A DNA stretch of 64,000 nt from Arthrobacter pigmenti (GTDB taxonomy: Bacteria; Actinomycetota; Actinomycetes; Actinomycetales; Micrococcaceae): NCBI RefSeq assembly GCF_011927905.1, contig NZ_JAATJL010000001.1, forward strand, positions 1,736,001 to 1,800,000, in the 5' to 3' direction. The notes beneath the pieces are model-generated. The model made no database searches, was not told the origin of the DNA, and saw nothing but the letters and a program-made list of their open reading frames with translations. Made by a program: the position numbers and the translations under genes. Each line of letters opens with the position of its first letter. Within the stretch, counting starts at the first letter, position 1. Positions 1-64,000 of this stretch are shown piece after piece.

Positions 1-1
1 A

Positions 2-442
2 CCCTCTCGATTCGGAGAGCCGATAGCCCGGCTGACGCCCGTCGGTCCACGCTTTGACCAGCCCTCCTACACCGACAACTTCTACGAGGCCGTCGGCGGC
101 CACGATACATTCTTACGTCTGGTGGACGTGTTCTATGACGGTGTCGCGGGCGATGAACTTCTCCGGCCGATGTACCCCGAAGAGAACCTCGGGCCGGCAA
201 AGGAACGGTTGCTCATGTTCCTGGAGCAGTACTGGGGCGGACCCAAGACCTACGGTGAGCAGCGTGGCCACCCCCGCCTGCGGATGCGCCACCAGCCGTT
301 CCAGGTCACGCCCGCGGCCCGTGACCGCTGGCTGGCGCACATGCGCGATGCCGTCGATTCGCTCGAACTTTCACCGCTTCACGAGGCCACACTATGGGAT
401 TACCTTGAGCGCGCGGCCCATTCGATGGTGAACTCGGCCTAA
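2..442 (+). CDS. glbO: truncated haemoglobin trHbO, 5' end outside window
   Basis: The reading frame is open from the first complete codon of the window to TAA at 440-442, with no start codon in frame, so the gene begins upstream. The visible 146 codons include a short N-terminal extension and then the group II truncated globin fold. Seen directly are FYDGV (B10 Tyr), [16 protein letters not shown], and [13 protein letters not shown], which carries the proximal haem-ligating His; WLAHM supplies the G8 Trp. These segments match the trHbO/GlbO family of actinobacteria closely, proteins of about 130 residues linked to O2 or NO handling. Its position close to ettA and a second ssb resembles the mycobacterial glbO neighbourhood. 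The family call is secure; only the start is unknown. Confidence 0.9.
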
Positions 443-466
443 CGCAGGATGATCAGGTGGGCTGTT

Positions 467-1138
467 TCAGAGGACGGCGGCACGCCGAACGAGGATGTGC
501 CCGCCCGGTGTGCTGATCCGTGTCCAGCGTCCGTTCGTGAACACGTTCGCCTGCGCACCGGGTACGCAGAAGCCAAGCGCAAAGGCCCCGAATGCGGCCC
601 CGGCGGGAAGTCCCGTTGAAACCTCGGCTACGTTGCGGCCCCAAACAGCTCCGCGGGCGTTGTTCACGATGATCGCTCCGTGGTTGCTTGGTACGCTCTG
701 GGCGATCTCCCGAATTCCTTCTCTTGCATGATCGAGCAGCACATCCGTTGGAACCGTACCGGCAGGACGCCACCCCGAGCGCGGCGGCAACACTCCGGCC
801 CAGGTCTCGGTCACCGTGGTGGGCGGCACGGACAGGACGAGGTCGCCTTCTTCCATCCGCGCGAGGCGGTCAGCCACCGATGCAAGGGCGACAGTCGTGT
901 CGAGCCGGCTTGCTGCGTCCAGCGGCATGGTCCGCAGGCCCAGGACTGTGGGAGTTGCTTCGCCGAGGATCCGTGGTCCGAGAATGCAGACGTACGCCGC
1001 AAGTACGTTCGATGACGCCTGCAAGCGGACTGCCCCGTCTTCAGCTGCCCGCGCACGCCCCACGAAGGTCCTGAGGTCGGAAACCACCTGTGGGTCGGAA
1101 AAGGCGAGCTCGGACGTGTTGGTGGAAAGGCTGGCCAT
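467..1138 (-). CDS. conserved hypothetical protein, 223 aa
   Basis: Converges with the globin gene, 24 bases apart. The ATG at 1138 is preceded by a GAGAGGA-like ribosome-binding site. The protein is rich in Ala, Thr and Val, with no clear signal peptide, transmembrane segment or metal motif. A middle stretch (VADRLARMEEGDLVLSV) looks helical, and the C-terminal third is Gly-rich (GLPAGAAFGAFALGF) and could form a small beta-rich fold. I do not recognise the family. Codon use is normal for the region, so I treat it as a real gene of unknown function; its neighbours (globin, thioesterase) do not identify it. Confidence 0.65.
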   Translation of the reverse strand: MASLSTNTSELAFSDPQVVSDLRTFVGRARAAEDGAVRLQASSNVLAAYVCILGPRILGEATPTVLGLRTMPLDAASRLDTTVALASVADRLARMEEGDLVLSVPPTTVTETWAGVLPPRSGWRPAGTVPTDVLLDHAREGIREIAQSVPSNHGAIIVNNARGAVWGRNVAEVSTGLPAGAAFGAFALGFCVPGAQANVFTNGRWTRISTPGGHILVRRAAVL

Positions 1139-1354
1139 ACCGCAATCCTCTCATCCACCCGGCAGCCGAAACCATTTCGTGTGACCTCCGGCCCTCGTTC
1201 GTCCCGTCAGCATTGAGCGTGCGATTGCACACCGCGTCCGCGGTTGAGGCGGCGGAGTGCGCAGTCTATTGTCAGTGGTGGCCCTGTAGCTCATCGACCG
1301 GTGGCGTGCGGCCTGTCACAACATCTGCCCCCGTGCAAGGAGCTAACCACCACA

Positions 1355-2311
1355 ATGTCAGCTGATCCCGCGCAGGATCCCACTGCCGCCCTCGTCAGCC
1401 TGCTCAACCTCGACAGCGCAGCGGGCGCCCAGACGGACGAGGAGATCTTCGTGGCGACGCCCGTGCGGCAGCCCGGCAAGAGGATCTTCGGCGGCCAGGT
1501 ATTGGCACAGGCGCTCGTTGCGGCAATCCGAACAGTCGACACAGTGAGATCAGTGCATTCCATGCACGGGTACTTCCTCAGGGCCGGAGATGCGGCCCTG
1601 CCAATCACGTTCGGGGTCCAGCGCCTCCGCGACGGGCGTTCCTTTTCGGCCCGCCGGGTTCACGCCTACCAGAACGGCGTGCCGATACTGTCGATGATCG
1701 CCTCCTTCCAGCAGCCCGACGACGGCATCACCCATCAGGAGCCCATGCCGGGCAACATCCCCGAACCGGAGTCCCTGCCCTCAACGGCAGACCTCCTGGG
1801 CAGGTTCGACCACCCGGTAGCGAAGGCGTGGGCGTATGACCGGCCATTCGACATCCGCCACGTCGATTCACCGCTTTATGTAGAGAACACAGGGGCAAAG
1901 GAACCGGTCAATGCCGTGTGGATGAAGACTTTCGGCCCGATGCCGGAGGATCCGAGCGTTCATCAGGCAGCCCTGGCTTATGCCAGCGACTACACGCTGC
2001 TGGAATCTATCCTCCGTCCACACGACCTGACCTGGATTCACCCTGGGATGAGCGTGGCCAGCCTGGACCACGCAATGTGGTGGCATCGTCCGGTCAAGGT
2101 TGATGAGTGGCTACTGTACGTGCAGGCCTCGCCCAGCGCGTCCGGAGCCCGCGGCCTGGCGACAGGGAAAATTTACAGCCGAGGTGGAGAACTCGTGGCC
2201 ACCGTCGCCCAGGAAGGCATGGTGCGGGTTCCGTCCGACGTCGGAAACCGGGTAAAGGGCGCTGTCCAGAAGAAGCTGATGGATCAAAAGATGCGCCGCT
2301 GGAAAGCCTGA
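1355..2311 (+). CDS. tesB: acyl-CoA thioesterase II
   Basis: A 318-residue double-hotdog thioesterase that hydrolyses acyl-CoA to free fatty acid and CoA. The start at 1355 is chosen because AAGGAGCT lies about 10 bases upstream; the frame is open further upstream without family similarity. The N-terminal hotdog has RIFGGQVLAQAL and HSMHGYFLRAG, the hallmark of the TesB family. The second hotdog contains YASDYTLLES (catalytic Asp region), SLDHAMWWHRP and, near the end, ATVAQEGMVR (catalytic Gln). The length matches the family (about 285-320). It is monocistronic and converges on ettA across a perfect hairpin. A role in acyl-CoA turnover fits the lipid genes elsewhere in the window, but the chain-length preference cannot be read from sequence. 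Confidence 0.93.
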   Translation: MSADPAQDPTAALVSLLNLDSAAGAQTDEEIFVATPVRQPGKRIFGGQVLAQALVAAIRTVDTVRSVHSMHGYFLRAGDAALPITFGVQRLRDGRSFSARRVHAYQNGVPILSMIASFQQPDDGITHQEPMPGNIPEPESLPSTADLLGRFDHPVAKAWAYDRPFDIRHVDSPLYVENTGAKEPVNAVWMKTFGPMPEDPSVHQAALAYASDYTLLESILRPHDLTWIHPGMSVASLDHAMWWHRPVKVDEWLLYVQASPSASGARGLATGKIYSRGGELVATVAQEGMVRVPSDVGNRVKGAVQKKLMDQKMRRWKA

Positions 2312-2334
2312 CTAAACGGGCTGGGGCTTAACCG

Positions 2335-2370
2335 CGAAGGAGCATGCGCAGGACAGCGCATGCTCCTTCG
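2335..2370. terminator. bidirectional hairpin terminator between tesB and ettA
   Basis: Perfect 15-bp inverted repeat (2335-2349 and 2356-2370, arm CGAAGGAGCATGCGC) with a 6-base loop, lying between two converging genes. There is no clear T-run on either side. Placement and symmetry support a shared terminator. Confidence 0.8.
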
Positions 2371-2400
2371 GCGTATCGGGGTGGTTCGCGTGGTGCCTGA

Positions 2401-4083
2401 CTAGTCGCGCGTGAGGCGTCGGTGCGTCACCCTGTGGGGTTTCGCGGCATCCGGTCCAAGCCGCTCAACCTTGTTCTCCTCATAGGCTTCGAAGTTGCCC
2501 TCGAACCAGTACCAGTTATCCGGGTCCTCATCCGTTCCCTCGTACGAGAGGATGTGGGTGGCCACCCGGTCCAGGAACCAGCGATCGTGGGAGACAACAA
2601 CGGCACAGCCCGGGAACTCGAGCAACGCGTTCTCGAGGCTGGACAACGTTTCGACATCGAGGTCGTTGGTGGGCTCATCGAGGAGCAGCAGGTTGCCGCC
2701 CTGCTTCAGGGTCAACGCGAGGTTCAGCCGGTTACGCTCTCCGCCGGAGAGAACTCCCGCCTTCTTCTGCTGGTCTGGTCCTTTGAACCCGAACGCGGAC
2801 ACATAGGCGCGCGAAGGCATCTCGACCTGGCCGACCTGTATGTAGTCGAGGCCGTCGGAAACCACTTCCCACAGCGACTTGTTCGGATCGATTCCTCCGC
2901 GTGACTGGTCCACGTAGGAGATCTTGACGGACTCACCGATCTTGAGTTCCCCGGCGTCGAGCGGTTCGAGTCCGACGATCGTCTTGAAGAGCGTGGTCTT
3001 TCCGACGCCGTTCGGGCCAATGACCCCGACTATGCCGTTACGGGGCAGCGAGAAGGACAGATCATCGATCAGGATGCGGTCGTCATAGCCCTTGCGGAGG
3101 CCGTGCGCTTCGATCACCTGGCTGCCGAGGCGGGGGCCCGGCGGGATCTGAATTTCTTCGAAGTCAAGCTTCCTGGTGCGCTCAGCTTCGGAAGCCATCT
3201 CCTCATAACGTGCGAGGCGGGCCTTGGACTTGGTCTGGCGGCCCTTGGCGTTGGAGCGCACCCACTCGAGTTCCTCGGTGAGCCGCTTGGAGAGCTTCTG
3301 GTCCTTCTTGCCTTGAACCTCGAGGCGCGCACGCTTCTTCTCAAGGTAGGTGGAGTAGTTGCCCTCATACGGGTAGAGGTGTCCGCGGTCCACCTCGGCA
3401 ATCCATTCGGCAACGTGGTCGAGGAAGTAGCGGTCGTGGGTCACGGCGAGGACGGCACCGGGGTACTTCGAGAGGTGCTGCTCAAGCCAAAGCACGCTCT
3501 CGGCGTCCAGGTGGTTGGTGGGCTCGTCAAGCAGAAGGAGGTCCGGCTTCTGCAGGAGCAGCTTGCAGAGCGCAACCCTGCGCCGCTCTCCACCGGAGAG
3601 AATCGAAACGTCGGCGTCCGGCGGCGGGCAGCGAAGGGCGTCCATCGCCTGCTCAAGCTGGGAGTCCAGGTCCCATGCGTCAGCCGTGTCGATGGCCTCC
3701 TGCAGCTTGCCCATCTCATCCAGCAGCGAATCATAGTCCGCGTCCGGGTTCGCCATTTCTTCGGAGATCTCGTTGAAGCGCTGGATTTTGCCGTAGATCT
3801 CGCCGACACCCTCCTGCACGTTGCCGAGTACGGTTTTGTCCTCGTTGAGTGGCGGCTCCTGCAGAAGAATCCCGACCGTATAGCCGGGGCTGAGCCGGGC
3901 TTCACCGTTGGATGGGGTATCCAGACCGGCCATGATCTTCAGGATGGTGGATTTACCGGCACCATTGGGTCCGACCACACCGATCTTCGCGCCAGGATAG
4001 AAGGACATGCTTACGTCGTCGAGGATCACCTTGTCGCCAACGGCCTTTCGGGCCTTGGTCATTGTGTAGATAAATTCCGCCAT
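2401..4083 (-). CDS. ettA: energy-dependent translational throttle ABC-F protein EttA
   Basis: A 560-residue ABC-F ATPase with no membrane domain, which binds the ribosomal E site and gates translation according to energy state. Two nucleotide-binding domains are evident: Walker A GPNGAGKS near residue 40 with signature LSGGERRRVAL and Walker B LLLDEPTNHLD, then GPNGVGKT near residue 360 with LSGGERNRLNLAL and LLLDEPTNDLD. Between them lies the charged P-site tRNA interaction linker (KKRARLEVQGKKDQKLSKRL). The length is that of the EttA family. The start ATG is at 4083. It lies downstream of the small lipoprotein gene and ssbB on the same strand, an association also seen in mycobacteria. The call is secure. 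Confidence 0.95.
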   Translation of the reverse strand: MAEFIYTMTKARKAVGDKVILDDVSMSFYPGAKIGVVGPNGAGKSTILKIMAGLDTPSNGEARLSPGYTVGILLQEPPLNEDKTVLGNVQEGVGEIYGKIQRFNEISEEMANPDADYDSLLDEMGKLQEAIDTADAWDLDSQLEQAMDALRCPPPDADVSILSGGERRRVALCKLLLQKPDLLLLDEPTNHLDAESVLWLEQHLSKYPGAVLAVTHDRYFLDHVAEWIAEVDRGHLYPYEGNYSTYLEKKRARLEVQGKKDQKLSKRLTEELEWVRSNAKGRQTKSKARLARYEEMASEAERTRKLDFEEIQIPPGPRLGSQVIEAHGLRKGYDDRILIDDLSFSLPRNGIVGVIGPNGVGKTTLFKTIVGLEPLDAGELKIGESVKISYVDQSRGGIDPNKSLWEVVSDGLDYIQVGQVEMPSRAYVSAFGFKGPDQQKKAGVLSGGERNRLNLALTLKQGGNLLLLDEPTNDLDVETLSSLENALLEFPGCAVVVSHDRWFLDRVATHILSYEGTDEDPDNWYWFEGNFEAYEENKVERLGPDAAKPHRVTHRRLTRD

Positions 4084-4148
4084 AGTACAAGGCTAGTGCT
4101 TGCAATCCTCAGGGCATATTCGGCGCAGGAGGCAGGACGGGAGGATGC

Positions 4149-4628
4149 TTACCGTTGATCACCGACGAAACAATTGCCGCCTGCCAGCACCGGAAGCCGG
4201 GTCACTGAGACTTCACCATCACGGACGTGCCCGAACACGCAGACGCTCTCGACGGCCACCGCTCCAGTGATCGCGTCGACCTCCAGCCCGGTAGGCGTGG
4301 TGTCGAGGGAGACCTGCACTGACCCTTCCTCGGCACCGGCCGTGATGAATGCCCCGCGCACCGCTTCCCTGCCCGGCTTCGGGACCTCAACCGCCAGCGC
4401 GGTAAGGGATTCCTTGACCTCCGAAGCGAACGCAGCGGCCGGACCGGATGATTCTTCCTGCCCCGGCTGCGGAACGACCTCGCCGGAGCTTTGACCAGCC
4501 TGAGCATCCTTCCCCGGGTTCAGCTCGTCACCCACAGCCGGAGCCACGCACCCACCGAGAACAACTGCCATCCCAACACAGAGGACAACCACCTGGCCCC
4601 GTGCAGGCCCCGCTGTACGCCAGTTCAT
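4149..4628 (-). CDS. small putative lipoprotein, unknown function
   Basis: From the ATG at 4628 the product has a typical lipoprotein signal: a short n-region with two Arg, a hydrophobic stretch (VVVLCVGMAVVL) and the lipobox LGGC. This predicts lipidation of the Cys and attachment to the outer face of the membrane. An alternative ATG at 4664 would add 12 residues and gives a less typical signal peptide; neither start has a strong ribosome-binding site. The mature part begins with a Gly/Pro/Glu-rich linker and then a roughly 100-residue domain with two further Cys (VESVCVFGHV and GGNCFVG) that could form a disulfide. I do not recognise the domain. It sits between ssbB and ettA on the same strand. 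Confidence 0.6.
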   Translation of the reverse strand: MNWRTAGPARGQVVVLCVGMAVVLGGCVAPAVGDELNPGKDAQAGQSSGEVVPQPGQEESSGPAAAFASEVKESLTALAVEVPKPGREAVRGAFITAGAEEGSVQVSLDTTPTGLEVDAITGAVAVESVCVFGHVRDGEVSVTRLPVLAGGNCFVGDQR

Positions 4629-4688
4629 GAGCTTCGCAGTACCCGATGGGCGAGATCCCCGCATACAGCCATTCTGACATGCGCGAAT

Positions 4689-5249
4689 CTAGAAGGGCGC
4701 GGAAGTCTTCGCCAACTGATTCTCGCCGGAACCGGGTTCCTCCTCCGTATCGCCGCCCCCAGCACTGCCTTCCTCCGGCGCACCGGGAGATTCATAGCCA
4801 GCGCCGGACGGGAGTTCGCCCGTTGAATAGTTGAAATCGGCCGGCAAGGAGTCGTCGGAGGCCGGCTGGACACCGGCGTCGTTCCTGTCTGCGCTGGAGC
4901 GCCTGAAGTTGGCTGTACCGAAGACGAGGTCGTGTCCGGCCGAATCCGCATCAATCTCAACGGTGGTGCCGCTCTTGCCTTCCTCATTCACCCACGGACG
5001 GATGCGCAGCCGTCCGGAGACGATGATGGGGTCTCCTTTCTGCAGGCTGACGCCGGCATTGGTCGCAAGCTGCCGGAACAGGGAGATGGAATACCAGTTG
5101 GTCTCGCCGTCCGTCCAGGTGTTCGTCTTCTTGTCCAGGAACCGGTTGGTGCTGCCCAACCTGAACTTGGTGATCGGCAGTCCGCTGCCCGCTACGGAGC
5201 ATTTGGGCTCGGTCCCCACGAATCCGCGAATTGTCACATAGTTGCTCAT
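4689..5249 (-). CDS. ssbB: single-stranded DNA-binding protein, SsbB-type paralogue
   Basis: A 186-residue protein with an N-terminal OB-fold (residues 1-110: YVTIRGFVGTEP, TNWYSISLFRQLATNAG, KGDPIIVSGRLRIRPW, FGTANFRR) that binds single-stranded DNA. AAGGGA precedes the ATG. The C-terminal 70 residues are disordered and rich in Gly, Ser and Glu, and end in TSAPF. The terminal Pro-Phe is kept, but the acidic Asp run that precedes it in replication SSBs is absent. With its position near ettA (as in mycobacteria, where ssbB is next to the ettA homologue), this indicates the accessory SSB used in stress or recombination rather than the main replication SSB, which normally sits between rpsF and rpsR. 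Confidence 0.9.
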   Translation of the reverse strand: MSNYVTIRGFVGTEPKCSVAGSGLPITKFRLGSTNRFLDKKTNTWTDGETNWYSISLFRQLATNAGVSLQKGDPIIVSGRLRIRPWVNEEGKSGTTVEIDADSAGHDLVFGTANFRRSSADRNDAGVQPASDDSLPADFNYSTGELPSGAGYESPGAPEEGSAGGGDTEEEPGSGENQLAKTSAPF

Positions 5250-5432
5250 TCTTCATCCCTTCAGAGTTCGGTGCCCGGCACCGCTGTGCCGTCTCCTCAA
5301 GTCTCTGCGGGGCAGAAGGCCCTGAAAGCGTGCAAGGGCGCTATGTGGGCAACTTCAGCGTAATTTGGCCTCTGTGGAGGAGATGAAGCAGACTAAAAGC
5401 CGATAAACTTGTGCGGGTTCATGTCCGTACCC

Positions 5433-5505
5433 GCCCCCGTAGCTCAATGGATAGAGCAACGGCTTTCTAATCCGTAGGTTGCGCGTTCGAGTCGCGCCGG
5501 GGGCA
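5433..5505 (+). tRNA. tRNA-Arg (anticodon TCT)
   Basis: A full cloverleaf can be drawn. The acceptor stem GCCCCCG pairs with CGGGGGC, the D-stem is GCTC/GAGC, the anticodon loop TTTCTAA carries TCT at 5466-5468, and the T-arm is GCGCG-TTCGAGT-CGCGC. The base pair next to the anticodon loop is a C-T mismatch. CCA is not encoded directly; the following bases are CCG. Confidence 0.95.
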
Positions 5506-5515
5506 CCGAGGTTCT

Positions 5516-5923
5516 TCAGCCGAAGGTCACACGCAGCTCAAGATGGTGCTGTCCTGACAGGTCCTGCGAGTACTCTGCCTTGCCCGCTATCTCTTCCAGC
5601 TCACCCGTTCCGGATCCCGGGATGATGTGGCCTGAGCTTGCTGCGGCAGTGCCCTCGGCCAACCCCCAGTGCTGGATTATGACGCTTCCCTGCCTGCCAA
5701 GGATGATTCCGGTGAACACCTCGGATGCCACATACCCGGCGCCCCGGCTGTTGCCCGCCATCAGAAGCTCGGCCACTGAGACGCCCTCGATGTCTCCGAC
5801 GAACTCCTTGGTGGCGCTCACCCGGTTCAGTTCACTGTCTGCGCCATCGACGGTGTACGGCTGTGGTTCCCATCCCGAGATGTCGAATGATCCCCGGACG
5901 ACCTGCTCCTGCGCTTCGCTCAT
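5516..5923 (-). CDS. DUF3224 domain-containing protein
   Basis: A 135-residue protein that fills the DUF3224 fold, a small beta-barrel related to allene-oxide-cyclase-like and lipocalin-like barrels. Family features seen: the opening GSFDISGWEPQPY, a central GDIEGVS, GYVASEVFTGIILGRQGSVIIQHWG, and the closing PGSGTGELEEIAGKAEY. There is no signal peptide and no known catalytic residue. It stands alone between tRNA-Arg and the mannosyltransferase gene, both within about 60 bases. The biochemical role of the family is not established; the gene and family call are good. Confidence 0.85.
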   Translation of the reverse strand: MSEAQEQVVRGSFDISGWEPQPYTVDGADSELNRVSATKEFVGDIEGVSVAELLMAGNSRGAGYVASEVFTGIILGRQGSVIIQHWGLAEGTAAASSGHIIPGSGTGELEEIAGKAEYSQDLSGQHHLELRVTFG

Positions 5924-5975
5924 CCCCCCAGTATTGCTGCATCCGCCGGCGTTCGCATGTTGGCCCCGGCGCTGG

Positions 5976-7520
5976 TCAGCGGCTTACGCTGAGCTCGGCC
6001 GCCTGCGGCGCGCCCCGAAACAGCGTCTTTGTTCGCGGGTCCAGGAAAACAAGGTAGGACGCGAACGCCACTCCAACCGCCGCCGCGATCTGCCTCGCCG
6101 TGTGGAGACTGAGCTCGATATAGGGGAAAATGTCCAGCTGATCGGAGATCGCGTAGATCATGAAGAAAGACACCACGAAGTACAGCACCTTCACCTGCCA
6201 GTCATCACGGATTCCGGTCACCGCGAACAGCGGAATGAGCCAGACGACGTACCAGGCCTGAATCATCGGGGCCAGGAGAACGACGGCGGCCAGAGCCAGT
6301 GCGAGTCGCCGCACCAGTCTGGAGTGGTCACCCCTGAAGACGAACCACGCAACAAGAATCAGGGAAACGACGGTGCCCACTTTGTGAACGACGTCCGCCC
6401 AGGACCAGCCGTCGAATCCCAGGGCATCGCCGGTCAGGGCGAAAACCATCCCGAGGAACCCGACAGGCGCGTACCAGATCCACACGCTTCCCGGAGTGCT
6501 GAGTGCTCCGACCCAGCCGAAACCGAATCCGTTGAGCCAGCCCAGCAGCCACAGGATGCCCAGCGAAAGCCCTGCTGTCATTCCCCAGTAAAGGAACTTC
6601 CGCGGCCAACTGGCTCCGCGTCCGGCCCACATCAAGCCGATGAAAGGAAGGACGATCAGGGTGATCGGCTTGATGCCGATGGAGAGTGTGATGAGGAGGA
6701 TGCCGGTGACGTGACGCCCGCGGGCAGCAGCGTACAGACCGGCAAGGGCCAGTCCGAGCATGAGCGAATCGTTGTGGACGCTCGCGATGAAGTTGGTCAG
6801 GAAGAGGGGGTTCGCGACGGTGAGCCACAGTGCGCGGTTGGGGTTGATTCCATGGACTTCGGCGAGCCGGGGCACGTAGTAGATGCAGAGAGCCACGCCA
6901 ATCAGCGCCAGGAGACGAAACAACAGGATCGAGAAATCAGGCTGACCGCCCGTTGCGCGCACCACCAACTCTTCGAACCATAGGAAAATCGGCCCGTATG
7001 GCGTTGGGCTTTGTGCCCAGAGATCGTCTGCGCCGATCTGCAGGTAGTTAGAGATCTGTGAGTAACCGTCCTCATAGGGGTTCAGCCCCGCCACCATCAC
7101 CTGGCCCTGGGCGATGTAGGCGAATACATCCCTGCTGAAGAGCGGAAGGGCGAAGCACATCGGCGCGCCCCAGGCCAGCGTCGCCTTGAGGATGATCGGC
7201 CTGCTCTCCGGCCCCCACCCGGCCAGCCGTTGCCCGAGGCGGAGCCACGAGCGGACCAGCAGCATCCCCCCCAGCGCGAGCAGGACGACGGATAGCACCG
7301 CTCCTGCCGGTTCGAATCGAAGCCAGATGATTGGCTCCAACTGGCGTAGTTCACGGGAGGCCAGCGAGAGCCAGCCGACACCGAAGGACCCGAAGAGCAT
7401 GAGCATGGAGCCGACGAATCCCTGGATGATCGCAATCCTGGGTCGGCCCACATGGGGTGTTGCCACAGGCGCGGGCACGGCGGCGGTCATCTGCAGTGGG
7501 TCCGATCGTCGGTGGAGCAT
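5976..7520 (-). CDS. MptB-type polyprenol-phosphomannose-dependent alpha-1,6-mannosyltransferase
   Basis: A polytopic GT-C fold membrane protein with about 13 hydrophobic segments. Family landmarks are FSRDVFAYIAQGQVM followed by GLNPYEDG (the first-loop acidic motif that binds the lipid-phosphate sugar), PTPYGPIFLWFEELV, SVHNDSLMLGLALAGLY and LLGWLNGFGFGWVGAL. These match the MptA/MptB group, which elongates the mannan core of lipomannan on the outer face of the membrane using polyprenyl-phosphate mannose. The start is uncertain: 7520 gives MLHRRSDPLQ, an internal ATG at 7490 gives MTAAVPAPV, and neither has a strong ribosome-binding site. The gene is alone on its strand and diverges from the small membrane-protein gene at 7721. 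Substrate assignment is inferred from the family. Confidence 0.82.
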   Translation of the reverse strand: MLHRRSDPLQMTAAVPAPVATPHVGRPRIAIIQGFVGSMLMLFGSFGVGWLSLASRELRQLEPIIWLRFEPAGAVLSVVLLALGGMLLVRSWLRLGQRLAGWGPESRPIILKATLAWGAPMCFALPLFSRDVFAYIAQGQVMVAGLNPYEDGYSQISNYLQIGADDLWAQSPTPYGPIFLWFEELVVRATGGQPDFSILLFRLLALIGVALCIYYVPRLAEVHGINPNRALWLTVANPLFLTNFIASVHNDSLMLGLALAGLYAAARGRHVTGILLITLSIGIKPITLIVLPFIGLMWAGRGASWPRKFLYWGMTAGLSLGILWLLGWLNGFGFGWVGALSTPGSVWIWYAPVGFLGMVFALTGDALGFDGWSWADVVHKVGTVVSLILVAWFVFRGDHSRLVRRLALALAAVVLLAPMIQAWYVVWLIPLFAVTGIRDDWQVKVLYFVVSFFMIYAISDQLDIFPYIELSLHTARQIAAAVGVAFASYLVFLDPRTKTLFRGAPQAAELSVSR

Positions 7521-7720
7521 GGGCAAATAGCTGAATCCTGAGGAAGTAACGTGTTGAAGGAACGTGGACAACGCACAGGCGCGGTGGCTTGATTTTACCA
7601 CCGGCGCCTTCCTCGACTGTCGGGGATTTCCTGATAAGGCTGGCCGCCCCATCTTCGGCGATTAGAACCAATTCAGGCCCTAAACTGGCTCCAGATCCTA
7701 ACTAACGCAGAAGGCGGTTG

Positions 7721-8233
7721 ATGGCATTGGGGCGCCACCGGGCAGAGCCACGGGAACATCCGACAGGGCACGCCGTACCTTCCGACTTTCCACTGTGGGG
7801 AGCTTTCGCGTGCGTGATCGCTGCGGGCAGCATGGCAGTTTTCGACGTGCCGGTGACCGCGAATGCAATGACCACTGTGGTGCTCGGTCTCGGGTTCCTG
7901 CTCGTCTGGTGGCTGGCATCGACCTCGACGCGTAGGTCGGCCGGACCAGGCGGTACGCCCTCGAAGAACCCGGAACCTTCTTCGACGCTAGCAATCAGCA
8001 CTCCCGCGCAGATGGTTCCGAGGCCGCCTGCCGACCTCGGCCGGCACGATGCATACACGCACGACGATGAACGCACGGCTGGTGCCGGCAGCCGCTGGAT
8101 AGACACGTTCGGGCCCCCGGAAACCGGGCAGCTTCCTATCCAGCGTTATGTCGAGGGGAAGGTCCAGGGCGCTTTCGCTCCACCCGCCAATGAAGGAACG
8201 ACCCAACCGCAATGGAGCCATTCACGAAGCTGA
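7721..8233 (+). CDS. small membrane protein of unknown function, 170 aa
   Basis: The ATG at 7721 follows AGAAGGCGG at good spacing (a TTG just before it is in frame). Residues 24-66 hold two closely spaced hydrophobic segments (FPLWGAFACVIAAGSMAVF and TTVVLGLGFLLVWWLAS), so both ends probably lie on the same side of the membrane. The remaining 100 residues are hydrophilic and low in complexity (many Pro, Gly, Thr, Ser) and look disordered. No known domain is recognised. It precedes orn by 36 bases on the same strand and may share its transcript, but this gives no functional hint. Confidence 0.6.
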   Translation: MALGRHRAEPREHPTGHAVPSDFPLWGAFACVIAAGSMAVFDVPVTANAMTTVVLGLGFLLVWWLASTSTRRSAGPGGTPSKNPEPSSTLAISTPAQMVPRPPADLGRHDAYTHDDERTAGAGSRWIDTFGPPETGQLPIQRYVEGKVQGAFAPPANEGTTQPQWSHSRS

Positions 8234-8269
8234 GGAAGCGTGTTTTCACGGAACGGGTACATTTGACGG

Positions 8270-8872
8270 GTGCCCATATCAAACGAACATATTGTCTGGA
8301 TTGACTGCGAGATGACGGGTCTGGATCCCGTGGCCGACGCTCTCATTGAAGTGGCGGTGATCGTGACCGACTCTGAGCTGAATGTGCTCGGTGACGGCGT
8401 CGACGTCGTTATCGCACCACCCGCGGAGGCAATCGAATCCATGGGTGATTTTGTACGGGCAATGCACACGTCCTCCGGCCTGATCGAGGAGCTCCCCCAC
8501 GGCGTCACCATGGAGGAAGCGCAGGAGCGCGTGCTGGAGTACATCACCGCGTGGGTACCGGAGCCACGGCGCGCGCAGCTCGGGGGTAACTCAGTGGGTA
8601 CCGACAGGGTCTTCCTTGCCCGCGACATGCCAGCCGTCGTCGAACACCTGCATTACCGGGTCATCGATGTTTCAACGATCAAGGAGCTGGCCCGCCGCTG
8701 GTACCCGCGGGCGTACTTCCAGGCGCCGGAGAAGAGTGGAAACCACCGGGCTCTCGGCGATATCAAGGATTCCATCCGCGAGCTGCAGTACTACCGCAAC
8801 ACGGTGTTCGTTCCCAGCCCCGGCCCTGACTCCGAAGCGAGCAAGGCCGTGGCGCGGGAGCTGCGGCCCTGA
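8270..8872 (+). CDS. orn: oligoribonuclease (DEDDh 3'-5' exoribonuclease)
   Basis: A 200-residue enzyme that degrades 2-5 nt RNAs to mononucleotides, the last step of mRNA decay, and hydrolyses pGpG. The GTG start at 8270 gives the standard N-terminus. Exo motif I is VWIDCEMTGLDP (Asp and Glu metal ligands), motif II GNSVGTDRVFLARDMP, and motif III NHRALGDIKDSI with the catalytic His and Asp. KELARRWYP and RELQYYR are characteristic of Orn rather than of the epsilon subunit. The length is close to other actinobacterial Orn proteins. It is followed by tRNA-His, an arrangement frequent in this group. Confidence 0.95.
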   Translation: MPISNEHIVWIDCEMTGLDPVADALIEVAVIVTDSELNVLGDGVDVVIAPPAEAIESMGDFVRAMHTSSGLIEELPHGVTMEEAQERVLEYITAWVPEPRRAQLGGNSVGTDRVFLARDMPAVVEHLHYRVIDVSTIKELARRWYPRAYFQAPEKSGNHRALGDIKDSIRELQYYRNTVFVPSPGPDSEASKAVARELRP

Positions 8873-8885
8873 ACTGCCACGCTGC

Positions 8886-8899
8886 CCGTTGAGCAACGG
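8886..8899 (+). terminator. short hairpin after orn
   Basis: CCGTTG-AG-CAACGG lies 14 bases after the orn stop and is followed by CCCGATTATT. The stem is short, so termination by it is only a possibility. Confidence 0.3.
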
Positions 8900-9024
8900 C
8901 CCGATTATTGGGTCGCCGAAATGTGTGTAGAATTGTCTGCGCTGCCTCGTTCAGGCCAGAAAGCATCAGTGCTGTACCAGCCAGGTATATGCGAACTGCT
9001 GCAGAGGGTAATGAGAGGCGCATG

Positions 9025-9097
9025 GTGGGTATAGCTCAGTTGGCAGAGCGCCTGGTTGTGGTCCAGGAGGTCGCGGGTTCAAACCCCGTTACTCACC
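9025..9097 (+). tRNA. tRNA-His (anticodon GTG)
   Basis: The acceptor arm GTGGGTA pairs with TACTCAC, with one G-T pair. The D-arm is GCTC/GAGC, the anticodon stem CCTGG/CCAGG encloses TTGTGGT with GTG at 9058-9060, and the T-arm is CGGG-TTCAAAC-CCCG. G at 9024 opposite C at 9097 supplies the extra G(-1) pair typical of tRNA-His. A TAGAAT -10-like box at 8928-8933 may drive it. Confidence 0.96.
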
Positions 9098-9215
9098 CCG
9101 AAATGGTCCGTAGGCTTCTGTGGCCGTCCTGAATGCTCGGGGCGGCCATTGGTCTTTCTTCAGCCAGGACATGGCCGTGAGCAACGGCAAGTCATCAGAA
9201 GGGAATAAAGACGGC

Positions 9216-10370
9216 ATGAAACGCACCCTGTTCGAAGAGGACCACGAGCTCTTCCGGGAGGTAGCGCGGGAGTTCAACTCCCGCGAAATCGCTCCCCACT
9301 ATGCCGGGTGGGACCGTGATCACATGATGCCGCGCAGCATGTGGACCGCTGCAGGCGAGCAGGGTCTCCTCGGACTCGCAGTACCGGAGGAATACGGCGG
9401 TGCGGGAATGCCTGATTACCGGTTCCGCGCAGTTATGGACGAAGAGTTCGCCCGTGCCGACCACCTCGCTGCGGGTTTGGCCTTCCATCTGCACGATGAC
9501 ATGGTTCTGCCCCACCTGCTGGCGTACGGATCCGAGGAACTCAAGCAAGAGTGGCTTCCCGGCATGGTGACGGGTGAAAAGGTCACCTCGGTTGCCTGGA
9601 CTGAGCCGGGAGCCGGAAGCGACCTCCGCGGAATCCGCACCAAGGCTGTCCGCGACGGCGACGACTGGCTGATCAGCGGACAGAAGACATTCATCGGAAA
9701 CGGGATCAGCGCTGACGCTTCCCTCGTACTTGCACGTACTGATGGTTCGGCCGGCCGCGGGAACCACGATTCCTTCTCACTGTTCATGGTCGGGAAGGGG
9801 CCGGGGTACGAGACGGGGAAGCAAATCGACAAGATGGGTCTGAAAGCCTCGGACACCGCCGAATTGTTTTTCGACAGCGTCCGCGTTCCGGGTACCGGCC
9901 TGGTGGGCGAACTGGGTCATGGTCTTCGCTACGTGACAGAACAGCTCCCCCAGGGACGGCTGGCGATCGCTGTTGCCTCCTCGGCTGTGGCCAGAGCCAT
10001 CTACGAGGCCACGGTCCGTTACACCAGGGAGCGCAACGCGTTCGGTGAACGGGTGATCGACTTCCAGAACACCCGCTTTGAGCTCGCCGACATCCTCACA
10101 GAAGTAGAAGTCATGGAGACGTACGTCGACCGTGCCATGCTTGCATTCAACGAAGGTGCATTGGACCCGGCGGGCGCGGCGCGCGTCAAGCTGTGGGCGA
10201 GCGAACGGGTGAAGACAATCACCGACCGCTGCCTTCAACTCCACGGTGGGTACGGTTACGTGCTGGAGTACCCCGTTGCACAGGCGTTCCTCGCCGTCCG
10301 GTTGCTGTCCATTTTCGGCGGCACAAGCGAGATCATGCGTGAAACCATCGGCCGCTCGATCGCCGGCTGA
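9216..10370 (+). CDS. acyl-CoA dehydrogenase, long-chain/isovaleryl-type
   Basis: A 384-residue FAD enzyme of fatty-acid or branched-chain acyl-CoA oxidation, catalysing alpha,beta-dehydrogenation of acyl-CoA. The ATG at 9216 is preferred because GAAGGGAA lies 10-12 bases upstream and the protein then has family length; upstream in-frame starts add a non-conserved tail. Seen: the N-terminal helical domain, the FAD/substrate beta-domain with AWTEPGAGSDLRGIRT and DWLISGQKTFIGNG, and the C-terminal helices with QLHGGYGYVLEYPVAQAF and IFGGTSEIM. A Glu in the helix YEATVRYTRERNAFG sits where long-chain and isovaleryl-CoA dehydrogenases carry the catalytic base. The substrate is not predictable. 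def follows 27 bases downstream. Confidence 0.9.
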   Translation: MKRTLFEEDHELFREVAREFNSREIAPHYAGWDRDHMMPRSMWTAAGEQGLLGLAVPEEYGGAGMPDYRFRAVMDEEFARADHLAAGLAFHLHDDMVLPHLLAYGSEELKQEWLPGMVTGEKVTSVAWTEPGAGSDLRGIRTKAVRDGDDWLISGQKTFIGNGISADASLVLARTDGSAGRGNHDSFSLFMVGKGPGYETGKQIDKMGLKASDTAELFFDSVRVPGTGLVGELGHGLRYVTEQLPQGRLAIAVASSAVARAIYEATVRYTRERNAFGERVIDFQNTRFELADILTEVEVMETYVDRAMLAFNEGALDPAGAARVKLWASERVKTITDRCLQLHGGYGYVLEYPVAQAFLAVRLLSIFGGTSEIMRETIGRSIAG

Positions 10371-10397
10371 TTCACCTCCGGAGTAAGGGAAACTTCA

Positions 10398-10967
10398 ATG
10401 GCAGTCCACCCGATCACCATCGCCGGCGAACCTGTGCTGCACACCCGGGCCACCGCCGTCGAGCATTTCGATGATGCGCTCCGCACCCTCATCGCCGACA
10501 TGTACGAAACCATGGACGAGGCACACGGTGTTGGGCTCGCGGCGCCGCAGATCGGTGTGGGGCTTCGCATCTTCGTCTACGGCATGGCTAACGACGACGG
10601 CGTGCCCCCGCGGGGCGTGCTCGTGAACCCGACGCTGGTCACGTCGAAGGTCTCCGGTGCGGAACCCGACGAGGATGAGTCCGAGGGCTGCCTCTCATTT
10701 CCCGGCGAGTCTTTCCCGCTAAAGCGGGCGGAATGGGTGAAGATCAATGGTTTCGACGGGGCAGGGGATCCGGTCGAGTTCGAGGCCACCGGGTGGTTTG
10801 CCCGTTGTATGCAGCATGAGTTCGACCACCTGAACGGTACGCTCTACGTGGACCGCCTCAACCCACGGTTTGCGCGGAAGGCGAAGAAGGCGTCAAAGAC
10901 GAACGGGTGGGGCCAGCCGGGGCTGACCTGGATGCCGGGCGTCGATCCTGACCCGTTTGGTCACTGA
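10398..10967 (+). CDS. def: peptide deformylase
   Basis: A metalloenzyme that removes the formyl group from nascent N-terminal methionine. All three motifs are present: GVGLAAPQIG (motif 1), EGCLSFPGE with the metal-ligand Cys (motif 2), and QHEFDHLNG with the two metal His and catalytic Glu (motif 3). At 189 residues it is of normal actinobacterial length, with a short C-terminal tail ending DPFGH. AAGGGAA precedes the ATG. Its stop TGA (10965-10967) directly abuts the stop of the converging MFS gene, leaving no spacer and so no dedicated terminator. Confidence 0.96.
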   Translation: MAVHPITIAGEPVLHTRATAVEHFDDALRTLIADMYETMDEAHGVGLAAPQIGVGLRIFVYGMANDDGVPPRGVLVNPTLVTSKVSGAEPDEDESEGCLSFPGESFPLKRAEWVKINGFDGAGDPVEFEATGWFARCMQHEFDHLNGTLYVDRLNPRFARKAKKASKTNGWGQPGLTWMPGVDPDPFGH

Positions 10968-12239
10968 TCAGGGAGAACTCGGCACCGGTTCGCGGTGCAG
11001 GTCCTCGAGCCGCTTGACGGACCGGAGCGATCCGAACAGTGCTACCAACGGTGCAGCGGTCGTCAGAACCACCCCCACGAGGATGGCGTTTGTAATACCC
11101 AGTAGCTCCGCGAGCACTCCACCAATGATGCTCGCGATGCCCAGCATCCCCCAACTGACCATGCGGGTGGCCGCGCCAAGCCTGCCCATCATGGCGGGGG
11201 GACAGACCCGCTGCCGGAAGCTGGTTCCGACGACGATGTTCAAAGCCACAGAGACCCCCATGACGAACATGCCCACCAAGCCGATGATCATGCCGGGACC
11301 GGGAGTCATCACCAGCAGGGATGCGTAGCCCAGGACGCCGGGCACCATCGACCATCGCCACACCGGCCCCGAGCCCAACCATTCCGTGAGTCTCTTCGCG
11401 TTCAAGCCGCCAACCGCCCCGCCTATGGACGTTGCCGCCATCAGCAGTCCCAGCCAGATCTCTGATTCGTTCAACACCCGAATCACCAGCAGGACCATGA
11501 GGGAAGCCACCATGCTTCCGCCGAGGTTCCACAGTGCCGCGTTGAAGAGGATGGCGCGCAAGGGAGCCGTGCTGAAGGTATAGCGGAGGCCATCCATCAT
11601 TTCGGCGAAGATGTGGCGTTGTGTGGGCTCGGGGCGCGCCTCCTTCAACCGGAGGGAGGAAATGGCGAACAGCGACGCAAACGACGCGGCCACCTGGACG
11701 AGGAGGGTGTTCGAGGCGCCGAGGATCACCGTGAGCCAGCCCGCTATCCCGCGTCCGGCCGCATCGGCGGAGGCACCGGAGGCCGTGATGATGCCGTTTC
11801 CTTCCACCAGCTCATCGCCCGTGAGCGCCTGCTGCACCAACGCCTGGTCCGCGAGGCTGAAGAATACCGAGGACAGCCCGGCCACGAAAGCAACCACGAA
11901 GAGCTGCACGACGGTGAGCATGCCGAACCAGTAAGCCACCGGCAACGTCGCGAGTGAAAGTATCCGTGCGATGAGGGACCACACAATGACCGGTTTCCGG
12001 GGCCAACGGTCCACCCATACTCCGATAGGAAGGCCGAGAAGAAGCCACGGGAGAAAGGTCATCCCTGCCAGGGCAGCCACGGCGAAGTCACTTGCCGCAA
12101 GCTCAACTGCCGCGATGATGGGTAATGCTATCGAGGCGACGGCCGTACCCAGCACGCCGACTGTTGCAGACAGCCATAGGGCGCGGAAGTTTGAGTTGCG
12201 ACGCACCAGCGACTGGCTGGGTGCAGTCGTCTCGCTCAT
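10968..12239 (-). CDS. MFS exporter, EntS/MFS_3-like
   Basis: A 423-residue transporter with about 12 hydrophobic segments. The ATG at 12239 (MSETTAPSQS) is chosen because the first transmembrane segment begins some 20 residues later; upstream in-frame ATGs (12269, 12311) add a non-hydrophobic leader. Visible features are the first-pair loop LPIGVWVDRWPRKPV (the MFS loop 2-3 motif, G-x-x-x-D-R-x-x-R) and a second half after residue 210 that begins RYTFSTAPLRAILFNAALWNLGGS. The subfamily contains siderophore and drug exporters. The substrate is unknown, and no regulator or biosynthetic gene is adjacent to help. It converges on def with abutting stops. Confidence 0.82.
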   Translation of the reverse strand: MSETTAPSQSLVRRNSNFRALWLSATVGVLGTAVASIALPIIAAVELAASDFAVAALAGMTFLPWLLLGLPIGVWVDRWPRKPVIVWSLIARILSLATLPVAYWFGMLTVVQLFVVAFVAGLSSVFFSLADQALVQQALTGDELVEGNGIITASGASADAAGRGIAGWLTVILGASNTLLVQVAASFASLFAISSLRLKEARPEPTQRHIFAEMMDGLRYTFSTAPLRAILFNAALWNLGGSMVASLMVLLVIRVLNESEIWLGLLMAATSIGGAVGGLNAKRLTEWLGSGPVWRWSMVPGVLGYASLLVMTPGPGMIIGLVGMFVMGVSVALNIVVGTSFRQRVCPPAMMGRLGAATRMVSWGMLGIASIIGGVLAELLGITNAILVGVVLTTAAPLVALFGSLRSVKRLEDLHREPVPSSP

Positions 12240-12371
12240 TCCCCTAGCGTAATGGAACGTAATGGTCATGAACTTCGCCTGTGGATGAACGCGAGGGATA
12301 GTTCCGAACACTCTTGACTATTCAAGTATCACCGGCCAGTATGCCTTCGCGGGGTGGGGGGCGGCCGTTGA

Positions 12372-12757
12372 AGGATGGGCTGGCCGATACGCCGGGTTCT
12401 GTCCTGCCGACGTCGAACGCCTGCAGTGGCGGCCATCCATCTACGAGCGCCGTTGCCGACGCCCTCCAGCGGCCTACCCGGGCGCTCAGGCGGGCAGCCT
12501 TCAAGCGCGCCCTGTCTGGCCTTGCTCCGGGTGGGGTTTACCTAGCCGCGCCGGTCACCCGGCGCGCTGGTGGTCTCTTACACCACCTTTTCACCCTTAC
12601 CCCGTGCAGCGGACTGCCGGGGCGGTCTATTCTCTGTGGCACTGTCCTGCGGGTTACCCCGAGTGGGCGTTACCCACCACCCTGCCCTGTGGAGCCCGGA
12701 CGTTCCTCGGGAGGAGTATCTGGTACTCCCCACGCGGCCGCCTGGCCAACCCATCCG
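12372..12757 (-). ncRNA. rnpB: RNase P RNA, bacterial type A
   Basis: The minus strand carries the conserved core of RNase P RNA: GAGGAACGTCCGGGCTCC with CACAGGGCAG near the 5' side (around 12690-12710), CCACAGAGAATAGACC (around 12630), and GACAGAACCCGGCGTATC near the 3' end. The terminal helix P1 is a 13-bp pairing of 12744-12756 with 12373-12385 containing one G-U pair, which sets the boundaries to within a few bases. This ribozyme trims 5' leaders from pre-tRNAs. Open frames over this segment on both strands are not genes. Confidence 0.95.
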
Positions 12758-12762
12758 TATCG

Positions 12763-12790
12763 ATTCTACGGGTTCGCTGCCGGCTCTCAG
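12763..12790 (-). promoter_or_regulatory. candidate rnpB promoter
   Basis: On the minus strand, CTGAGA (12790-12785), a 16-base spacer and TAGAAT (12768-12763) end 7 bases before the P1 helix of RNase P RNA. This spacing would place transcription start at the mature 5' end. Confidence 0.55.
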
Positions 12791-12832
12791 TGCACTAGCG
12801 ATACCACCCGAGGCTCCCGGTAGAGTAATCCG

Positions 12833-13600
12833 GTGCTTATTCTGCTTCCGCCCTCTGAAGGAAAGTCGGCCGCGGCGAAAGGGGATCCGCTTGACCTCGC
12901 CGGGCTGGCCTTTCCCGAGCTGGCGGAGGCGCGTGCCGAGGTGCTCGATGCACTCGAGAAGACCAGCGCCCACGAAGATGCCCATGCAATCCTGGGCGTC
13001 GGAGCCTCGCTTGCCGATGAGATACGCCGGAACCTCCTGCTACGGGATTCACCGGCCGCGCCCGCCCACGCCATCTACACCGGCGTACTGTATGACGCCC
13101 TCGGCTACCGCACCATGACTGCTGCGCAGAAGCGCAAGACGGACGCCGCCGTCGTCGTTGTTTCAGGGCTCTGGGGTGCGATCGGCTTCGGCGATACGAT
13201 CCCGGCGTACCGGCTCTCCATGTCAGTGGACCTACCGGGGATTGGGAAACTGACGGCATTCTGGCGCAGCCGGCTCGCATCGGTGCTGGATGCCCGTGCA
13301 GGGGGATCGCTTGTAGTGGACTGCCGTTCCAGCAGCTACGCCGCGGTCTGGTCGCCGAGCACTGAACGAACGGTCGCCGTGAACGTCCTGCAGGAGCGCA
13401 ACGGGAAGCGCACCGTGGTCTCGCACTTCGCCAAACATACCCGGGGGGAGCTCGCCCGCCATCTGCTCACCCGGCGCGGCAAGCAGCCCGAGACCCCAGC
13501 GCACCTCCTGCGGGCCGCGAGTGAACTCTGGACCTGTGAACTGACGCCCGCAAACACCCGCAGGGCCGCCCAACTCAACATCATCCTCGCCGCGGGCTGA
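12833..13600 (+). CDS. yaaA: YaaA family peroxide-stress protein
   Basis: A 255-residue member of the YaaA/DUF328 family, DNA-binding proteins that limit iron-driven oxidative damage in E. coli. The GTG start gives the diagnostic N-terminus LILLPPSEGKS. Further family blocks are AIYTGVLYDALGY, VVVSGLWGAIGFGDTIPAYRLSM and VVSHFAKHTRGELARHLL. Length and order of motifs are normal. It lies just upstream of the rnpB promoter region on the opposite strand and converges with the RNase HI-VOC gene. The molecular role in actinobacteria is inferred from E. coli. Confidence 0.92.
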   Translation: MLILLPPSEGKSAAAKGDPLDLAGLAFPELAEARAEVLDALEKTSAHEDAHAILGVGASLADEIRRNLLLRDSPAAPAHAIYTGVLYDALGYRTMTAAQKRKTDAAVVVVSGLWGAIGFGDTIPAYRLSMSVDLPGIGKLTAFWRSRLASVLDARAGGSLVVDCRSSSYAAVWSPSTERTVAVNVLQERNGKRTVVSHFAKHTRGELARHLLTRRGKQPETPAHLLRAASELWTCELTPANTRRAAQLNIILAAG

Positions 13601-13635
13601 ATATCGCCGCTTCCGCCAGAGCTGGTGTTCAGTCG

Positions 13636-14589
13636 TTAAGGCTCAGCGACAAGCTCCACCTCGAACCCGTCCGCGTTCTCAAGGTAGGCAGCGTAGTGGT
13701 CCGGCCCGCCCGCGTGAGGATGCTTCTCAGCGAACAGCAGGGACCACCCATGGCTGGTGGCCCGGCGCGCCAGGAGGTCGACTTCAGCCCGCGAGCCGGC
13801 ATTGAAGGCCAGGTGATTGATCCCCGCACGACGGCGTTCATGCGGTTCCGGCAGAACGTCCGGACCTGCTTCGAGCACGAGGTACGCTCCCCTGCCGGCC
13901 CAGCTCGCGCCGTCGTTCCAGGAGTCCCGCGGGACGAATCCCAGACGTTCGAAGAGCCAACCGAAACTCTCCTTCGCCGAATCGATGTTTCGGACCCAGA
14001 TCTCGATGTGATGAAGCGATCCGCTCGGCTGCGGCGGGACATCGGGTTCCGGCTGGGGAACGACGACGGCGGCCTCCACAGTCTTCTGAACCGGCTTCCG
14101 CGGGGTCCATTCGACACCGGAGATACCCGCGTCCATGGCCTCGTTCGAGAGGCGGTCGGCGTCTTTGTTCCGCTCACGCGGAATCCATTCATAGCGCACA
14201 CGGCGCGGCTCCACAGCACGCCGTGCCTTCGATGCCAGGTTCTGCATGTCGGAGTGCTTGATCTTCCAGCGCCCGCTCATTTGCTCGACCACCAGCTTGG
14301 AATCCATCTTCACAAGAATGCGGCAGTTGGGATCCACCTCGTGTGCGAGTTCCAGTCCGGCGATGAGGCCGGAGTACTCCGCGACGTTGTTGGATGCGAT
14401 GCCCACGTACCCTGCCTTCTCGACAAGGATCCTCCCGGACTCCGGATCGCGAACCAATGCACCGTAGCCGGCATGCCCGGGATTGCCGCGGGATCCGCCG
14501 TCGGCTTCAACGATCAGGAACCCGCTCCGCGCTTCCTGGTGCGGTTCTGTCGGGACGTCATCGAATAGCGGGATCTCGGTTTCCTGCAC
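13636..14589 (-). CDS. RNase HI domain fused to a glyoxalase/VOC domain
   Basis: A 317-residue two-domain protein. Residues 23-155 are an RNase HI domain that would cleave RNA in RNA-DNA hybrids: VEADGGSRGNPGHAGYGA (Asp30), NNVAEYSGLIAGLE (Glu71), KMDSKLVVEQMSG (Asp96) and NKDADRLSNEAMD (Asp144). After a Pro-rich linker (170-190), residues 190-317 form a VOC/glyoxalase domain: HHIEIWVRNIDSAKESF, INHLAFNAGS, and YAAYLENADGFEVELVAEP with likely metal ligands His193 or His194, His in INHLAF and the terminal Glu. In mycobacteria the corresponding gene fuses RNase HI to a CobC-like phosphatase, so the second domain differs here. It is last in a run with the zinc-ribbon-like gene and nif3. Confidence 0.88.
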   Translation of the reverse strand: MQETEIPLFDDVPTEPHQEARSGFLIVEADGGSRGNPGHAGYGALVRDPESGRILVEKAGYVGIASNNVAEYSGLIAGLELAHEVDPNCRILVKMDSKLVVEQMSGRWKIKHSDMQNLASKARRAVEPRRVRYEWIPRERNKDADRLSNEAMDAGISGVEWTPRKPVQKTVEAAVVVPQPEPDVPPQPSGSLHHIEIWVRNIDSAKESFGWLFERLGFVPRDSWNDGASWAGRGAYLVLEAGPDVLPEPHERRRAGINHLAFNAGSRAEVDLLARRATSHGWSLLFAEKHPHAGGPDHYAAYLENADGFEVELVAEP

Positions 14590-14595
14590 GTCGGG

Positions 14596-15336
14596 TCAGT
14601 TTCCCCACTCGGCGGAGCGCACGAGGATACACCCTGAATCCGGGCAGAACACGATATCGTCCTGGGCTGCACGGGAGATGTCAGCAAGGTCGCCGGGGCT
14701 GAGCTGCATGCCTGAACCTTCAGACCTGCCGTGAAACAGCCGTGCCGCGCCCACGCCGCGCTTGGCCAGGGTTTTTTCATAGAGGGCAAGGAGCGCGGCG
14801 TCGAACGTTCCCGCGAGCTCATCCCGCGTGCGTTGGACTTCGGTGCGTTCCGCTTCAATCCGCGCAAGCTCCTCATCCCGCGTGCTTTCCACGCCCTGCA
14901 ACTGTGCCCTGATGGTTTCCGCGTGGGCGGCGGCAACTTCGCGCGCGGTACGGGCTGCCTCAACCCTTTCCATCACTTCGAGTTCGATGTCCTCAAGGTC
15001 CGACCGGCGTTTGGTGAGCGATGCCACCTCGCTTTGCAGAGCGGTGAGGTCCTTGGACGTCCCCGTGCCGCTATTCAGCCGCTGCTCGTCCCGCTCCAAC
15101 CGGGTAACCACGGCCTGCACATCGTCCTCCGCGCGGGTCAGGTCACGCTCAGCGTCGGCGAGGTTGGTTGCTGCACTAACGGTCTCCGAGTCTGCCGCGG
15201 CCACGCTCGAGGCGAGCTCGGCGAGTTCCGGGTTTGCCCGCGCTGCGGCCGCCTGCCGCTGCAGCTGATTGAGTTTGGAGTCATTCGCCTGCAAGTCAAG
15301 AAGCCGCAGTTGTTCCGCCTGGGGTGCTTTTGCCAC
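14596..15336 (-). CDS. coiled-coil protein of the C4 zinc-ribbon family, ribbon degenerate
   Basis: A 246-residue protein. Residues 10-180 form a long, nearly continuous coiled coil (heptads rich in Ala, Leu, Glu and Arg). The C-terminus corresponds to the C4-type zinc ribbon of the Rv2229c-like family: GMQLSPGDLADISRAAQDDIVFCPDSGCILVRSAEWGN. Only the second half of the ribbon retains Cys (FCPDSGC, spacing CxxxxC); the first Cys pair, normally just before the segment GMQLSPGD, is absent (RSEGSG). It therefore probably does not bind zinc in the usual way. It lies 6 bases upstream of the RNase HI-VOC gene and downstream of nif3, as in mycobacteria. The function of the family is not established. 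Confidence 0.85.
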   Translation of the reverse strand: MAKAPQAEQLRLLDLQANDSKLNQLQRQAAAARANPELAELASSVAAADSETVSAATNLADAERDLTRAEDDVQAVVTRLERDEQRLNSGTGTSKDLTALQSEVASLTKRRSDLEDIELEVMERVEAARTAREVAAAHAETIRAQLQGVESTRDEELARIEAERTEVQRTRDELAGTFDAALLALYEKTLAKRGVGAARLFHGRSEGSGMQLSPGDLADISRAAQDDIVFCPDSGCILVRSAEWGN

Positions 15337-15421
15337 CGATTGTCCTCCGGGGATTCGAACGAAAATTCCTTCTCCATCTACCTTATGGCAAGGCAGGCCC
15401 GGTCCGACGGCCGTGCTTCCC

Positions 15422-16339
15422 TCAGTCGCCGCCAGGCGTCAAAACAAAGTCCCAGGGATCCGAGTTCACGGTGCTGACCCGAACGTCAACCTCGAAATTC
15501 TGGTCGGAGAGTACATTCGCCAGCGCGGCGGCTGCCGGCGTCAACCAAAGCCATTCGCTGCCGAAGTGGGAAACGTCGATCAGGTAAGGACGCCCATTCA
15601 CCGCTGCTTCCCGCGCCTCAAGGGCAGGATGATGCCGGAGATCGGCCGTCACATAGACGTCAGCCTGGCTGGCACGAACCTGGTCGAAAAGGTTGTCCCC
15701 GGCGCCTCCGCAGACTGCGACACGCCTAACCAGTCCGTGCCGGTCCCCGGCCACCCGCATGCCTCCGGCAACCGCGGGAAGCAGCCCGAACACCAGTTCC
15801 GCGAAATCCCCGAGCGACGTGACATCCGCAAGGTCACCGACCCTGCCTATCCCCTCTTCGGGGAGTCCGTCCGCTGCGCTGGCGAGCGGTTCCACGTTCC
15901 GCAATCCGAAGGCATCGGCCAGCACATCCGACACGCCTCCAACTGCGCTGTCACCGTTGGTGTGTACCGTCACCAGGGCGCAGCCGGCTTCGATCAGACG
16001 GTGGACTGCCGCACCCTTTGCATGCGTGGCGGCGACTGCATTCACGGGCTTTAGCAGGAGCGGGTGGTGCGCGACGATCAGGTCCGCCCCCAGCTCCAAT
16101 GCGTCCTCGATGACGGCCTCGGATGGATCCACGGCAAAGACGATTGTCGAAACCTCACGGTCCGGACGTCCGGTGACCAGCCCGACGGCGTCCCATCCTT
16201 CGGCCAGCGACTCCGGCCACAGCTCCTCTATAGCCAGCAGGATGTCACCGACTGTCGGCTTCGACGTCGACGGCTCGTCAGCGTCCGCGTGGGGCAGATC
16301 GCTTTCCCGGTCGCCGACCTGTTCCTCCTCAGGTTTCAT
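15422..16339 (-). CDS. Nif3-like dinuclear metal-centre protein
   Basis: From the ATG at 16339 (AGGG upstream) the product is 305 residues. After a 25-residue acidic N-terminal extension comes the Nif3/YbgI/DUF34 fold: PTVGDILLAIEELWPESLAEGWDAVGLVTG, DLIVAHHPLLL with the metal-binding His pair, GCALVTVHTNGDSA, VAVCGGAGDNLF and DVYVTADLRHHPALEA. These motifs provide the metal ligands of a hexameric, toroidal protein. A role as a metal chaperone or GTP cyclohydrolase-like hydrolase has been discussed for the family, without consensus. It is followed by the zinc-ribbon-family gene, a conserved actinobacterial pairing. Confidence 0.9.
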   Translation of the reverse strand: MKPEEEQVGDRESDLPHADADEPSTSKPTVGDILLAIEELWPESLAEGWDAVGLVTGRPDREVSTIVFAVDPSEAVIEDALELGADLIVAHHPLLLKPVNAVAATHAKGAAVHRLIEAGCALVTVHTNGDSAVGGVSDVLADAFGLRNVEPLASAADGLPEEGIGRVGDLADVTSLGDFAELVFGLLPAVAGGMRVAGDRHGLVRRVAVCGGAGDNLFDQVRASQADVYVTADLRHHPALEAREAAVNGRPYLIDVSHFGSEWLWLTPAAAALANVLSDQNFEVDVRVSTVNSDPWDFVLTPGGD

Positions 16340-16450
16340 AGCCCTAGTTCTACCAGCTTTCGTCCAACTGACCACCGGTTCCCCACCAATGCGGCCATGG
16401 AGCGGCGCCCGCCCGGGAATCATCCGTCACCGTCATGCATTGTTAACACC

Positions 16451-16975
16451 ATGATGACTTTCGTGCTGGGCGGGGGCTGCTTCTGGTGCCTTGACGCCGT
16501 TTACCAGAAGACCCGCGGAGTGACCGACGTTGTGTCCGGCTACACGGGTGGGCACCAGCCGGACCCCGACTATGACTCGGTCTGCGCGGGCATCACAGGG
16601 CACGCGGAGGTAGTCGCAGTGACGTTCGATGAGACGGTCATTCCGGCCGAGGTGATCCTCGGAATCTTCTTTGTCTCGCATGATCCAACCACGCTGAACC
16701 GCCAGGGGTACGACGTCGGCACGCAGTACAGGTCTTCGATGTTCTACCAGGACACAGAACAGAAGGAACTGTTCGAAAGGGCCATTGAGCGGAACCAGGA
16801 GCACTGGTCAAACCCGATCGTCACGGAAGTGGTCCGCTTGCCGAAGTTCCATGTAGCGGAGGAGTATCACCAGAACTTCTATGCGAAGCACCCGGAGCAA
16901 GGCTATTGCCAGGTGATTATCAATCCGAAGCTGGCCAAGGCCCGGAAATATTACGCCGAATGGCTCACTGCATAG
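16451..16975 (+). CDS. msrA: peptide methionine-S-sulfoxide reductase A
   Basis: A 174-residue MsrA that reduces methionine-S-sulfoxide in proteins. The catalytic GCFWC motif lies at residues 9-13 ([15 protein letters not shown]), followed by [32 protein letters not shown] and [21 protein letters not shown]. The Cys in GYCQV near the C-terminus is a likely resolving residue. The frame is open far upstream over the divergent nif3 start, but family similarity begins only at the tandem ATGs at 16451/16454. No clear ribosome-binding site precedes them, so a short or leaderless transcript is possible. The gene stands alone. Confidence 0.94.
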
Positions 16976-17081
16976 CCCGCCCCTCTTGGCGCTGGCTAGG
17001 CTGAGTCCAGTTTCGCCTGGGTTCGGCGCTATCGCTACCCACTCCCCTTACCTCCTTCCCGACGCTCCAGACAGGAAAACC

Positions 17082-18017
17082 ATGGCACCGATTTACGACG
17101 ACGTGACCCAACTGGTAGGCAACACCCCGCTGGTACGCCTCAACCGCCTGACCGAAGGACTCGACGCGCAGGTTGCCGTGAAACTTGAGTTCTACAACCC
17201 GGCCAACAGCGTTAAGGATCGCATTGGTGTGGCCATCATCGATGCCGCCGAGCGGGCGGGCGCCCTGAAGCCGGGCGGGACGATCGTCGAGGGCACCTCC
17301 GGCAACACGGGCATCGCCCTGGCTATGGTCGGCGCGGCGCGCGGCTACAAGGTCATCCTCACGATGCCGGAAACCATGTCGACTGAACGTCGCGTCATGC
17401 TGCGGGCCTACGGCGCCGAGATTGTCCTGACTCCCGGATCCGAAGGCATGCGGGGAGCGGTTGACCGGGCCAAGGAGATTGTTGCCACCAACGACAACGC
17501 CATCTGGGCCCGCCAGTTCGCCAACGAGGCCAACCCCGCCATTCACCGCGCCACCACGGCCGAGGAAATCTGGAAAGACACTGACGGCGAGGTGGACATC
17601 TTCGTCTCGGGCATCGGCACAGGCGGCACCATTACCGGCGTCGGTCAGGTACTCAAAGAACGCAAGCCCGATGTGAAGATCATCGCCGTCGAACCGGCCG
17701 ACTCCCCGATCCTCAATGGCGGCGCACCAGGACCGCACAAGATCCAGGGCCTGGGTGCAAACTTCGTTCCGGAGATCCTCGACACTTCCATCTACGACGA
17801 AGTGATTGACGCCAGCGTTGAGGACTCGGTTCGTGTTGCACGCGCCCTCGGTACCCAGGAGGGCATCCTTGGTGGTATTTCCTCCGGCGCCATCGTTTGG
17901 GGTGCCCTGGAACTGGCTAAGCGTCCGGAGAACGCCGGCAAGCTGATCGTCGCAGTGGTCTGTGACTTTGGCGAGCGTTACATTTCCACCGTGCTCTTCG
18001 ACGACATCCGGGGCTAG
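17082..18017 (+). CDS. cysK: cysteine synthase (O-acetylserine sulfhydrylase)
   Basis: A 311-residue PLP enzyme making cysteine from O-acetylserine and sulfide. ACAGGAAAA precedes the ATG. Motifs: [22 protein letters not shown] (PLP Lys), [22 protein letters not shown] (phosphate-binding loop) and [11 protein letters not shown]. The length is that of the CysK type. It is followed 25 bases later by the serine acetyltransferase gene, so both enzymes of cysteine synthesis from serine are co-transcribed and can form the cysteine synthase complex. Confidence 0.96.
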
Positions 18018-18042
18018 CCAAACCTGCAACAGAAGGTGGTCT

Positions 18043-18630
18043 GTGAGCTTTTTAGCGAGACTGCGAGAAGACCTCGAGGCGGCCCGGGCACATGACCCGG
18101 CCGCCAGGGGTGATATTGAGAACGGCGTCGTGTACTCGGGGCTTCATGCCATCTGGGTGCATCGTCTAACCCACAGGATGTGGCAGGTTGCTGCCCTCCG
18201 GTTTCCGGCACGGGTTCTGTCCCAGGCAGCCCGCTTCCTGACGGGGATCGAGATTCATCCGGCCGCAACGATCGGTCGCCGATTCTTCATTGATCACGGC
18301 ATGGGAGTGGTTATTGGCGGCACCGCGGAGATCGGCGACGACGTGATGATGTACCAGGGCGTGACCCTCGGCGGCCGCTCGCTTGAGAAGGTGAAGCGCC
18401 ATCCGACTATCGGAGACCGGGTGACGATCGGCGCCGGAGCAAAGGTTCTCGGGCCCATCACCATCGGTGCGGGAAGCGCGGTGGGAGCGAACGCCGTCGT
18501 CGTAAAGGACACACCACCAGACTCCATCGTGACCGGGATCCCGGCGACCTTCCGCCACCGGGACTCGGCCAGGGAGACCCAGCCTGCGGTCGATCCCGCA
18601 GAGTACATCGACCCGGCGCTCTATATCTGA
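18043..18630 (+). CDS. cysE: serine O-acetyltransferase (EpsC/CysE type)
   Basis: A 195-residue left-handed beta-helix acetyltransferase that converts serine and acetyl-CoA to O-acetylserine. The GTG at 18043 after AGAAGGTGGT gives [23 protein letters not shown], the usual start of the short EpsC type. Hexapeptide repeats are clear ([66 protein letters not shown]). The catalytic His is in [10 protein letters not shown]. The C-terminus ends DPALYI; a terminal Ile is what CysE uses to dock into the CysK active site. A 19-bp hairpin terminator follows. Confidence 0.95.
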
Positions 18631-18644
18631 ACGTCTTATTAGCA

Positions 18645-18686
18645 AATGTGAATGCCCCGGCGGGGATCCGCCGGGGCATTCACATT
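18645..18686. terminator. bidirectional hairpin terminator between cysE and gnd
   Basis: Perfect 19-bp inverted repeat (18645-18663 with 18668-18686) and a GGAT loop, lying between the converging cysE and gnd genes. Confidence 0.88.
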
Positions 18687-18697
18687 CGTGCTGGGGG

Positions 18698-20134
18698 CTA
18701 GTGGGTGTCGACCGCTTCGACCTCCGAACGGTCCTCACCCCAGAGAGTGTGGAAGGTTCCGTCAGCGTCTACCCGGTTGTAGGTGTGGGCTCCGAAAAGG
18801 TCGCGCAACCCCTGGGTGAGGGCAGCGGGCAGTCGTTTGCGGCGCAGTCCATCGTAGTAGGCGAGCGACGAGGAGAACACAGGAACGGGAATGCCGAGCT
18901 GCACTGCAGCCGCGACAACGCGGCGCCATGCGGGAACCGCGCCGGCAATTGACTCGGCGAACGCCGGTGCAAGGAGCAGATTTGCCGGCTTCTCCTCGGC
19001 AGCGTAGGCCTTCATGATGTCGTCCAGCAGCTCAGCGCGGATGATGCACCCGGCGCGCCACAGCGATGCGATTTCATCAAGCTTGAGTTCCCATCCGTAC
19101 TCGCCTGCAGCTGCGGTGAGCATGTCGATGCCCTGTGCATAGCTGACCAGCTTTGATGCATACAGTGCGAGCCGCACATCCTCCACAAAATCCTCAGGCA
19201 GGTCGACGCTGCCCTCATGACCCTGCAGAATCTCCTGCGCCAGTTCCCGTTGTCCGCGCTGCGACGAAAGCCCCCGCGCGAACACCGATTCAGCAATACC
19301 CGATGTCGGGCTACCGAGTTCCAGTGCCGACACCACCGTCCACCGGCCGGTGCCCTTCTGGCCTGCGGAATCCACGACGACGTCGACAAACGGCTTACCG
19401 GTGCGCGCATCAGTGTGCGCGAGCACCTCGGCAGTGATCTCGATCAGGAACGATGAGAGCGTTCCGGTGTTCCAGTCCGTGAAGATCTTGGCCTGCTCGG
19501 CAGGTTCGATCCCCGCCGCCGTACGAAGGACGTCGTACGCTTCACCGATAACCTGCATGTCGGCATACTCGATGCCATTGTGAACCATCTTGACGAAGTG
19601 CCCTGCGCCGTCCGTACCGACCCAGCGGCAGCACGGCTCGCCGTTGTACTTTGCGGAGATCTTCTCAAGCATCGGGCCCAGCGAATCGTAGGACTCCCGC
19701 GATCCACCCGGCATGATCGAAGGACCAAGAAGTGCGCCCTCCTCACCACCGGAAACCCCCACGCCCACGAAGTGCAAGTCCTTCTTGGCGAGTGCTGCTT
19801 CACGCCGGCGGGTGTCCTCGTAGTGCGAGTTGCCGGCGTCGATCACAATATCGCCGGGTTCCAGCAGCGGTTCAAGCTGATCGATGACGGAATCCACCGG
19901 AGCGCCGGCCTTGACCATGATCAGAACGCGGCGAGGCTTCTCAAGTGAATCGACAAGTTCCTGCAGGGTCTCGGTACGTACGAAGTCGCCCTCGTCTCCA
20001 TGCTTGTCCAATAAGGCGTCTGTCTTCTCGACAGAACGATTGTGCAGGGCCACGGTGTAGCCATTGCGGGCCAGGTTCCTGGCAAGGTTCGCTCCCATAA
20101 CGGCCAGGCCGGTCACACCGATTTGTGCACTCAT
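18698..20134 (-). CDS. gnd: 6-phosphogluconate dehydrogenase, decarboxylating
   Basis: A 478-residue enzyme of the oxidative pentose phosphate pathway converting 6-phosphogluconate to ribulose-5-phosphate with NADP reduction. The ATG at 20134 follows GGAG. N-terminal Rossmann domain: IGVTGLAVMGANLARNLARNGYTVALHNRS. Substrate residues: VGVSGGEEGALLGPSIMPGG, GHFVKMVHNGIEYADMQ (catalytic Lys and Asn) and GQKGTGRWTV. The C-terminal tail ends in the substrate-covering segment QGLRDLFGAHTYNRVD, with the conserved Arg. Full length, in the long (about 470-480 residue) class. It is not adjacent to the G6PDH-like gene at 47 kb. Confidence 0.96.
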   Translation of the reverse strand: MSAQIGVTGLAVMGANLARNLARNGYTVALHNRSVEKTDALLDKHGDEGDFVRTETLQELVDSLEKPRRVLIMVKAGAPVDSVIDQLEPLLEPGDIVIDAGNSHYEDTRRREAALAKKDLHFVGVGVSGGEEGALLGPSIMPGGSRESYDSLGPMLEKISAKYNGEPCCRWVGTDGAGHFVKMVHNGIEYADMQVIGEAYDVLRTAAGIEPAEQAKIFTDWNTGTLSSFLIEITAEVLAHTDARTGKPFVDVVVDSAGQKGTGRWTVVSALELGSPTSGIAESVFARGLSSQRGQRELAQEILQGHEGSVDLPEDFVEDVRLALYASKLVSYAQGIDMLTAAAGEYGWELKLDEIASLWRAGCIIRAELLDDIMKAYAAEEKPANLLLAPAFAESIAGAVPAWRRVVAAAVQLGIPVPVFSSSLAYYDGLRRKRLPAALTQGLRDLFGAHTYNRVDADGTFHTLWGEDRSEVEAVDTH

Positions 20135-20369
20135 CAAGTCTCCATCTGCAGGTTCGCCCCGTGGTTAGGGGCGCATATACGTTGTGACGCCCCTATGCGC
20201 CTTGGCAGGTTCCACCCTATTACCGGGCTCGCCGTCCGTGCCAGACGGCGCTCGCCCGTACAGGTAATCAGTCGACACAAAAGCGAGCGGCAACGGTGTG
20301 GGCGAATGTGCAACCTCCGTTACCAAATTGATATGTTCGAGAGAATCCAACCGAAGTGAGGAAGTGTTG
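20135..20369. other. intergenic region between divergent gnd and acyltransferase genes
   Basis: 235 bases that must hold the start signals of both genes. One 7-bp hairpin (CGCCGTC/GACGGCG, 20230-20250) is visible. GGAG is placed for gnd and AGGAAG for the acyltransferase. I could not identify a convincing -35/-10 pair. Confidence 0.4.
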
Positions 20370-22376
20370 ATGCACCGTCCGCCCCATGCCGCCGCTGGGT
20401 TCCGTCCGGACATTCAGGGCCTGCGGGCCGTGGCAGTCCTCGCGGTTGTGATCTATCACGCCGGTGTCTCCCTGGTGCCCGGAGGTTACTCCGGCGTCGA
20501 CGTCTTCTTCGTCATCTCAGGGTTTCTGATTACTTCACACCTGCTCTCAACCCTCCGTGACCACGGCACAATCAGGCTTTCCGACTTCTACGCCCGAAGG
20601 ATTCGCCGCATCTTGCCGGCGGCGTTGACGGTCCTGGTACTGACCGCGCTGGCCTCCGTCCTGTTAGTGCCGCGGGTAGACGTGCCGGGCACGCTGGAAG
20701 ACGCCGCCGCGACGGCTCTCTACATGCCGAACCTGCTCTTCGCCGCGCAGGGAACCGACTACCTGGCGGAAACTTCGCCTTCGCCGTTCCAGCACTACTG
20801 GTCCCTCGGCATTGAGGAACAGTTCTATCTGCTGTGGCCTGCGGTGCTGCTGGGTACGTTCTTCCTGGTCCGCCGGTCGAACAGGCGGCTTGCCGCTGTA
20901 ATCGCTGCGCTTGTTGCAGCGTCCTTCGCCAGTGGACTTGTCCTGCTCGAGGTATCCCCGCCGTGGGCCTTCTTCTCCCTGCCCAGCAGGGCATGGGAAC
21001 TCGGCGTCGGCGCCCTGGCAGCGCTGGCACTGCGCCATGCCGCAGGACGCCTCTCCACCGCCGTCGGGCGCGTGCTGATCTGGAGCGGGCTTGCAGGGAT
21101 GCTGACGGGATTTGTGCTGCTGACCTCGACGACCCCGTTTCCCGGCGTTGCCGCCCTCCTGCCGACTCTGTCCACCGCCGCCGTAATCCTCGGCGGGTCG
21201 GCTGCGCCGCACCCCGCGCTGCTCACCAATCGCCCCATGCAAGCAATGGGCAAGTGGTCTTATTCGCTGTATCTGGTGCACTGGCCGCTGCTCACGATTC
21301 CGCAGTTGGCTGTTGGCGTGGAGCACCCGCTGCCACTGGCTGGAACTCTTGCGCTCGGCGCTCTGAGTGTCCCGCTGGCGATCCTGCTGCACCGCTACGT
21401 TGAGGGACCCTTCCGCCGTGGGCCAGCCAGGGGAAACATCCGCCGCACTGGACCCACACTCGCAATGGCGACTGCCGGATCCCTCGTGATTGCCGGCTCG
21501 GCGTACGGCGCGGGCCTCTACATCGACCGGACTCCGGCCACGGCAGCACAACCGGCGGAACGAAAAGCCGGGCTCCCCTACCCGGAAGGCACGCCCTTCG
21601 TGCCCTCGAACGTGACGCCGGTGCTCGAGCGGGCCGCGACCAGCGCGCCGCCGACCAACGGCGACGGATGTCACGCTCCGGTGAAGCAGACCGAACCGCA
21701 AGCCCACTGCATCTACGGCAATCGTGAAGCCACGCAGGATGTCGTGTTGTTCGGCGACTCCCACGCTGAACAGTGGTTCGCGGGAGTGGACCGTCTGGCC
21801 CGGGACAATGCGATGCGGTTGCGCACGCTCACCAAGGCCTCCTGTCCTGCGGTGTCCATCTCGATCGAACGGCAGGGTGCTCCGTACACAGAATGCGACC
21901 AGTGGCGGGAAGGGGCGCTGCAGACGATCCGCGAGGTCAAACCACGACTGGTGGTGCTGGGCAACTACGGGCGCGTAACACCGGTGGACGATTCGAAGGA
22001 TCTCCGCAAGCAGTGGGAAGAGGGCCTTCGAGCGACCATCGACGCGCTACCGGAGGGGACAGAAGTGGTTGTCATGGCTGACACACCGTTTCACGACTCC
22101 GCTCCGGCGTCCTGTCTGTCAAGGAACATCGATGACGCGGCGGCGTGCGACGCGGAGCCCGAGGAGGCACTGAACGCTTCGCGCGCCGCCGTCGAGCGTA
22201 GGGTAGCCGAAGAAACGGGTGCGCGCTTCCTCGACATGAACAAGTACCTGTGCGCCGAGCACTGCCCTGCCATCATCGGTGACATCCTTGCCTACCGGGA
22301 CGCGCACCATCTCTCGGAACCCATGGGCGAAGCGCTGGCTCCGCGGCTTGCGGCTGAACTCGACAAGGAACTCTAG
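20370..22376 (+). CDS. membrane acyltransferase, OafA/YrhL type with C-terminal SGNH domain
   Basis: A 668-residue protein; AGGAAG precedes the ATG at 20370. Residues 10-370 form an acyltransferase-3 domain with about 10 membrane segments. It opens with FRPDIQGLRAVAVLAVVIYHAG (the family His) and GYSGVDVFFVISGFLITSHLL, and contains FYARRIRRILPAA and YWSLGIEEQFYLLWP. After an eleventh hydrophobic segment (ATAGSLVIAGSAYGAGLYI), residues 440-668 form an extracellular SGNH domain with VVLFGDSHAEQW (nucleophile Ser) and DAHHLS (Asp-His). Such proteins O-acetylate cell-wall or surface polysaccharides: the membrane domain passes the acyl group outward and the SGNH domain transfers it. The acceptor is unknown; no polysaccharide cluster adjoins it. 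Followed by a terminator. Confidence 0.9.
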   Translation: MHRPPHAAAGFRPDIQGLRAVAVLAVVIYHAGVSLVPGGYSGVDVFFVISGFLITSHLLSTLRDHGTIRLSDFYARRIRRILPAALTVLVLTALASVLLVPRVDVPGTLEDAAATALYMPNLLFAAQGTDYLAETSPSPFQHYWSLGIEEQFYLLWPAVLLGTFFLVRRSNRRLAAVIAALVAASFASGLVLLEVSPPWAFFSLPSRAWELGVGALAALALRHAAGRLSTAVGRVLIWSGLAGMLTGFVLLTSTTPFPGVAALLPTLSTAAVILGGSAAPHPALLTNRPMQAMGKWSYSLYLVHWPLLTIPQLAVGVEHPLPLAGTLALGALSVPLAILLHRYVEGPFRRGPARGNIRRTGPTLAMATAGSLVIAGSAYGAGLYIDRTPATAAQPAERKAGLPYPEGTPFVPSNVTPVLERAATSAPPTNGDGCHAPVKQTEPQAHCIYGNREATQDVVLFGDSHAEQWFAGVDRLARDNAMRLRTLTKASCPAVSISIERQGAPYTECDQWREGALQTIREVKPRLVVLGNYGRVTPVDDSKDLRKQWEEGLRATIDALPEGTEVVVMADTPFHDSAPASCLSRNIDDAAACDAEPEEALNASRAAVERRVAEETGARFLDMNKYLCAEHCPAIIGDILAYRDAHHLSEPMGEALAPRLAAELDKEL

Positions 22377-22388
22377 GTGGGGGTATGC

Positions 22389-22435
22389 AAGAACCCCGCC
22401 ATTCCGGCTTGCATGCGCGGATTGGCGGGGTTCTT
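22389..22435 (+). terminator. hairpin terminator after the acyltransferase gene
   Basis: Inverted repeat AAGAACCCCGCCA (22389-22401) with TGGCGGGGTTCTT (22423-22435), 13 bp, loop 21 bases. A second pairing TGCAAG/CTTGCA (22386-22391 with 22408-22413) competes with it. Confidence 0.75.
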
Positions 22436-22440
22436 CGTGG

Positions 22441-22513
22441 TGGGTCCTACCGGGATCGAACCGATGACATCCACGGTGTAAACGTGGCGCTCTACCAGCT
22501 GAGCTAAAGACCC
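22441..22513 (-). tRNA. tRNA-Val (anticodon TAC)
   Basis: On the minus strand the acceptor GGGTCTT pairs with AGGACCC (one T-G pair). The D-arm is GCTC/GAGC, the anticodon stem CCACG/CGTGG encloses TTTACAC with anticodon TAC, and the T-arm CCGG/TTCGATC follows. A fits the discriminator position at 22441. Confidence 0.95.
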
Positions 22514-22588
22514 TTGGTGACTTCCCGGGCTGTCGCGGCCCCTCATCACGAGGAATTACTCTACCGGAACCCAGCGGCGCAACGCCAA

Positions 22589-23536
22589 TCAGCCCGCAAC
22601 GCCGGCACCCAATGACGGAAGGGCCCGTGCGAGGTATGTCAGGGCTTCCGAAACTCCCACCTCAAGCTTCAGCGAGGCCAGATCGTCTCCGCGGGTTGTC
22701 CCGCGGTTGATGATCACCACGGGCTTCCCGTCCTTCTTCGCTTGTCGGACGAAGCGCAACCCGCTCATCACAGCCAGTGACGATCCGGCCACAAGGAGGG
22801 CGCCGGCGTCGTTCACCAGCCCATACGAACGCTCCACGCGGTCCTTGGGGACGTTCTCTCCGAAATAGACAAAGTCGGGCTTGAGCATGCCCCCGCACAC
22901 CGGGCACGGCGCGACGACGAAGCCCGCCGTATCGTCGACGTCGGCGTCGGCATCCGGCGCGACATCTCCCGCGTCCCCAGCGAGGTCGAGGTACCCCGGA
23001 TTGAGTGCCTCCAGCAGTGCGGCAATCTCCTCGCGCGTGAAGTGGCTGCGGCAATTCAGGCAGAGAACCCTGTCGTAGGTCCCATGCAGGTCCACCACGT
23101 TGGTGCTCCCCGCCACCGAGTGCAACCGGTCAACGTTCTGGGTGATGAGGCCGGTGAGCAGCGCACGCTGCTCCATCAGTGCGATTGCCCTGTGCCCGGC
23201 ATTGGGGTCCGCACGCCGGAGGTGATGCCAGCCCACATGGTTGCGGGCCCAATACCGGCGGCGAAGGGCATCATCACCCACGAACTGCTGGTAGGTCATT
23301 GGGCTCCGTGGCACGGAGTTCGGCCCTCGGTAGTCCGGAATACCTGAATCCGTGCTCAGGCCCGCACCGGTCAGGACCGCCAGGCGCCGTCCTTCAAGCA
23401 GCTTTGCGGCACCGGTGAGGAGCTCAAGTTCACGGTGTGAGAGTGAACCCTGTTCCGCTGCCTCACCCCTCGCAAAACCGGTCGTCCCGAAGCCGGGCAG
23501 TGAAGAAGCGTGCGGGACGGCCGATGACTCGGTCAC
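22589..23536 (-). CDS. Sir2 family NAD-dependent protein deacylase
   Basis: A 315-residue sirtuin removing acyl groups from lysines using NAD. Motifs in order: LAVLTGAGLSTDSGIPDYRG (NAD binding), LITQNVDRLH, VVDLHGTYDRVLCLNC (catalytic His and first zinc Cys pair), CPVCGGMLKPDFVYFGENVP (second Cys pair) and LLVAGSSLAVMSG. An acidic insert (GDAGDVAPDADADVDDT) separates the zinc pairs. The sequence resembles the SIRT4-like class II group. The GTG start at 23536 overlaps the stop of the peroxiredoxin gene by 4 bases (GTGA), so translation is coupled. Targets are unknown; in actinobacteria acetyl-CoA synthetase is a common substrate. Confidence 0.92.
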   Translation of the reverse strand: MTESSAVPHASSLPGFGTTGFARGEAAEQGSLSHRELELLTGAAKLLEGRRLAVLTGAGLSTDSGIPDYRGPNSVPRSPMTYQQFVGDDALRRRYWARNHVGWHHLRRADPNAGHRAIALMEQRALLTGLITQNVDRLHSVAGSTNVVDLHGTYDRVLCLNCRSHFTREEIAALLEALNPGYLDLAGDAGDVAPDADADVDDTAGFVVAPCPVCGGMLKPDFVYFGENVPKDRVERSYGLVNDAGALLVAGSSLAVMSGLRFVRQAKKDGKPVVIINRGTTRGDDLASLKLEVGVSEALTYLARALPSLGAGVAG

Positions 23537-24018
23537 GGGCCCACGGCCCTCGCGGTCGAAAGGCTGTGGAGGGCACTCAGATAACTATCGAAAGGACGCA
23601 CGTCACCGAGCGCGGCATCGATCCGCTCGATGACGACTCCGTCGGGATCAAGGAAGAAGGTGGCGCGCCTCGCATAACCCCTGGTGTGGTCGAGCACACC
23701 GTAGGTATCGGCTACGGCTCCGTGCGGCCAAAAATCCGCGAGCAGATCGAAGTCATAGCCACGTTCTTCTGCGTAGGCACGCAATGTGTATTTTGAGTCG
23801 ACAGAGATGGCCAGTAGCCGGACGTTTCTGCCGCGGAACTCCTCTGACTGCGCCTGCAACTCGTCGAGTTCGCCGGTACAGACCTGCGAAAAAGCAAACG
23901 GGTAGAACACGAGCGCAGCCGCAGTCCCGCGAAGCGACTCAAGGCTGACCGGCTCCCCGTGCTGGTTGGGAAGCTCGAAAGCGGGGGCTAGCCCGCCGAC
24001 CGAAGTCAGTTGGTCCAC
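23533..24018 (-). CDS. ahpE: 1-Cys peroxiredoxin, AhpE type
   Basis: A 161-residue peroxidase reducing organic peroxides and peroxynitrite. The thioredoxin-fold active site is YPFAFSQVCTGELDEL with peroxidatic Cys47, in the P-x-x-x-S-x-x-C pattern; no second Cys is present, so it is a 1-Cys enzyme. It ends with FFLDPDGVVIERIDAA. Length and motif match the mycobacterial AhpE. Translation starts at GTG 24018, directly adjacent to the stop of the DUF3052 gene, and its end overlaps the sirtuin start. The order DUF3052-ahpE near aceE is also found in M. tuberculosis. Confidence 0.92.
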   Translation of the reverse strand: MDQLTSVGGLAPAFELPNQHGEPVSLESLRGTAAALVFYPFAFSQVCTGELDELQAQSEEFRGRNVRLLAISVDSKYTLRAYAEERGYDFDLLADFWPHGAVADTYGVLDHTRGYARRATFFLDPDGVVIERIDAALGDVRPFDSYLSALHSLSTARAVGP

Positions 24019-24438
24019 CTACTGTTTGCGGCGGCTGACCAGCCGCGTGGCGGCCCAGTCGTGCGAAACACCGGCCGACGACGTAGCGTGAAGGCCCGCT
24101 GTGGGCGCTGCCTCCTGGACTTCAGACGGGGCAACGTAGCCGTCGCGTCCCGATTTTGGCGTCAACAACCAAACAACCCCGCCGTCGTCGAGGCAGGTCA
24201 ACGAATCGACCAGCGCGTCAACGAGGTCGCCGTCGTCGGAACGCCACCACAGGACTACGCCGTCAACGACGTCCTGGTCTTCTTCGGTAAGCAGCTCGGA
24301 GCCAATCTCATCCTCCAGATCAGCCCGGAAGTCGAAATCAACGTCTTCGTCATACCCAAGTTCCTGAACAAGGTCGCCATCCTTGAAACCCAGTTTGTCC
24401 GCCACGCTATCTGCGGTGGCGGCTTCGGCCTCGCTCAC
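24019..24438 (-). CDS. DUF3052 domain-containing protein
   Basis: A 139-residue acidic protein of the DUF3052 family, found in actinobacteria next to ahpE and divergent from aceE. It begins with SVADKLGFKDGDLVQELGYDEDVD and contains DQDVVDGVVLWWRSDDGDLVDALVDSL and DGGVVWLLTPKSGRDGYVAPSEVQEAAPTAGL. The GTG start at 24438 has an excellent GGGAGG 6-10 bases upstream. No enzyme motif is visible. It is first in a three-gene coupled operon with ahpE and the sirtuin gene. The function is unknown; position suggests some link with PDH or redox state. Confidence 0.88.
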   Translation of the reverse strand: MSEAEAATADSVADKLGFKDGDLVQELGYDEDVDFDFRADLEDEIGSELLTEEDQDVVDGVVLWWRSDDGDLVDALVDSLTCLDDGGVVWLLTPKSGRDGYVAPSEVQEAAPTAGLHATSSAGVSHDWAATRLVSRRKQ

Positions 24439-24830
24439 TTTTTTCCTCCCGAAAGACTGTGTTTCGCCCGATGGTGCCTATGACTCGACCTCCACCGTAC
24501 GTTGATATGCATTATTACCAGCCAACACCCTTAAGCGCTACGCTTCAACCCGCGCTCCGCGCCGACAGGCACGACGACGCCGTCTTGACGCTCGATTGCG
24601 CCGCACCAGTAGCGCAATGTCAGCGACAACCCGGCCTGCCGGTGTCGTAACCTAACCGCTCGACCGCCCGACCAGCTACGCATGACTCATGCCACGGGGC
24701 TAGAGTGACACAGTGAATCCGTAGATCGGGCAAACGCCGGCGGGGTTCGATGTGCTTCGACGAGCAAATGCCCGAAGCGCAAAGTCGTAGACGTCGCAGA
24801 CATAATCTGCGGATTGAAAGAGGTTTTGGG
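24439..24830. other. intergenic region between divergent DUF3052 and aceE genes
   Basis: 392 bases without a convincing gene. It must hold the promoters of both the DUF3052-ahpE-sirtuin operon and aceE. The most AT-rich part is 24500-24535 (TTGATATGCATTATTACC), the likely promoter zone. Near aceE, GAAAGAGG precedes the ATG at 24831. No clear terminator or riboswitch is seen. Confidence 0.4.
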
Positions 24831-27572
24831 ATGGCTGCTGATCAGGGGATTGTGGGTTCGGGTTCTGTTGATTCGGATCCGGAGGAGACGGCTGAGTGGG
24901 TTGAGTCGTTTGATCAGTTGGTTGATGTGCGGGGTTCGGAGCGGGCTCGTGAGGTGTTGGGCCGGTTGTTGGCCCGTGCTGGTGGGCGGTCTGTGGGTTT
25001 GCCGCCGGTGGTGACGACTGATTATGTGAACACGATTCCGGTCGATGAGGAGCCGGAGTTCCCGGGGGATGAGGAGATTGAGCGGAAGTACCGGGCGTGG
25101 ATGCGGTGGAATGCTGCGGTGATGGTGCATCGGGCGCAGCGTCCGGAGATTGGTGTGGGCGGTCATATTTCCACGTACGCGGGGGCGGCGACCTTGTATG
25201 AGGTGGGGTTCAATCATTTCTTCAAGGGTAAGGATCACCCCAGTGGTGGGGATCAGATTTTCTTCCAGGGCCACGCGTCCCCGGGGATGTATGCGCGGGC
25301 GTACCTGGAGGGCCGGCTCACCGAGGAGGACCTGGATGGGTTCCGGCAGGAGAAGTCCAAAGAGGGTCACGCACTGTCCTCGTATCCGCACCCGAGGTTG
25401 ATGCCGGAGTTTTGGGAGTTCCCGACGGTGTCGATGGGGATCGGTCCGATGAACGCGATCTATCAGGCCCAATCCAACCGGTACCTGCAGAACCGGGGGA
25501 TCAAGGACACCAGTGGGCAGCAGGTGTGGGCGTTCCTCGGGGACGGGGAGATGGATGAGCCCGAGTCGCGGGGGTTGTTGCAGCTGGCCGCGAATGAGGG
25601 TCTGGATAACCTGAATTTCGTGATCAACTGCAACCTGCAACGCCTGGACGGGCCGGTACGGGGTAACGGGAAGATCATGCAGGAGTTGGAGGCGTTCTTC
25701 CGTGGTGCCGGGTGGAACGTGATCAAGGTGGTTTGGGGCAGGGAATGGGATGACCTGCTTGAGGCTGATACCAGCGGGGACCTGGTGAAGATCATGAATG
25801 AAACCCCGGACGGGGACTATCAAACCTACAAGGCCGAATCCGGTGGGTTCGTGCGGGATCACTTCTTCGGGAAGACCCCTGCGACCAAGGACCTCGTCGC
25901 TGACATGAGCGATGCCCAGGTGTGGGGCCTCAAGCGCGGCGGACACGACTACCGCAAGGTCTACGCCGCGTATAAGGCCGCCACCGAGTTCACCGGTAAA
26001 CCCACCGTGATCCTGGCCAAAACCGTCAAGGGCTACGGACTCGGCGCGCACTTCGAAGGCCGCAACGCCACCCACCAAATGAAAAAACTCACCCTTCAGG
26101 ACCTCAAAGACTTCCGCGACCACCTCCGCATCCCCATCAGCGACGAGCAGATCGAGGGAGATCCTTACAACCCGCCGTACTACCACCCGGGACCGGACTC
26201 TCCGGAAATCCAGTACCTGCATGAGCGCCGTAAGGCGCTCGGCGGCTATCTGCCGGAGCGCCGCAGCAAGCACGCCGACGTTGTACTGCCCGGCGACAAA
26301 GCGTACGAAGTTGCCAAACGAGGCTCCGGGAAGCAGCAGGCCGCAACCACCATGGCCTTTGTGCGTCTGCTCAAGGATCTGATGCGTGACAAGGAGTTCG
26401 GGAAGCGCATTGTGCCGATCATCCCGGATGAGGCGCGTACCTTCGGCATGGACTCGTTTTTCCCGACGGCCAAGATCTACAATCCCAAGGGGCAGAACTA
26501 CCTCTCTGTTGACCGCGATCTGGTGCTCGCCTACAAGGAATCGATTGAGGGCCAGATCCTCCATGCCGGTATCAACGAGGCCGGTTCCGTCGCGGCCTTT
26601 ACGGCTGCCGGCACGGCATACGCCACCCAGGGTGAACCGCTGATCCCGATCTACGTCTTCTACTCCATGTTCGGGTTCCAGCGCACCGGCGACTCCTACT
26701 GGGCTGCCGGAGACCAGATGACCCGCGGCTTCATCATCGGTGCCACCGCCGGCCGTACCACCCTCACCGGCGAAGGCCTCCAACACGCCGACGGCCACTC
26801 ACCGTTACTGGCCTCGACCAACCCTGCCGTAGTTACCTACGACCCGGCGTACGGATACGAGATCGGGCACATCATGCGGGACGGATTGGAACGCATGTAC
26901 GGCAACGGCAACGCGGTGTCCGGTACCGATCCGAACGTCATGTACTACCTGACGGTGTACAACGAGCCGATCCTCCAGCCCGTCGAGCCGGAGAACCTTG
27001 ACGTAGACGGCCTGCTCAGGGGTATCTACAAGCTCAAGGACGGGCACGCTGCCGACAACGCGCCGACGTCGCAGATCCTCGCCTCCGGCGTGGCAGTGCC
27101 ATGGGCTCTCGAAGCGCAGCAGATACTTGCTGACGAGTGGGGTGTGTCCGCGGATGTGTGGTCAGTGACGTCCTGGACCGAACTGAGGCGTGACGCGCTC
27201 GCCGCAGAGGAAGACGCCTTCCTCAACCCCGGCGAAGAAGCACGCGTGCCCTTCGTCGCACAACAACTCGGCGAAGCACCCGGACCCATCATCGCCGTCT
27301 CGGACTACATGAAAGCCGTCCCCGACCAGATCCGGCAGTTCCTCCCCCAGGACTTCGCCACCCTCGGCGCCGACGGCTTCGGCTTCTCCGACACCCGAGC
27401 CGCCGCACGACGCTACTTCAAGATCGACTCACACTCCGTCGTCGTACGCACCCTCGAACTCCTCGCCAAACAAGGCAAAGTCGACCCCGACGCACCCCGC
27501 CAAGCAATCGAAAAGTACTCACTGCTCGATGTGAATGCAGGCACTACCGGGAACGCGGGCGGCGACTCCTAG
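24831..27572 (+). CDS. aceE: pyruvate dehydrogenase E1 component, homodimeric type
   Basis: A 913-residue thiamine-diphosphate enzyme that decarboxylates pyruvate in the PDH complex. The ATG at 24831 ([10 protein letters not shown]) follows GAAAGAGG; the earlier in-frame ATG at 24750 has no family similarity. Key blocks: [48 protein letters not shown], the ThDP site [14 protein letters not shown] with [32 protein letters not shown], and in the C-terminal half [14 protein letters not shown] and [18 protein letters not shown]. Length and motifs are those of actinobacterial AceE. Third-position base choice shifts strongly along the gene, from G/T-ending codons near the 5' end to C/A-ending near the 3' end. 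The fasR-fab operon follows directly. Confidence 0.95.
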
Positions 27573-27661
27573 CACCGTTCCCTTCCTGCCGCATGGTGGC
27601 CCACCCCAAGGGCGACCATGCGGCAGCGGGCTTTAATCCAAGCTCCTCAGAACGTGCCTTC

Positions 27662-27680
27662 TTTGTAGCCTTCGTACAAA
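27662..27680. promoter_or_regulatory. inverted repeat upstream of fasR, candidate FasR operator
   Basis: TTTGTA-GCCTTCG-TACAAA, perfect 6-bp arms, 38 bases before the fasR start. A near-identical repeat stands before fabD at 28951-28967. Both are followed by GC(C/T)TCGTGCACC. A shared site before the regulator and its presumed target operon points to an operator; assignment to FasR is inference. Confidence 0.55.
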
Positions 27681-27717
27681 ATAGGGGCCTCGTGCACCTG
27701 GTGAGTATGCTCAATGC

Positions 27718-28956
27718 ATGGCATCGTCCACTGGCCCGCGCGGCACCTCCCTGCCCGCACCTGACTCTGCAACGGTGGACCGGTTGCGGACCCAGATCGG
27801 TGCGCTCTCAACTGCAACGCTGAAGCAGTTGGACTCAACGCTCCCCTGGTACCGCAACCTCCGTCCGGACGAGCGTTCGGCGCTCGGGCTGGTAGCGCAG
27901 AAGGGCATCGCCTCATTCGTCAACTGGTATCAGAAGCCGGTATCACCTGCCTGGGTGCTAAGCGACGTCTTCGGAACCGCCCCCACCGAGCTGACGCGCT
28001 CCATCAGCCTTCAGAAGGCCCTTCAACTGATCCGCGTCGTAGTGCAGGTGGTCGAGGACCAGGTCCCTGACCTCGCCTCAGACGCAGACCAGGGGCCGCT
28101 GCGCGAAGCGGTGCTCAGATATTCCCGGGAGGTGGCCTTCGCCGCGGCGGACGTGTACGCACGGGCGGCGGAAACCCGTGGATCCTGGGATACCCGGCTC
28201 GAAGCGCTGGTGGTGGATGCCATCCTCCGGGGTGAGAGCTCAGACGCCCTGCGGTCCCGCATCGCGGCGGTCGGTTGGAAGTCGCAGGCACGGATTACCG
28301 TCATGGTGGGCAGGTCCCCCTCAGAACCGAATGCCATGTTCCTCAACGAACTGCGCCGCACCACCGGACGCCTTGCGGAGGACACCCTGGTGGGAATCCA
28401 GGGCGACCGCCTTATCCTGGTGCTCGGTGGAGTTCAGGACAGGGACAATTCCTACCGCAAACTCAGCGAGCTTTTCGGGCCGGGCCCAGTGGTCTATGGG
28501 CCGGAGTCCGCCTCGCTCGTGGCGGCCAGCAGTTCCGCCCAGGCGGCGTTCGCAGGCCTGACCGCCGCACGCGCATGGCCTTCCGCTCCGCGCCCGGTGG
28601 CAGCCGACGACCTGTGGCCCGAACGCGTCATCTCCGGCGACGATACAGCGCGGAAGGCCCTGCTGCGCAACATCTACCGGCCGCTCGTCAACGCGCAGAA
28701 TGGGCTGGAGGAGACGCTCTCCGCGTATCTCTCGCTGGGTCATTCACTGGAAGCGACGTCACGTGAATTGTTTGTTCACGCCAATACGGTCCGCTACCGT
28801 CTGCGGAGGGTGTGTGACATCACCGGATGGGATCCGCTCCTCCCCCGCGAGGCGTTTGTTCTGCAGACGGCGCTGGTAATAGGACGTCTCGCTCCCCCAC
28901 TCAAAGGCGTTGCCGACCGGGCGGGTGCGAGGCTGGACCGCACCGGTTCGTTGTAG
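27718..28956 (+). CDS. fasR: PucR/CdaR-type regulator, FasR-like activator of fatty acid synthesis
   Basis: A 412-residue regulator. The N-terminal half (1-170) is a conserved helical domain of unknown ligand, followed by a GGDEF-like fold segment (about 180-300). The C-terminus has the PucR helix-turn-helix: LEETLSAYLSLGHSLEATSRELFVHANTVRYRLRRVCDITG. Its position between aceE and fabD is that of Streptomyces coelicolor FasR, a known regulator of the fabD-fabH-acpP-fabF operon; M. tuberculosis has a homologue at the same place. The last codon and stop form part of an inverted repeat that recurs before this gene, so autoregulation and control of fabD are plausible. Symbol assigned from Streptomyces synteny. 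Confidence 0.85.
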   Translation: MASSTGPRGTSLPAPDSATVDRLRTQIGALSTATLKQLDSTLPWYRNLRPDERSALGLVAQKGIASFVNWYQKPVSPAWVLSDVFGTAPTELTRSISLQKALQLIRVVVQVVEDQVPDLASDADQGPLREAVLRYSREVAFAAADVYARAAETRGSWDTRLEALVVDAILRGESSDALRSRIAAVGWKSQARITVMVGRSPSEPNAMFLNELRRTTGRLAEDTLVGIQGDRLILVLGGVQDRDNSYRKLSELFGPGPVVYGPESASLVAASSSAQAAFAGLTAARAWPSAPRPVAADDLWPERVISGDDTARKALLRNIYRPLVNAQNGLEETLSAYLSLGHSLEATSRELFVHANTVRYRLRRVCDITGWDPLLPREAFVLQTALVIGRLAPPLKGVADRAGARLDRTGSL

Positions 28957-28967
28957 ACTTCCTACAA
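28951..28967. promoter_or_regulatory. inverted repeat at the fasR stop, before fabD; candidate FasR operator
   Basis: TTGTAG-ACTTC-CTACAA, perfect 6-bp arms, overlapping the fasR stop codon (28954-28956) and 68 bases before the fabD start. It shares the pattern TTGTAGnCTTCnTACAAA with the site at 27662-27680 and is likewise followed by GCTTCGTGCACC. The TACAAA arm could also act as a -10 box. Confidence 0.58.
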
Positions 28968-29034
28968 AGTGCCTCCGGGAGCTTCGTGCACCGGAACACC
29001 CTGCAACAGACATCCTCTTTGGAAAGCTTGATAC

Positions 29035-30000
29035 GTGCTTGCAATTCTCTGCCCAGGACAGGGCTCCCAATCTCCCGGGTTCCTGACCCCCTGGCTCGAC
29101 CTGCCCGGTGTGCGCGAGCACCTCGAAGCGCTCAGTGACGCTGCGGGACTGGATTTGATCCGGCATGGAACGGTCTCTGACGAGGAGACAATCCGGGATA
29201 CCGCGGTTGCTCAGCCGCTTATCGTTGCCGCCGGCCTGGTTGCGTCGAGGGTGCTGCTCGAGGATGCCGCGCTCACCGCTTCCACCGTCATTGCCGGCCA
29301 CTCCGTGGGCGAGCTGACCGCCTCCGCGATCGCCGGAGCACTTACCGAGCAGGACGCCGTCGCGCTGGTAAAGACCCGCGCGCAGGCCATGGCAGCCGCT
29401 GCCTCCGTGACACCCACGGGCATGAGCGCCGTACTGGGCGGGGACCACGACGACGTCGTCGCCACCCTTGAGCGCCACGGTCTCACTCCGGCGAACGCAA
29501 ACGGCGGCGGTCAGATTGTCGCTGCGGGCACCCTGGACCAGCTCACGGCGCTCGCTGCGGATCCGCCGTCGAAATCCCGGGTTATCCCGTTGAAAGTGGC
29601 CGGCGCCTTCCACACGCACCACATGGCCACCGCAGTGGAGGCGCTCGAAGCGCTTCGCCCCTCGTTGTCTCCGACAACTCCGCTGGCTACACTGCTTTCC
29701 AATTACGACGGCGAACCAGTCGCGTCCGGCGAGACCAACCTGGACAGCCTGATTGCACAGGTTTCGCGTCCGGTCCGCTGGGATCTCTGCATGGCGCGTC
29801 TGCAGGCGATGGGTGTGTCCGGGGTACTCGAGCTTCCCCCCGCCGGTACGTTGACCGGGTTGGCGAAGCGGGGCATGCGCGGAACTGCCGGCCTCGCGTT
29901 GAAGAGCCCCGAAGATCTTGATGCTGCACGTACTTTCCTTGCAGAGCACTCCCGCACAGCGGGTCCAGTTGCTGCCCCGATCGCAGAAGGAATCGAGTGA
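29035..30000 (+). CDS. fabD: malonyl-CoA:ACP transacylase
   Basis: A 321-residue enzyme loading malonyl groups on acyl carrier protein for FAS-II. The GTG start at 29035 gives MLAILCPGQGSQSPGF, the conserved opening. The active-site motif is AGHSVGELTASAIAG (nucleophile Ser), the Arg is in ALVKTRAQAMAAA, and the second His in GAFHTHHMATAVEAL. First gene of the fabD-fabH-acpP-fabF operon; its stop overlaps the GTG start of fabH by 4 bases. Expression is probably set by the inverted repeat at 28951. Confidence 0.95.
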   Translation: MLAILCPGQGSQSPGFLTPWLDLPGVREHLEALSDAAGLDLIRHGTVSDEETIRDTAVAQPLIVAAGLVASRVLLEDAALTASTVIAGHSVGELTASAIAGALTEQDAVALVKTRAQAMAAAASVTPTGMSAVLGGDHDDVVATLERHGLTPANANGGGQIVAAGTLDQLTALAADPPSKSRVIPLKVAGAFHTHHMATAVEALEALRPSLSPTTPLATLLSNYDGEPVASGETNLDSLIAQVSRPVRWDLCMARLQAMGVSGVLELPPAGTLTGLAKRGMRGTAGLALKSPEDLDAARTFLAEHSRTAGPVAAPIAEGIE

Positions 30001-31058
30001 CCACTCCCACCCTCAAGCAGGCTGCCCTGCGCGAACACACCCGTATTCACGGACTTGGAATTTTCCGTCCGGACGTAATCGTCACAAATGACGACATCTG
30101 TCAGTGGATCGATTCCTCGGATGAGTGGATCCGGCAGCGCACCGGCATTGTTACCCGCCACCGTGCGGACAAGGACACTTCCGTTATCGACATGGCGGAA
30201 GCGGCCGGGCGTGCAGCAATGGCCGACGCCGGAATCGAGGCTTCGCAACTTGGTGCGGTCCTTGTCTCGACGGTGACGCACCCCTACGCCACGCCGTCAG
30301 CCGCCGCGCAACTCGCGGACCGGCTGGGCGCTACCCCGGCTCCGGCCTACGACATCTCTGCCGCCTGCGCAGGCTACTGCTACGGCATTGCACAGGCCGA
30401 TGCGCTGGTGCATGCAGGAACCGCTGAGTACGTGCTCGTGGTCGGCGTGGAGAAGCTCTCGGACTTCATAGACAACTCTGAGCGCACCATATCGTTCCTT
30501 CTCGGTGACGGGGCGGGAGCCGTCGTCGTCGGTCCTTCTGATGCGCCGGGCATTGGCCCCTCTGTGTGGGGTTCGGATGGAAGCAAGCACGAATCCATCC
30601 GGATGACGCACTCGTTGCTGGACATCAGGGACCTCTCGCTGGCTGCCCGCGCCGACGGCGGACTGACCGCAGGCGCCTCAGCAGAAACTGAAACAGCGCT
30701 CTGGCCAACCATGCGCCAGGACGGCCCTACGGTGTTCCGCTGGGCGGTCTGGGAGATGGCGAAGGTTGCCCAGCAGGCGCTCGATGCGGCAGGTATCCGC
30801 GCCGAGGACCTTGTTGCCTTCCTGCCCCACCAGGCGAACATCCGGATCATCGACGAAATGGTCAAGCAGCTCGGAATGCCGGACCACGTCGCGGTTGCGC
30901 GGGACATCGTCGACGCCGGCAACACATCGGCCGCCTCTATCCCCCTCGCAATGCACCGCCTACTCTCCGAGAACCCGTCTCTGAGCGGTGGACTTGCGCT
31001 GCAGATCGGCTTCGGAGCGGGTCTCGTGTTCGGCGCGCAGGTAGTTGTCCTCCCATAA
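29997..31058 (+). CDS. fabH: beta-ketoacyl-ACP synthase III
   Basis: A 353-residue condensing enzyme that starts fatty acid chains from acyl-CoA and malonyl-ACP. It is slightly longer than usual because of a 15-residue N-terminal extension (MTTPTLKQAALREHT). The Cys-His-Asn triad is clear: DISAACAGYCYG (Cys124), LPHQANIRIIDE (His) and DAGNTSAASIPLA (Asn). In this lineage FabH primes mainly branched-chain acyl-CoAs, which fits the branched precursors used for olefins in relatives. Its GTG overlaps the fabD stop. Two small hairpins separate it from acpP. Confidence 0.95.
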   Translation: MTTPTLKQAALREHTRIHGLGIFRPDVIVTNDDICQWIDSSDEWIRQRTGIVTRHRADKDTSVIDMAEAAGRAAMADAGIEASQLGAVLVSTVTHPYATPSAAAQLADRLGATPAPAYDISAACAGYCYGIAQADALVHAGTAEYVLVVGVEKLSDFIDNSERTISFLLGDGAGAVVVGPSDAPGIGPSVWGSDGSKHESIRMTHSLLDIRDLSLAARADGGLTAGASAETETALWPTMRQDGPTVFRWAVWEMAKVAQQALDAAGIRAEDLVAFLPHQANIRIIDEMVKQLGMPDHVAVARDIVDAGNTSAASIPLAMHRLLSENPSLSGGLALQIGFGAGLVFGAQVVVLP

Positions 31059-31070
31059 TTTTCCACAACG

Positions 31071-31117
31071 GGACCGCAATCTGCGGTCCGATCAAACCCA
31101 TCCGGTCACAGACCGGA
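31071..31117 (+). promoter_or_regulatory. two tandem hairpins upstream of acpP
   Basis: GGACCGCA-ATC-TGCGGTCC (31071-31089) and TCCGGTC-ACA-GACCGGA (31101-31117), both perfect, lie between the fabH stop and the acpP ribosome-binding site (AAAAGGAG, 31126-31133). Likely roles are mRNA processing or stabilisation, or partial termination; the sequence does not decide. Confidence 0.55.
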
Positions 31118-31138
31118 ACCACAAGAAAAGGAGCCACC

Positions 31139-31384
31139 ATGGCTAGCAACGAAGAAATCCTCGCCGGACTTGCCGAGATCGTCAACGAAGAAACCGGCCT
31201 CGCACCGGAGTCCGTCGAGATGGACAAGTCCTTCACCGACGACCTGGACATCGACTCCATCTCCATGATGACCATCGTGGTCAACGCCGAGGAAAAATTC
31301 GGTGTCCGTATCCCGGATGAGGAAGTCAAGAACCTCAAGACCGTTGGAGACGCCGTCGGCTTCATCGCCAACGCACAGTCCTGA
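31139..31384 (+). CDS. acpP: acyl carrier protein
   Basis: An 81-residue acidic carrier protein of FAS-II. The phosphopantetheine attachment site is DDLDIDSISMM (Ser in DSIS; many ACPs have DSL). Helix 3 and 4 blocks are EKFGVRIPDEEVKNLKTVGDAVGFI. A near-consensus AAAAGGAG precedes the ATG. It is flanked by hairpins on both sides (31071-31117 and 31392-31421), suggesting that its mRNA level is set apart from the rest of the operon, as would suit the most abundant protein of the pathway. Confidence 0.96.
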   Translation: MASNEEILAGLAEIVNEETGLAPESVEMDKSFTDDLDIDSISMMTIVVNAEEKFGVRIPDEEVKNLKTVGDAVGFIANAQS

Positions 31385-31391
31385 TCCGGGA

Positions 31392-31421
31392 GCGGCGATG
31401 CGCGCAATCTGCCATCGCCGC
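31392..31421 (+). promoter_or_regulatory. hairpin between acpP and fabF
   Basis: GCGGCGATG (31392-31400) pairs perfectly with CATCGCCGC (31413-31421) across a 12-base loop, 8 bases after the acpP stop. No T-run follows, so it may be an RNA 3'-end stabiliser or weak terminator. Confidence 0.55.
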
Positions 31422-31471
31422 CCCATCCGATCTCCGTTCCACGGCAACAACGACGCATCAGAGAGTGAACC

Positions 31472-32707
31472 ATGGCACGCAAAGTAGTCATCACCGGCCT
31501 GGGCGCCACTACACCCATCGGCGGCGACGTTCCCACCATGTGGGAAAACGCGCTGAAGGGTGTCTCAGGGGCCCGAACAATCGAAGCCGACTGGGTAGCG
31601 GAGTACGAGCTGCCCGTCACCTTCGCAGCACAGGTGTCGACGCCGGCGAGTGAGGTCCTGAGCCGCGTTGAAGCCAAGCGCATGGATCCTTCCACCCAGT
31701 TCGCGGTCATCGCAGCACGGGAGGCGTGGCGCGACTCCGGGCTGGAGGAGGTCGACCACGACCGCTTCGCAGTGGCGTTTGCCACCGGAATCGGAGGTGT
31801 GTGGACTCTGCTCGACGCCTGGGACACTCTTCGCGCGAAAGGTCCTCGCCGGGTCCTTCCGATGACGGTGCCCATGCTGATGCCCAACGGCCCGGCAGCG
31901 GCAGTGAGCCTCGACCTTGGCGCACGTGCCGGCGCCCATACTCCCGTTTCAGCCTGTGCTTCCGGAACCGAAGCCCTTCATCAGGGGCTTGAACTTATCC
32001 GCTCCCGGAAGGCCGACGTTGTCATGTGCGGCGGCGCCGAAGCGGCCATTCACCCGATGCCGATCGCGGCTTTTGCGTCCATGCAGGCGTTGTCGCGCCG
32101 CAATGATGATCCGGAACACGCGTCACGGCCCTACGACATCGACCGTGACGGCTTCGTCATGGGCGAGGGCGCCGGTGCGCTTCTCCTAGAGGCAGAGGAA
32201 CATGCGCTGGCCCGCGGAGCACGAATCTACGGCGAACTGGCCGGAACTTCGGTAACCGCGGATGCGTATCACATCACGGCTCCCGACCCCGAGGGGCTCG
32301 GGGCTACCCGTGCTTTGAAGGCGGCCATGTTCGATGCACGCGTTCAGGCTTCGGATGTTGTCCACGTGAATGCGCACGCGACATCAACGCCCGTTGGAGA
32401 CCAGCCCGAGTACGTTGCACTGAAAACCGCTCTGGGGAACCAGGTGGAATCCGTCGCGGTGTCCGCGACCAAATCACAGACAGGACACCTCCTCGGTGCA
32501 TCCGGCGCAGTAGAGGCGGTCATGACGGTTCTCGCGGTTTACGAGCGGAGGACTCCGGTCACCATCAACCTCGAAAACCAGGATCCGGAGATTCCACTGG
32601 ACGTAGTGACCTCTGCCCGGGATCTGCCCGGAGGTGACATTGTGGCGCTCAGCAACTCATTCGGGTTCGGAGGGCACAATGCCGTGATCGTGGTCAAGAA
32701 CGTCTGA
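31472..32707 (+). CDS. fabF: beta-ketoacyl-ACP synthase II
   Basis: A 411-residue elongating condensing enzyme. The Cys-His-His triad: TPVSACASGTEALH (Cys162), NAHATSTPVGD (His) and SQTGHLLGASGAVEAV (His). The Gly-rich C-terminus SNSFGFGGHNAVIVVKNV is typical. It is the last gene of the operon; a 21-bp hairpin terminator follows 23 bases after the stop. fabG and a dehydratase, also needed for the FAS-II cycle, are not in this window. Confidence 0.96.
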   Translation: MARKVVITGLGATTPIGGDVPTMWENALKGVSGARTIEADWVAEYELPVTFAAQVSTPASEVLSRVEAKRMDPSTQFAVIAAREAWRDSGLEEVDHDRFAVAFATGIGGVWTLLDAWDTLRAKGPRRVLPMTVPMLMPNGPAAAVSLDLGARAGAHTPVSACASGTEALHQGLELIRSRKADVVMCGGAEAAIHPMPIAAFASMQALSRRNDDPEHASRPYDIDRDGFVMGEGAGALLLEAEEHALARGARIYGELAGTSVTADAYHITAPDPEGLGATRALKAAMFDARVQASDVVHVNAHATSTPVGDQPEYVALKTALGNQVESVAVSATKSQTGHLLGASGAVEAVMTVLAVYERRTPVTINLENQDPEIPLDVVTSARDLPGGDIVALSNSFGFGGHNAVIVVKNV

Positions 32708-32730
32708 TCGTCCCGGGCAGATTCTGCCCA

Positions 32731-32775
32731 ACATGCTGGAGGCCCGGATACTTGTGTATCCGGGCCTCCAGCATG
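32731..32775. terminator. bidirectional hairpin terminator between fabF and DUF3145 gene
   Basis: Perfect 21-bp inverted repeat (32731-32751 with 32755-32775, centre TTGT with slight overlap of the last pair) between converging genes; TTTC follows on the plus strand. Confidence 0.9.
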
Positions 32776-32797
32776 TTTCGGGTAATGACTGCGCGCT

Positions 32798-33301
32798 TTA
32801 GCCCACCTGATGCAGCCAGCGAACCGGAGCGCCTTCTCCTGCATGACGGAAGGGTTCTAGTTCCTCGTCCCAGGACTCGCCCAACGCCAGGGACAGCTCG
32901 TGGTAGACGGCCGCGGGGTCGCCCGCTCCGGTCTCATAGGCGTACCGGATACGGTCTTCTGAAATCATCACGTTGCCGTGGACGTCAGTTGTTGCGTGGA
33001 AGATTCCCAACTCCGGAGTGTGGGACCAACGCCCGCCGTCGGCTCCGGCGCTCTGTTCCTCGGTGACTTCATAACGCAGATGCGCCCAGCCGCGCAGGGC
33101 AGACGCCAATTTTGCTCCCGACCCTTGAGGGGCAACCCAGGAGAGTTCGGCGCGGAACATTCCGGGCGCGGCAGACTGCGGCGACCACTGGAGATCCACT
33201 CGCTGGTCGATCACCGATCCGATGGCCCACTCGATATGAGGGCACAACGCAGAAGGGGCTGAGTGTACGTACAAAACACCGCGAGCCATCACAACAGACA
33301 T
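32798..33301 (-). CDS. DUF3145 domain-containing protein
   Basis: A 167-residue actinobacterial protein of unknown function. The ATG at 33301 is chosen because GGAGGA lies at ideal spacing and the family begins at (M)ARGVLYVHSAPSALCPHIEWA. Further family blocks: GMFRAELSWVAPQGSGAKLASALRGWAHLRYEVTEE, YSHTPELGIFHATTDVHGN-like (here WSHTPELG) and IRYAYETGAGDPAAVYHELSLALGESWDEELEPFRHAGEG. No transmembrane segment or catalytic motif is evident. It stands alone, converging on fabF. The DUF assignment is firm; function unknown. Confidence 0.9.
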   Translation of the reverse strand: MSVVMARGVLYVHSAPSALCPHIEWAIGSVIDQRVDLQWSPQSAAPGMFRAELSWVAPQGSGAKLASALRGWAHLRYEVTEEQSAGADGGRWSHTPELGIFHATTDVHGNVMISEDRIRYAYETGAGDPAAVYHELSLALGESWDEELEPFRHAGEGAPVRWLHQVG

Positions 33302-33552
33302 TCCATCCTCCATAGCTGTAGGTACGTCTTCCCCAACGACCTTCAGCTTCCGGTGGAAACGTTGCTGCTGCTTCGGTGTCCCGGAAACAACCTCCGGGAT
33401 ATGCACTTGCGTGTACAGTCAGTCCGCATGCGTAGTGAACTACGGTTCATTGTGCCGTAAGAACCCGAATTGCGCCAGTGTAATTAGCTGCTGCCGTACG
33501 GTGGCTGGATTCACGGACGTTGCTTCTGACTGGCGGCTTACCTCCAACTTGA
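33302..33552. other. intergenic region upstream of the DUF3145 gene
   Basis: 251 bases between xerC and DUF3145. It holds one palindrome, CGTAGT-GA-ACTACG at 33431-33444, about 130 bases before the DUF3145 start and possibly an operator. No RNA gene or terminator is obvious. Confidence 0.35.
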
Positions 33553-34503
33553 TCAGGCCCTCGGGTGCGCCTGCTCGTAACTCCGTCGGAGGCGGTCAAC
33601 CGACACGTGTGTGTAAAGCTGGGTGGTCGAGAGGCTGCGATGCCCGAGAAGTTCCTGGACGGACCGCAGGTCCGCACCGCCGTCGAGCAGGTGCGTTGCT
33701 GCCGTGTGACGCAGCGTGTGGGGGCCCCTAGCGCCGGTGCCTTCAACGGTGCGCAGGAGCTTGTCCACAATTGACCGCGCCTGGCGTTGATCGAGGCGCC
33801 CTCCCCGGGGGCCGAGGAAAAGCGCGGCGCCGCTCTCGGTCCGCACCCACCGAGGCCTTCCTCTTGCCAGCCAGTCGTGGACGGCGTGTGCTGCCGGAAC
33901 GCCGTAGGGAACGGTGCGCTCCCGGTTTCCTTTCCCAAGAACCTTGAGGGTCCGGCGATCAGTATCGAGATCATCGATGTCCAGTCCCACCAGCTCGCCC
34001 ACACGGATCCCGGAGCCGTACAACAGTTCCAGTACCGCACGTGCACGCAGGGCAGCAGGCTCCCCGCCAACGGCCGCCGCCTGCGTTGCCGCCAGCAGAG
34101 GCTCGAGCTGGGACACCGTCAACACATCCGGCAACGCACTTTGTCGTTTTGGCGCCTTGAGGCGAAGGGAAGGGTCCGCCGGGATCAGGTCCTCCCTTGC
34201 CGCCCACGCCAGAAAACTCCGGACGGTAGCTGCCCGGCGTGCCAGCGTGGCTCGGGACTGGCCTGTCCGGTCCAACGAGCCTAGCCACGCCCTCAGGCAG
34301 GAGAGATCGACCTCCTGCAGCGAGGTCAGTCCTTGTCCGGCGGCGAAGGCGGTAAAATGTTCGATATCGCCGCGATAGGCGCGAATCGTGTGGGCAGAGC
34401 GATTTCGTTCCTGTGCGAGATAACGGATGAAGCCCTGAGCCTCATTCGTGAACGCTGGATATCCGGGAGCATCAGCCGCGGCTCCGCTCCCTGTAGTCCT
34501 CAT
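33553..34503 (-). CDS. xerC: tyrosine recombinase XerC
   Basis: A 316-residue site-specific recombinase. Residues 20-105 are the SAM-like core-binding domain (EAQGFIRYLAQERNRSAHTIRAYRGDIEHF); residues 125-310 are the catalytic domain. The catalytic residues are visible: Arg in LLYGSGIRVGELVGL, Lys in VLGKGNRERTVP, His-x-x-Arg in GPHTLRHTAATHLL, His in LLGHRSLSTTQLYTHVS and the nucleophile Tyr in that segment (QLYTH). With its location at the end of the dprA group this is the chromosomal XerC that resolves dimers at dif, not a phage integrase. The start ATG at 34503 is chosen; a longer frame upstream has no similarity. Confidence 0.9.
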   Translation of the reverse strand: MRTTGSGAAADAPGYPAFTNEAQGFIRYLAQERNRSAHTIRAYRGDIEHFTAFAAGQGLTSLQEVDLSCLRAWLGSLDRTGQSRATLARRAATVRSFLAWAAREDLIPADPSLRLKAPKRQSALPDVLTVSQLEPLLAATQAAAVGGEPAALRARAVLELLYGSGIRVGELVGLDIDDLDTDRRTLKVLGKGNRERTVPYGVPAAHAVHDWLARGRPRWVRTESGAALFLGPRGGRLDQRQARSIVDKLLRTVEGTGARGPHTLRHTAATHLLDGGADLRSVQELLGHRSLSTTQLYTHVSVDRLRRSYEQAHPRA

Positions 34504-34641
34504 CACCCGAGCCTGCCTGCCGTAACTGTATCCATAAGCGTGTGTTGTAACCACTGTGAGCCAGGACCTTGAAGACCTCAAGGAGGCGCACCGCGATGCA
34601 TCCTTCCGGCCCTCCGCAGCGACAGCTCACACTGCCGGTCA

Positions 34642-35217
34642 TTACGCCACGGCGGACATCGCTACGGTCGTTTCCAGCTCAAGGAGCGCGCGCTTCACGG
34701 CGACACCCGCCGCGTAACCCGTGATCGCTCCGCCGGAACCCACGACGCGGTGGCCGGGAATGACGATCGAGAGCGGGTTCGCCCTGACGGCGGCGCCTAT
34801 CGCCCGTCCCATGTCCTGGTTACCCATGGCAGCGGCAATGTCCTTATAGGTACGCGTTTCACCGTACGGAATCTCCGAGACAGCTGCCCACACCTCGCGT
34901 TGGAAATCGGTTCCACGGTTCAACACGTAGGGGATCCTGTCAGCTATCTGTCCGCTGAAGTAACCTTCGAGCCATTCAGTAGCGACGCGGAACACCTCCG
35001 CGGCATTCTCGCTCTCCAAGCGGGCCGCATCTACGCTTCCGGCTTCCGATCCTCTTGGGTTGTCAGCTTCGCCGGCGAGCGGGTCAAAAGGCGCACCGAG
35101 GAGGACAGGAGACGGCTCAGGTGAGTGGTACTCATGATAGACACCGGTCAGGCCGCCCCCGCGGGCCACCAGAACCAGTCCACCGATCGGACTATCGAAA
35201 ATCGTGAAAGTTGTCAT
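34642..35217 (-). CDS. Ogt/MGMT-family alkyltransferase-like protein lacking the active-site Cys
   Basis: A 191-residue protein of the O6-alkylguanine-DNA alkyltransferase fold, starting at ATG 35217 (AAGGAAA upstream). The C-terminal domain is well kept: FQREVWAAVSEIPYGETRTYKDIAAAMGN, the arginine-finger helix MGRAIGAAVRANPLSIVIP, and SGGAITGYAAGVAVKRALLELE. The active-site motif PCHRV is PGHRV here: residue 155 is Gly (codon GGC, 34753-34755), one base from Cys TGC. It cannot therefore accept the alkyl group by the normal suicide reaction. Alkyltransferase-like (ATL) proteins also lack the Cys, but carry Trp or Ala. Either this is a Gly-type ATL that flags damage for nucleotide excision repair, or a recently inactivated ogt. 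It lies 52 bases downstream of dprA. Confidence 0.85.
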   Translation of the reverse strand: MTTFTIFDSPIGGLVLVARGGGLTGVYHEYHSPEPSPVLLGAPFDPLAGEADNPRGSEAGSVDAARLESENAAEVFRVATEWLEGYFSGQIADRIPYVLNRGTDFQREVWAAVSEIPYGETRTYKDIAAAMGNQDMGRAIGAAVRANPLSIVIPGHRVVGSGGAITGYAAGVAVKRALLELETTVAMSAVA

Positions 35218-35269
35218 GGTCGTGCATTTCCTTTGTGAATGTGTAGGTGTGCCTGAATTGTGGAAGGAC

Positions 35270-36475
35270 CTAGTGCCGTGTCTTGCGCCACCCGCCGTCG
35301 TCGGACCGTTCCGCCAGCTTGTCCGCCTCAAGGCGCCCGAGACCCGAGAGGACGCCCGGCAGGCTGAGCCCGGCAACCGACGCAAGCTTGTCCACCGTCG
35401 AAGACGCCCTGACCGGCAATGCATCAAGAAGCAGGAGGTCCTCCACTGTCAATCCGTCGTGGACGGCTTTGACCGCAGGACGTTCCGGCCCTGACACCAA
35501 TGCCAAAGGGCCGGCAAGCTCGGCGATTTCGGCTGCATCAGTGACGCAGATGGCACTGCCATCGCGGAGGAGTCGGTGACACCCCGCCGAATTAGCGGAT
35601 TGGATAGACCCGGGCACGGCTCCGACTGCGCGCCCGAGACCAGCGGCATGGTGTGCCGTGTTGAGGGCGCCGGAGCGCCACCGGGCTTCGGCGACCACCG
35701 TGACCGCGCTCAAGGCTGCGATGAGCCTGTTTCGCTGGAGGAAGCGCCAACGAGACGGAGCTGAGCCCGGAGGGACCTCCGAGACCAGCAAACCCCTGCG
35801 GGCGATTTCCCTCAGGAGCTCTTCGTTGCCAGCCGGGTAGTAGCGGTCAATGCCGCATGCCAATACACCGAGGGTAGGAAGCGGGTGGTCTTCCCGCGCG
35901 GTCATCAGCGCCGAGCGATGGGCCTGCGCATCAATACCATAGGCTCCGCCCGAGACCACCGTGTACCCGCGGTTAACCAGTCCGGCCGCCATCTCTGCCG
36001 TGACCGAGGAGCCGTAACTGGTACTGTCGCGCGATCCCACGATGGCCACCACCCGTTCGAGCGGAGGAATGGTTGTAGGAGACTCGCCTCGTACCCACAG
36101 GCACAGCGGCATTCCGAGCTGAAGGTCGGTGAGTGCAGCCGGCCAAGCCTCCGACTCCGGAGTCAGCAGGGTACCGCCAAAGCGTTTCACCGTCTCCAGA
36201 TCGCGCAGGGGTACCAGGCTGTCCTTCCTTGAACCCCACCGGGCAACCGCTCCGGTCAATACGTCGGTGCGCACCTGGTGACCGGTGTCAGCGAGAACCT
36301 CGAGGAACGCACGGTGCAGGGTGGGCCCGCAGCGGGTGCGGCCGGTTGCGATTCCCAACGCCTCTTCTGGCCCCGCGGCTGCGACCAGGGCCATCCCGAT
36401 GTTGTCAGAGGGTTCGAACAATCGGGACAGCGCTGCTCGGGCAATCTGTACCTGACTCCAGTCGGCGGCGCTCAT
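35270..36475 (-). CDS. dprA: DNA-processing protein DprA
   Basis: A 401-residue protein that loads RecA on incoming single-stranded DNA in transformation and is widely conserved in non-competent bacteria. The Rossmann-like DNA_processg_A domain has ERVVAIVGSRDSTSYGSSVTAEMAAGL, YTVVSGGAYGIDAQAHRSAL, VLACGIDRYYPAGNEELL, FLQRNRLIAALSAVTVVAEARWRSGALNTA and GRAVGAVPGSIQSANSAGCHRLLRDGSAI. N-terminal residues 1-110 resemble a SAM-like extension, and the C-terminal 60 a winged helix (SSTVDKLASVAGLSLPGVLSGLGRLEADKL). Its ATG overlaps the yifB stop (ATGA), so both are coupled. Confidence 0.94.
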   Translation of the reverse strand: MSAADWSQVQIARAALSRLFEPSDNIGMALVAAAGPEEALGIATGRTRCGPTLHRAFLEVLADTGHQVRTDVLTGAVARWGSRKDSLVPLRDLETVKRFGGTLLTPESEAWPAALTDLQLGMPLCLWVRGESPTTIPPLERVVAIVGSRDSTSYGSSVTAEMAAGLVNRGYTVVSGGAYGIDAQAHRSALMTAREDHPLPTLGVLACGIDRYYPAGNEELLREIARRGLLVSEVPPGSAPSRWRFLQRNRLIAALSAVTVVAEARWRSGALNTAHHAAGLGRAVGAVPGSIQSANSAGCHRLLRDGSAICVTDAAEIAELAGPLALVSGPERPAVKAVHDGLTVEDLLLLDALPVRASSTVDKLASVAGLSLPGVLSGLGRLEADKLAERSDDGGWRKTRH

Positions 36476-38013
36476 GCTGCGTCCTGCTGGGTCCTGAAGA
36501 CCAGTGCCAGTTCAACGTCGTCACTGCTCGGTATTGATTTCCCGGCGAGGTCCGCTACGCTCCACGCGACGCGCAGCACTCGGTCATAGCCACGCTTGGT
36601 TATTGCCCCTTGCTCCATGGTTAGATCCAGCGACTTTGTTGCCTTGCGAGACAGGCGAAGTTCATCATGAAGCAATTTGGCGGGAACCTCTGCGTTGGTA
36701 TGGAAGCCCCATTGGAACAGCCGGTCCCGCTGCATTTCCCGTGCCCCTGCGACCCTGGCGGCAACCGCGGCACTCGTGTCGGTAGCTGGAGAGCCTGAGA
36801 AGTCCTTCAGCGCCACACGGTGCATGGCCAACTGCAGGTCAACCCGGTCAAGGAGTGGCGCCGAAATCCGGCCGAAGTAGAGCCTTCGCTGCTGCGCGGA
36901 ACATGTGCAGTTCATGCCTTTGCCGCTCGCCAGACCGCACGGGCACGGATTCGCGGCAAGAACCAGCTGGAATCTGGCCGGATATGTTGCTGTACCGGCC
37001 GCACGGTGCAACACAAGCTCGCCACTTTCCAACGGCTCCCGCAACGCATCGAGAATTCGGCGCTGGTACTCAGGCGCCTCGTCCAGGAAGAGGACGCCCC
37101 GGTGTGCCCGCGAGGCTGCACCGGGACGCGGAATCCCGCTTCCCCCGCCGATGATGGAGGCGGCGCTGGCTGTGTGATGAGGGCTCTCGAACGGTGGCCT
37201 GCGGCGCAGTTCACGACACGCAACGGCGCTACTGAGCGAATGGATCGCGGTCACCTGCATGGCCTGCTCGTCCGTGAGATTAGGCAGTATGCCCGGGATC
37301 CGCTCTGCGAGCATGGTTTTTCCCGCACCGGGCGGGCCGACCATCATGAGGTGGTGCGCCCCGGCCGCGGCGACCTCCACAGCAAGGCGTGCATCTGACT
37401 GCCCGGCGACGTCGGACATGTCCTTGGGCACAATCGCGACGTCCCTGGGTTGAGCCATGCGGGAGAGTTCCGGCTGGTCCGGTGTGGGAAGCTCCACTGC
37501 GGCAGCGTCCGCCCCGAAAGCCAGTGCCACCTCCGCCAGAGAATCAAAGCCACGGACCACCGCCTGCGGAACGAGGGCGGCTTCGGCGGCGTTATCGCTT
37601 GCCACGACGATATTCGGATAGCCTGCCTCGACGGCAGCCATGACCGCCGGCAGGACACCGTTGATTGCCCGGAGGCGACCGTCGAGGCCGAGCTCGGATA
37701 GAAAGACGGTGCGGCCGCAGTTCCGGATGTCTCCGGCAGCGGCCAGCGCTGACATGACGATTGCGAGGTCGAAACCGGATCCACGCTTCGGCAGAGACGC
37801 CGGAATCAGGTTCACTGTGATCTTCCGCCGGGTCAGCGGCAGTCCGGCATTCCGGGCCGCTGCCCGGATCCGCTCCCGGGCTTCCGACAAGGAAGCATCT
37901 GGTAGGCCCAACAGGACGAAAGCGGGCAGCGTCTGCCCGATGTCAGATTCGACCTCGACAATGTACCCGTTCAGTCCCACCAGTGAGATGGCGTACGTGC
38001 GGCCGAGCGGCAT
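36472..38013 (-). CDS. YifB/ComM family Mg-chelatase-like AAA+ ATPase
   Basis: A 513-residue protein related to ComM, a helicase that promotes branch migration in natural transformation. Residues 1-160 form a Lon-protease-like N-terminal domain (LVGLNGYIVEVESDIGQTLPAFVLLGLPDASLSEARERIRAA). The AAA+ module contains MMVGPPGAGKTMLAERIPGILP (Walker A), a His-rich segment PHHTASAASIIGGGSGIPRPGAASRAHRGVLFLDEAPEY (Walker B) and LVLAANPCPCG. The C-terminal Mg-chelatase domain ends RVLRVAWSVADLAGKSIPSSDDVELAL. It overlaps yraN by one base upstream and dprA downstream, forming the conserved yraN-yifB-dprA group. Confidence 0.94.
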   Translation of the reverse strand: MPLGRTYAISLVGLNGYIVEVESDIGQTLPAFVLLGLPDASLSEARERIRAAARNAGLPLTRRKITVNLIPASLPKRGSGFDLAIVMSALAAAGDIRNCGRTVFLSELGLDGRLRAINGVLPAVMAAVEAGYPNIVVASDNAAEAALVPQAVVRGFDSLAEVALAFGADAAAVELPTPDQPELSRMAQPRDVAIVPKDMSDVAGQSDARLAVEVAAAGAHHLMMVGPPGAGKTMLAERIPGILPNLTDEQAMQVTAIHSLSSAVACRELRRRPPFESPHHTASAASIIGGGSGIPRPGAASRAHRGVLFLDEAPEYQRRILDALREPLESGELVLHRAAGTATYPARFQLVLAANPCPCGLASGKGMNCTCSAQQRRLYFGRISAPLLDRVDLQLAMHRVALKDFSGSPATDTSAAVAARVAGAREMQRDRLFQWGFHTNAEVPAKLLHDELRLSRKATKSLDLTMEQGAITKRGYDRVLRVAWSVADLAGKSIPSSDDVELALVFRTQQDAA

Positions 38014-38369
38014 CAGCTCACCGCCCGAAGGTGGTCAATCACCGGTGCGTTGACGCCGTCGTCGACGATCGCGACCGCATCCACACGGAACCCTGAGAAC
38101 CGAAGGTCGTGTGCGCGTGCCCACCGCGAGGCAAGGAGATACAGCCGCTCCAGCTTGCCCGGCGTGATGGCCTCGAGCGGATGGCCAAACTTCTCCGTGG
38201 ACCTGGTCTTTACCTCGACCACCACCAAAGTGGCGCCGTCGACGGCCACGAGGTCGATCTCGCCTACCGTGCACCGCCAGTTCCGGTCAATGACCCGGAG
38301 CCCGGCGTCTTCCAGAAACCGGGCGGCCAGCGCTTCACCGCGCCTGCCCAGCTCGTCCTTTGTTTTCAT
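38013..38369 (-). CDS. yraN: UPF0102 (YraN) family nuclease-fold protein
   Basis: A 118-residue small protein with a restriction-endonuclease-like fold. Motif: GRRGEALAARFLEDAGLRVIDRNWRC, then the PD-(D/E)xK-type core GEIDLVAVDGATLVVVEVKTRS with Asp, Glu and Lys in place. It ends RFSGFRVDAVAIVDDG. The family function is not proven, although it is usually coupled with yifB and dprA, as here. The ribosome-binding site (CGGAGG) is inside the right arm of a hairpin (38377-38413), so translation may be hindered when that hairpin is folded. Confidence 0.92.
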   Translation of the reverse strand: MKTKDELGRRGEALAARFLEDAGLRVIDRNWRCTVGEIDLVAVDGATLVVVEVKTRSTEKFGHPLEAITPGKLERLYLLASRWARAHDLRFSGFRVDAVAIVDDGVNAPVIDHLRAVS

Positions 38370-38376
38370 ACGAACA

Positions 38377-38413
38377 CCTCCGGATCCAGCCTGATGCAGG
38401 ATGAATCCGGAGG
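38377..38413 (-). promoter_or_regulatory. hairpin that includes the yraN ribosome-binding site
   Basis: On the minus strand CCTCCGGAT (38413-38405) pairs with ATCCGGAGG (38385-38377); inside the loop CCTG-CAT-CAGG pairs as well, giving a symmetric two-tier hairpin. The GGAGG of the right arm is the yraN ribosome-binding site, 7 bases from its ATG. It also lies 84 bases after the DUF2469 gene, so weak termination is an alternative. Confidence 0.6.
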
Positions 38414-38497
38414 CATCGTTTTAGCTGGTTATGTGGGTAAAGCCAGCAAAATCGGGCCACTGTGGAGCAGGAGTCAGGACCGGACGTGCAAGGGGGG

Positions 38498-38824
38498 TCA
38501 GCCGCCGAGCGAGCCGTCCTTCGGCAGGGAGATGTCGTCAGTCTTGGCCAACTCCTCAACGTTGACGTCTTTGAACGTAATGACCCGGACAGTCTTCACG
38601 AACCGGGCGGACCGGTAAACATCCCACACCCAGGCATCATTGAGGGTCAGGTCGAAGTAGATTTCGCCGTCCGCCGAGCGCGCCTGCAAATCCACGTGGT
38701 TGGCGAGGTAGAAACGCCGCTCTGTTTCCACCACATAGTTGAAGAGACTGACGACGTCGCGGTACTCACGGTAGAGCTGCAACTCCATGTCGGTTTCGTA
38801 GTTCTCAAGATCCTCGGCGCTCAT
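38498..38824 (-). CDS. DUF2469 domain-containing protein
   Basis: A 108-residue acidic, highly conserved actinobacterial protein. It starts at ATG 38824 (MSAEDLENYETDMELQLYREYRDVVSLFNYVVETERRFYLAN), eight bases after the rnhB stop, with GGGGGA upstream; a TTG six codons earlier is in frame. Further blocks are YFDLTLNDAWVWDVYRSARFVKTVRVITFKDVNVEEL. No enzymatic motif or membrane segment is seen. It is a regular member of the rnhB-yraN group. Function unknown. Confidence 0.92.
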   Translation of the reverse strand: MSAEDLENYETDMELQLYREYRDVVSLFNYVVETERRFYLANHVDLQARSADGEIYFDLTLNDAWVWDVYRSARFVKTVRVITFKDVNVEELAKTDDISLPKDGSLGG

Positions 38825-38831
38825 TAATCCA

Positions 38832-39542
38832 TCATCCCCCAATTTCGACGGCGGGCACGCTCATACCTGTGCCCGTGCCGAGGCGCCACGTACGGCGGTG
38901 CTCCCGGCTTGGCCCGAGACCGTCAATGGCTGCCCTGTGGCCGGCGGTGGCATAACCCTTATTGATCTCCCAGCCGTACCCCGGGTAGCGCCGGGAAAAT
39001 TCGACCATGAGATGGTCGCGTTCCACTTTGGCCAGGACGCTCGCGGCGGCGACGCTCAGGCACTGAAGGTCCGCTTTGATCCGGGTGTGAACCGGCGCGT
39101 CGCAGCTGATCTCCCGGGTCTCGACGTCCTCGAACAGGGAGCCCTGGGCGGAAGGTGCCAACCAGTTATGGTTTCCGTCGAGAATCACAGCATCGGGCCG
39201 CACCGTCCGGCTGGCCTGCGCCCACGCACGGTTCCCTGCCGCGCGCAGCGCTGCCATCAGGCCCGTTGCGTCAATTTCGCCGGCCGTAGCGTGGCCAACA
39301 CCGTATGCGAGTGCCCAGCGCTGAATCTTCGGCACCAGTGCTTCCCGGTCAGCAGCGCTCAGAAGCTTGCTATCCCGCACACCACGCAAGCCCTTCGCAG
39401 CAGTGATATCGATGACTACCAGCCCAACAGTTACCGGTCCGGCAAGGGCCCCCCGGCCCACCTCGTCACAGCCGGCTAGGAAGCGATGGCCTTCTGCAAG
39501 GAATGACCGTTCGTACCGCAGGGTAGGCGCCTTCCCGGTCAC
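38832..39542 (-). CDS. rnhB: ribonuclease HII
   Basis: A 236-residue RNase HII that nicks DNA 5' of misincorporated ribonucleotides. Catalytic DEDD residues: FLAGCDEVGRGALAGPV (Asp and Glu), AVILDGNHNW (Asp), and the Asp in SVLAKVERDHLM. The GRG-containing motif that reads the RNA-DNA junction is complete. The GTG start at 39542 overlaps the lepB stop by 4 bases (GTGA). With the RNase HI fusion at 13.6 kb the organism has both RNase H types. Confidence 0.95.
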   Translation of the reverse strand: MTGKAPTLRYERSFLAEGHRFLAGCDEVGRGALAGPVTVGLVVIDITAAKGLRGVRDSKLLSAADREALVPKIQRWALAYGVGHATAGEIDATGLMAALRAAGNRAWAQASRTVRPDAVILDGNHNWLAPSAQGSLFEDVETREISCDAPVHTRIKADLQCLSVAAASVLAKVERDHLMVEFSRRYPGYGWEINKGYATAGHRAAIDGLGPSREHRRTWRLGTGTGMSVPAVEIGG

Positions 39543-40354
39543 GGCGCTGAGTTCTCCCGCCCGGTGCTCTGGGGGGCTTCGGGGACGCCTGCGAAGACAT
39601 CCGGGTAGTTGCCAAGGAATCCGATACGGTCCAGCGGCCAGGCGATGACTGCCGCCTTGCCTTCGATATCATCCACGTCGATGAATCCTTCCCCTGGCCC
39701 GTCCTGGTTCGCCCTGGAATCTGCCGAAGCGTTTCGGTGGTCCCCCATGACCCAGATTTCGCCTTCCGGCACCGTGACGTCGAACGGGACATCGGAGGGG
39801 TTTGCTCCGGGATATAGGTAGGGCTCGTTCAGCGGTTCGCCGTTGACGGTGATCCGCCCCTCCGCGTCGCAACAGATTACGCGGTCCCCTTCAAGGCCGA
39901 TCACCCGCTTGACCAGGTGCTGCTGGGACTGATCCGGCAGCAAACCGATGAACACCAGCGCATCCTGGAACCAGTTGGTCGACGTGGTGCCCGGAGCCGG
40001 CTCGGGAAGCCAGCCCTGGGTATCACGAAAGACGACGACGTCGCCGCGCTCCAGCGCGAACGGCTCGGGGACAAGCTGGTTGACGAAGATTCGATCGTCA
40101 ATCTCGAGGGTGTCCTCCATGGACCCCGAAGGAATGAAGAACGCACGAAAAAGGAATGTCTTGATGAGGAAGGAGAGAAGCAGCGCAACCGCCACGATGA
40201 TGAGAATTTCCCTGGCCCAGCTGCCAAGACTCCGGTTCTTGGATTCTTCTGGGGCATTGTCCAAGGGCTCACCATCTCCGGGAACATCGAATCGCGGCGT
40301 GTCCGCAGGCTCTTCGGCGCCGTCGTTCGGTGTTCCCGGGTAGGTCTTTGCCAT
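39539..40354 (-). CDS. lepB: signal peptidase I (second of a tandem pair)
   Basis: A 271-residue type I signal peptidase. A long charged cytoplasmic N-terminus (1-48) precedes one membrane helix (ILIIVAVALLLSFLIKTFLFRAFF), followed by the catalytic Ser in FIPSGSMEDTL, box C (RGDVVVFRD), the Lys in VKRVIGLEGDRV and box E GDHRNASADSR. It cleaves signal peptides on the outer membrane face. It follows the paralogue at 40397 by 42 bases and overlaps rnhB. The pair differs most at the N-terminus, where this one is about 50 residues longer. Confidence 0.94.
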   Translation of the reverse strand: MAKTYPGTPNDGAEEPADTPRFDVPGDGEPLDNAPEESKNRSLGSWAREILIIVAVALLLSFLIKTFLFRAFFIPSGSMEDTLEIDDRIFVNQLVPEPFALERGDVVVFRDTQGWLPEPAPGTTSTNWFQDALVFIGLLPDQSQQHLVKRVIGLEGDRVICCDAEGRITVNGEPLNEPYLYPGANPSDVPFDVTVPEGEIWVMGDHRNASADSRANQDGPGEGFIDVDDIEGKAAVIAWPLDRIGFLGNYPDVFAGVPEAPQSTGRENSAP

Positions 40355-40396
40355 TGAAGTGAATCCTCTACTGTGCGTCAGGGTTGGTCCTGCCGG

Positions 40397-41080
40397 TTAC
40401 GGCGCGTCGGCTGGGCGTGGGATAGCTGCTGCGTTAACAGGGGGCCAGACTACGCTGATCGCACGGCCGATGACCCGCTCCTCGGAAACCAGCCCGCCTC
40501 CTGGAGCACCCAACAAGCCCCGTGAATCGAATGACTCCGACCGGTGATCACCCATCAGCCACAACTTACCCTCTGGAACAGCTACCTCGAACTTCATTTC
40601 GCTCGGCGCGTTCATGGGGAAAACGTAGGGCTCCTCGAGTGCGTTCCCGTTGACGGTGACTCCCCCGCTGGAATCGCAGCACGCAACCAGGTCCCCGCCC
40701 ACGCCCACGACGCGCTTCACATAGACCGTTTCGGTGTCGCCAAGCCCGAAGAATCGCATGGTATCCGTCAGCGCCTGCTCGACGCCTCCGGGGCCAAGGG
40801 GGGCAAAAGAGCCTCTTCCATCGAAGACAACAACGTCTCCGCGCTGGATCTCGCCGAATACATAATCCGTACGTGAGACCAGCACCCGGTCCCCTGCTTC
40901 CAGGAGCGGTTCCATAGAGCCGGAGGGGATGTAGAAGATGTCGACAAGCAGCGCCCGCACAGCCACGATGGTCAGGCAGGCGAGGGCAACCGCATAGAAC
41001 ACAAAGCGCCAGCCCGAAGTTCCGGGCCGGCGCTTTGTGGGCTGCCTGGTCTTCTTCCGTGGAACGGAGAACTCAGGCAT
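40397..41080 (-). CDS. lepB: signal peptidase I (first of a tandem pair)
   Basis: A 227-residue type I signal peptidase with a Lys/Arg-rich N-terminus (PRKKTRQPTKRRPG) and one membrane helix (FVFYAVALACLTIVAVRALLV). Catalytic Ser is in YIPSGSMEPLL, Lys in VKRVVGVGGDLV, and box E is GDHRSESFDSRG. All catalytic boxes are intact, so both copies should be active; they probably arose by duplication and may differ in substrate range. It lies 23 bases downstream of rplS on the same strand. Confidence 0.94.
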   Translation of the reverse strand: MPEFSVPRKKTRQPTKRRPGTSGWRFVFYAVALACLTIVAVRALLVDIFYIPSGSMEPLLEAGDRVLVSRTDYVFGEIQRGDVVVFDGRGSFAPLGPGGVEQALTDTMRFFGLGDTETVYVKRVVGVGGDLVACCDSSGGVTVNGNALEEPYVFPMNAPSEMKFEVAVPEGKLWLMGDHRSESFDSRGLLGAPGGGLVSEERVIGRAISVVWPPVNAAAIPRPADAP

Positions 41081-41103
41081 GGTGAAGCTTGTGAATCCGC
41101 GGA

Positions 41104-41463
41104 CTACTTGGCGGTCTTCGGATCCCGCTTCTCCTTGATCTTTGCAGCCTTGCCGCGGAGATCACGCATGTAGTACAGCTTCGCTCGGCGTACGTCGCCT
41201 TTGCTGACGAGCTCGATCTTGTCGATGACCGGGGAGTGAACCGGGAAGGTACGCTCAACGCCGACACCGAAGCTGACCTTGCGAACGGTGAAGGTCTCGC
41301 GTAAACCGTCGCCCTGGCGTCCGAGAACGAAGCCCTGGAAGACCTGAACACGCGTGTTCTTGCCTTCAATGATGTTGACGTGAACCTTCAGGGTGTCGCC
41401 CGCACGGAAGTTGGGGACATCGCTGCGCAGCGAGGCTGCATCCACACTGTCGAGAATATGCAT
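41104..41463 (-). CDS. rplS: 50S ribosomal protein L19
   Basis: A 119-residue ribosomal protein at the 30S-50S interface. The ATG at 41463 ([34 protein letters not shown]) is preferred over the ATG two codons upstream because AGGAG sits at 8 rather than 2 bases. Conserved blocks: [46 protein letters not shown] and [25 protein letters not shown]. It is separated from trmD by 225 bases containing a good promoter candidate, so it is likely transcribed partly on its own. Confidence 0.96.
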
Positions 41464-41644
41464 GTGCATTGCTCCTGGTGAACGCCACAGGTCATTCACG
41501 TTGGTCACAACGACAAAGACCTGCAGAACAGGCAGATGCCGTTGAAGATTGAGTACCGGGCGCCCCTTGGCGGTTTCCGGTGTGCCGTCTGCGTTGGTGA
41601 CGCTCCCCCTGTGGCAGGCGCGCACCCAGTTGGCACGAGTGTCA

Positions 41645-41673
41645 ATTATGCCACAGTGCGGCCGCGATGGCAG
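41645..41673 (-). promoter_or_regulatory. candidate rplS promoter
   Basis: On the minus strand: CTGCCA (41673-41668), 17-base spacer, and an extended -10 TGG-CATAAT (-10 at 41650-41645), about 180 bases before rplS and just after trmD. The same TGGCAYAAT element occurs upstream of rpsP. Confidence 0.5.
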
Positions 41674-41688
41674 AACCGAAGGTATCTC

Positions 41689-42459
41689 TCAGTTCTGGGT
41701 AAGCATTCCGTCGACCACCGCATAGCCAGCCTCTGCCAGAACGGCGAGATCGGCGGCGTTGAGTGCCTCCACGTCCAGTTTGCCGAGCAGATCCGGGCGG
41801 CGGAGGACAGTGCGGCGCAACTGTTCGTCCCGGCGGTAGCGGGCGATGCGAGCATGGTTACCGCTGAGGAGTACCTCCGGCACTTCGAGCTCGCGCCAGG
41901 AGGATGGCTTCGTATAGACCGGGTACTCAAGCAGCCCGTCCGCGTGGGACTCCTCGATCAGTGACTCAGGATTTCCGACGACGCCGGGAAGCAACCGCGC
42001 GACCGCTTCCACCATCGCGAGCACAGCCACCTCTCCCCCGTTGAGCACATAGTCGCCGAGGCTCACGGGTCGGACGTCGAACGAGTCCGCGGCCCAGTCG
42101 AGCACCCGCTCATCGATCCCTTCATAGCGACCGCAGGCGAAGACGAGATGTTCTTCCTCCGCGAGCTCGTGTGCCATTGCCTGGGTGAAGCGTTCCCCGG
42201 CGGGAGAGGGAACGATCAGCACAGGACGCGAATCACCGCGCACGTCCTCCAATGCCTGAGCCCAAGGCTCCGGTTTCATGACCATCCCGGCACCTCCGCC
42301 GTATGGCGTGTCATCGACGGTCCGGTGCCGGTCGACCGTGAAGTCCCGCAGGTTGTGGACGGTAAGGGAGAGCAGCCCGTCCTGCCGCGCCTTGCCGATC
42401 AGCGAGAGCTCCAGGGCGGCAAGGTACTCAGGAAAGATGCTGACGACGTCGATGCGCAC
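41689..42459 (-). CDS. trmD: tRNA (guanine-N1-)-methyltransferase
   Basis: A 256-residue SPOUT methyltransferase making m1G37 in tRNA, which prevents +1 frameshifting. Motifs: [82 protein letters not shown] (the trefoil knot) and [27 protein letters not shown]. The C-terminus is complete. The GTG start at 42459 overlaps the rimM stop by one base (TAGTG). Confidence 0.96.
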
Positions 42460-43016
42460 TAGCTATCGCTGACGTTCGGGTGTGACTCTTCGGCCTGGTT
42501 TGAACCGGGAAGGTTCAGTTCCAGCAGCCCCGCCGGCGGAGTCAGGAGCACGAACCCACCCTCGATATCCACCTCGGGCACAATCTCTGAGACGAACGGC
42601 ACCAGCACTTCCTCGCCGTCCGGCCGCTCGATAATCAGCAGGTCCTGGACGCTCATGGTGCGCAGGGCACTCACCCGGCCGACGACGTCGCTCCCCACCC
42701 GGGCCTGGAGGCCGACCAATTCGTGCTCATACCAGGCATCGCCGTCGTCGTCGTTGTCCTCTTCGGAGTCAATGAAGAGCTGTGCGCCGCGCAGGAGCTC
42801 GGCGGCGTTGCGGTCGGCAACCTCCTCGAAGCCGAGAATGAGGATGTCCTTGTTCCAACGTGCACTGGAGATCGTCAACGGACCGCTGGAGGCAGGCTCC
42901 ACACGAAAAACGGCGCCGACTTCGAACCGCTCTTCGGGAGCGTCCGTGAAGAGCTGCACGGTAACCTCACCGCGAATGCCGTGGGGCTTGCCGATGCGGG
43001 CAACCTGCAGGTCCAT
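42459..43016 (-). CDS. rimM: 16S rRNA processing protein RimM
   Basis: A 185-residue 30S maturation factor binding S19 and the 3' domain of 16S rRNA. The N-terminal RimM domain has [33 protein letters not shown]; after an acidic insert ([13 protein letters not shown]) the PRC-barrel domain has [72 protein letters not shown]. It overlaps trmD. A terminator-like hairpin (43057-43092) lies between its start and the upstream khpA gene. Confidence 0.95.
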
Positions 43017-43056
43017 CTGGTCTCCGGTTTCGAATTGATGTGGGCGGATCGTGAAA

Positions 43057-43092
43057 AGTCCGGCCCCAACACTGGCGTGGTGGGGCCGGACT
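43057..43092 (-). terminator. intrinsic-terminator-like hairpin inside the rpsP operon
   Basis: On the minus strand AGTCCGGCCCCA (43092-43081) pairs perfectly with TGGGGCCGGACT (43068-43057), a 12-bp stem with a 12-base loop, followed by TTTC (the final T of the stem extends a TTTT run). It sits between khpA and rimM, 40 bases before the rimM start. It would lower, not abolish, read-through into rimM-trmD. Confidence 0.65.
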
Positions 43093-43111
43093 CGGAAGCA
43101 TGTGCTGCTGG

Positions 43112-43354
43112 TCAGCGGCGGCGGTCGGTGTCCACGACGTCGACCCGCACCGGCTCGCCGTCTGCGAGGGCTGAGATGACAGTGCGCAGGGCGCGTGCTG
43201 TCCTTCCCTGCCGGCCGATGACGCGGCCGAGGTCTTCCTGGTGAACCCGGACCTCGAGCGTCTCGCCGCGACGGTTGGATTTGGTGGATACCCGGACGTC
43301 GTCAGGGCTGTCCACGATCCCGCGAACGAGGTGTTCCAGCGCTTCAGCGAGCAA
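43112..43354 (-). CDS. khpA: KH-domain RNA-binding protein KhpA
   Basis: An 80-residue single-KH protein that binds RNA. The TTG start at 43354, one base after the rpsP stop, is chosen because MLAEALEHLVRGIVDSPDDVRVS matches the family opening. The KH core is VRVHQEDLGRVIGRQGRTARALRTVI with the GxxG loop GRQG. In other bacteria KhpA pairs with KhpB and acts in cell-envelope control and sRNA binding. Its position between rpsP and rimM is conserved in actinobacteria and firmicutes. Confidence 0.92.
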   Translation of the reverse strand: MLAEALEHLVRGIVDSPDDVRVSTKSNRRGETLEVRVHQEDLGRVIGRQGRTARALRTVISALADGEPVRVDVVDTDRRR

Positions 43355-43355
43355 T

Positions 43356-43760
43356 TTACTCAGCCTCGGAAGCTTCTGCCTCAGGCTCGTCGGCCTTCTT
43401 GCTCTTCTTAGTGATGGCCTCGGGCACAATGACCGAACCCTTCTCAGGTGCCGTGAAGGCTTCCTTCGGGGCCTTGGTCTTCAAGGTGCCTTCCTGGCCC
43501 TCGATACCCTTGTACTTCTGCCAGTCACCGGTGATCTTGAGGATCGCGGCGACCTGCTCCGTGGGCTGTGCGCCGACTCCGAGCCAGTACTGTGCACGGT
43601 CCGACTTGACCTCGATGAACGAGGGCTCTTCAGTGGGGTGGTACTTGCCGATCTCCTCGATGGCACGTCCGTCGCGCTTGGCGCGGGAGTCCATGACGAC
43701 AATGCGGTAGTACGGTGCGCGCATCTTGCCGAAGCGCTTCAGGCGAATCTTTACGGCCAC
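43356..43760 (-). CDS. rpsP: 30S ribosomal protein S16
   Basis: A 134-residue S16. The GTG at 43760 gives [42 protein letters not shown], the standard start, with AAGGAG upstream. The core is followed by the actinobacterial C-terminal extension rich in Lys, Ala and Glu ([17 protein letters not shown]). First gene of rpsP-khpA-rimM-trmD-rplS. The leader of about 130 bases carries a TGGCACAAT -10-like element at 43894-43902. Confidence 0.95.
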
Positions 43761-43893
43761 TTGTGTGGTCACTCCTTGTTGATCAAAAGGGCGAACTCCG
43801 GTTTCTGCACCCGTGGGGCGGGCCATACTTTTGGGGGTTCTAGAGGACACAATGCACGCAGAGAGAGGGGCTGCGCAGATTGGGTACAGCTAC

Positions 43894-43902
43894 ATTGTGC
43901 CA
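43894..43902 (-). promoter_or_regulatory. candidate extended -10 element for rpsP
   Basis: TGGCACAAT on the minus strand, about 135 bases before the rpsP start. It matches the TGGCATAAT before rplS. No good -35 is seen. Confidence 0.35.
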
Positions 43903-43936
43903 GACGGAACGGCCTGCAGGCGACTCAGGCACGCCT

Positions 43937-44824
43937 TCAGCGTACGGCGACCCGCAGCTTGTTGTTCCAGGGGTCGTTAAATCGCAGCTCCGCGCCGGTG
44001 TGGTGGTACCCCACTCCCGCCGCGTCCAGCCGCTCCGCGAGAGCGCCTGCCTCATCAACTGTCTGAACGTGAATGAGGACTTCGCCGAGGCCGAGGGTGT
44101 CCTTCCGCGGCCCCGCGCCGCGGCTGTTCCAGACATTCATGGCCATATGGTGGTGGTATCCCCCGGCGGCCACGAACAGCGCCTGGCCGTGCCATCCCGC
44201 GGTTCGCTCGAAACCAAGCGTAGCCACGTAGAAGTTCTCCGCCGTCTCAACGTCGCCCACCTGCAGATGGACATGCCCGACGTCGGCGGGAGCCTTCTCC
44301 TGATTCCTCACCGAATCCTCGGTCAGGTTCGCGGTCAGGTACTGCTGTGGCGGCAGTGGCGTGTTGTCCATCGTGACGGAGCGGTGGCCGTTTGATGTGG
44401 TCCAGTTCCAGGTCTCCCGGGGTTTGTCGAAGTACAGCTCAACGCCGTTGCCCTCCGGGTCCGTGAAGTAGAAGGCCTCGCTCACAAGGTGGTCCGCGCT
44501 GCCCACGTAGCGGCCTTCCCCGGCTTGTGCCGACTGCGCTGCGGATGCAACTGTTGCCGCCAGGTCCGCGCGGTCGGCAAAGAGAATGGCGGTGTGGAAC
44601 AGTCCCGCCTCCGAACGGGCGGGCAGTTTCAGGCCACCGGCAGGAGCCAGGTGCACAAGCGGCGTATTGGGGCGGCCCAGATACAACCCTTCCGCGGATT
44701 CGGCGAGATCAACCAGCCCGAGGGCCGACCGGTAGTAGCCCGCCATCCGGGCCAGATCCCCCACCTTCAGCGTGATGGTTCCCATTGCCGTCTCGGCCGG
44801 GAGCAGGTCCTGTACTAAGTTCAT
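43937..44824 (-). CDS. VOC-family dioxygenase, CatE-like
   Basis: A 295-residue protein of two VOC modules, similar in plan to Bacillus CatE (catechol-2,3-dioxygenase-like). GGAGGA precedes the ATG at 44824. The first module (15-140) opens MGTITLKVGDLARMAGYYRSALGL, with LFHTAILFADR and the domain end YFTDPEGNGVELYFDKP. The second (175-295) has VGHVHLQVGDVETAENFYVATLGF and YHHHMAMNVWNSRG, with likely Fe ligands His (in VGHVHL) and His/Glu further on. Substrate unknown: it could cleave a catechol or isomerise a small metabolite. It lies downstream of the alpha/beta hydrolase gene, a natural partner for ring-cleavage products, but no aromatic pathway is nearby. Confidence 0.82.
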   Translation of the reverse strand: MNLVQDLLPAETAMGTITLKVGDLARMAGYYRSALGLVDLAESAEGLYLGRPNTPLVHLAPAGGLKLPARSEAGLFHTAILFADRADLAATVASAAQSAQAGEGRYVGSADHLVSEAFYFTDPEGNGVELYFDKPRETWNWTTSNGHRSVTMDNTPLPPQQYLTANLTEDSVRNQEKAPADVGHVHLQVGDVETAENFYVATLGFERTAGWHGQALFVAAGGYHHHMAMNVWNSRGAGPRKDTLGLGEVLIHVQTVDEAGALAERLDAAGVGYHHTGAELRFNDPWNNKLRVAVR

Positions 44825-44898
44825 GAGTTCCTCCAAGTGCGCGCTGTTACACAAGCTAACTACTTGAAGGTTAAAGTTATTTCCGGCACTATCAGTTT

Positions 44899-45603
44899 TC
44901 AGGCCGCTTTCCGGCTGTGGGTGCGAATAAAACCGCTGATCAGGTCCGCGCCGGCGGGGGTGTCCTGCGGACGGTGTCCTCCACCAGCCACCGTATGGCG
45001 GGCGCCCGTCTCAGCCAGATATCCCGCCACTTCCTCATAGAGCGGCTCCCACCCACCGGTCAGCACGAGGGTGGGCACGCCGGGAACAATATGCAGTGGC
45101 GCCGTCCAGGGTGGTGCCTGCAACCTCAGGCGCCGCGCCGCACGCTTTGCCTCGGGGGTATCAAGCGTCCGGGGCTCGGCGGCGAAGACCAGGCGAACGA
45201 ATTCGCGGTTGAACTCCTCGTCCGTGAGCTCCCCCGCCCTGTCGAACAAGGGCTGCACCCGCGCCTTGTGCGCGGCTGTGGCCGGCAGTGACTCCGTGAG
45301 CGACAGGCACGCAGGCTCAGCCAAAGTCAACGACCTCACGAGCTCGGGGCGTTCGACCGCAACCATCATCGCTGCGACGGCGCCCTGCGACGCTGCCACC
45401 AGATGACCGCCCGATCCGAGCGCCTCGGCGACTATGCGCTGATCCTGCGCGAAATCGGTGGGCAGCGGAGCGGCTACCGGATGGAACCCGTGGCGGCGAA
45501 CAAAGAGGCAGTCAAACTCCAGAGCCATCCCGTGCTGACGGGTCCAGGCGGCGGCACCGAAGTTACCGGCACCGTGCACGAAAACAACGCGTTCACTTTT
45601 CAT
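44899..45603 (-). CDS. alpha/beta hydrolase
   Basis: A 234-residue esterase/hydrolase fold protein. Start RVVFVHGAGNFGAAAW gives the oxyanion loop (HGAG). The nucleophile elbow is LVAASQGAVAAMM (Ser in A-S-Q-G-A), the His is in AGGGHRPQDTPAG, and an acid may be supplied by TGGWEPLYEE. There is no signal peptide, so it is cytoplasmic. The nucleophile elbow ASQGA is less common than GxSxG. It follows ffh by 64 bases on the minus strand and precedes the VOC gene. Substrate unknown. Confidence 0.82.
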   Translation of the reverse strand: MKSERVVFVHGAGNFGAAAWTRQHGMALEFDCLFVRRHGFHPVAAPLPTDFAQDQRIVAEALGSGGHLVAASQGAVAAMMVAVERPELVRSLTLAEPACLSLTESLPATAAHKARVQPLFDRAGELTDEEFNREFVRLVFAAEPRTLDTPEAKRAARRLRLQAPPWTAPLHIVPGVPTLVLTGGWEPLYEEVAGYLAETGARHTVAGGGHRPQDTPAGADLISGFIRTHSRKAA

Positions 45604-45667
45604 GGCCTCAACCTAGGTGCCGCCTCTGACGAAATGCAGAAATCTCCTGGGGCAGCCTGGTCCGCTA

Positions 45668-47251
45668 CTACTTGCCGAGGAACTTCTCGAAGCCCTTGGG
45701 CAGGTTGAGCGAGGCAGGATCGAAGTCATCCTGCTTGCCGAAAGCGGCACCGCTGGGAACCGCCGCACGCTGCCCGTTCCGCTTGGCTTCCGCAGCGGCA
45801 GCTTCCTGCGCTGCCTTTGCGGGATTGCCCGACTTGGGCTTCTTCTTGCCCTTGGCATTCGGCTTGCCCTTACGTGCTCCACCCGAGAAACCCCCGGGCC
45901 CGGGCATGCCCGGCATTCCCGGAATACCACCGCCTGCAGCCATCTTTCGCATCATCTTCTGGGCCTGCCCGAAACGCTCCAGCAAGCCGTTGACTTCGGA
46001 CACGTGCACACCGGACCCACGGGCAATGCGCGCCCGGCGGGAACCGTTGATGATCTTCGGTGCAACCCGCTCATGGGGCGTCATCGAGCGAACAATCGCC
46101 TCCACCCGGTCAATCTCACGCTCATCAAAATTCTCGAGCTGCTGCCGCATGTTCGCCGCACCCGGCATCATCATGAGCATCTTCTTCATGGAGCCCATGT
46201 TGCGGATCTGCTGCATCTGCGCGAGGAAGTCATCGAGGGTGAAGTCCTCCTGGTCGGCGAACTTCTTCGCCATCCGTGCGGCTTCATCCTTGTCCCATGC
46301 CTGCTCGGCCTGCTCGATCAGGGTGAGGATGTCTCCCATGTCGAGAATCCGGGATGCCATCCGGTCCGGGTGGAAGACCTCGAAGTCGGTCAGCGCTTCA
46401 CCGGTCGAAGCGAACATGACGGGCTTGCCAGTTATGGACGCTACGGAGAGTGCCGCGCCGCCGCGGGCATCGCCGTCGAGCTTGGTCAACACCACGCCGG
46501 TGAAGTTCACGCCCTCGTTGAAGGCCTGCGCAGTGTTCACTGCGTCCTGGCCGATCATCGCATCGATGACGAAGAGGACTTCGTCCGGAGTTACCGCATC
46601 GCGGATGTCGGATGCCTGCTGCATCAGCTCGGCGTCGATGCCCAGACGACCCGCTGTGTCGACGATGACGACGTCGTGCAGTTTGGTCCGTGCCTCCGCA
46701 ACGCCCTGGCGGGCGACGTCAACGGGATCACCTGTGGCGGCTTCAAATTCGGAACTGACACCGGGATGCGGCGCAAAGACCGGCACACCTGCACGTTGAC
46801 CGTTTACCTGCAGCTGCTTGACCGCGTTGGGCCGCTGCAGGTCGCAGGCGACCAGCAGCGGGCTGTGGCCCTGACCCTTGAGCCACTTGGCCAGTTTTCC
46901 GGCCAGCGTGGTTTTACCCGCACCCTGCAGGCCGGCGAGCATGATCACCGTCGGCGGGTTTTTGGCGAGGCGCATCCTGCGGGTCTCCCCGCCCAGGATT
47001 CCCACCAACTCCTCGTTCACAATCTTGACAACCTGCTGGCCGGGGTTCAGCGCCTGCGAAACCTCCAGACCGAGCGCACGTTCCTTGACCTGTGCGGCGA
47101 AAGCACGCACGACCGGGACAGCAACGTCTGCGTCGAGCAGGGCGCGGCGGATCTCGCGGACCGTGGCGTCGACGTCGGCCTCTGACAGGCGACCCTTGCC
47201 GCGAAGGTTCTTGAAGGTCGCTGTCAGCCGGTCTGAGAGTGAATTGAACAC
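45668..47251 (-). CDS. ffh: signal recognition particle protein Ffh
   Basis: A 527-residue SRP GTPase that targets nascent membrane proteins with 4.5S RNA. The GTG at 47251 (MFNSLSDRLTATFKNLRGKGRL) gives the standard N-terminus. NG domain: PPTVIMLAGLQGAGKTTLAGKLAKW (G1), LLVACDLQRPNAVKQL, DVVIVDTAGRLGIDAELM (G3), GVVLTKLDGDARGGAALS (G4 region) and GEALTDFEVFHPDRMASRILDMGD. The M domain is Met-rich (GSMKKMLMMMPGA, RARIARGSGVHVSEVNGLLERFGQAQKMMRKMAAGGG). The tail is long and basic. Its partner ftsY is 5 kb away on the same strand. Confidence 0.96.
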   Translation of the reverse strand: MFNSLSDRLTATFKNLRGKGRLSEADVDATVREIRRALLDADVAVPVVRAFAAQVKERALGLEVSQALNPGQQVVKIVNEELVGILGGETRRMRLAKNPPTVIMLAGLQGAGKTTLAGKLAKWLKGQGHSPLLVACDLQRPNAVKQLQVNGQRAGVPVFAPHPGVSSEFEAATGDPVDVARQGVAEARTKLHDVVIVDTAGRLGIDAELMQQASDIRDAVTPDEVLFVIDAMIGQDAVNTAQAFNEGVNFTGVVLTKLDGDARGGAALSVASITGKPVMFASTGEALTDFEVFHPDRMASRILDMGDILTLIEQAEQAWDKDEAARMAKKFADQEDFTLDDFLAQMQQIRNMGSMKKMLMMMPGAANMRQQLENFDEREIDRVEAIVRSMTPHERVAPKIINGSRRARIARGSGVHVSEVNGLLERFGQAQKMMRKMAAGGGIPGMPGMPGPGGFSGGARKGKPNAKGKKKPKSGNPAKAAQEAAAAEAKRNGQRAAVPSGAAFGKQDDFDPASLNLPKGFEKFLGK

Positions 47252-47366
47252 GGTACGTGAACTGCTTTCCTCGAGCTTGCGTGGATTCAACTATCAAGGG
47301 TAGCAACTGGGCATCTTCCCCGTGTGCGCGAGACAGGGACACACCTTCGGTGGCAGGGTGTTAAGG

Positions 47367-48809
47367 GTGACTACTCATGCGATTGATGAACAGGCCTCGG
47401 GCCACCAGTTCCAGGGGCAGGCAATCCGTACGCTACTGATCCTCGGCGCCTCGGGGGACCTCACCGGACGCCTCCTCTTGCCCGGCCTCGCACGCCTGGT
47501 CCGGCATGGCAAGGCGGGCAACCTGGCCCTCGTCGGAGCGGGGTCGGACGCCTGGAGCGAAGAACAGTGGCAGGACCGGCTGAAAACCTCCTTTGCTGCC
47601 GCTTCCCCCGCGTTCACCCAAAATGACGACGACGACGGCGAACACGCGCTGACCCGCATCCGGACCGAGAGCACGTACCACCAGGTGGACGTGACCGCCA
47701 GGGGTGCGCTCGCAGAGCTGATCGCCGGGCTTCAGGGACCGGTCGCCATCTACTTCGCCCTGCCCCCAGCCGTCAGCGAGAAGGCGTGCGCCACGCTCGA
47801 GCCCGAAGACCTGCCGGAGGGCTCCCGGCTGGTAATGGAGAAACCGTTCGGGACGGACCGGGAATCGGCGCACCGGCTCAATTCCATCCTCGAGGACCTC
47901 GTCCCCGAAGACCATGTCCACCGGGTTGACCACTTCCTGGGCAAGGCCACGGTGCTCAACATCCTGGGCCTGCGCTTCGCGAACCGCCTTCTAGAACCGG
48001 TCTGGAACAACCTCCATATCGAATCCGTGGACATCGTGTTCGACGAAAAGCTCACGCTGGAGAACCGCGCTCGCTACTACGACGGCGCCGGGGCCCTGCG
48101 TGACATGATCCAGAGCCATTTGCTGCAGATTATGGCGCTGATCGCGATGAACGCGCCGTCGACCCTCCACGAGCGGGACCTCCGCGACCACATCGGGACG
48201 GTCCTTCGCGCCAGCTCTGTTGGTCGCGACTATAGGAACACCACCCGGCGCGCCCGGTATACGGCCGGCACGATCGAGAACCGGGATGTGCCCAACTACG
48301 TGGATGAGGACGGCGTTGATCCTGCCCGGGGAACCGAAACACTCGCGGAGATCGAAGTCTCCATCAACAACGACCGCTGGGCCGGAGTGCCCTTCAGGCT
48401 GCGTTCGGGCAAGGCAGTGGGCCGCACCCATAAGGAAGCCGTCATCACTTTCAAACCGGTGAATCACCTGCCTGACGGATTCACCGGCGTTGATTCGCCC
48501 ACGCGGCTACGGATTGGATTCGGTCCCGACACTCTGCAGCTGGACATCGACGTCAACGGCCCCGGTGACGTGTTCTGCCTGGACCGGGCCACCCTGCAGG
48601 CGGAACTCAACGCTTCCGAGCTGCTCCCCTACGGCGAAGTTCTGGACGGTGTGCTATCAGGGGATCCGACGCTGTCCGTCCGAGGGGACACAGCGGAGGA
48701 CTGTTGGCGCATCGTCGAGCCTGTCCTCGCCGCCTGGCAGGCAGACGAGGTTCCGATGGATGAATATCCCGCCGGCTCGGACGGCCCGTCCTCGTGGCCC
48801 GATTCCTAA
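47367..48809 (+). CDS. glucose-6-phosphate dehydrogenase paralogue
   Basis: A 480-residue protein with the G6PDH fold. Rossmann motif ILGASGDLTGRLLLPGLARL, catalytic segment HRVDHFLGKATVLNILGLRFANRLLEPVWN (consensus RIDHYLGKE), RYYDGAGALRDMIQSHLLQIMALIAMN with the catalytic His, and FRLRSGKAVG with a substrate Lys. Two key positions differ: the Lys after the GDL motif (Lys21 of Leuconostoc G6PDH) is Leu36 here, and HYLGKE reads HFLGKA. It may thus use a different substrate or be less active. It stands alone rather than in the usual tkt-tal-zwf-opcA operon. The start GTG 47367 (47358 also possible) follows GGCAGGG. Confidence 0.85.
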   Translation: MTTHAIDEQASGHQFQGQAIRTLLILGASGDLTGRLLLPGLARLVRHGKAGNLALVGAGSDAWSEEQWQDRLKTSFAAASPAFTQNDDDDGEHALTRIRTESTYHQVDVTARGALAELIAGLQGPVAIYFALPPAVSEKACATLEPEDLPEGSRLVMEKPFGTDRESAHRLNSILEDLVPEDHVHRVDHFLGKATVLNILGLRFANRLLEPVWNNLHIESVDIVFDEKLTLENRARYYDGAGALRDMIQSHLLQIMALIAMNAPSTLHERDLRDHIGTVLRASSVGRDYRNTTRRARYTAGTIENRDVPNYVDEDGVDPARGTETLAEIEVSINNDRWAGVPFRLRSGKAVGRTHKEAVITFKPVNHLPDGFTGVDSPTRLRIGFGPDTLQLDIDVNGPGDVFCLDRATLQAELNASELLPYGEVLDGVLSGDPTLSVRGDTAEDCWRIVEPVLAAWQADEVPMDEYPAGSDGPSSWPDS

Positions 48810-48824
48810 GGCCGAACTTTCGCA

Positions 48825-48866
48825 CAGATAAGGCGGGTTTGAACCGAGTTCAACCCGCCTTATCTG
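48825..48866. terminator. bidirectional hairpin terminator between the G6PDH-like gene and glnK
   Basis: CAGATAAGGCGGG..TTGAAC pairs with GTTCAACCCGCCTTATCTG (48848-48866) across a 3-base loop, with one bulged T on the left arm; about 19 bp in all between converging genes. Confidence 0.85.
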
Positions 48867-48885
48867 CACGAACCTTCCCAGAGGG

Positions 48886-50528
<1,643 letters not shown>

Positions 50529-50589
50529 CTTTTCGTCCTCTCGGAAGTGGCGGGCACTTCCCGCTGGTTCAAAATCTTGGCAATCCCGT

Positions 50590-50627
50590 GTTTCGCCGCC
50601 TTGGGAATTGTGTTGCGGGGACGTTAC
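50590..50627 (-). promoter_or_regulatory. candidate GlnR box upstream of amtB
   Basis: On the minus strand GTAAC-n6-GCAAC-n6-CCCAA-n6-GAAAC, the exact a-b-a-b spacing (5-6-5-6-5-6-5) of actinobacterial GlnR sites (consensus gTnAC-n6-GaAAC). Three of the four half-sites match. It ends 62 bases before the amtB start, the expected position for activation under nitrogen limitation. Confidence 0.6.
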
Positions 50628-50789
50628 AAGCCGCGACCCGAGGTAAAGAGTGGATGACCGCTTTGTTTCGGGTGTGTTTCACGGTGGGGATGACGGCGCG
50701 GGAGTGGGTGGCGTCGTCGTTGTCGGGCATGTCGGGAGCTGGCGGTTAAGCTTGAATGACGCTGAATCTCAGCCACGCTTTGGAGAAGA

Positions 50790-52508
50790 ATGTCTCATCC
50801 ACCCACTGAACCGAACGACACGCCGCGCAGGCGGCGTATAACGGCGCGCCACCAGGCCCAGGGCCGTCCGGATCCCCGCCTGATGATCGGTGCTGCCGCG
50901 GCCGCTGCAATGCTGCTTGCAGGGACCCTTGTGGGTGTCACCGTTCTGCCCAACGGCGGGCGTCCGGCCACGGTTGAGAGCATTGCGCCTCCTCCGCCGC
51001 CGGAACTTACCGGAACTCCGTCGCCTGCGTCTACCGAACCGCTGCCGGCTGCGCCGACGGTGTTCTATCAGCAGGCGGGTCCGCCCGCGGGGTCTCCGTT
51101 GGAGGCCGTGGAACCGATGAGTGTTTCGGTCAGTGATGAGCAGACTGGCACGGTTCTTCCGACGGGTCTTGTTGGTATTTCTTTGGAGGCAACGGATCTT
51201 GCTAATCCTCAGCTCTCCGGGGACAACGCTGAGATAGTTACGAGTTTGCAGGGGTTGGGGCAGCCGATGCTGCGCTTCGGAGGCAACGCCGTTGACCGCC
51301 GCTTCTTCTGGACCTCGTCCGGGGAGCCGATCCCTGCCGGACTCGAGGGCGATAAAGCCCATCCGGTGCGGGCTGCGGGACCGGCGGACCTGGAGCGTAT
51401 CAACACCCTGCTGGTCGCAGCGGATGCCACCATCAGTCTGACCGTGGACCTTGCGCACTTCGATCCTGCCCGTGCCGCGGACATGGCCAAGCACGCCTCG
51501 AACATCTTCGGGGACCGCCTGGTGGGTATCACTGTGGGCAATGAGCCCAATGGTTACCCGAAGACCGGTCTGCGTCCGGATGACTGGTGGATCGAGGACT
51601 ACCTGGCCGAGTTGAAGCAGTACGCGGAGGCGATGTACGCCGTCGCGCCTGACGTCGCGATCGTTGGACCGGGAACGTACTCGGAGTCCTGGTGGGAGCC
51701 CTTCGCCCAGGCTGAGATCCCGCAGGAGAAGATTCTGTCTTTCCACCATTACCCGCTGTCCCAGTGCGACGGCGCCCAGGATCCGTTGGGTGAGCCGATC
51801 ATGGAGAACCTGATGGCCGAACCGATCCATGAACGTGCCCAGGACTACCGGTTGCAGGCAATGGCACCGGCGAATGCGGCCGGGTTGAATACGTGGATCC
51901 CGGAGACCGGTATCTCTGCCTGCCCCGGGTCCAACGAGACCACCGAAACCCACGCCTCGGCCCTGTGGACCGTTGACTACGCGCTCAGCGCAGCGGAACT
52001 CGGGATTCCCCGGCTGAGTTTCCACAGCTCGCTGATCACCTGCCAGGGCGGACCGCCGATGTCCTCCATCTGCACCGGCGGCCAGTACCTGCAACCCGAT
52101 GGCACGTTCCACGAACGGGCCAACTGGTACGGCCAATCCCTCGTGGCCGAACTGCCCACCGGCTGGTTCCTCGAATCCTCACAGCAAGGCGGTGGCCTGG
52201 CCTACAGCTACGCCGTCAAACATGAGGACGGCAGCATGAGCGTGATCCTCGTGAACCAGAACAACCCCCAGAGCGCTGCTCCCACCGACGTGACCATCAC
52301 CCTGCCCGAAGGCGCCCGCACCGGTGTCATGACACAGATGACCGGGCCGTCCTACAGAGCCCACAACGACACACGCATCGATGGACAACCAGCACCACCC
52401 ATCCCAGCCCCGGAACGACCATCCATCCCCGACTTCGAACCAGGCACCACCGAGGTCACCCTCCCGATCACCGCCGGAACGGCAACCGTCTTCACCTTCA
52501 CCTTCTAG
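50790..52508 (+). CDS. membrane-anchored glycoside hydrolase, GH79-like
   Basis: A 572-residue protein; GGAGAAG precedes the ATG. The N-terminus is Arg-rich and cytoplasmic, then a signal-anchor (LMIGAAAAAAMLLAGTLVGVTVL), a Pro/Thr linker (60-100) and an extracellular GH-A barrel. Features: GLVGISLEATDLANP, MLRFGGNAVDRRFFW, LVGITVGNEPNGYP (acid/base Glu) and LNTWIPETGISACP (nucleophile Glu). A C-terminal beta-domain follows from about residue 465 (AYSYAVKHEDGSMSVILVNQN), ending with ITAGTATVFTFTF. This fits the GH79 heparanase/beta-glucuronidase group, acting on uronic-acid sugars outside the cell. The exact substrate is unknown. Third-position composition shifts from G/T to C/A along the gene. 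It stands alone. Confidence 0.8.
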   Translation: MSHPPTEPNDTPRRRRITARHQAQGRPDPRLMIGAAAAAAMLLAGTLVGVTVLPNGGRPATVESIAPPPPPELTGTPSPASTEPLPAAPTVFYQQAGPPAGSPLEAVEPMSVSVSDEQTGTVLPTGLVGISLEATDLANPQLSGDNAEIVTSLQGLGQPMLRFGGNAVDRRFFWTSSGEPIPAGLEGDKAHPVRAAGPADLERINTLLVAADATISLTVDLAHFDPARAADMAKHASNIFGDRLVGITVGNEPNGYPKTGLRPDDWWIEDYLAELKQYAEAMYAVAPDVAIVGPGTYSESWWEPFAQAEIPQEKILSFHHYPLSQCDGAQDPLGEPIMENLMAEPIHERAQDYRLQAMAPANAAGLNTWIPETGISACPGSNETTETHASALWTVDYALSAAELGIPRLSFHSSLITCQGGPPMSSICTGGQYLQPDGTFHERANWYGQSLVAELPTGWFLESSQQGGGLAYSYAVKHEDGSMSVILVNQNNPQSAAPTDVTITLPEGARTGVMTQMTGPSYRAHNDTRIDGQPAPPIPAPERPSIPDFEPGTTEVTLPITAGTATVFTFTF

Positions 52509-52529
52509 CCCATTTCGGGCCGACACCGA

Positions 52530-52561
52530 ATGCGCCGGCGGAGCAATCTCCGCCGGCGCAT
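52530..52561. terminator. bidirectional hairpin terminator between GH79-like gene and ftsY
   Basis: ATGCGCCGGCGGAG (52530-52543) pairs perfectly with CTCCGCCGGCGCAT (52548-52561), loop CAAT, between converging genes. Confidence 0.88.
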
Positions 52562-52585
52562 CCGGTTATTCAGCTCTGGGCCGGA

Positions 52586-53791
52586 CTAATTCAGCAGTGC
52601 GTCGACGAATCCTTCGGCCTCGAAGGGTGCGAGGTCGTCAGCACCTTCACCGAGCCCGATAAGTTTCACCGGAACGCCGAGTGAGCGTTGGATCGCGACG
52701 ACGATCCCTCCCTTGGCTGTGCCGTCCAGTTTGGTGAGGACGATGCCGGTGATGTTGACGACCTCGGCAAATACCCGCGCCTGGTTGAGTCCGTTCTGCC
52801 CGGTGGTTGCGTCGAGGACAAGCAAAACCTCGTCCACGGTGCCCTGCTTCTCGATGACCCGCTTGACCTTGCCGAGCTCATCCATCAGCCCCACCTTGTT
52901 CTGCAGGCGCCCGGCTGTGTCGATCATGACGACGTCGACCTCGCCCTCGATACCTGCCTTCACGGCCTCGTACGCGACCGATGCGGGGTCCGCGCCGTCG
53001 ACGTCGGACTTCACCGTCGGCACTCCCACGCGCTGTCCCCAGGTGGCCAACTGCTCTGCCGCGGCAGCACGGAACGTGTCCGCCGCACCCAGCAGCACGT
53101 CCTTGTCCTCTGCTACCAGAACCCTGGCCAGCTTGCCTACGGTGGTGGTCTTTCCTACCCCGTTGACGCCGACAACCATCACAATTGCGGGACGGTCCGC
53201 GTGCCTGTCTGTGGCCAGGGACCGGTCCATGGTGGGATCGACCAGCTTCACGAGTTCCTCGCGGAGCATCTCCTTGACCTCTTCGGGGCTTCGGCTGCCC
53301 GCTATCTTCACGCGGGTGCGCAGGGCATCAACAAGTTCAGTCGTCGGCTCGGTGCCAAGGTCTGCCAGCAGCAGCGTTTCCTCGATCTCGTCCCAGACGT
53401 CCTCGTCGATCTGATCGCGCGAGAGAAGGGCGAGCAGTCCCTTGCCGAGCGCGTTGTTGGACTTGACCAGCCGTGCGCGCAGACGCGCGAGCCGGCCCTG
53501 GACCGGATCAGGGGTTTCAACCGGGACGGTCTCGACGCCGGTGTCCGTCTCCTCGAGGTCCCGGAGATCGTCCGGAATAACGACGTCGGGTGCAGTGTCA
53601 GTCTCGACGGGCCGGTCCAGGGTGTCGGTGCCGGCACCGCGCGAGGTGACGCCGCCGTCGTCGTCGGCGTCCCGCGTGGTTGTGTAGGTGCCCGGCGGGG
53701 TCCGGCGGGACCGCACGAGCAGGGCTGCAAGCGTGCCCAGAACGGCCAGCGCTACGACTACGTAAATTACTATCGGGAGGATCTCGTTCAC
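52586..53791 (-). CDS. ftsY: signal recognition particle receptor FtsY
   Basis: A 401-residue SRP receptor GTPase. Unlike E. coli FtsY it starts with a membrane helix (ILPIVIYVVVALAVLGTLAALLV), followed by an acidic A-domain rich in Asp, Glu and Thr (45-95). The NG domain has IVMVVGVNGVGKTTTVGKLAR (G1), LLGAADTFRAAAAEQL, DVVMIDTAGRLQNKVGLM (G3), GIVLTKLDGTAKGGIVVAI (G4) and GLGEGADDLAPFEAEGFVDALLN at the end. GTG start at 53791. smc, which in this group often neighbours ftsY, lies one gene upstream on the same strand. Confidence 0.96.
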   Translation of the reverse strand: MNEILPIVIYVVVALAVLGTLAALLVRSRRTPPGTYTTTRDADDDGGVTSRGAGTDTLDRPVETDTAPDVVIPDDLRDLEETDTGVETVPVETPDPVQGRLARLRARLVKSNNALGKGLLALLSRDQIDEDVWDEIEETLLLADLGTEPTTELVDALRTRVKIAGSRSPEEVKEMLREELVKLVDPTMDRSLATDRHADRPAIVMVVGVNGVGKTTTVGKLARVLVAEDKDVLLGAADTFRAAAAEQLATWGQRVGVPTVKSDVDGADPASVAYEAVKAGIEGEVDVVMIDTAGRLQNKVGLMDELGKVKRVIEKQGTVDEVLLVLDATTGQNGLNQARVFAEVVNITGIVLTKLDGTAKGGIVVAIQRSLGVPVKLIGLGEGADDLAPFEAEGFVDALLN

Positions 53792-53857
53792 GTTCCCAAG
53801 CTTCTCACACCGGGCATTGGCAATCGGAAGTCGCCGGAACTGGGAGAATCGTACTTT

Positions 53858-55090
53858 GTGGTTGCTTTTCGGAACTTTCCCCGGCGGATGAAACCTGCCG
53901 CCGGCGCGGCTGAGCGCTTACGTCTGCCGCGTGAAATCAAGGTACTGATCGCTGCGGCTTTCGTGATCGCGATCGGCTTTGGGCTCGTGTCCCCCGTCCT
54001 TCCCCAGTTCGCCCAGAGCTTCGGCGTCGAAGCGACGGCAGCGGCCGTGATCGTCAGCGCGTTCGCATTCACGCGACTGGTGTTCGCGCCTGCCGGCGGC
54101 AAGCTTGTCGAGCGTCTTGGCGAGCGGCCGGTCTACGTGGCAGGGCTGATCATCGTTGCTCTTTCGACGGCGGCGTGTGCCTTCGCAGCGGACTACTGGC
54201 AACTGCTGATCTTCCGGGGGCTCGGGGGCATCGGCTCAACCATGTTCACCATCTCGGCGATGGGGCTGATCATCCGGTTGGCGCCGCCGGGAATGCGCGG
54301 CCGGGTGAGCGGTGCGTATGCGTCCGCATTCCTGCTCGGCAGTATCGGTGGACCCTTCATCGGCGGGCTGCTCGCCGGATTCGGCCTGCGGGTGCCGTTC
54401 CTCGTGTATGCGGGGGCGCTGCTGGTGGCTGCCGCCGTCGTCTTCTTCCAGCTGAAGGACACCACGCTGGGCGGCCGCACCAAAGGTCCGGTGCAGCCTG
54501 TCCTGCCCGTGCGCGAGGCGCTACGGGATTCTGCCTACCGGGCGGCGCTGGTTTCCGGTTTCGCGAACGGCTGGGCTTCCTTCGGTGTGCGGATGGCGCT
54601 CGTTCCCTTGTTCGCTGCTGCGGTCCTGGGAGCCGGTCCCGAAGTCGCGGGTATCTCATTGGCCTTCTTCGCGGGAGGAACGGCCCTGGCGCTGACCTTC
54701 TCGGGACGGCTCACCGACTCGGTGGGCCGAAAACCGCTGGTGCTTACCGGGCTGGCCGTCAACGGAATCGCGATGGCGTGCCTGGGCCTGACCGGCGACG
54801 TCGTTACGTTTTTCGCCGTTTCGGTGGTGGCGGGCATCGGGGCAGGCATCCTGAACCCGGCGCAGCAGGCGGCGGTGGCTGACGTCGTAGGGAACGAGCG
54901 AAGCGGCGGGAAGGTGCTGGCTGCCTTCCAGATGAGCACCGATACCGGAACCATCTTCGGCCCCATCCTGGCGGGCGTCCTCGTTGACACCCTGTCCTAC
55001 GGATGGGCTTTCGGGCTGACGGGCGTGACCGCCCTCGCAGCGTTCCTGATGTGGACGCTCGCGCGGGAGACCCTGCAGAGCAAGTCTTAA
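53858..55090 (+). CDS. MFS transporter, DHA1-like
   Basis: A 410-residue, 12-segment transporter inserted between ftsY and smc on the opposite strand. The GTG at 53858 is preferred (GGGAGAA 10 bases upstream); an ATG at 53888 is also possible. Motifs: IGFGLVSPVLPQFAQSFG in TM1, LVEERPVYVAG-like loop (GGKLVERLGERPVYVAG, the A-motif of drug antiporters), GIGSTMFTISAMGLIIRL, and in the second half GRLTDSVGRKPLVLTGLAVNG. The substrate cannot be inferred; no regulator is nearby. Its TAA overlaps the smc stop (TTAA shared at 55087-55090). Confidence 0.85.
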   Translation: MVAFRNFPRRMKPAAGAAERLRLPREIKVLIAAAFVIAIGFGLVSPVLPQFAQSFGVEATAAAVIVSAFAFTRLVFAPAGGKLVERLGERPVYVAGLIIVALSTAACAFAADYWQLLIFRGLGGIGSTMFTISAMGLIIRLAPPGMRGRVSGAYASAFLLGSIGGPFIGGLLAGFGLRVPFLVYAGALLVAAAVVFFQLKDTTLGGRTKGPVQPVLPVREALRDSAYRAALVSGFANGWASFGVRMALVPLFAAAVLGAGPEVAGISLAFFAGGTALALTFSGRLTDSVGRKPLVLTGLAVNGIAMACLGLTGDVVTFFAVSVVAGIGAGILNPAQQAAVADVVGNERSGGKVLAAFQMSTDTGTIFGPILAGVLVDTLSYGWAFGLTGVTALAAFLMWTLARETLQSKS

Positions 55091-58000
55091 GCGTCCACGA
55101 GGCGCTGGCTGATCACCGTGGAAACGCCGTCGCCCCGCATGGTGACGCCGTACAGGGCGTCCGCAACCTCCATGGTGCGCTTCTGGTGCGTGATGACGAT
55201 GAGCTGGCTGGACTCGCGCAGCTCCTCGAAGATGGTGATGAGCCTGCCCAGGTTGGTGTCGTCCAGCGCGGCTTCAACTTCGTCCATCACGTAGAACGGT
55301 GACGGACGCGCCTTGAAGATCGCTACCAACAGGGCGACCGCGGTCAGCGAACGCTCCCCACCGGACAGCAACGACAGCCGCTTAATCTTCTTTCCGGCAG
55401 GGCGGGCCTCAACTTCGATCCCGGAGGTCAGCATGTCATCCGGGTCAGTGAGCACGAGCCGCCCCTCACCGCCCGGAAAGAGGCGCCCGAAGACCCGCTC
55501 GAACTGCTCGGCGGTGTCCTGGTAGGCGGCGGTGAAGACCTGCTCTACCCGTTCATCCACCTCGCGGATAATGTCCAGCAGGTCCTTGCGCGTGGCCTTG
55601 AGGTCCTCCAGCTGGGTACTGAGGAACTGGTGCCGTTCCTCGAGCGCCGCGAATTCCTCCAGTGCCAGCGGGTTGACCTTGCCCAGTGCTGAAAGATCCC
55701 TCTCGGCGCGTTTGAGCCGTTTCTCCTGCTCCTCGCGCACAAAAGGGACTCCTTCGCGGACGGGATTGCCGCTCTCGTCCACCGCCACGCGCAATTGCGC
55801 CCACTTGTCGCCGGTTTCACCGGCGGAGGGAACGGGCTGATCCGGCCCGTACTCGGCCACCAGGTGATCGGCTGTGAGCCCGAGCTCGTCGATAGAGCGG
55901 TTCTCCAGCGTCTCGATCCGCAGCCGCTGCTGTGCCCGGGCCAGCTCGTCACGGTGCACGGAATCCGTCAGTTCGGCAAGCTCTGCGAGAAGCTTCTCAT
56001 TGTCTGTTCGGACCGTCCCGAGCTCGGCTTCCCACGCCGAACGGACGGCTTCGGCTGCGTCACGGCTCTGCGCGGCGCGGTCCACTGAAACGTCGAGGAA
56101 CGTCAGCGCCTGCCGCACCGCCTGCCCAACAGCCGCCGCCTTCTCGCCCTGCAGACGCCGGATCCGGGCGCGTTCGGCAGCCTGCTCGCGGGCGGTGCGC
56201 TCGGTCTGCGCTGCATGCTCAAGCGACGCCGCCCGGTTGGCCGTGGCATTGAGCTGTTCCTCGGCACTGCGCAGCGCGAGCCGGGCCTCCATTTCGGCCT
56301 GTCGGGCATGGGTCGCAGCGAGGGCGAGCGTGTCGCGGTCCTGCGTGTCGGGTTCGCTCTCCGCGGGGGCCTCCTGGGCCTGTGCCAACCGTAGGGTGAT
56401 CTCTTCCAGCCGTTGCTCCTCGGCGGCGAGGTTTGCCTCAGCGGTTTCGGCGAGGCGGGTCAGCCTGTCCGTCTCCCCAGAGGCCGAACGCAATACGGAA
56501 CCCAGCTGTCCGAGTTTCTCCGCTACGGCCGCGAGCCGCGCATCCGACTCGTGCAGCCGTTCGAGGGCAGCGTCAGCGCGCTCCTGGGCTTCGGCGCGCT
56601 GCGCTGTGGCAGCAGAGATCCCGAAGCGCGCGCGCTCATACCGTTCCGTGACCGCCCGAAGCGCTTCCGCTGCCTCATCGACCGCCGCCTGCACCTCAAG
56701 GGTTCCAGGTGCCGCCGCCGTTCCACCACGCACCGTCGCCGCGGTGAAAACGTCCCCGCTACGGGTCACGGCGGTCAGTTGCGCATTCCGGTTCACCAGC
56801 TCCGCTGCCTCGGACAGCGAGCCGACGACGACGACGCCACCCAGCAAGGCGCGCACGGCGCCTTCGAGCCCAGCCTGTGCGGTGACGAGTTCCGCCGCGG
56901 AGCGCAGGCCATCCGGCAGGGCCACCGGGGGCTCAGTCATGAGCCCTGCAACCAGCAACTCAACCCGGCCGGCGTCGTCGTTCTTCATGAGACGGAGCGC
57001 GGCGTCTGCTGCTTCCAGGGAATCGACGGCAACACCCTCCGCGACCGCTCCCAACGCCGCGGCGACGGCAGCCTCGTAGCCGGCTTCAACGCTGAGCAGT
57101 TCGGCTACGGATCCGAGCACGCCTTTGACATCCGCGGTCAGGAGGGCGCTGGACCCGTCCTTGCGCTCCAGGCCCATCCGCAGGGCTTCGATCCTCGCCT
57201 GCAGGGCATCGCGCTCGCGTTCCGCGGCCCGCTCCTCGTCGTTCAGGTTCTCCAGCGATTCGAGAACCGCCTCCAGTGCGGCGCTCGCTTCCTCATAGTC
57301 GGCGTCGAGGCTTTCCTCACCCTGCTCTGCACCGGCCACCTGAGTCTCGAGGGCCGTGAAATCAGACTGCGCCTGGCGGCGGCGTTCGCCCACCTCAACC
57401 ACGGAGGCGCGCAGCCTGCCCAGCTCCGCCTCCGCTGATTCGACCCGTGATCGGGCCGCACCGACCTGCCCGGAGAGCTTCGCCAGGCCCTCCCGGCGGT
57501 CGGCCGCAGCACGAAGCAGGGATGCGAGCCGTTTCTCTTCGGCTGCCGCGGCGTCCTCTGCCTCGGCACGCTGCTCCACTGCGTCTTCGAGCGCGTCCCG
57601 CCGGTTCCCTATGTGCTCGGCAAGCTCGGCCTCTTCAGCACGAACGAGGCTGGCCTGCCGCTCCAGCTCATCGGGATCCCGGCTACCGTCCGCAGCGGTG
57701 TCCACTGAACCCAGGAGCCGGCGTCGTTCCTCCGCCAGGGTCCCCAGCGACCGGAAGCGTTCGCGGGTGGAGGAGAGCCGATACCACGCATCCCGTGTGG
57801 CGTTCAGCCGCGGGGTGGCGTCTGCTGCAAGCCGCTCCAGCTCCGCCTGCCGGGAACGGCCGGTCTCCAGCAGCGCTTCAACCTCGGCGCGCCGCTGCTT
57901 CAGGGCGGTTTCATCAGCGACCTCCTGCTCGAAGGAGGCAACGAGCTGCGCAAGATCGTCGGCAAGCAGTCTGGCGCGGGCGTCGCGGACCTGGAACTGG

Positions 58001-58653
58001 ACCTGCTGGGCACGGCGCGCGATGTCCGCCTGTTTGCCCAATGGAGTCAGCTGGCGTCGGATTTCGCCGGTGAGGTCGGTCAGGCGGGTGAGGTTGGCCT
58101 GCATCGCCTCGAGCTTACGCACCGTCTTTTCCTTGCGGCGCCGGTGCTTCAGGATGCCGGCTGCTTCCTCGATGAACCCGCGCCGGTCCTCCGGTGTGGC
58201 GTGCAGCACCTTGTCCAGTTGACCCTGCCCCACGATCACGTGCATCTCGCGGCCCAGGCCGGAATCGGAGAGCAGTTCCTGGATGTCAAGCAGCCGGCAG
58301 TTATTGCCGTTGATGGCGTACTCGGAACCGCCTGCCCGGAACAGGGTGCGCGAGATGGTGACTTCGGAGTATTCGATCGGCAGGGCGCCGTCGGCGTTGT
58401 CAATTGTCAGGGAGACCTGCGCTCTGCCCAGGGGCGCACGGCCGGAGGTCCCCGCGAAGATGACGTCCTCCATCTTGCCGCCGCGCAGCGTCTTGGCGCC
58501 CTGCTCCCCCATCACCCAGGCCAGTGCGTCCACCACGTTGGATTTGCCGGAACCATTGGGACCGACGACGGCGGTGACGCCCGGCTCAAAGTCGAAGGTC
58601 GTGGCAGAGGCAAATGACTTGAAGCCTCGCACGGTCAGACTTTTCAGGTGCAC
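55087..58653 (-). CDS. smc: chromosome segregation protein SMC
   Basis: A 1188-residue SMC ATPase organising the chromosome with ScpA/ScpB. N-terminal head: LTVRGFKSFASATTFDFEPGVTAVVGPNGSGKSNVVDALAWVMG (Walker A). Long coiled coils flank a hinge near residues 500-660 (GVLGSVAELLSVEAGYEAAVAAALG ... GVVVVGSLSEAAELV). C-terminal head: KRLSLLSGGERSLTAVALLVAIFKARPSPFYVMDEVEAALDDTNLGRL (signature and Walker B). The length matches actinobacterial SMC. GTG start at 58653. It diverges from the ole cluster across 282 bases. Confidence 0.97.
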   Translation of the reverse strand: MHLKSLTVRGFKSFASATTFDFEPGVTAVVGPNGSGKSNVVDALAWVMGEQGAKTLRGGKMEDVIFAGTSGRAPLGRAQVSLTIDNADGALPIEYSEVTISRTLFRAGGSEYAINGNNCRLLDIQELLSDSGLGREMHVIVGQGQLDKVLHATPEDRRGFIEEAAGILKHRRRKEKTVRKLEAMQANLTRLTDLTGEIRRQLTPLGKQADIARRAQQVQFQVRDARARLLADDLAQLVASFEQEVADETALKQRRAEVEALLETGRSRQAELERLAADATPRLNATRDAWYRLSSTRERFRSLGTLAEERRRLLGSVDTAADGSRDPDELERQASLVRAEEAELAEHIGNRRDALEDAVEQRAEAEDAAAAEEKRLASLLRAAADRREGLAKLSGQVGAARSRVESAEAELGRLRASVVEVGERRRQAQSDFTALETQVAGAEQGEESLDADYEEASAALEAVLESLENLNDEERAAERERDALQARIEALRMGLERKDGSSALLTADVKGVLGSVAELLSVEAGYEAAVAAALGAVAEGVAVDSLEAADAALRLMKNDDAGRVELLVAGLMTEPPVALPDGLRSAAELVTAQAGLEGAVRALLGGVVVVGSLSEAAELVNRNAQLTAVTRSGDVFTAATVRGGTAAAPGTLEVQAAVDEAAEALRAVTERYERARFGISAATAQRAEAQERADAALERLHESDARLAAVAEKLGQLGSVLRSASGETDRLTRLAETAEANLAAEEQRLEEITLRLAQAQEAPAESEPDTQDRDTLALAATHARQAEMEARLALRSAEEQLNATANRAASLEHAAQTERTAREQAAERARIRRLQGEKAAAVGQAVRQALTFLDVSVDRAAQSRDAAEAVRSAWEAELGTVRTDNEKLLAELAELTDSVHRDELARAQQRLRIETLENRSIDELGLTADHLVAEYGPDQPVPSAGETGDKWAQLRVAVDESGNPVREGVPFVREEQEKRLKRAERDLSALGKVNPLALEEFAALEERHQFLSTQLEDLKATRKDLLDIIREVDERVEQVFTAAYQDTAEQFERVFGRLFPGGEGRLVLTDPDDMLTSGIEVEARPAGKKIKRLSLLSGGERSLTAVALLVAIFKARPSPFYVMDEVEAALDDTNLGRLITIFEELRESSQLIVITHQKRTMEVADALYGVTMRGDGVSTVISQRLVDA

Positions 58654-58935
58654 GGGTTACGGTTCTCTTCTAGGAGGGGTTCTTTACCTCACAATCTACT
58701 GTGTTCAGCGGGAAGTTCAGGGTATTGCGGCCGGTTTTGGGGGCGAGGATTGAGACGCCCAACGTGCCGTTATCTGCTGGAGGAACTAGGCTTTCCTCAG
58801 GATCGTTAGTAACCGAAGTGTGCTTACCAATTGCAGATTGGCATCAAACGCCGGCTAAGCGCTATCGGTTCCGGTGCGGTGAACAGCGAGCCAGCGGGCA
58901 AATCCGCGGGTACCAGCGGACTAAGGGCAGGAAAT
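58654..58935. other. intergenic region between divergent smc and oleA
   Basis: 282 bases that must hold the smc promoter and the ole promoter. A small palindrome CCAAT-TGCAG-ATTGG (58827-58841) lies about 100 bases before oleA; TTGGCA at its right edge could be a -35. AAGGG and CAGGA precede the oleA TTG start. No terminator or RNA gene is seen. Confidence 0.4.
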
Positions 58936-59958
58936 TTGACCGGTAATTTCAACTTCCGACACCACAACACCGCCCTGCTCGGCGTGGAAAGTGTTGAGGC
59001 TCCGGTCATAGTCACCTCCGCAGAATTCGATCGTCTCCTCGCGCCGGCCCTGAAACGTTTACGGCTTTCCAAGGGCCTGCTGCAGCGTGTGGCCGGAATC
59101 ACCGAGCGGCGCTGGTGGGCTCCGGGCACCGGATTTGAGGACGGCGCCATCGAAGCGGGTGCCAAGGCGCTGGCCTCCACCGGCATCGAAGCATCGCAGA
59201 TCGGCCTGCTGATCAATACGTCCGTTTCGCGAAGCAACCTTGAGCCATCGGTTGCCGTGAAGATTCACCACGGGCTCGGCCTGCCGTCGTCGGCCATGAA
59301 CTTCGACGTGACCAACGCGTGCCTCGGATTCGTCAACGGCATGATGCTGGCGGCCAATATGATCGAGGCCGGTCAGATCCAGTACGCCATGGTGGTCAAC
59401 GGCGAGGATTCCCAGGCCACCCAGGAAGCCACACTTCGCCGGCTGAACGAGACCGTAGACACCCGTGAGGGGTTCATGCAGGAGTTCGCTACCCTCACCC
59501 TCGGTTCAGGCGCCGCCGCCGCAATCGTCGGACCAGCGGATATCCATCCCGGTTCCCACCGCATGCTTGGCGGAGTGGCCCGTGCCGGAACCCAACACCA
59601 CGAGCTCTGCGTCGGCGGGATCGACGGCATGTACACGGACGCCCAGGGCCTCCTTGACGGTGGTCTGGAACTCGTGTCGGCCGCGTGGGCTGAGGCACAG
59701 CAGCAGTGGGATTGGGCGGACATGGACCGGTACATTACGCACCAGGTGAGCACCACTCACACCAAAGCGATCATCGAGGCCGTGAATCTGGACCCGAAGA
59801 AGGTCCCACAGACGTTCCCGCACTGGGGCAACGTTGGCCCCGCTTCCCTTCCGATGACCCTGGCAACCGAATCCCAGACACTGAACCCGGGCGACCGGGT
59901 GCTGTGCATGGGCGTGGGATCGGGTTTAAACACCGCAATGCTGGAGATTGAGTGGTAG
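58936..59958 (+). CDS. oleA: OleA, acyl-CoA head-to-head condensing enzyme
   Basis: A 340-residue thiolase-fold enzyme joining two fatty acyl-CoAs to a 2-alkyl-3-ketoacid, the first step of long-chain olefin synthesis. The TTG at 58936, 8 bases after AAGGG, gives MTGNFNFRHHNTALLGVESVEAPVIVTSAEF; the upstream ATG would add a tail without similarity. Active site: FDVTNACLGFVNGM (Cys129), ITHQVSTTHT (His269) and HWGNVGPAS (Asn299). Glu103 (SRSNLEPSV) lies exactly 26 residues before the Cys, as does Glu117 before Cys143 in Xanthomonas OleA; this Glu distinguishes OleA from FabH. The stop overlaps the oleBC start. Confidence 0.93.
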   Translation: MTGNFNFRHHNTALLGVESVEAPVIVTSAEFDRLLAPALKRLRLSKGLLQRVAGITERRWWAPGTGFEDGAIEAGAKALASTGIEASQIGLLINTSVSRSNLEPSVAVKIHHGLGLPSSAMNFDVTNACLGFVNGMMLAANMIEAGQIQYAMVVNGEDSQATQEATLRRLNETVDTREGFMQEFATLTLGSGAAAAIVGPADIHPGSHRMLGGVARAGTQHHELCVGGIDGMYTDAQGLLDGGLELVSAAWAEAQQQWDWADMDRYITHQVSTTHTKAIIEAVNLDPKKVPQTFPHWGNVGPASLPMTLATESQTLNPGDRVLCMGVGSGLNTAMLEIEW

Positions 59959-62534
59959 AACTCCCCGGCGTCGACCCCCGGTGGTCGGCCTATCTCGACG
60001 TGCCCTCCACAGCCGGTGTCGACCCCGCGGGCACAGTTAACCGATGGCATCACCTGGACAACCTGCCGTCCCTCGAGGGGGTTCAACACGGAACGCTGCT
60101 GTGCGTCCACGGCAACCCCACGTGGTCCTACCTCTGGCGAAGCGTCCTCGCGGCCGGCGCGCGGCAGGGATGGCGGGTTGTCGCGGTGGATCAGCTCGAG
60201 ATGGGCTACTCGGAACGGACCGGACGCCCCCGAAAGCTCGCAGACCGCGTTCAGGATCTCGAAAACTTCACCGCAGCGCTGAGTCTCAGCGGCCCCCTTG
60301 TGACGCTGGGACATGACTGGGGCGGCGTCGTCAGCCTCGGCTACGCCAGCCGCAACCGCGAAAACCTCCAGGCCGCGATCCTGACCAACACCGCCATTTC
60401 CCAGGATCCGAACTTGCCGATCCCGGCCCCGCTGCGGCTCGCCCTGAACGGCGCCGTGCACCGCGCGGGCACCGCCGGGACTACAGCCTTCCTCGACACC
60501 ACGCTCGCGCTCGCACGCCCGCGGTTGGCCCCGGACGTGCGTACTGCGTACCGCGCGCCATACCTGCGCGCCTCCAGGCGGCAGGGTATTGCACAGTTCG
60601 TCGCTGATATCCCTGTCGACGCGAGCCACCCGAGCTTCGCCACCCTCACGGGGATCGCGGAGGACATCCGTTCCCTGGATGTACCCGTCTTGATGCTCTG
60701 GGGCCCGGGCGACCCGATCTTCTCCGACACGTATCTCGAGGACCTCACCCGCCGGCTCCCCCACGCAGACGTACATCGCTTCGAGGGTGCGAGCCACCTG
60801 GTCGCCGAGGATCGCGACATCGCCACACCGATCTTCAACTGGCTCGGGCGGAAGAACGACGACGACGCGTCCCGGGTCTCGAGCGACACGTTCACTCCGC
60901 TCTGGCAGCAGGTTCAGGAGCGCGCCGGCACCGAGTCGCTGGCCGTGGCGGACATGGACGAGGACGGTTCCGTGGCACGTTCGCTGTCCTGGCGGGAGCT
61001 CGACGCCCGTATCACCGCACTGGCGGGCGCGCTGCAGGGCATCGGGGTCCGACCGGGCAGCAGGATCAGCCTCATGGTTCCGCCCGGTGTTGAGCTGACG
61101 GTCCTGATTTATGCCTGCCTGCGGTTGGGCGCCGTTATCGTTGTTGCGGACGCCGGACTGGGAGCGAAGGGTCTCAGCCGCGCGGTGCGCGGCGCTGTGC
61201 CGGAGTTCCTCGTTGGGATTGACCGGGCGCTGGTAGCAGCCCGGCTCTTCGGCTGGCCGGGTACCCGCATCAGCGTGGGAGCCCTGTCTACGGTCCGTTC
61301 ACGCGCTTTGGGCGTGCAGCACAGCCTGGAGGAACTCGCCTCCGCCGACGCGGTGTTCAACGATCCCAGGATCGAACCGGACGCCGACGCCGCCATCCTT
61401 TTCACGTCCGGCTCCACCGGCCCTGCCAAGGGCGTTGTCTACACCCACCGCCAGCTCTCGGCGATGCGGGATACGCTCGCCAACACACTGGACCTTAGGC
61501 CCGGAAGCGCCCTGGTCGCAGGCTTCGCGCCTTTCGCACTGCTTGGTCCGGCGCTCGGCGCCTCATCGGTGACGCCCGCGATGGACGTCACCGCTCCCCG
61601 GACGCTCTCCGCGCGCGCCCTCGCCGACGCCGTATCCGCGATCGACGCCACGGTGGTATTCGCATCTCCGGCTGCGCTGCGCAACGTCCTGGAAACCGCC
61701 GACAGCATCACTCCACGGGGCGCTGAGGCACTGGGCGCCGTGAAAACCCTGCTCTCGGCCGGAGCGCCGGTGCCCACAACTCTGCTCGAAGCCCTCCAGC
61801 CCCTGGTGCCCAAAGCAACCCTGCACACCCCGTATGGCATGACCGAAGCCCTTCCTGTGACCGACATCGACCTTGAAGGTATCCTCGCTGCGACGAACAG
61901 TTCGGTAGCCGGATCGGGCAACGGAGTCTGCGTGGGCACACCCGTGCCGGGTGCGGAGGTGGCGATCAGCCCGCTCGACGGCACCGGCTCCGCGAGCGGT
62001 AAGCCGACGACGACGGCGGGCATTACCGGGGAGATCCTCGTCCGCGCCGCGCACGTCAAGGACCGCTACCACCGGCTCTGGATCACCGAGCGTGAGTCCT
62101 CGCGCACCTCGGGCTGGCACCGTACCGGGGACGTTGGCCATCTGGACGCCGACGGTCGGCTGTGGGTTGAAGGGCGCCTCGCCCACATCATTCCCACGGC
62201 GGCAGGGGCGGTTACTCCCGTCGGCGCCGAGCAGGCTATCGAGTGCACGGAAGGAGTGGGGCAGGCGGCCGTCGTCGGCGTGGGGCCAGCCGGAACCCAG
62301 GCGGTTGTCGCCGTCGTCGTACCCGCCTCAACGACGCGCGCTGGGTCTCTGGCGACGGAAAGCCTGTCTGCTGCCGTCCGTCAGGCGGGACATTCAACTG
62401 GTGTGGAGATCGCTGCAGTGCTGACTCTGCCCGAGCTGCCGACGGACGTGCGCCACAACGCGAAAATCGACCGGACGAAGGTCGCGGCCTGGGCCGGGCA
62501 GGTGCTCGAGGGACGCCGGAAGCGGCGCCCATGA
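59952..62534 (+). CDS. oleBC: OleBC fusion: beta-lactone decarboxylase plus beta-lactone synthetase
   Basis: An 860-residue fusion. Residues 1-305 are OleB, a haloalkane-dehalogenase-like alpha/beta hydrolase that decarboxylates the beta-lactone to a cis-olefin: HGNPTWSYLWRSVL (53-66), LGHDWGG with nucleophile Asp122, GPGDPIF (Asp254, likely acid) and EGASHLVAED (His282). Residues 315-860 are OleC, an AMP-forming ligase that makes the beta-lactone: ILFTSGSTGPAKG (483-495), LHTPYGMTEALPVTDID and WHRTGDVGHLDADGRLWVEGRLAHI; the C-terminal lid carries DVRHNAKIDRTKV with the Lys. Such OleBC fusions are known in actinobacteria including Micrococcus luteus. The GTG start overlaps the oleA stop; ATGA joins it to oleD. 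Confidence 0.93.
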   Translation: MVELPGVDPRWSAYLDVPSTAGVDPAGTVNRWHHLDNLPSLEGVQHGTLLCVHGNPTWSYLWRSVLAAGARQGWRVVAVDQLEMGYSERTGRPRKLADRVQDLENFTAALSLSGPLVTLGHDWGGVVSLGYASRNRENLQAAILTNTAISQDPNLPIPAPLRLALNGAVHRAGTAGTTAFLDTTLALARPRLAPDVRTAYRAPYLRASRRQGIAQFVADIPVDASHPSFATLTGIAEDIRSLDVPVLMLWGPGDPIFSDTYLEDLTRRLPHADVHRFEGASHLVAEDRDIATPIFNWLGRKNDDDASRVSSDTFTPLWQQVQERAGTESLAVADMDEDGSVARSLSWRELDARITALAGALQGIGVRPGSRISLMVPPGVELTVLIYACLRLGAVIVVADAGLGAKGLSRAVRGAVPEFLVGIDRALVAARLFGWPGTRISVGALSTVRSRALGVQHSLEELASADAVFNDPRIEPDADAAILFTSGSTGPAKGVVYTHRQLSAMRDTLANTLDLRPGSALVAGFAPFALLGPALGASSVTPAMDVTAPRTLSARALADAVSAIDATVVFASPAALRNVLETADSITPRGAEALGAVKTLLSAGAPVPTTLLEALQPLVPKATLHTPYGMTEALPVTDIDLEGILAATNSSVAGSGNGVCVGTPVPGAEVAISPLDGTGSASGKPTTTAGITGEILVRAAHVKDRYHRLWITERESSRTSGWHRTGDVGHLDADGRLWVEGRLAHIIPTAAGAVTPVGAEQAIECTEGVGQAAVVGVGPAGTQAVVAVVVPASTTRAGSLATESLSAAVRQAGHSTGVEIAAVLTLPELPTDVRHNAKIDRTKVAAWAGQVLEGRRKRRP

Positions 62535-63505
62535 CGCTCCTGGTAACGGGTGCAAGCGGAATGCTCGGCGGCGCCGTTGCCCGCCTGCTGCGCAGCCGTG
62601 GTGAGTCGGTGCGTACCTTTCAGCGCCGTGCATCGGGAATTACCGGCGTGGAGGACGTGGCCGGTTCGCTGGGTGACCCGCAGGCGGTGAAGCGTGCCGT
62701 TGAGGGCGTGGACTCCGTGATCCATTGTGCGGCGAAGGTGTCCTTCAGTGGCGACCCTGCCGAGTTTGAACGCGTGAACGTCGCCGGGACCCATGACCTG
62801 CTTGAAGCGGCGCACTTCGCGGGTGCTGGGCGGTTTGTGTATGTGTCTTCACCGTCGGTGGCGCATCTGGGCCATTCGATCATCGGAGCCGGTGCAGAAC
62901 CCGCTGACCCGACGCGCGCCCGCGGGGATTACGCCCGTACCAAGGCGAAGGCCGAGCAACTGGTCCTGGCGAACGACGACGACGCCATGCCGGTCACGGC
63001 CATTCGCCCCCATATCGTCTGGGGACCGGGCGACACGCAGCTAGTCGAACGCGTGCTGTCCCGGGCGCGGGCCGGCAGGTTGCCGCTGCTGGGAGGCGGG
63101 ACCGCTCTCGTGGACACCACGTATGTGGACAACGCAGCGTCCGCGATCGTCGCTGCCCACGATCACATCGAACGGGTTCACGGGAGACCGCTTGTGGTGA
63201 CCAACGGCGAACCCCGGCCGATTGGTGAGCTGCTGGCCCGGATCTGCGCAGCAGGTGGTGCGCCCGCGCCGCGGATGTCCGTTCCGGCGTGGCTTGGACG
63301 TGCGGCGGGCACCGCCGTCGAAACCCTGTGGCGTGGTTCGAACGCGGATGGCGAACCGCCTATGACCCGGTTCCTCGCCGAACAGCTTTCGACCGCACAC
63401 TGGTTCGACCAGCGGCAGACCAGGGAGCTGCTGGATTGGACGCCGGCGGTTTCACTGGACGAGGGATTCGCCCGGCTCGCCGCCCACTATGGCGGGCGGG
63501 CGTAG
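62531..63505 (+). CDS. oleD: OleD, NADPH-dependent 2-alkyl-3-ketoacid reductase
   Basis: A 324-residue extended short-chain dehydrogenase reducing the OleA product to a 2-alkyl-3-hydroxyacid for OleC. The N-terminal nucleotide-binding motif is LLVTGASGMLGGAVARLL. The catalytic YxxxK is GDYARTKAK (Tyr134, Lys138), with the Ser in VYVSSPSVAHLG. RPHIVWGPGDTQLVERVL and VDTTYVDNAASAIVAAHD are typical of OleD and 3-beta-HSD-like enzymes. ATG start at 62531 overlaps the oleBC stop, so the three genes are translationally coupled. With it the OleABCD set is complete. Confidence 0.92.
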   Translation: MTLLVTGASGMLGGAVARLLRSRGESVRTFQRRASGITGVEDVAGSLGDPQAVKRAVEGVDSVIHCAAKVSFSGDPAEFERVNVAGTHDLLEAAHFAGAGRFVYVSSPSVAHLGHSIIGAGAEPADPTRARGDYARTKAKAEQLVLANDDDAMPVTAIRPHIVWGPGDTQLVERVLSRARAGRLPLLGGGTALVDTTYVDNAASAIVAAHDHIERVHGRPLVVTNGEPRPIGELLARICAAGGAPAPRMSVPAWLGRAAGTAVETLWRGSNADGEPPMTRFLAEQLSTAHWFDQRQTRELLDWTPAVSLDEGFARLAAHYGGRA

Positions 63506-63526
63506 GCACCGTCCAGGAACGCAAAA

Positions 63527-63550
63527 GGAGGACCGGCGAACCGGTCCTCC
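63527..63550 (-). terminator. hairpin terminator for the NlpC/P60 gene (and oleD)
   Basis: GGAGGACCGG-CGAA-CCGGTCCTCC, perfect 10 bp. On the minus strand the loop is TTCG and the stem is followed by TTTTGC, a classical intrinsic terminator for the gene ending at 63568. Confidence 0.9.
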
Positions 63551-63567
63551 CTGTGCTGATGCTGACG

Positions 63568-63999
63568 TTAGCCGTTGACCCGGATGAACACCGGACCCGA
63601 ACCAAGCTGAGCCGGCGCAACTACGGTCTGGTTGCCGTTGAAGCCACCGTGGACGGCCTGGCCGTTACCGATGTACACGGCGATGTGGGCTGCACCCATG
63701 CCACCATCGGCGTAGTAGATCAGGTCGCCCGGCATCGCCTGGCTGGCGCTCACCGTGCTGCCGAGGGACAGGTAGCCGGCGGGCCAGTCATGGAAGTTGA
63801 TACCGGCCGCCGCGAGGGCGTTCGATACCAGCCGGGTGCAGTCCTGGATCGCTCCAAGCTGACCCTGCGCTGCTGCAGCGATGGTTCCAGCAACCGAAGA
63901 GGAAGCAGGAGCGGCCGAGTAGGAGGCAACCTCGATGTTGGAGGACGCCGTTGTTATGCCCATGGTGCTGGTCTCAGCCGGAGCCGGAGCAACGGGAGC
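63568..63999 (-). CDS. secreted NlpC/P60 peptidase, 5' end outside window
   Basis: The frame stays open to the window edge (APVAPAPAETST precedes the first ATG at 63963), so the gene begins beyond 64000 and this is its C-terminal part. The NlpC/P60 papain-like domain cleaves peptidoglycan stem peptides: catalytic Cys in AIQDCTRLVSNALAAAG, His in GAAHIAVYIGNGQAVHGG, and the PGDLIYYADGG turn. The Ala/Pro/Ser-rich N-terminal linker fits an exported cell-wall enzyme. The Cys context (DCTRLV) differs from the common DCSGLV. A terminator follows the stop. Confidence 0.85.
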   Translation of the reverse strand, partial: APVAPAPAETSTMGITTASSNIEVASYSAAPASSSVAGTIAAAAQGQLGAIQDCTRLVSNALAAAGINFHDWPAGYLSLGSTVSASQAMPGDLIYYADGGMGAAHIAVYIGNGQAVHGGFNGNQTVVAPAQLGSGPVFIRVNG

Positions 64000-64000
64000 C

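What the first reader, a model, noticed from the sequence alone, without database searches (positions are those of the whole stretch)
34642..35217. Ogt/MGMT-family protein with the catalytic Cys replaced by Gly (PGHR)
The DNA reads CCC GGC CAC CGC at the active site, giving P-G-H-R in place of P-C-H-R, while the arginine-finger helix and the rest of the fold are intact. The change is one base (TGC to GGC). Cys-less relatives (ATL proteins) are known to bind O6-alkylguanine and recruit nucleotide excision repair, but those I know carry Trp or Ala at this site. A Gly version in a dprA-linked position could be a different ATL variant or a fresh loss of function.
Basis: partly seen in the sequence, partly recalled or inferred. 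Interest (0 to 1): 0.72.

Follow-up and report, generated by a model that had tools for sequence, protein, structure and literature searches.

The report
Cysteine-less Ogt relative beside dprA
A DNA-repair protein that normally removes alkyl groups with one cysteine has, in this group of bacteria, lost that cysteine for good (glycine in two genera, threonine in a third) and been kept, so it probably now recognises damaged DNA without repairing it itself.

Summary
Window 34642-35217 (-) encodes a 191-aa Ogt-like protein with PGHR where Ogt has PCHR, and no cysteine. It is no read error or fresh loss: all 36 same-genus orthologues (38 genomes searched) have Gly, through all four Gly codons, under purifying selection. 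The gene lies directly downstream of dprA. At that place one further genus has Gly (2 of 2 genomes) and another Thr (29 of 29). The Cys-less proteins form one clade (100/98) against 81 cysteine rows; every unlinked Ogt read had Cys. Equivalents of Tyr114, Arg128, Asn137, His146 and Glu172 are invariant in the genus; the helix-turn-helix gained basic residues. The same genomes keep a cysteine Ogt (35 of 36) and an ATL homologue (38 of 38; Trp read in 25 of 30 loci). Most likely it is a lesion-binding sensor made from a two-domain Ogt: it would work like an ATL but fails three ATL features (Trp, no N-terminal domain, no Asn hinge). Lesion binding, UvrA contact and any link to DprA are untested; structure prediction failed (pLDDT 37.6). 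New variant of a known kind.

The parts
34642..35217 (-). Ogt-like CDS, 191 aa, no Cys residue (P0001)
34753..34755 (-). codon GGC, Gly155, in place of the catalytic Cys (C145 of human MGMT)
34750..34752 (-). His156 (H146 of MGMT), invariant
34672..34674 (-). Glu182 (E172 of MGMT), invariant
34804..34806 (-). Arg138, arginine finger (R128 of MGMT), invariant in the 59 Cys-less rows
34846..34848 (-). Tyr124 (Y114 of MGMT), 36 of 36 in the genus
34777..34779 (-). Asn147, Asn hinge (N137 of MGMT), kept, 36 of 36 in the genus
35125..35136 (-). H28-x-x-H31 of the YHExHxPxP motif, invariant in the genus
35229..35234 (-). AAAGGA, Shine-Dalgarno-like, before the ATG
35270..36475 (-). dprA, stop 52 nt before the Ogt-like start
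   Evidence: gene name recalled
36472..38013 (-). comM (YifB-type), overlaps dprA
   Evidence: gene name recalled
38013..38369 (-). yraN-like ORF
   Evidence: gene name recalled
33553..34581 (-). xerC-like tyrosine recombinase ORF (as listed, from a TTG), downstream of the Ogt-like gene
   Evidence: gene name recalled

Best explanation
It is a member of an old, cysteine-less branch of Ogt that can no longer transfer an alkyl group to itself. SHOWN by sequence: the nucleophile is replaced by Gly (this genus and one other) or Thr (a third genus), always directly downstream of dprA where that could be tested; the base-flipping and pocket residues are kept in this genus; the gene is under purifying selection. 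INFERRED: it still binds DNA, flips out O6-alkylguanine (or a similar lesion) and, having no nucleophile, stays bound. The bound complex then acts as a flag for another pathway, most likely nucleotide excision repair (UvrA/UvrC) as for ATL proteins. The extra basic residues in the helix-turn-helix (K/R at 125; R145 in this genus) would favour tight binding. Confidence near 0.95 that it is a conserved protein that is not a Cys-based transferase; about 0.55 for the ATL-like lesion-sensor function.
For: Gly in 36 of 36 same-genus orthologues; Thr in 29 of 29 and Gly in 2 of 2 genomes of two other genera of the family. One Cys-less clade, 59 rows against 81 Cys rows, support 100/98 (58 rows, 100/97 in the earlier tree). 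Kept in 36 of 36: Y124, R138, N147, H156, R157, Y168, K175, E182. Clade-specific basic residue at 125: 35 of 36 and 21 of 21 rows, against Gly in 67 of 81 Cys rows; mean net charge of residues 116-148 is +2.6 and +3.2 against +1.3. dN/dS 0.11-0.37 in eight same-genus pairs. P0001 has no Cys; 23 of 36 trimmed genus rows have none and no column is Cys in 80% or more of them. Published analogue: SsOGT C119A was crystallised bound to O6-methylguanine DNA (PMC4605297, passages).
Against: No binding or NER data. A homologue of the W-type ATL is in 38 of 38 genomes of the genus, so a second sensor would be partly redundant. The N-terminal domain and Asn hinge, absent from ATLs (PMC10779285 section 3.5), are kept. 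The catalytic His and Glu are also kept without a nucleophile to serve. The two g55 proteins have His for the Asn hinge, Phe or Ser for Tyr158 and no GG loop, and their helix-turn-helix is not more basic (+0.5), so lesion binding may not be general. No usable structural model. Column 170 (human G160) is Ala/Ser in the genus, against Gly in 65 of 81 Cys rows, which may narrow the pocket.
Confidence: 0.55

Rival explanations
1. A DNA-binding helper of the comM-dprA-xerC operon: it uses the Ogt scaffold to bind DNA in recombination or natural transformation, whether or not the DNA carries a lesion.
For: dprA is beside the gene in all members tested: 35 of 35 same-genus genomes, 29 of 29 and 2 of 2 in the other genera; gap to the dprA stop 1-121 nt in 24 genes measured; no terminator-like site between dprA and the gene in the window. 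The helix-turn-helix is more basic than in Cys Ogts in the two larger genera.
Against: Operon position next to housekeeping genes can be neutral. The flipping and pocket residues (Arg finger, Tyr, Asn hinge, His, Glu) would not need to be invariant.
Confidence: 0.17
2. A shield or regulator: it binds the lesion or a promoter and protects it or controls genes, without feeding NER.
For: Inactive human C145A AGT in E. coli is reported to increase killing and mutation by MNNG, i.e. a Cys-less AGT can block repair (title in the reference list of PMC10779285; the paper itself not read).
Against: A lesion-blocking protein should be harmful, yet the Cys-less form is fixed in 67 of 67 genomes with the gene. 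No extra domain was reported by Pfam.
Confidence: 0.1
3. A turnover dealkylase: water held by His156 and Glu182 in the space left by Cys attacks the alkyl group, giving a true enzyme instead of a suicide protein.
For: His, Glu and Tyr of the catalytic network are invariant in 36 of 36 although no Cys is left.
Against: Thr at the same place in the third genus leaves less space and no common chemistry; the same residues also shape the fold and pocket. No precedent known to me.
Confidence: 0.06
4. A decaying relic or a sequencing error.
For: Higher dN/dS than dprA and xerC in all eight same-genus pairs.
Against: 36 of 36 Gly with all four codons, no internal stops in the 36 best hits, dN/dS 0.11-0.37, ribosome-binding sites kept in the 24 genes looked at.
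Confidence: 0.02

Closest known systems
Ogt / AGT (methylated-DNA--protein-cysteine methyltransferase), e.g. Mycobacterium tuberculosis Ogt (PDB 4bhb, 4wx9; organism recalled and named in PMC10779285 and PMC5751216)
   Same: Alignment over both domains (profile 1-171 on chain 1-158, 164.6 bits); PF01035 and TIGR00589; Arg finger, Tyr, Asn hinge, PxHR His, Glu kept.
   Different: The catalytic Cys is Gly or Thr in every member; the gene is directly downstream of dprA; basic residue at 125 and (in this genus) at 145.
ATL proteins (S. pombe Atl1, E. coli and Vibrio ATL; PDB 3gva, 2kif; 2kif as the Vibrio ATL is recalled)
   Same: No catalytic Cys, helix-turn-helix with Arg finger and Tyr kept; likely lesion binding without repair.
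   Different: ATLs have Trp at the site in most cases, no N-terminal domain and no Asn hinge (PMC10779285 section 3.5); this protein has Gly, an N-terminal part and the hinge, and its profile scores Atl1 at only 51.1 bits and 2kif at 31.6. The same genomes carry a separate ATL, PWWR where read.
Thermus thermophilus TTHA1564
   Same: A Cys-less relative; [quoted passage not shown]
   Different: Different lineage; not compared by sequence here.
SsOGT C119A and human MGMT C145A (laboratory mutants)
   Same: An otherwise complete AGT with the nucleophile removed; C119A was crystallised bound to O6-methylguanine DNA (PMC4605297 passages).
   Different: Man-made single changes; here natural, fixed, with further co-occurring changes.

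Membership tests
Ogt/AGT alkyltransferase | Catalytic Cys in PCHR | tested here: not met
   Gly or Thr in all 67 genomes with the dprA-linked gene
Ogt/AGT alkyltransferase | DNA-binding domain over curated cut-off | tested here: met
   PF01035 105.9 bits, TIGR00589 102.7 bits
Ogt/AGT alkyltransferase | N-terminal domain | tested here: met
   The Cys-less profile aligns to a whole Ogt chain from residue 1; but Pfam reported no N-domain model at E 0.001 and there is no usable model
Ogt/AGT alkyltransferase | Arg finger, flipping Tyr, Asn hinge, active-site His and Glu | tested here: met
   36 of 36 genus rows each; in g55 the Asn hinge is His in 2 of 2
Ogt/AGT alkyltransferase | Alkyl transfer activity | not testable with these tools
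   P0001 has no Cys, so self-transfer to a thiol is excluded
ATL | No catalytic Cys | tested here: met
ATL | Trp at the site (most ATLs) | tested here: not met
   Gly or Thr
ATL | No N-terminal domain | tested here: not met
   N-terminal part aligns with that of a solved Ogt
ATL | Asn hinge missing | tested here: not met
   Asn147 in 36 of 36; Asn in 20 of 21 Thr rows; His in 2 of 2 g55 rows
ATL | HTH with Arg finger and Tyr | tested here: met
ATL | Tight binding of O6-alkylguanine DNA | not testable with these tools
   needs a binding assay
ATL | Contact with UvrA/UvrC | not testable with these tools
   needs a pull-down
ATL | Branches with ATLs | tested here: inconclusive
   The Cys-less clade groups with Cys Ogts, but no ATL rows were put in the trees

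The most novel reading that the evidence does not exclude
The suicide enzyme Ogt was converted once, in the ancestor of three genera, into a non-catalytic adaptor that recognises O6-alkylguanine and works with its operon partners DprA, ComM and XerC, so that alkylated DNA is handed to recombination (or handled during DNA uptake) instead of, or besides, excision repair. Here the loss of the nucleophile is the functional step and the replacing residue (Gly or Thr) matters little.
Probability: 0.12. Interest if true: 0.82.

Novelty: new variant of a known kind. Interest (0 to 1): 0.57.

Why it matters
The Cys-less relatives of AGT described in the review read here are short, mostly tryptophan-bearing ATLs. 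Here a two-domain Ogt appears to have lost its nucleophile once, at a fixed chromosomal site, and has been kept for the depth of three genera with two different residues in its place, in genomes that also hold cysteine Ogt and ATL genes. That is a natural experiment on what the AGT scaffold is good for without its chemistry, and it warns that the family name these genes match ('methylated-DNA--protein-cysteine methyltransferase') does not fit them. It also gives a direct test of whether lesion recognition is tied to a dprA operon.

Tried and rejected
Rejected: read error or pseudogene (Gly fixed in 36 of 36, all four codons). Rejected: Gly-Ogt as the only alkylguanine protein of the cell (PCHR Ogt and PWWR ATL present). 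Rejected for the loci read: selenocysteine at the site in relatives whose hits list a TGA; in L087 and L095 the site is TGC. Rejected: that the dprA-linked gene of other genera keeps Cys (Thr in 29 of 29, Gly in 2 of 2).

Pattern and profile scans of viral contigs for PGHR gave nothing. Attempts to name the genus or family through plasmid records failed. The single-sequence AlphaFold model is useless (mean pLDDT 37.6). Seven literature searches (open-access library only, listings seen) showed no natural Gly or Thr version; most subscription papers are not in that library.

Rows dropped: in the second Ogt tree 35 same-genus PCHR rows, 8 Ada-type rows, one ordinary Ogt row (the second row of L182) and L038 were left out, and Ada-type rows of the new loci were skipped by a motif; the Ada-type row of L182 stayed among the Cys rows by mistake. 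A1 left out L026 (long frame); A2 used 28 rows. The six g61 genomes first met are not in the trees or in the pocket table. In the DprA tree the own genome is in twice. One g61 xerC pair aligned over only 22 codons and is void; three of the six g61 pairs have dS of 0.03 or less, too few changes to judge (their dN/dS 0, 0.27, 0.35; the other three 0.05-0.07). Second dprA-like copies of G038 and G041 (L160, L161) were not counted as dprA loci. Output was cut; its summary lines were complete.

Full report
What is there. The minus-strand frame 35217-34642 encodes 191 aa with P154-G155-H156-R157, the Gly codon being GGC at 34755-34753. The protein has no cysteine at all. Pfam PF01035 and NCBIfam TIGR00589 match well over their cut-offs. 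The ATG has a Shine-Dalgarno-like AAAGGA and lies 52 nt behind the dprA stop. The order on the minus strand is yraN-comM-dprA-this gene-xerC (gene names recalled), and no terminator-like site lies between dprA and the gene (the three sites found in that region equal the chance number).

The rest of the genome. The held genome (3.79 Mb, one contig) has two more PF01035 proteins over the cut-off: a 166-aa PCHR Ogt next to an ORF that looks like an AraC-AlkA fusion, and an ATL with PWWR. So the Gly protein is not the cell's only member of the superfamily. In the genus, a second Ogt hit exists in 35 of the 36 genomes with the Gly protein (G032 has none) and the 35 rows read all have Cys. A homologue of the W-type ATL is found in 38 of 38 genomes; of the 30 loci held, PWWR was read in 25 by a simple pattern, which did not match the other 5.

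Gly is fixed in the genus. The genus search covered 38 genomes; 36 have the orthologue and the two without are 68% and 83% complete. All 36 have Gly: 30, L057 and L059, L073-L075, L102. Over 37 distinct PGHR sequences (36 here, one from genus g55) the codons are GGA 13, GGC 11, GGG 9, GGT 4. In 29 aligned rows, as low as 41% identical to the window protein, PGHR is invariant while mean column identity is 39%. dN/dS is 0.11-0.37 in eight same-genus pairs, against 0.08-0.22 for dprA and 0.02-0.11 for xerC in the same pairs: higher than its neighbours in every pair but plainly constrained. In six g61 pairs it is 0.05-0.07 in the three with enough change; the other three have too few changes to judge.

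The dprA link defines a subfamily. dprA lies beside the gene in all 35 same-genus genomes tested (G030 was fetched too short to test) and xerC is in the stretch in 34 of them (not in G032). dprA neighbourhoods were then read in 20 genomes of 17 other genera of the family: in g61 (4 of 4) and g55 (1 of 1) an Ogt-like gene also follows dprA; in the remaining 15 genomes none was found, and xerC is the neighbour except in G099, where a LytR-type ORF lies between. Reading all 29 held g61 genomes gave Thr (PTHR) in 29 of 29, all with dprA in the stretch. g55 has two genomes held, both PGHR and dprA-linked. Thus 67 of 67 genomes with this gene lack the Cys. The g61 and g55 genomes whose unlinked Ogt was read carry PCHR there.

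Elsewhere the site is Cys. Outside these genera: L063-L067 and, unlinked, L060-L062 (eight of eight); 24 of the 26 order-level loci L076-L101 (the other two, L080 and L082, are the g61 Thr genes); 28 of 28 class-level loci and 18 of 18 family loci with a hit; and 45 of 45 phylum- and order-level loci, one gene being in twice. These are samples: 295 family, 297 order, 345 class and 396 phylum genomes were searched, and only the loci named were read; hits lower in those lists were not.

One origin. In a tree of 137 rows the 58 Cys-less rows form one clade, 100/97. In a second tree with more Cys rows and both g55 rows, 59 Cys-less and 81 Cys rows separate at 100/98; Gly rows of this genus 91/97, Thr rows 100/98, g55 rows 100/100 on a long branch. 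The roots are midpoints, so in the second tree one side of a branch is what is shown; in the first the clade is nested among Cys rows. Which of Gly or Thr came first is not resolved. A DprA tree puts the three genera as separate groups near each other and some others, with weak deep order; it gives no sign that the Ogt-like gene moved alone, but does not exclude it.

What is kept and what changed (human MGMT numbers recalled). Kept in 36 of 36: equivalents of Tyr114, Arg128, Asn137, His146, Arg147, Tyr158, Lys165 and Glu172. Changed against the Cys rows: position 125 (next to the flipping Tyr) is K/R in 35 of 36 and 21 of 21, Gly in 67 of 81 Cys rows; 136 is Met or Lys; 145 is Arg in 36 of 36 of this genus (Ala/Ser in g61), Gly in 71 of 81; 174 lost the usual Arg. 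The helix-turn-helix is more basic than in Cys Ogts in the two larger genera (+2.6, +3.2 against +1.3) but not in g55 (+0.5). The two g55 proteins have His for the Asn hinge, Phe or Ser for Tyr158, and no GG loop, so they may do something else. No column is Cys in 80% of the rows of this genus; g61 has a conserved Cys pair at columns 92-93 and one more Cys column near the C-terminus.

How it most likely works. Shown: no thiol at the site, conserved scaffold, selection, operon-like place. Inferred: binding and flipping of O6-alkylguanine without transfer, and recruitment of another pathway. Support from the literature: ATLs bind such lesions tightly and contact UvrA and UvrC (PMC10779285, sections 3.5 and 5.6 read), and SsOGT with its Cys changed to Ala was crystallised on methylated DNA (PMC4605297, passages). 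Against it: the genus already has an ATL, the hinge and N-terminal part that ATLs lack are kept, and there are no experiments. Rivals are a lesion-blind helper of the dprA operon, a shield or regulator, and a water-using turnover enzyme; the Thr version speaks against the last.

Known or new. By sequence it is closest to Ogt: the best solved relatives are Ogt chains matched over both domains (164.9 bits for 4wxd, 164.6 for 4bhb), whereas Atl1 scores 51.1 and 2kif 31.6. By definition it is neither a working Ogt (no Cys) nor an ATL (wrong residue, N-terminal part, Asn hinge). I found no report of a natural Gly or Thr version in seven searches of the open library (listings). Of six papers I saw more: three sections (3.5, 4, 5.6) and passages of PMC10779285, and passages only of PMC7216122, PMC3788762, PMC4605297, PMC5751216 and PMC6499797. 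C. elegans AGT-2 shows that the motif can drift in another way (PCHP, Cys kept; PMC6499797 passage).

Limits. The structure prediction failed. What the protein does rests on inference.

Noticed in passing
g61 loci L164-L181, L140-L142 (columns at P0001 92-93 and near the C-terminus): The Thr-type proteins carry a conserved Cys-Cys pair (RCCF) and a further conserved Cys near the C-terminus; in the rows compared no other group has them. Possible metal site, disulfide or alternative acceptor.
   Followed up: partly
window 35125-35136: Invariant YHExHxPxP motif (H28, H31) in the N-terminal part of the Gly-type proteins; at the first His position Cys Ogts have Met in 38 of 81 rows and no other residue so often.
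   Followed up: partly
L144 1477-944 (-), L244 3009-2551 (-): The two g55 dprA-linked PGHR proteins have His for the Asn hinge, Phe/Ser for Tyr158 and no GG loop; perhaps a further change of function.
   Followed up: partly
L003 1258-1896 (-): The genome's W-type ATL has a tandem protein repeat (NGLPALAGAHAGALAHYA-like) in its N-terminal part; G028 shows three neighbouring ATL-like pieces at C10:68140-69093.
   Followed up: no
L148 about 2680-3830 (+): In G099 a 383-aa LytR-CpsA-Psr-like ORF (name recalled) sits between dprA and xerC, so this gap holds other genes in other genera.
   Followed up: no
window 12372-12753 (-): RNase P RNA, class A, full length (308.1 bits).
   Followed up: no
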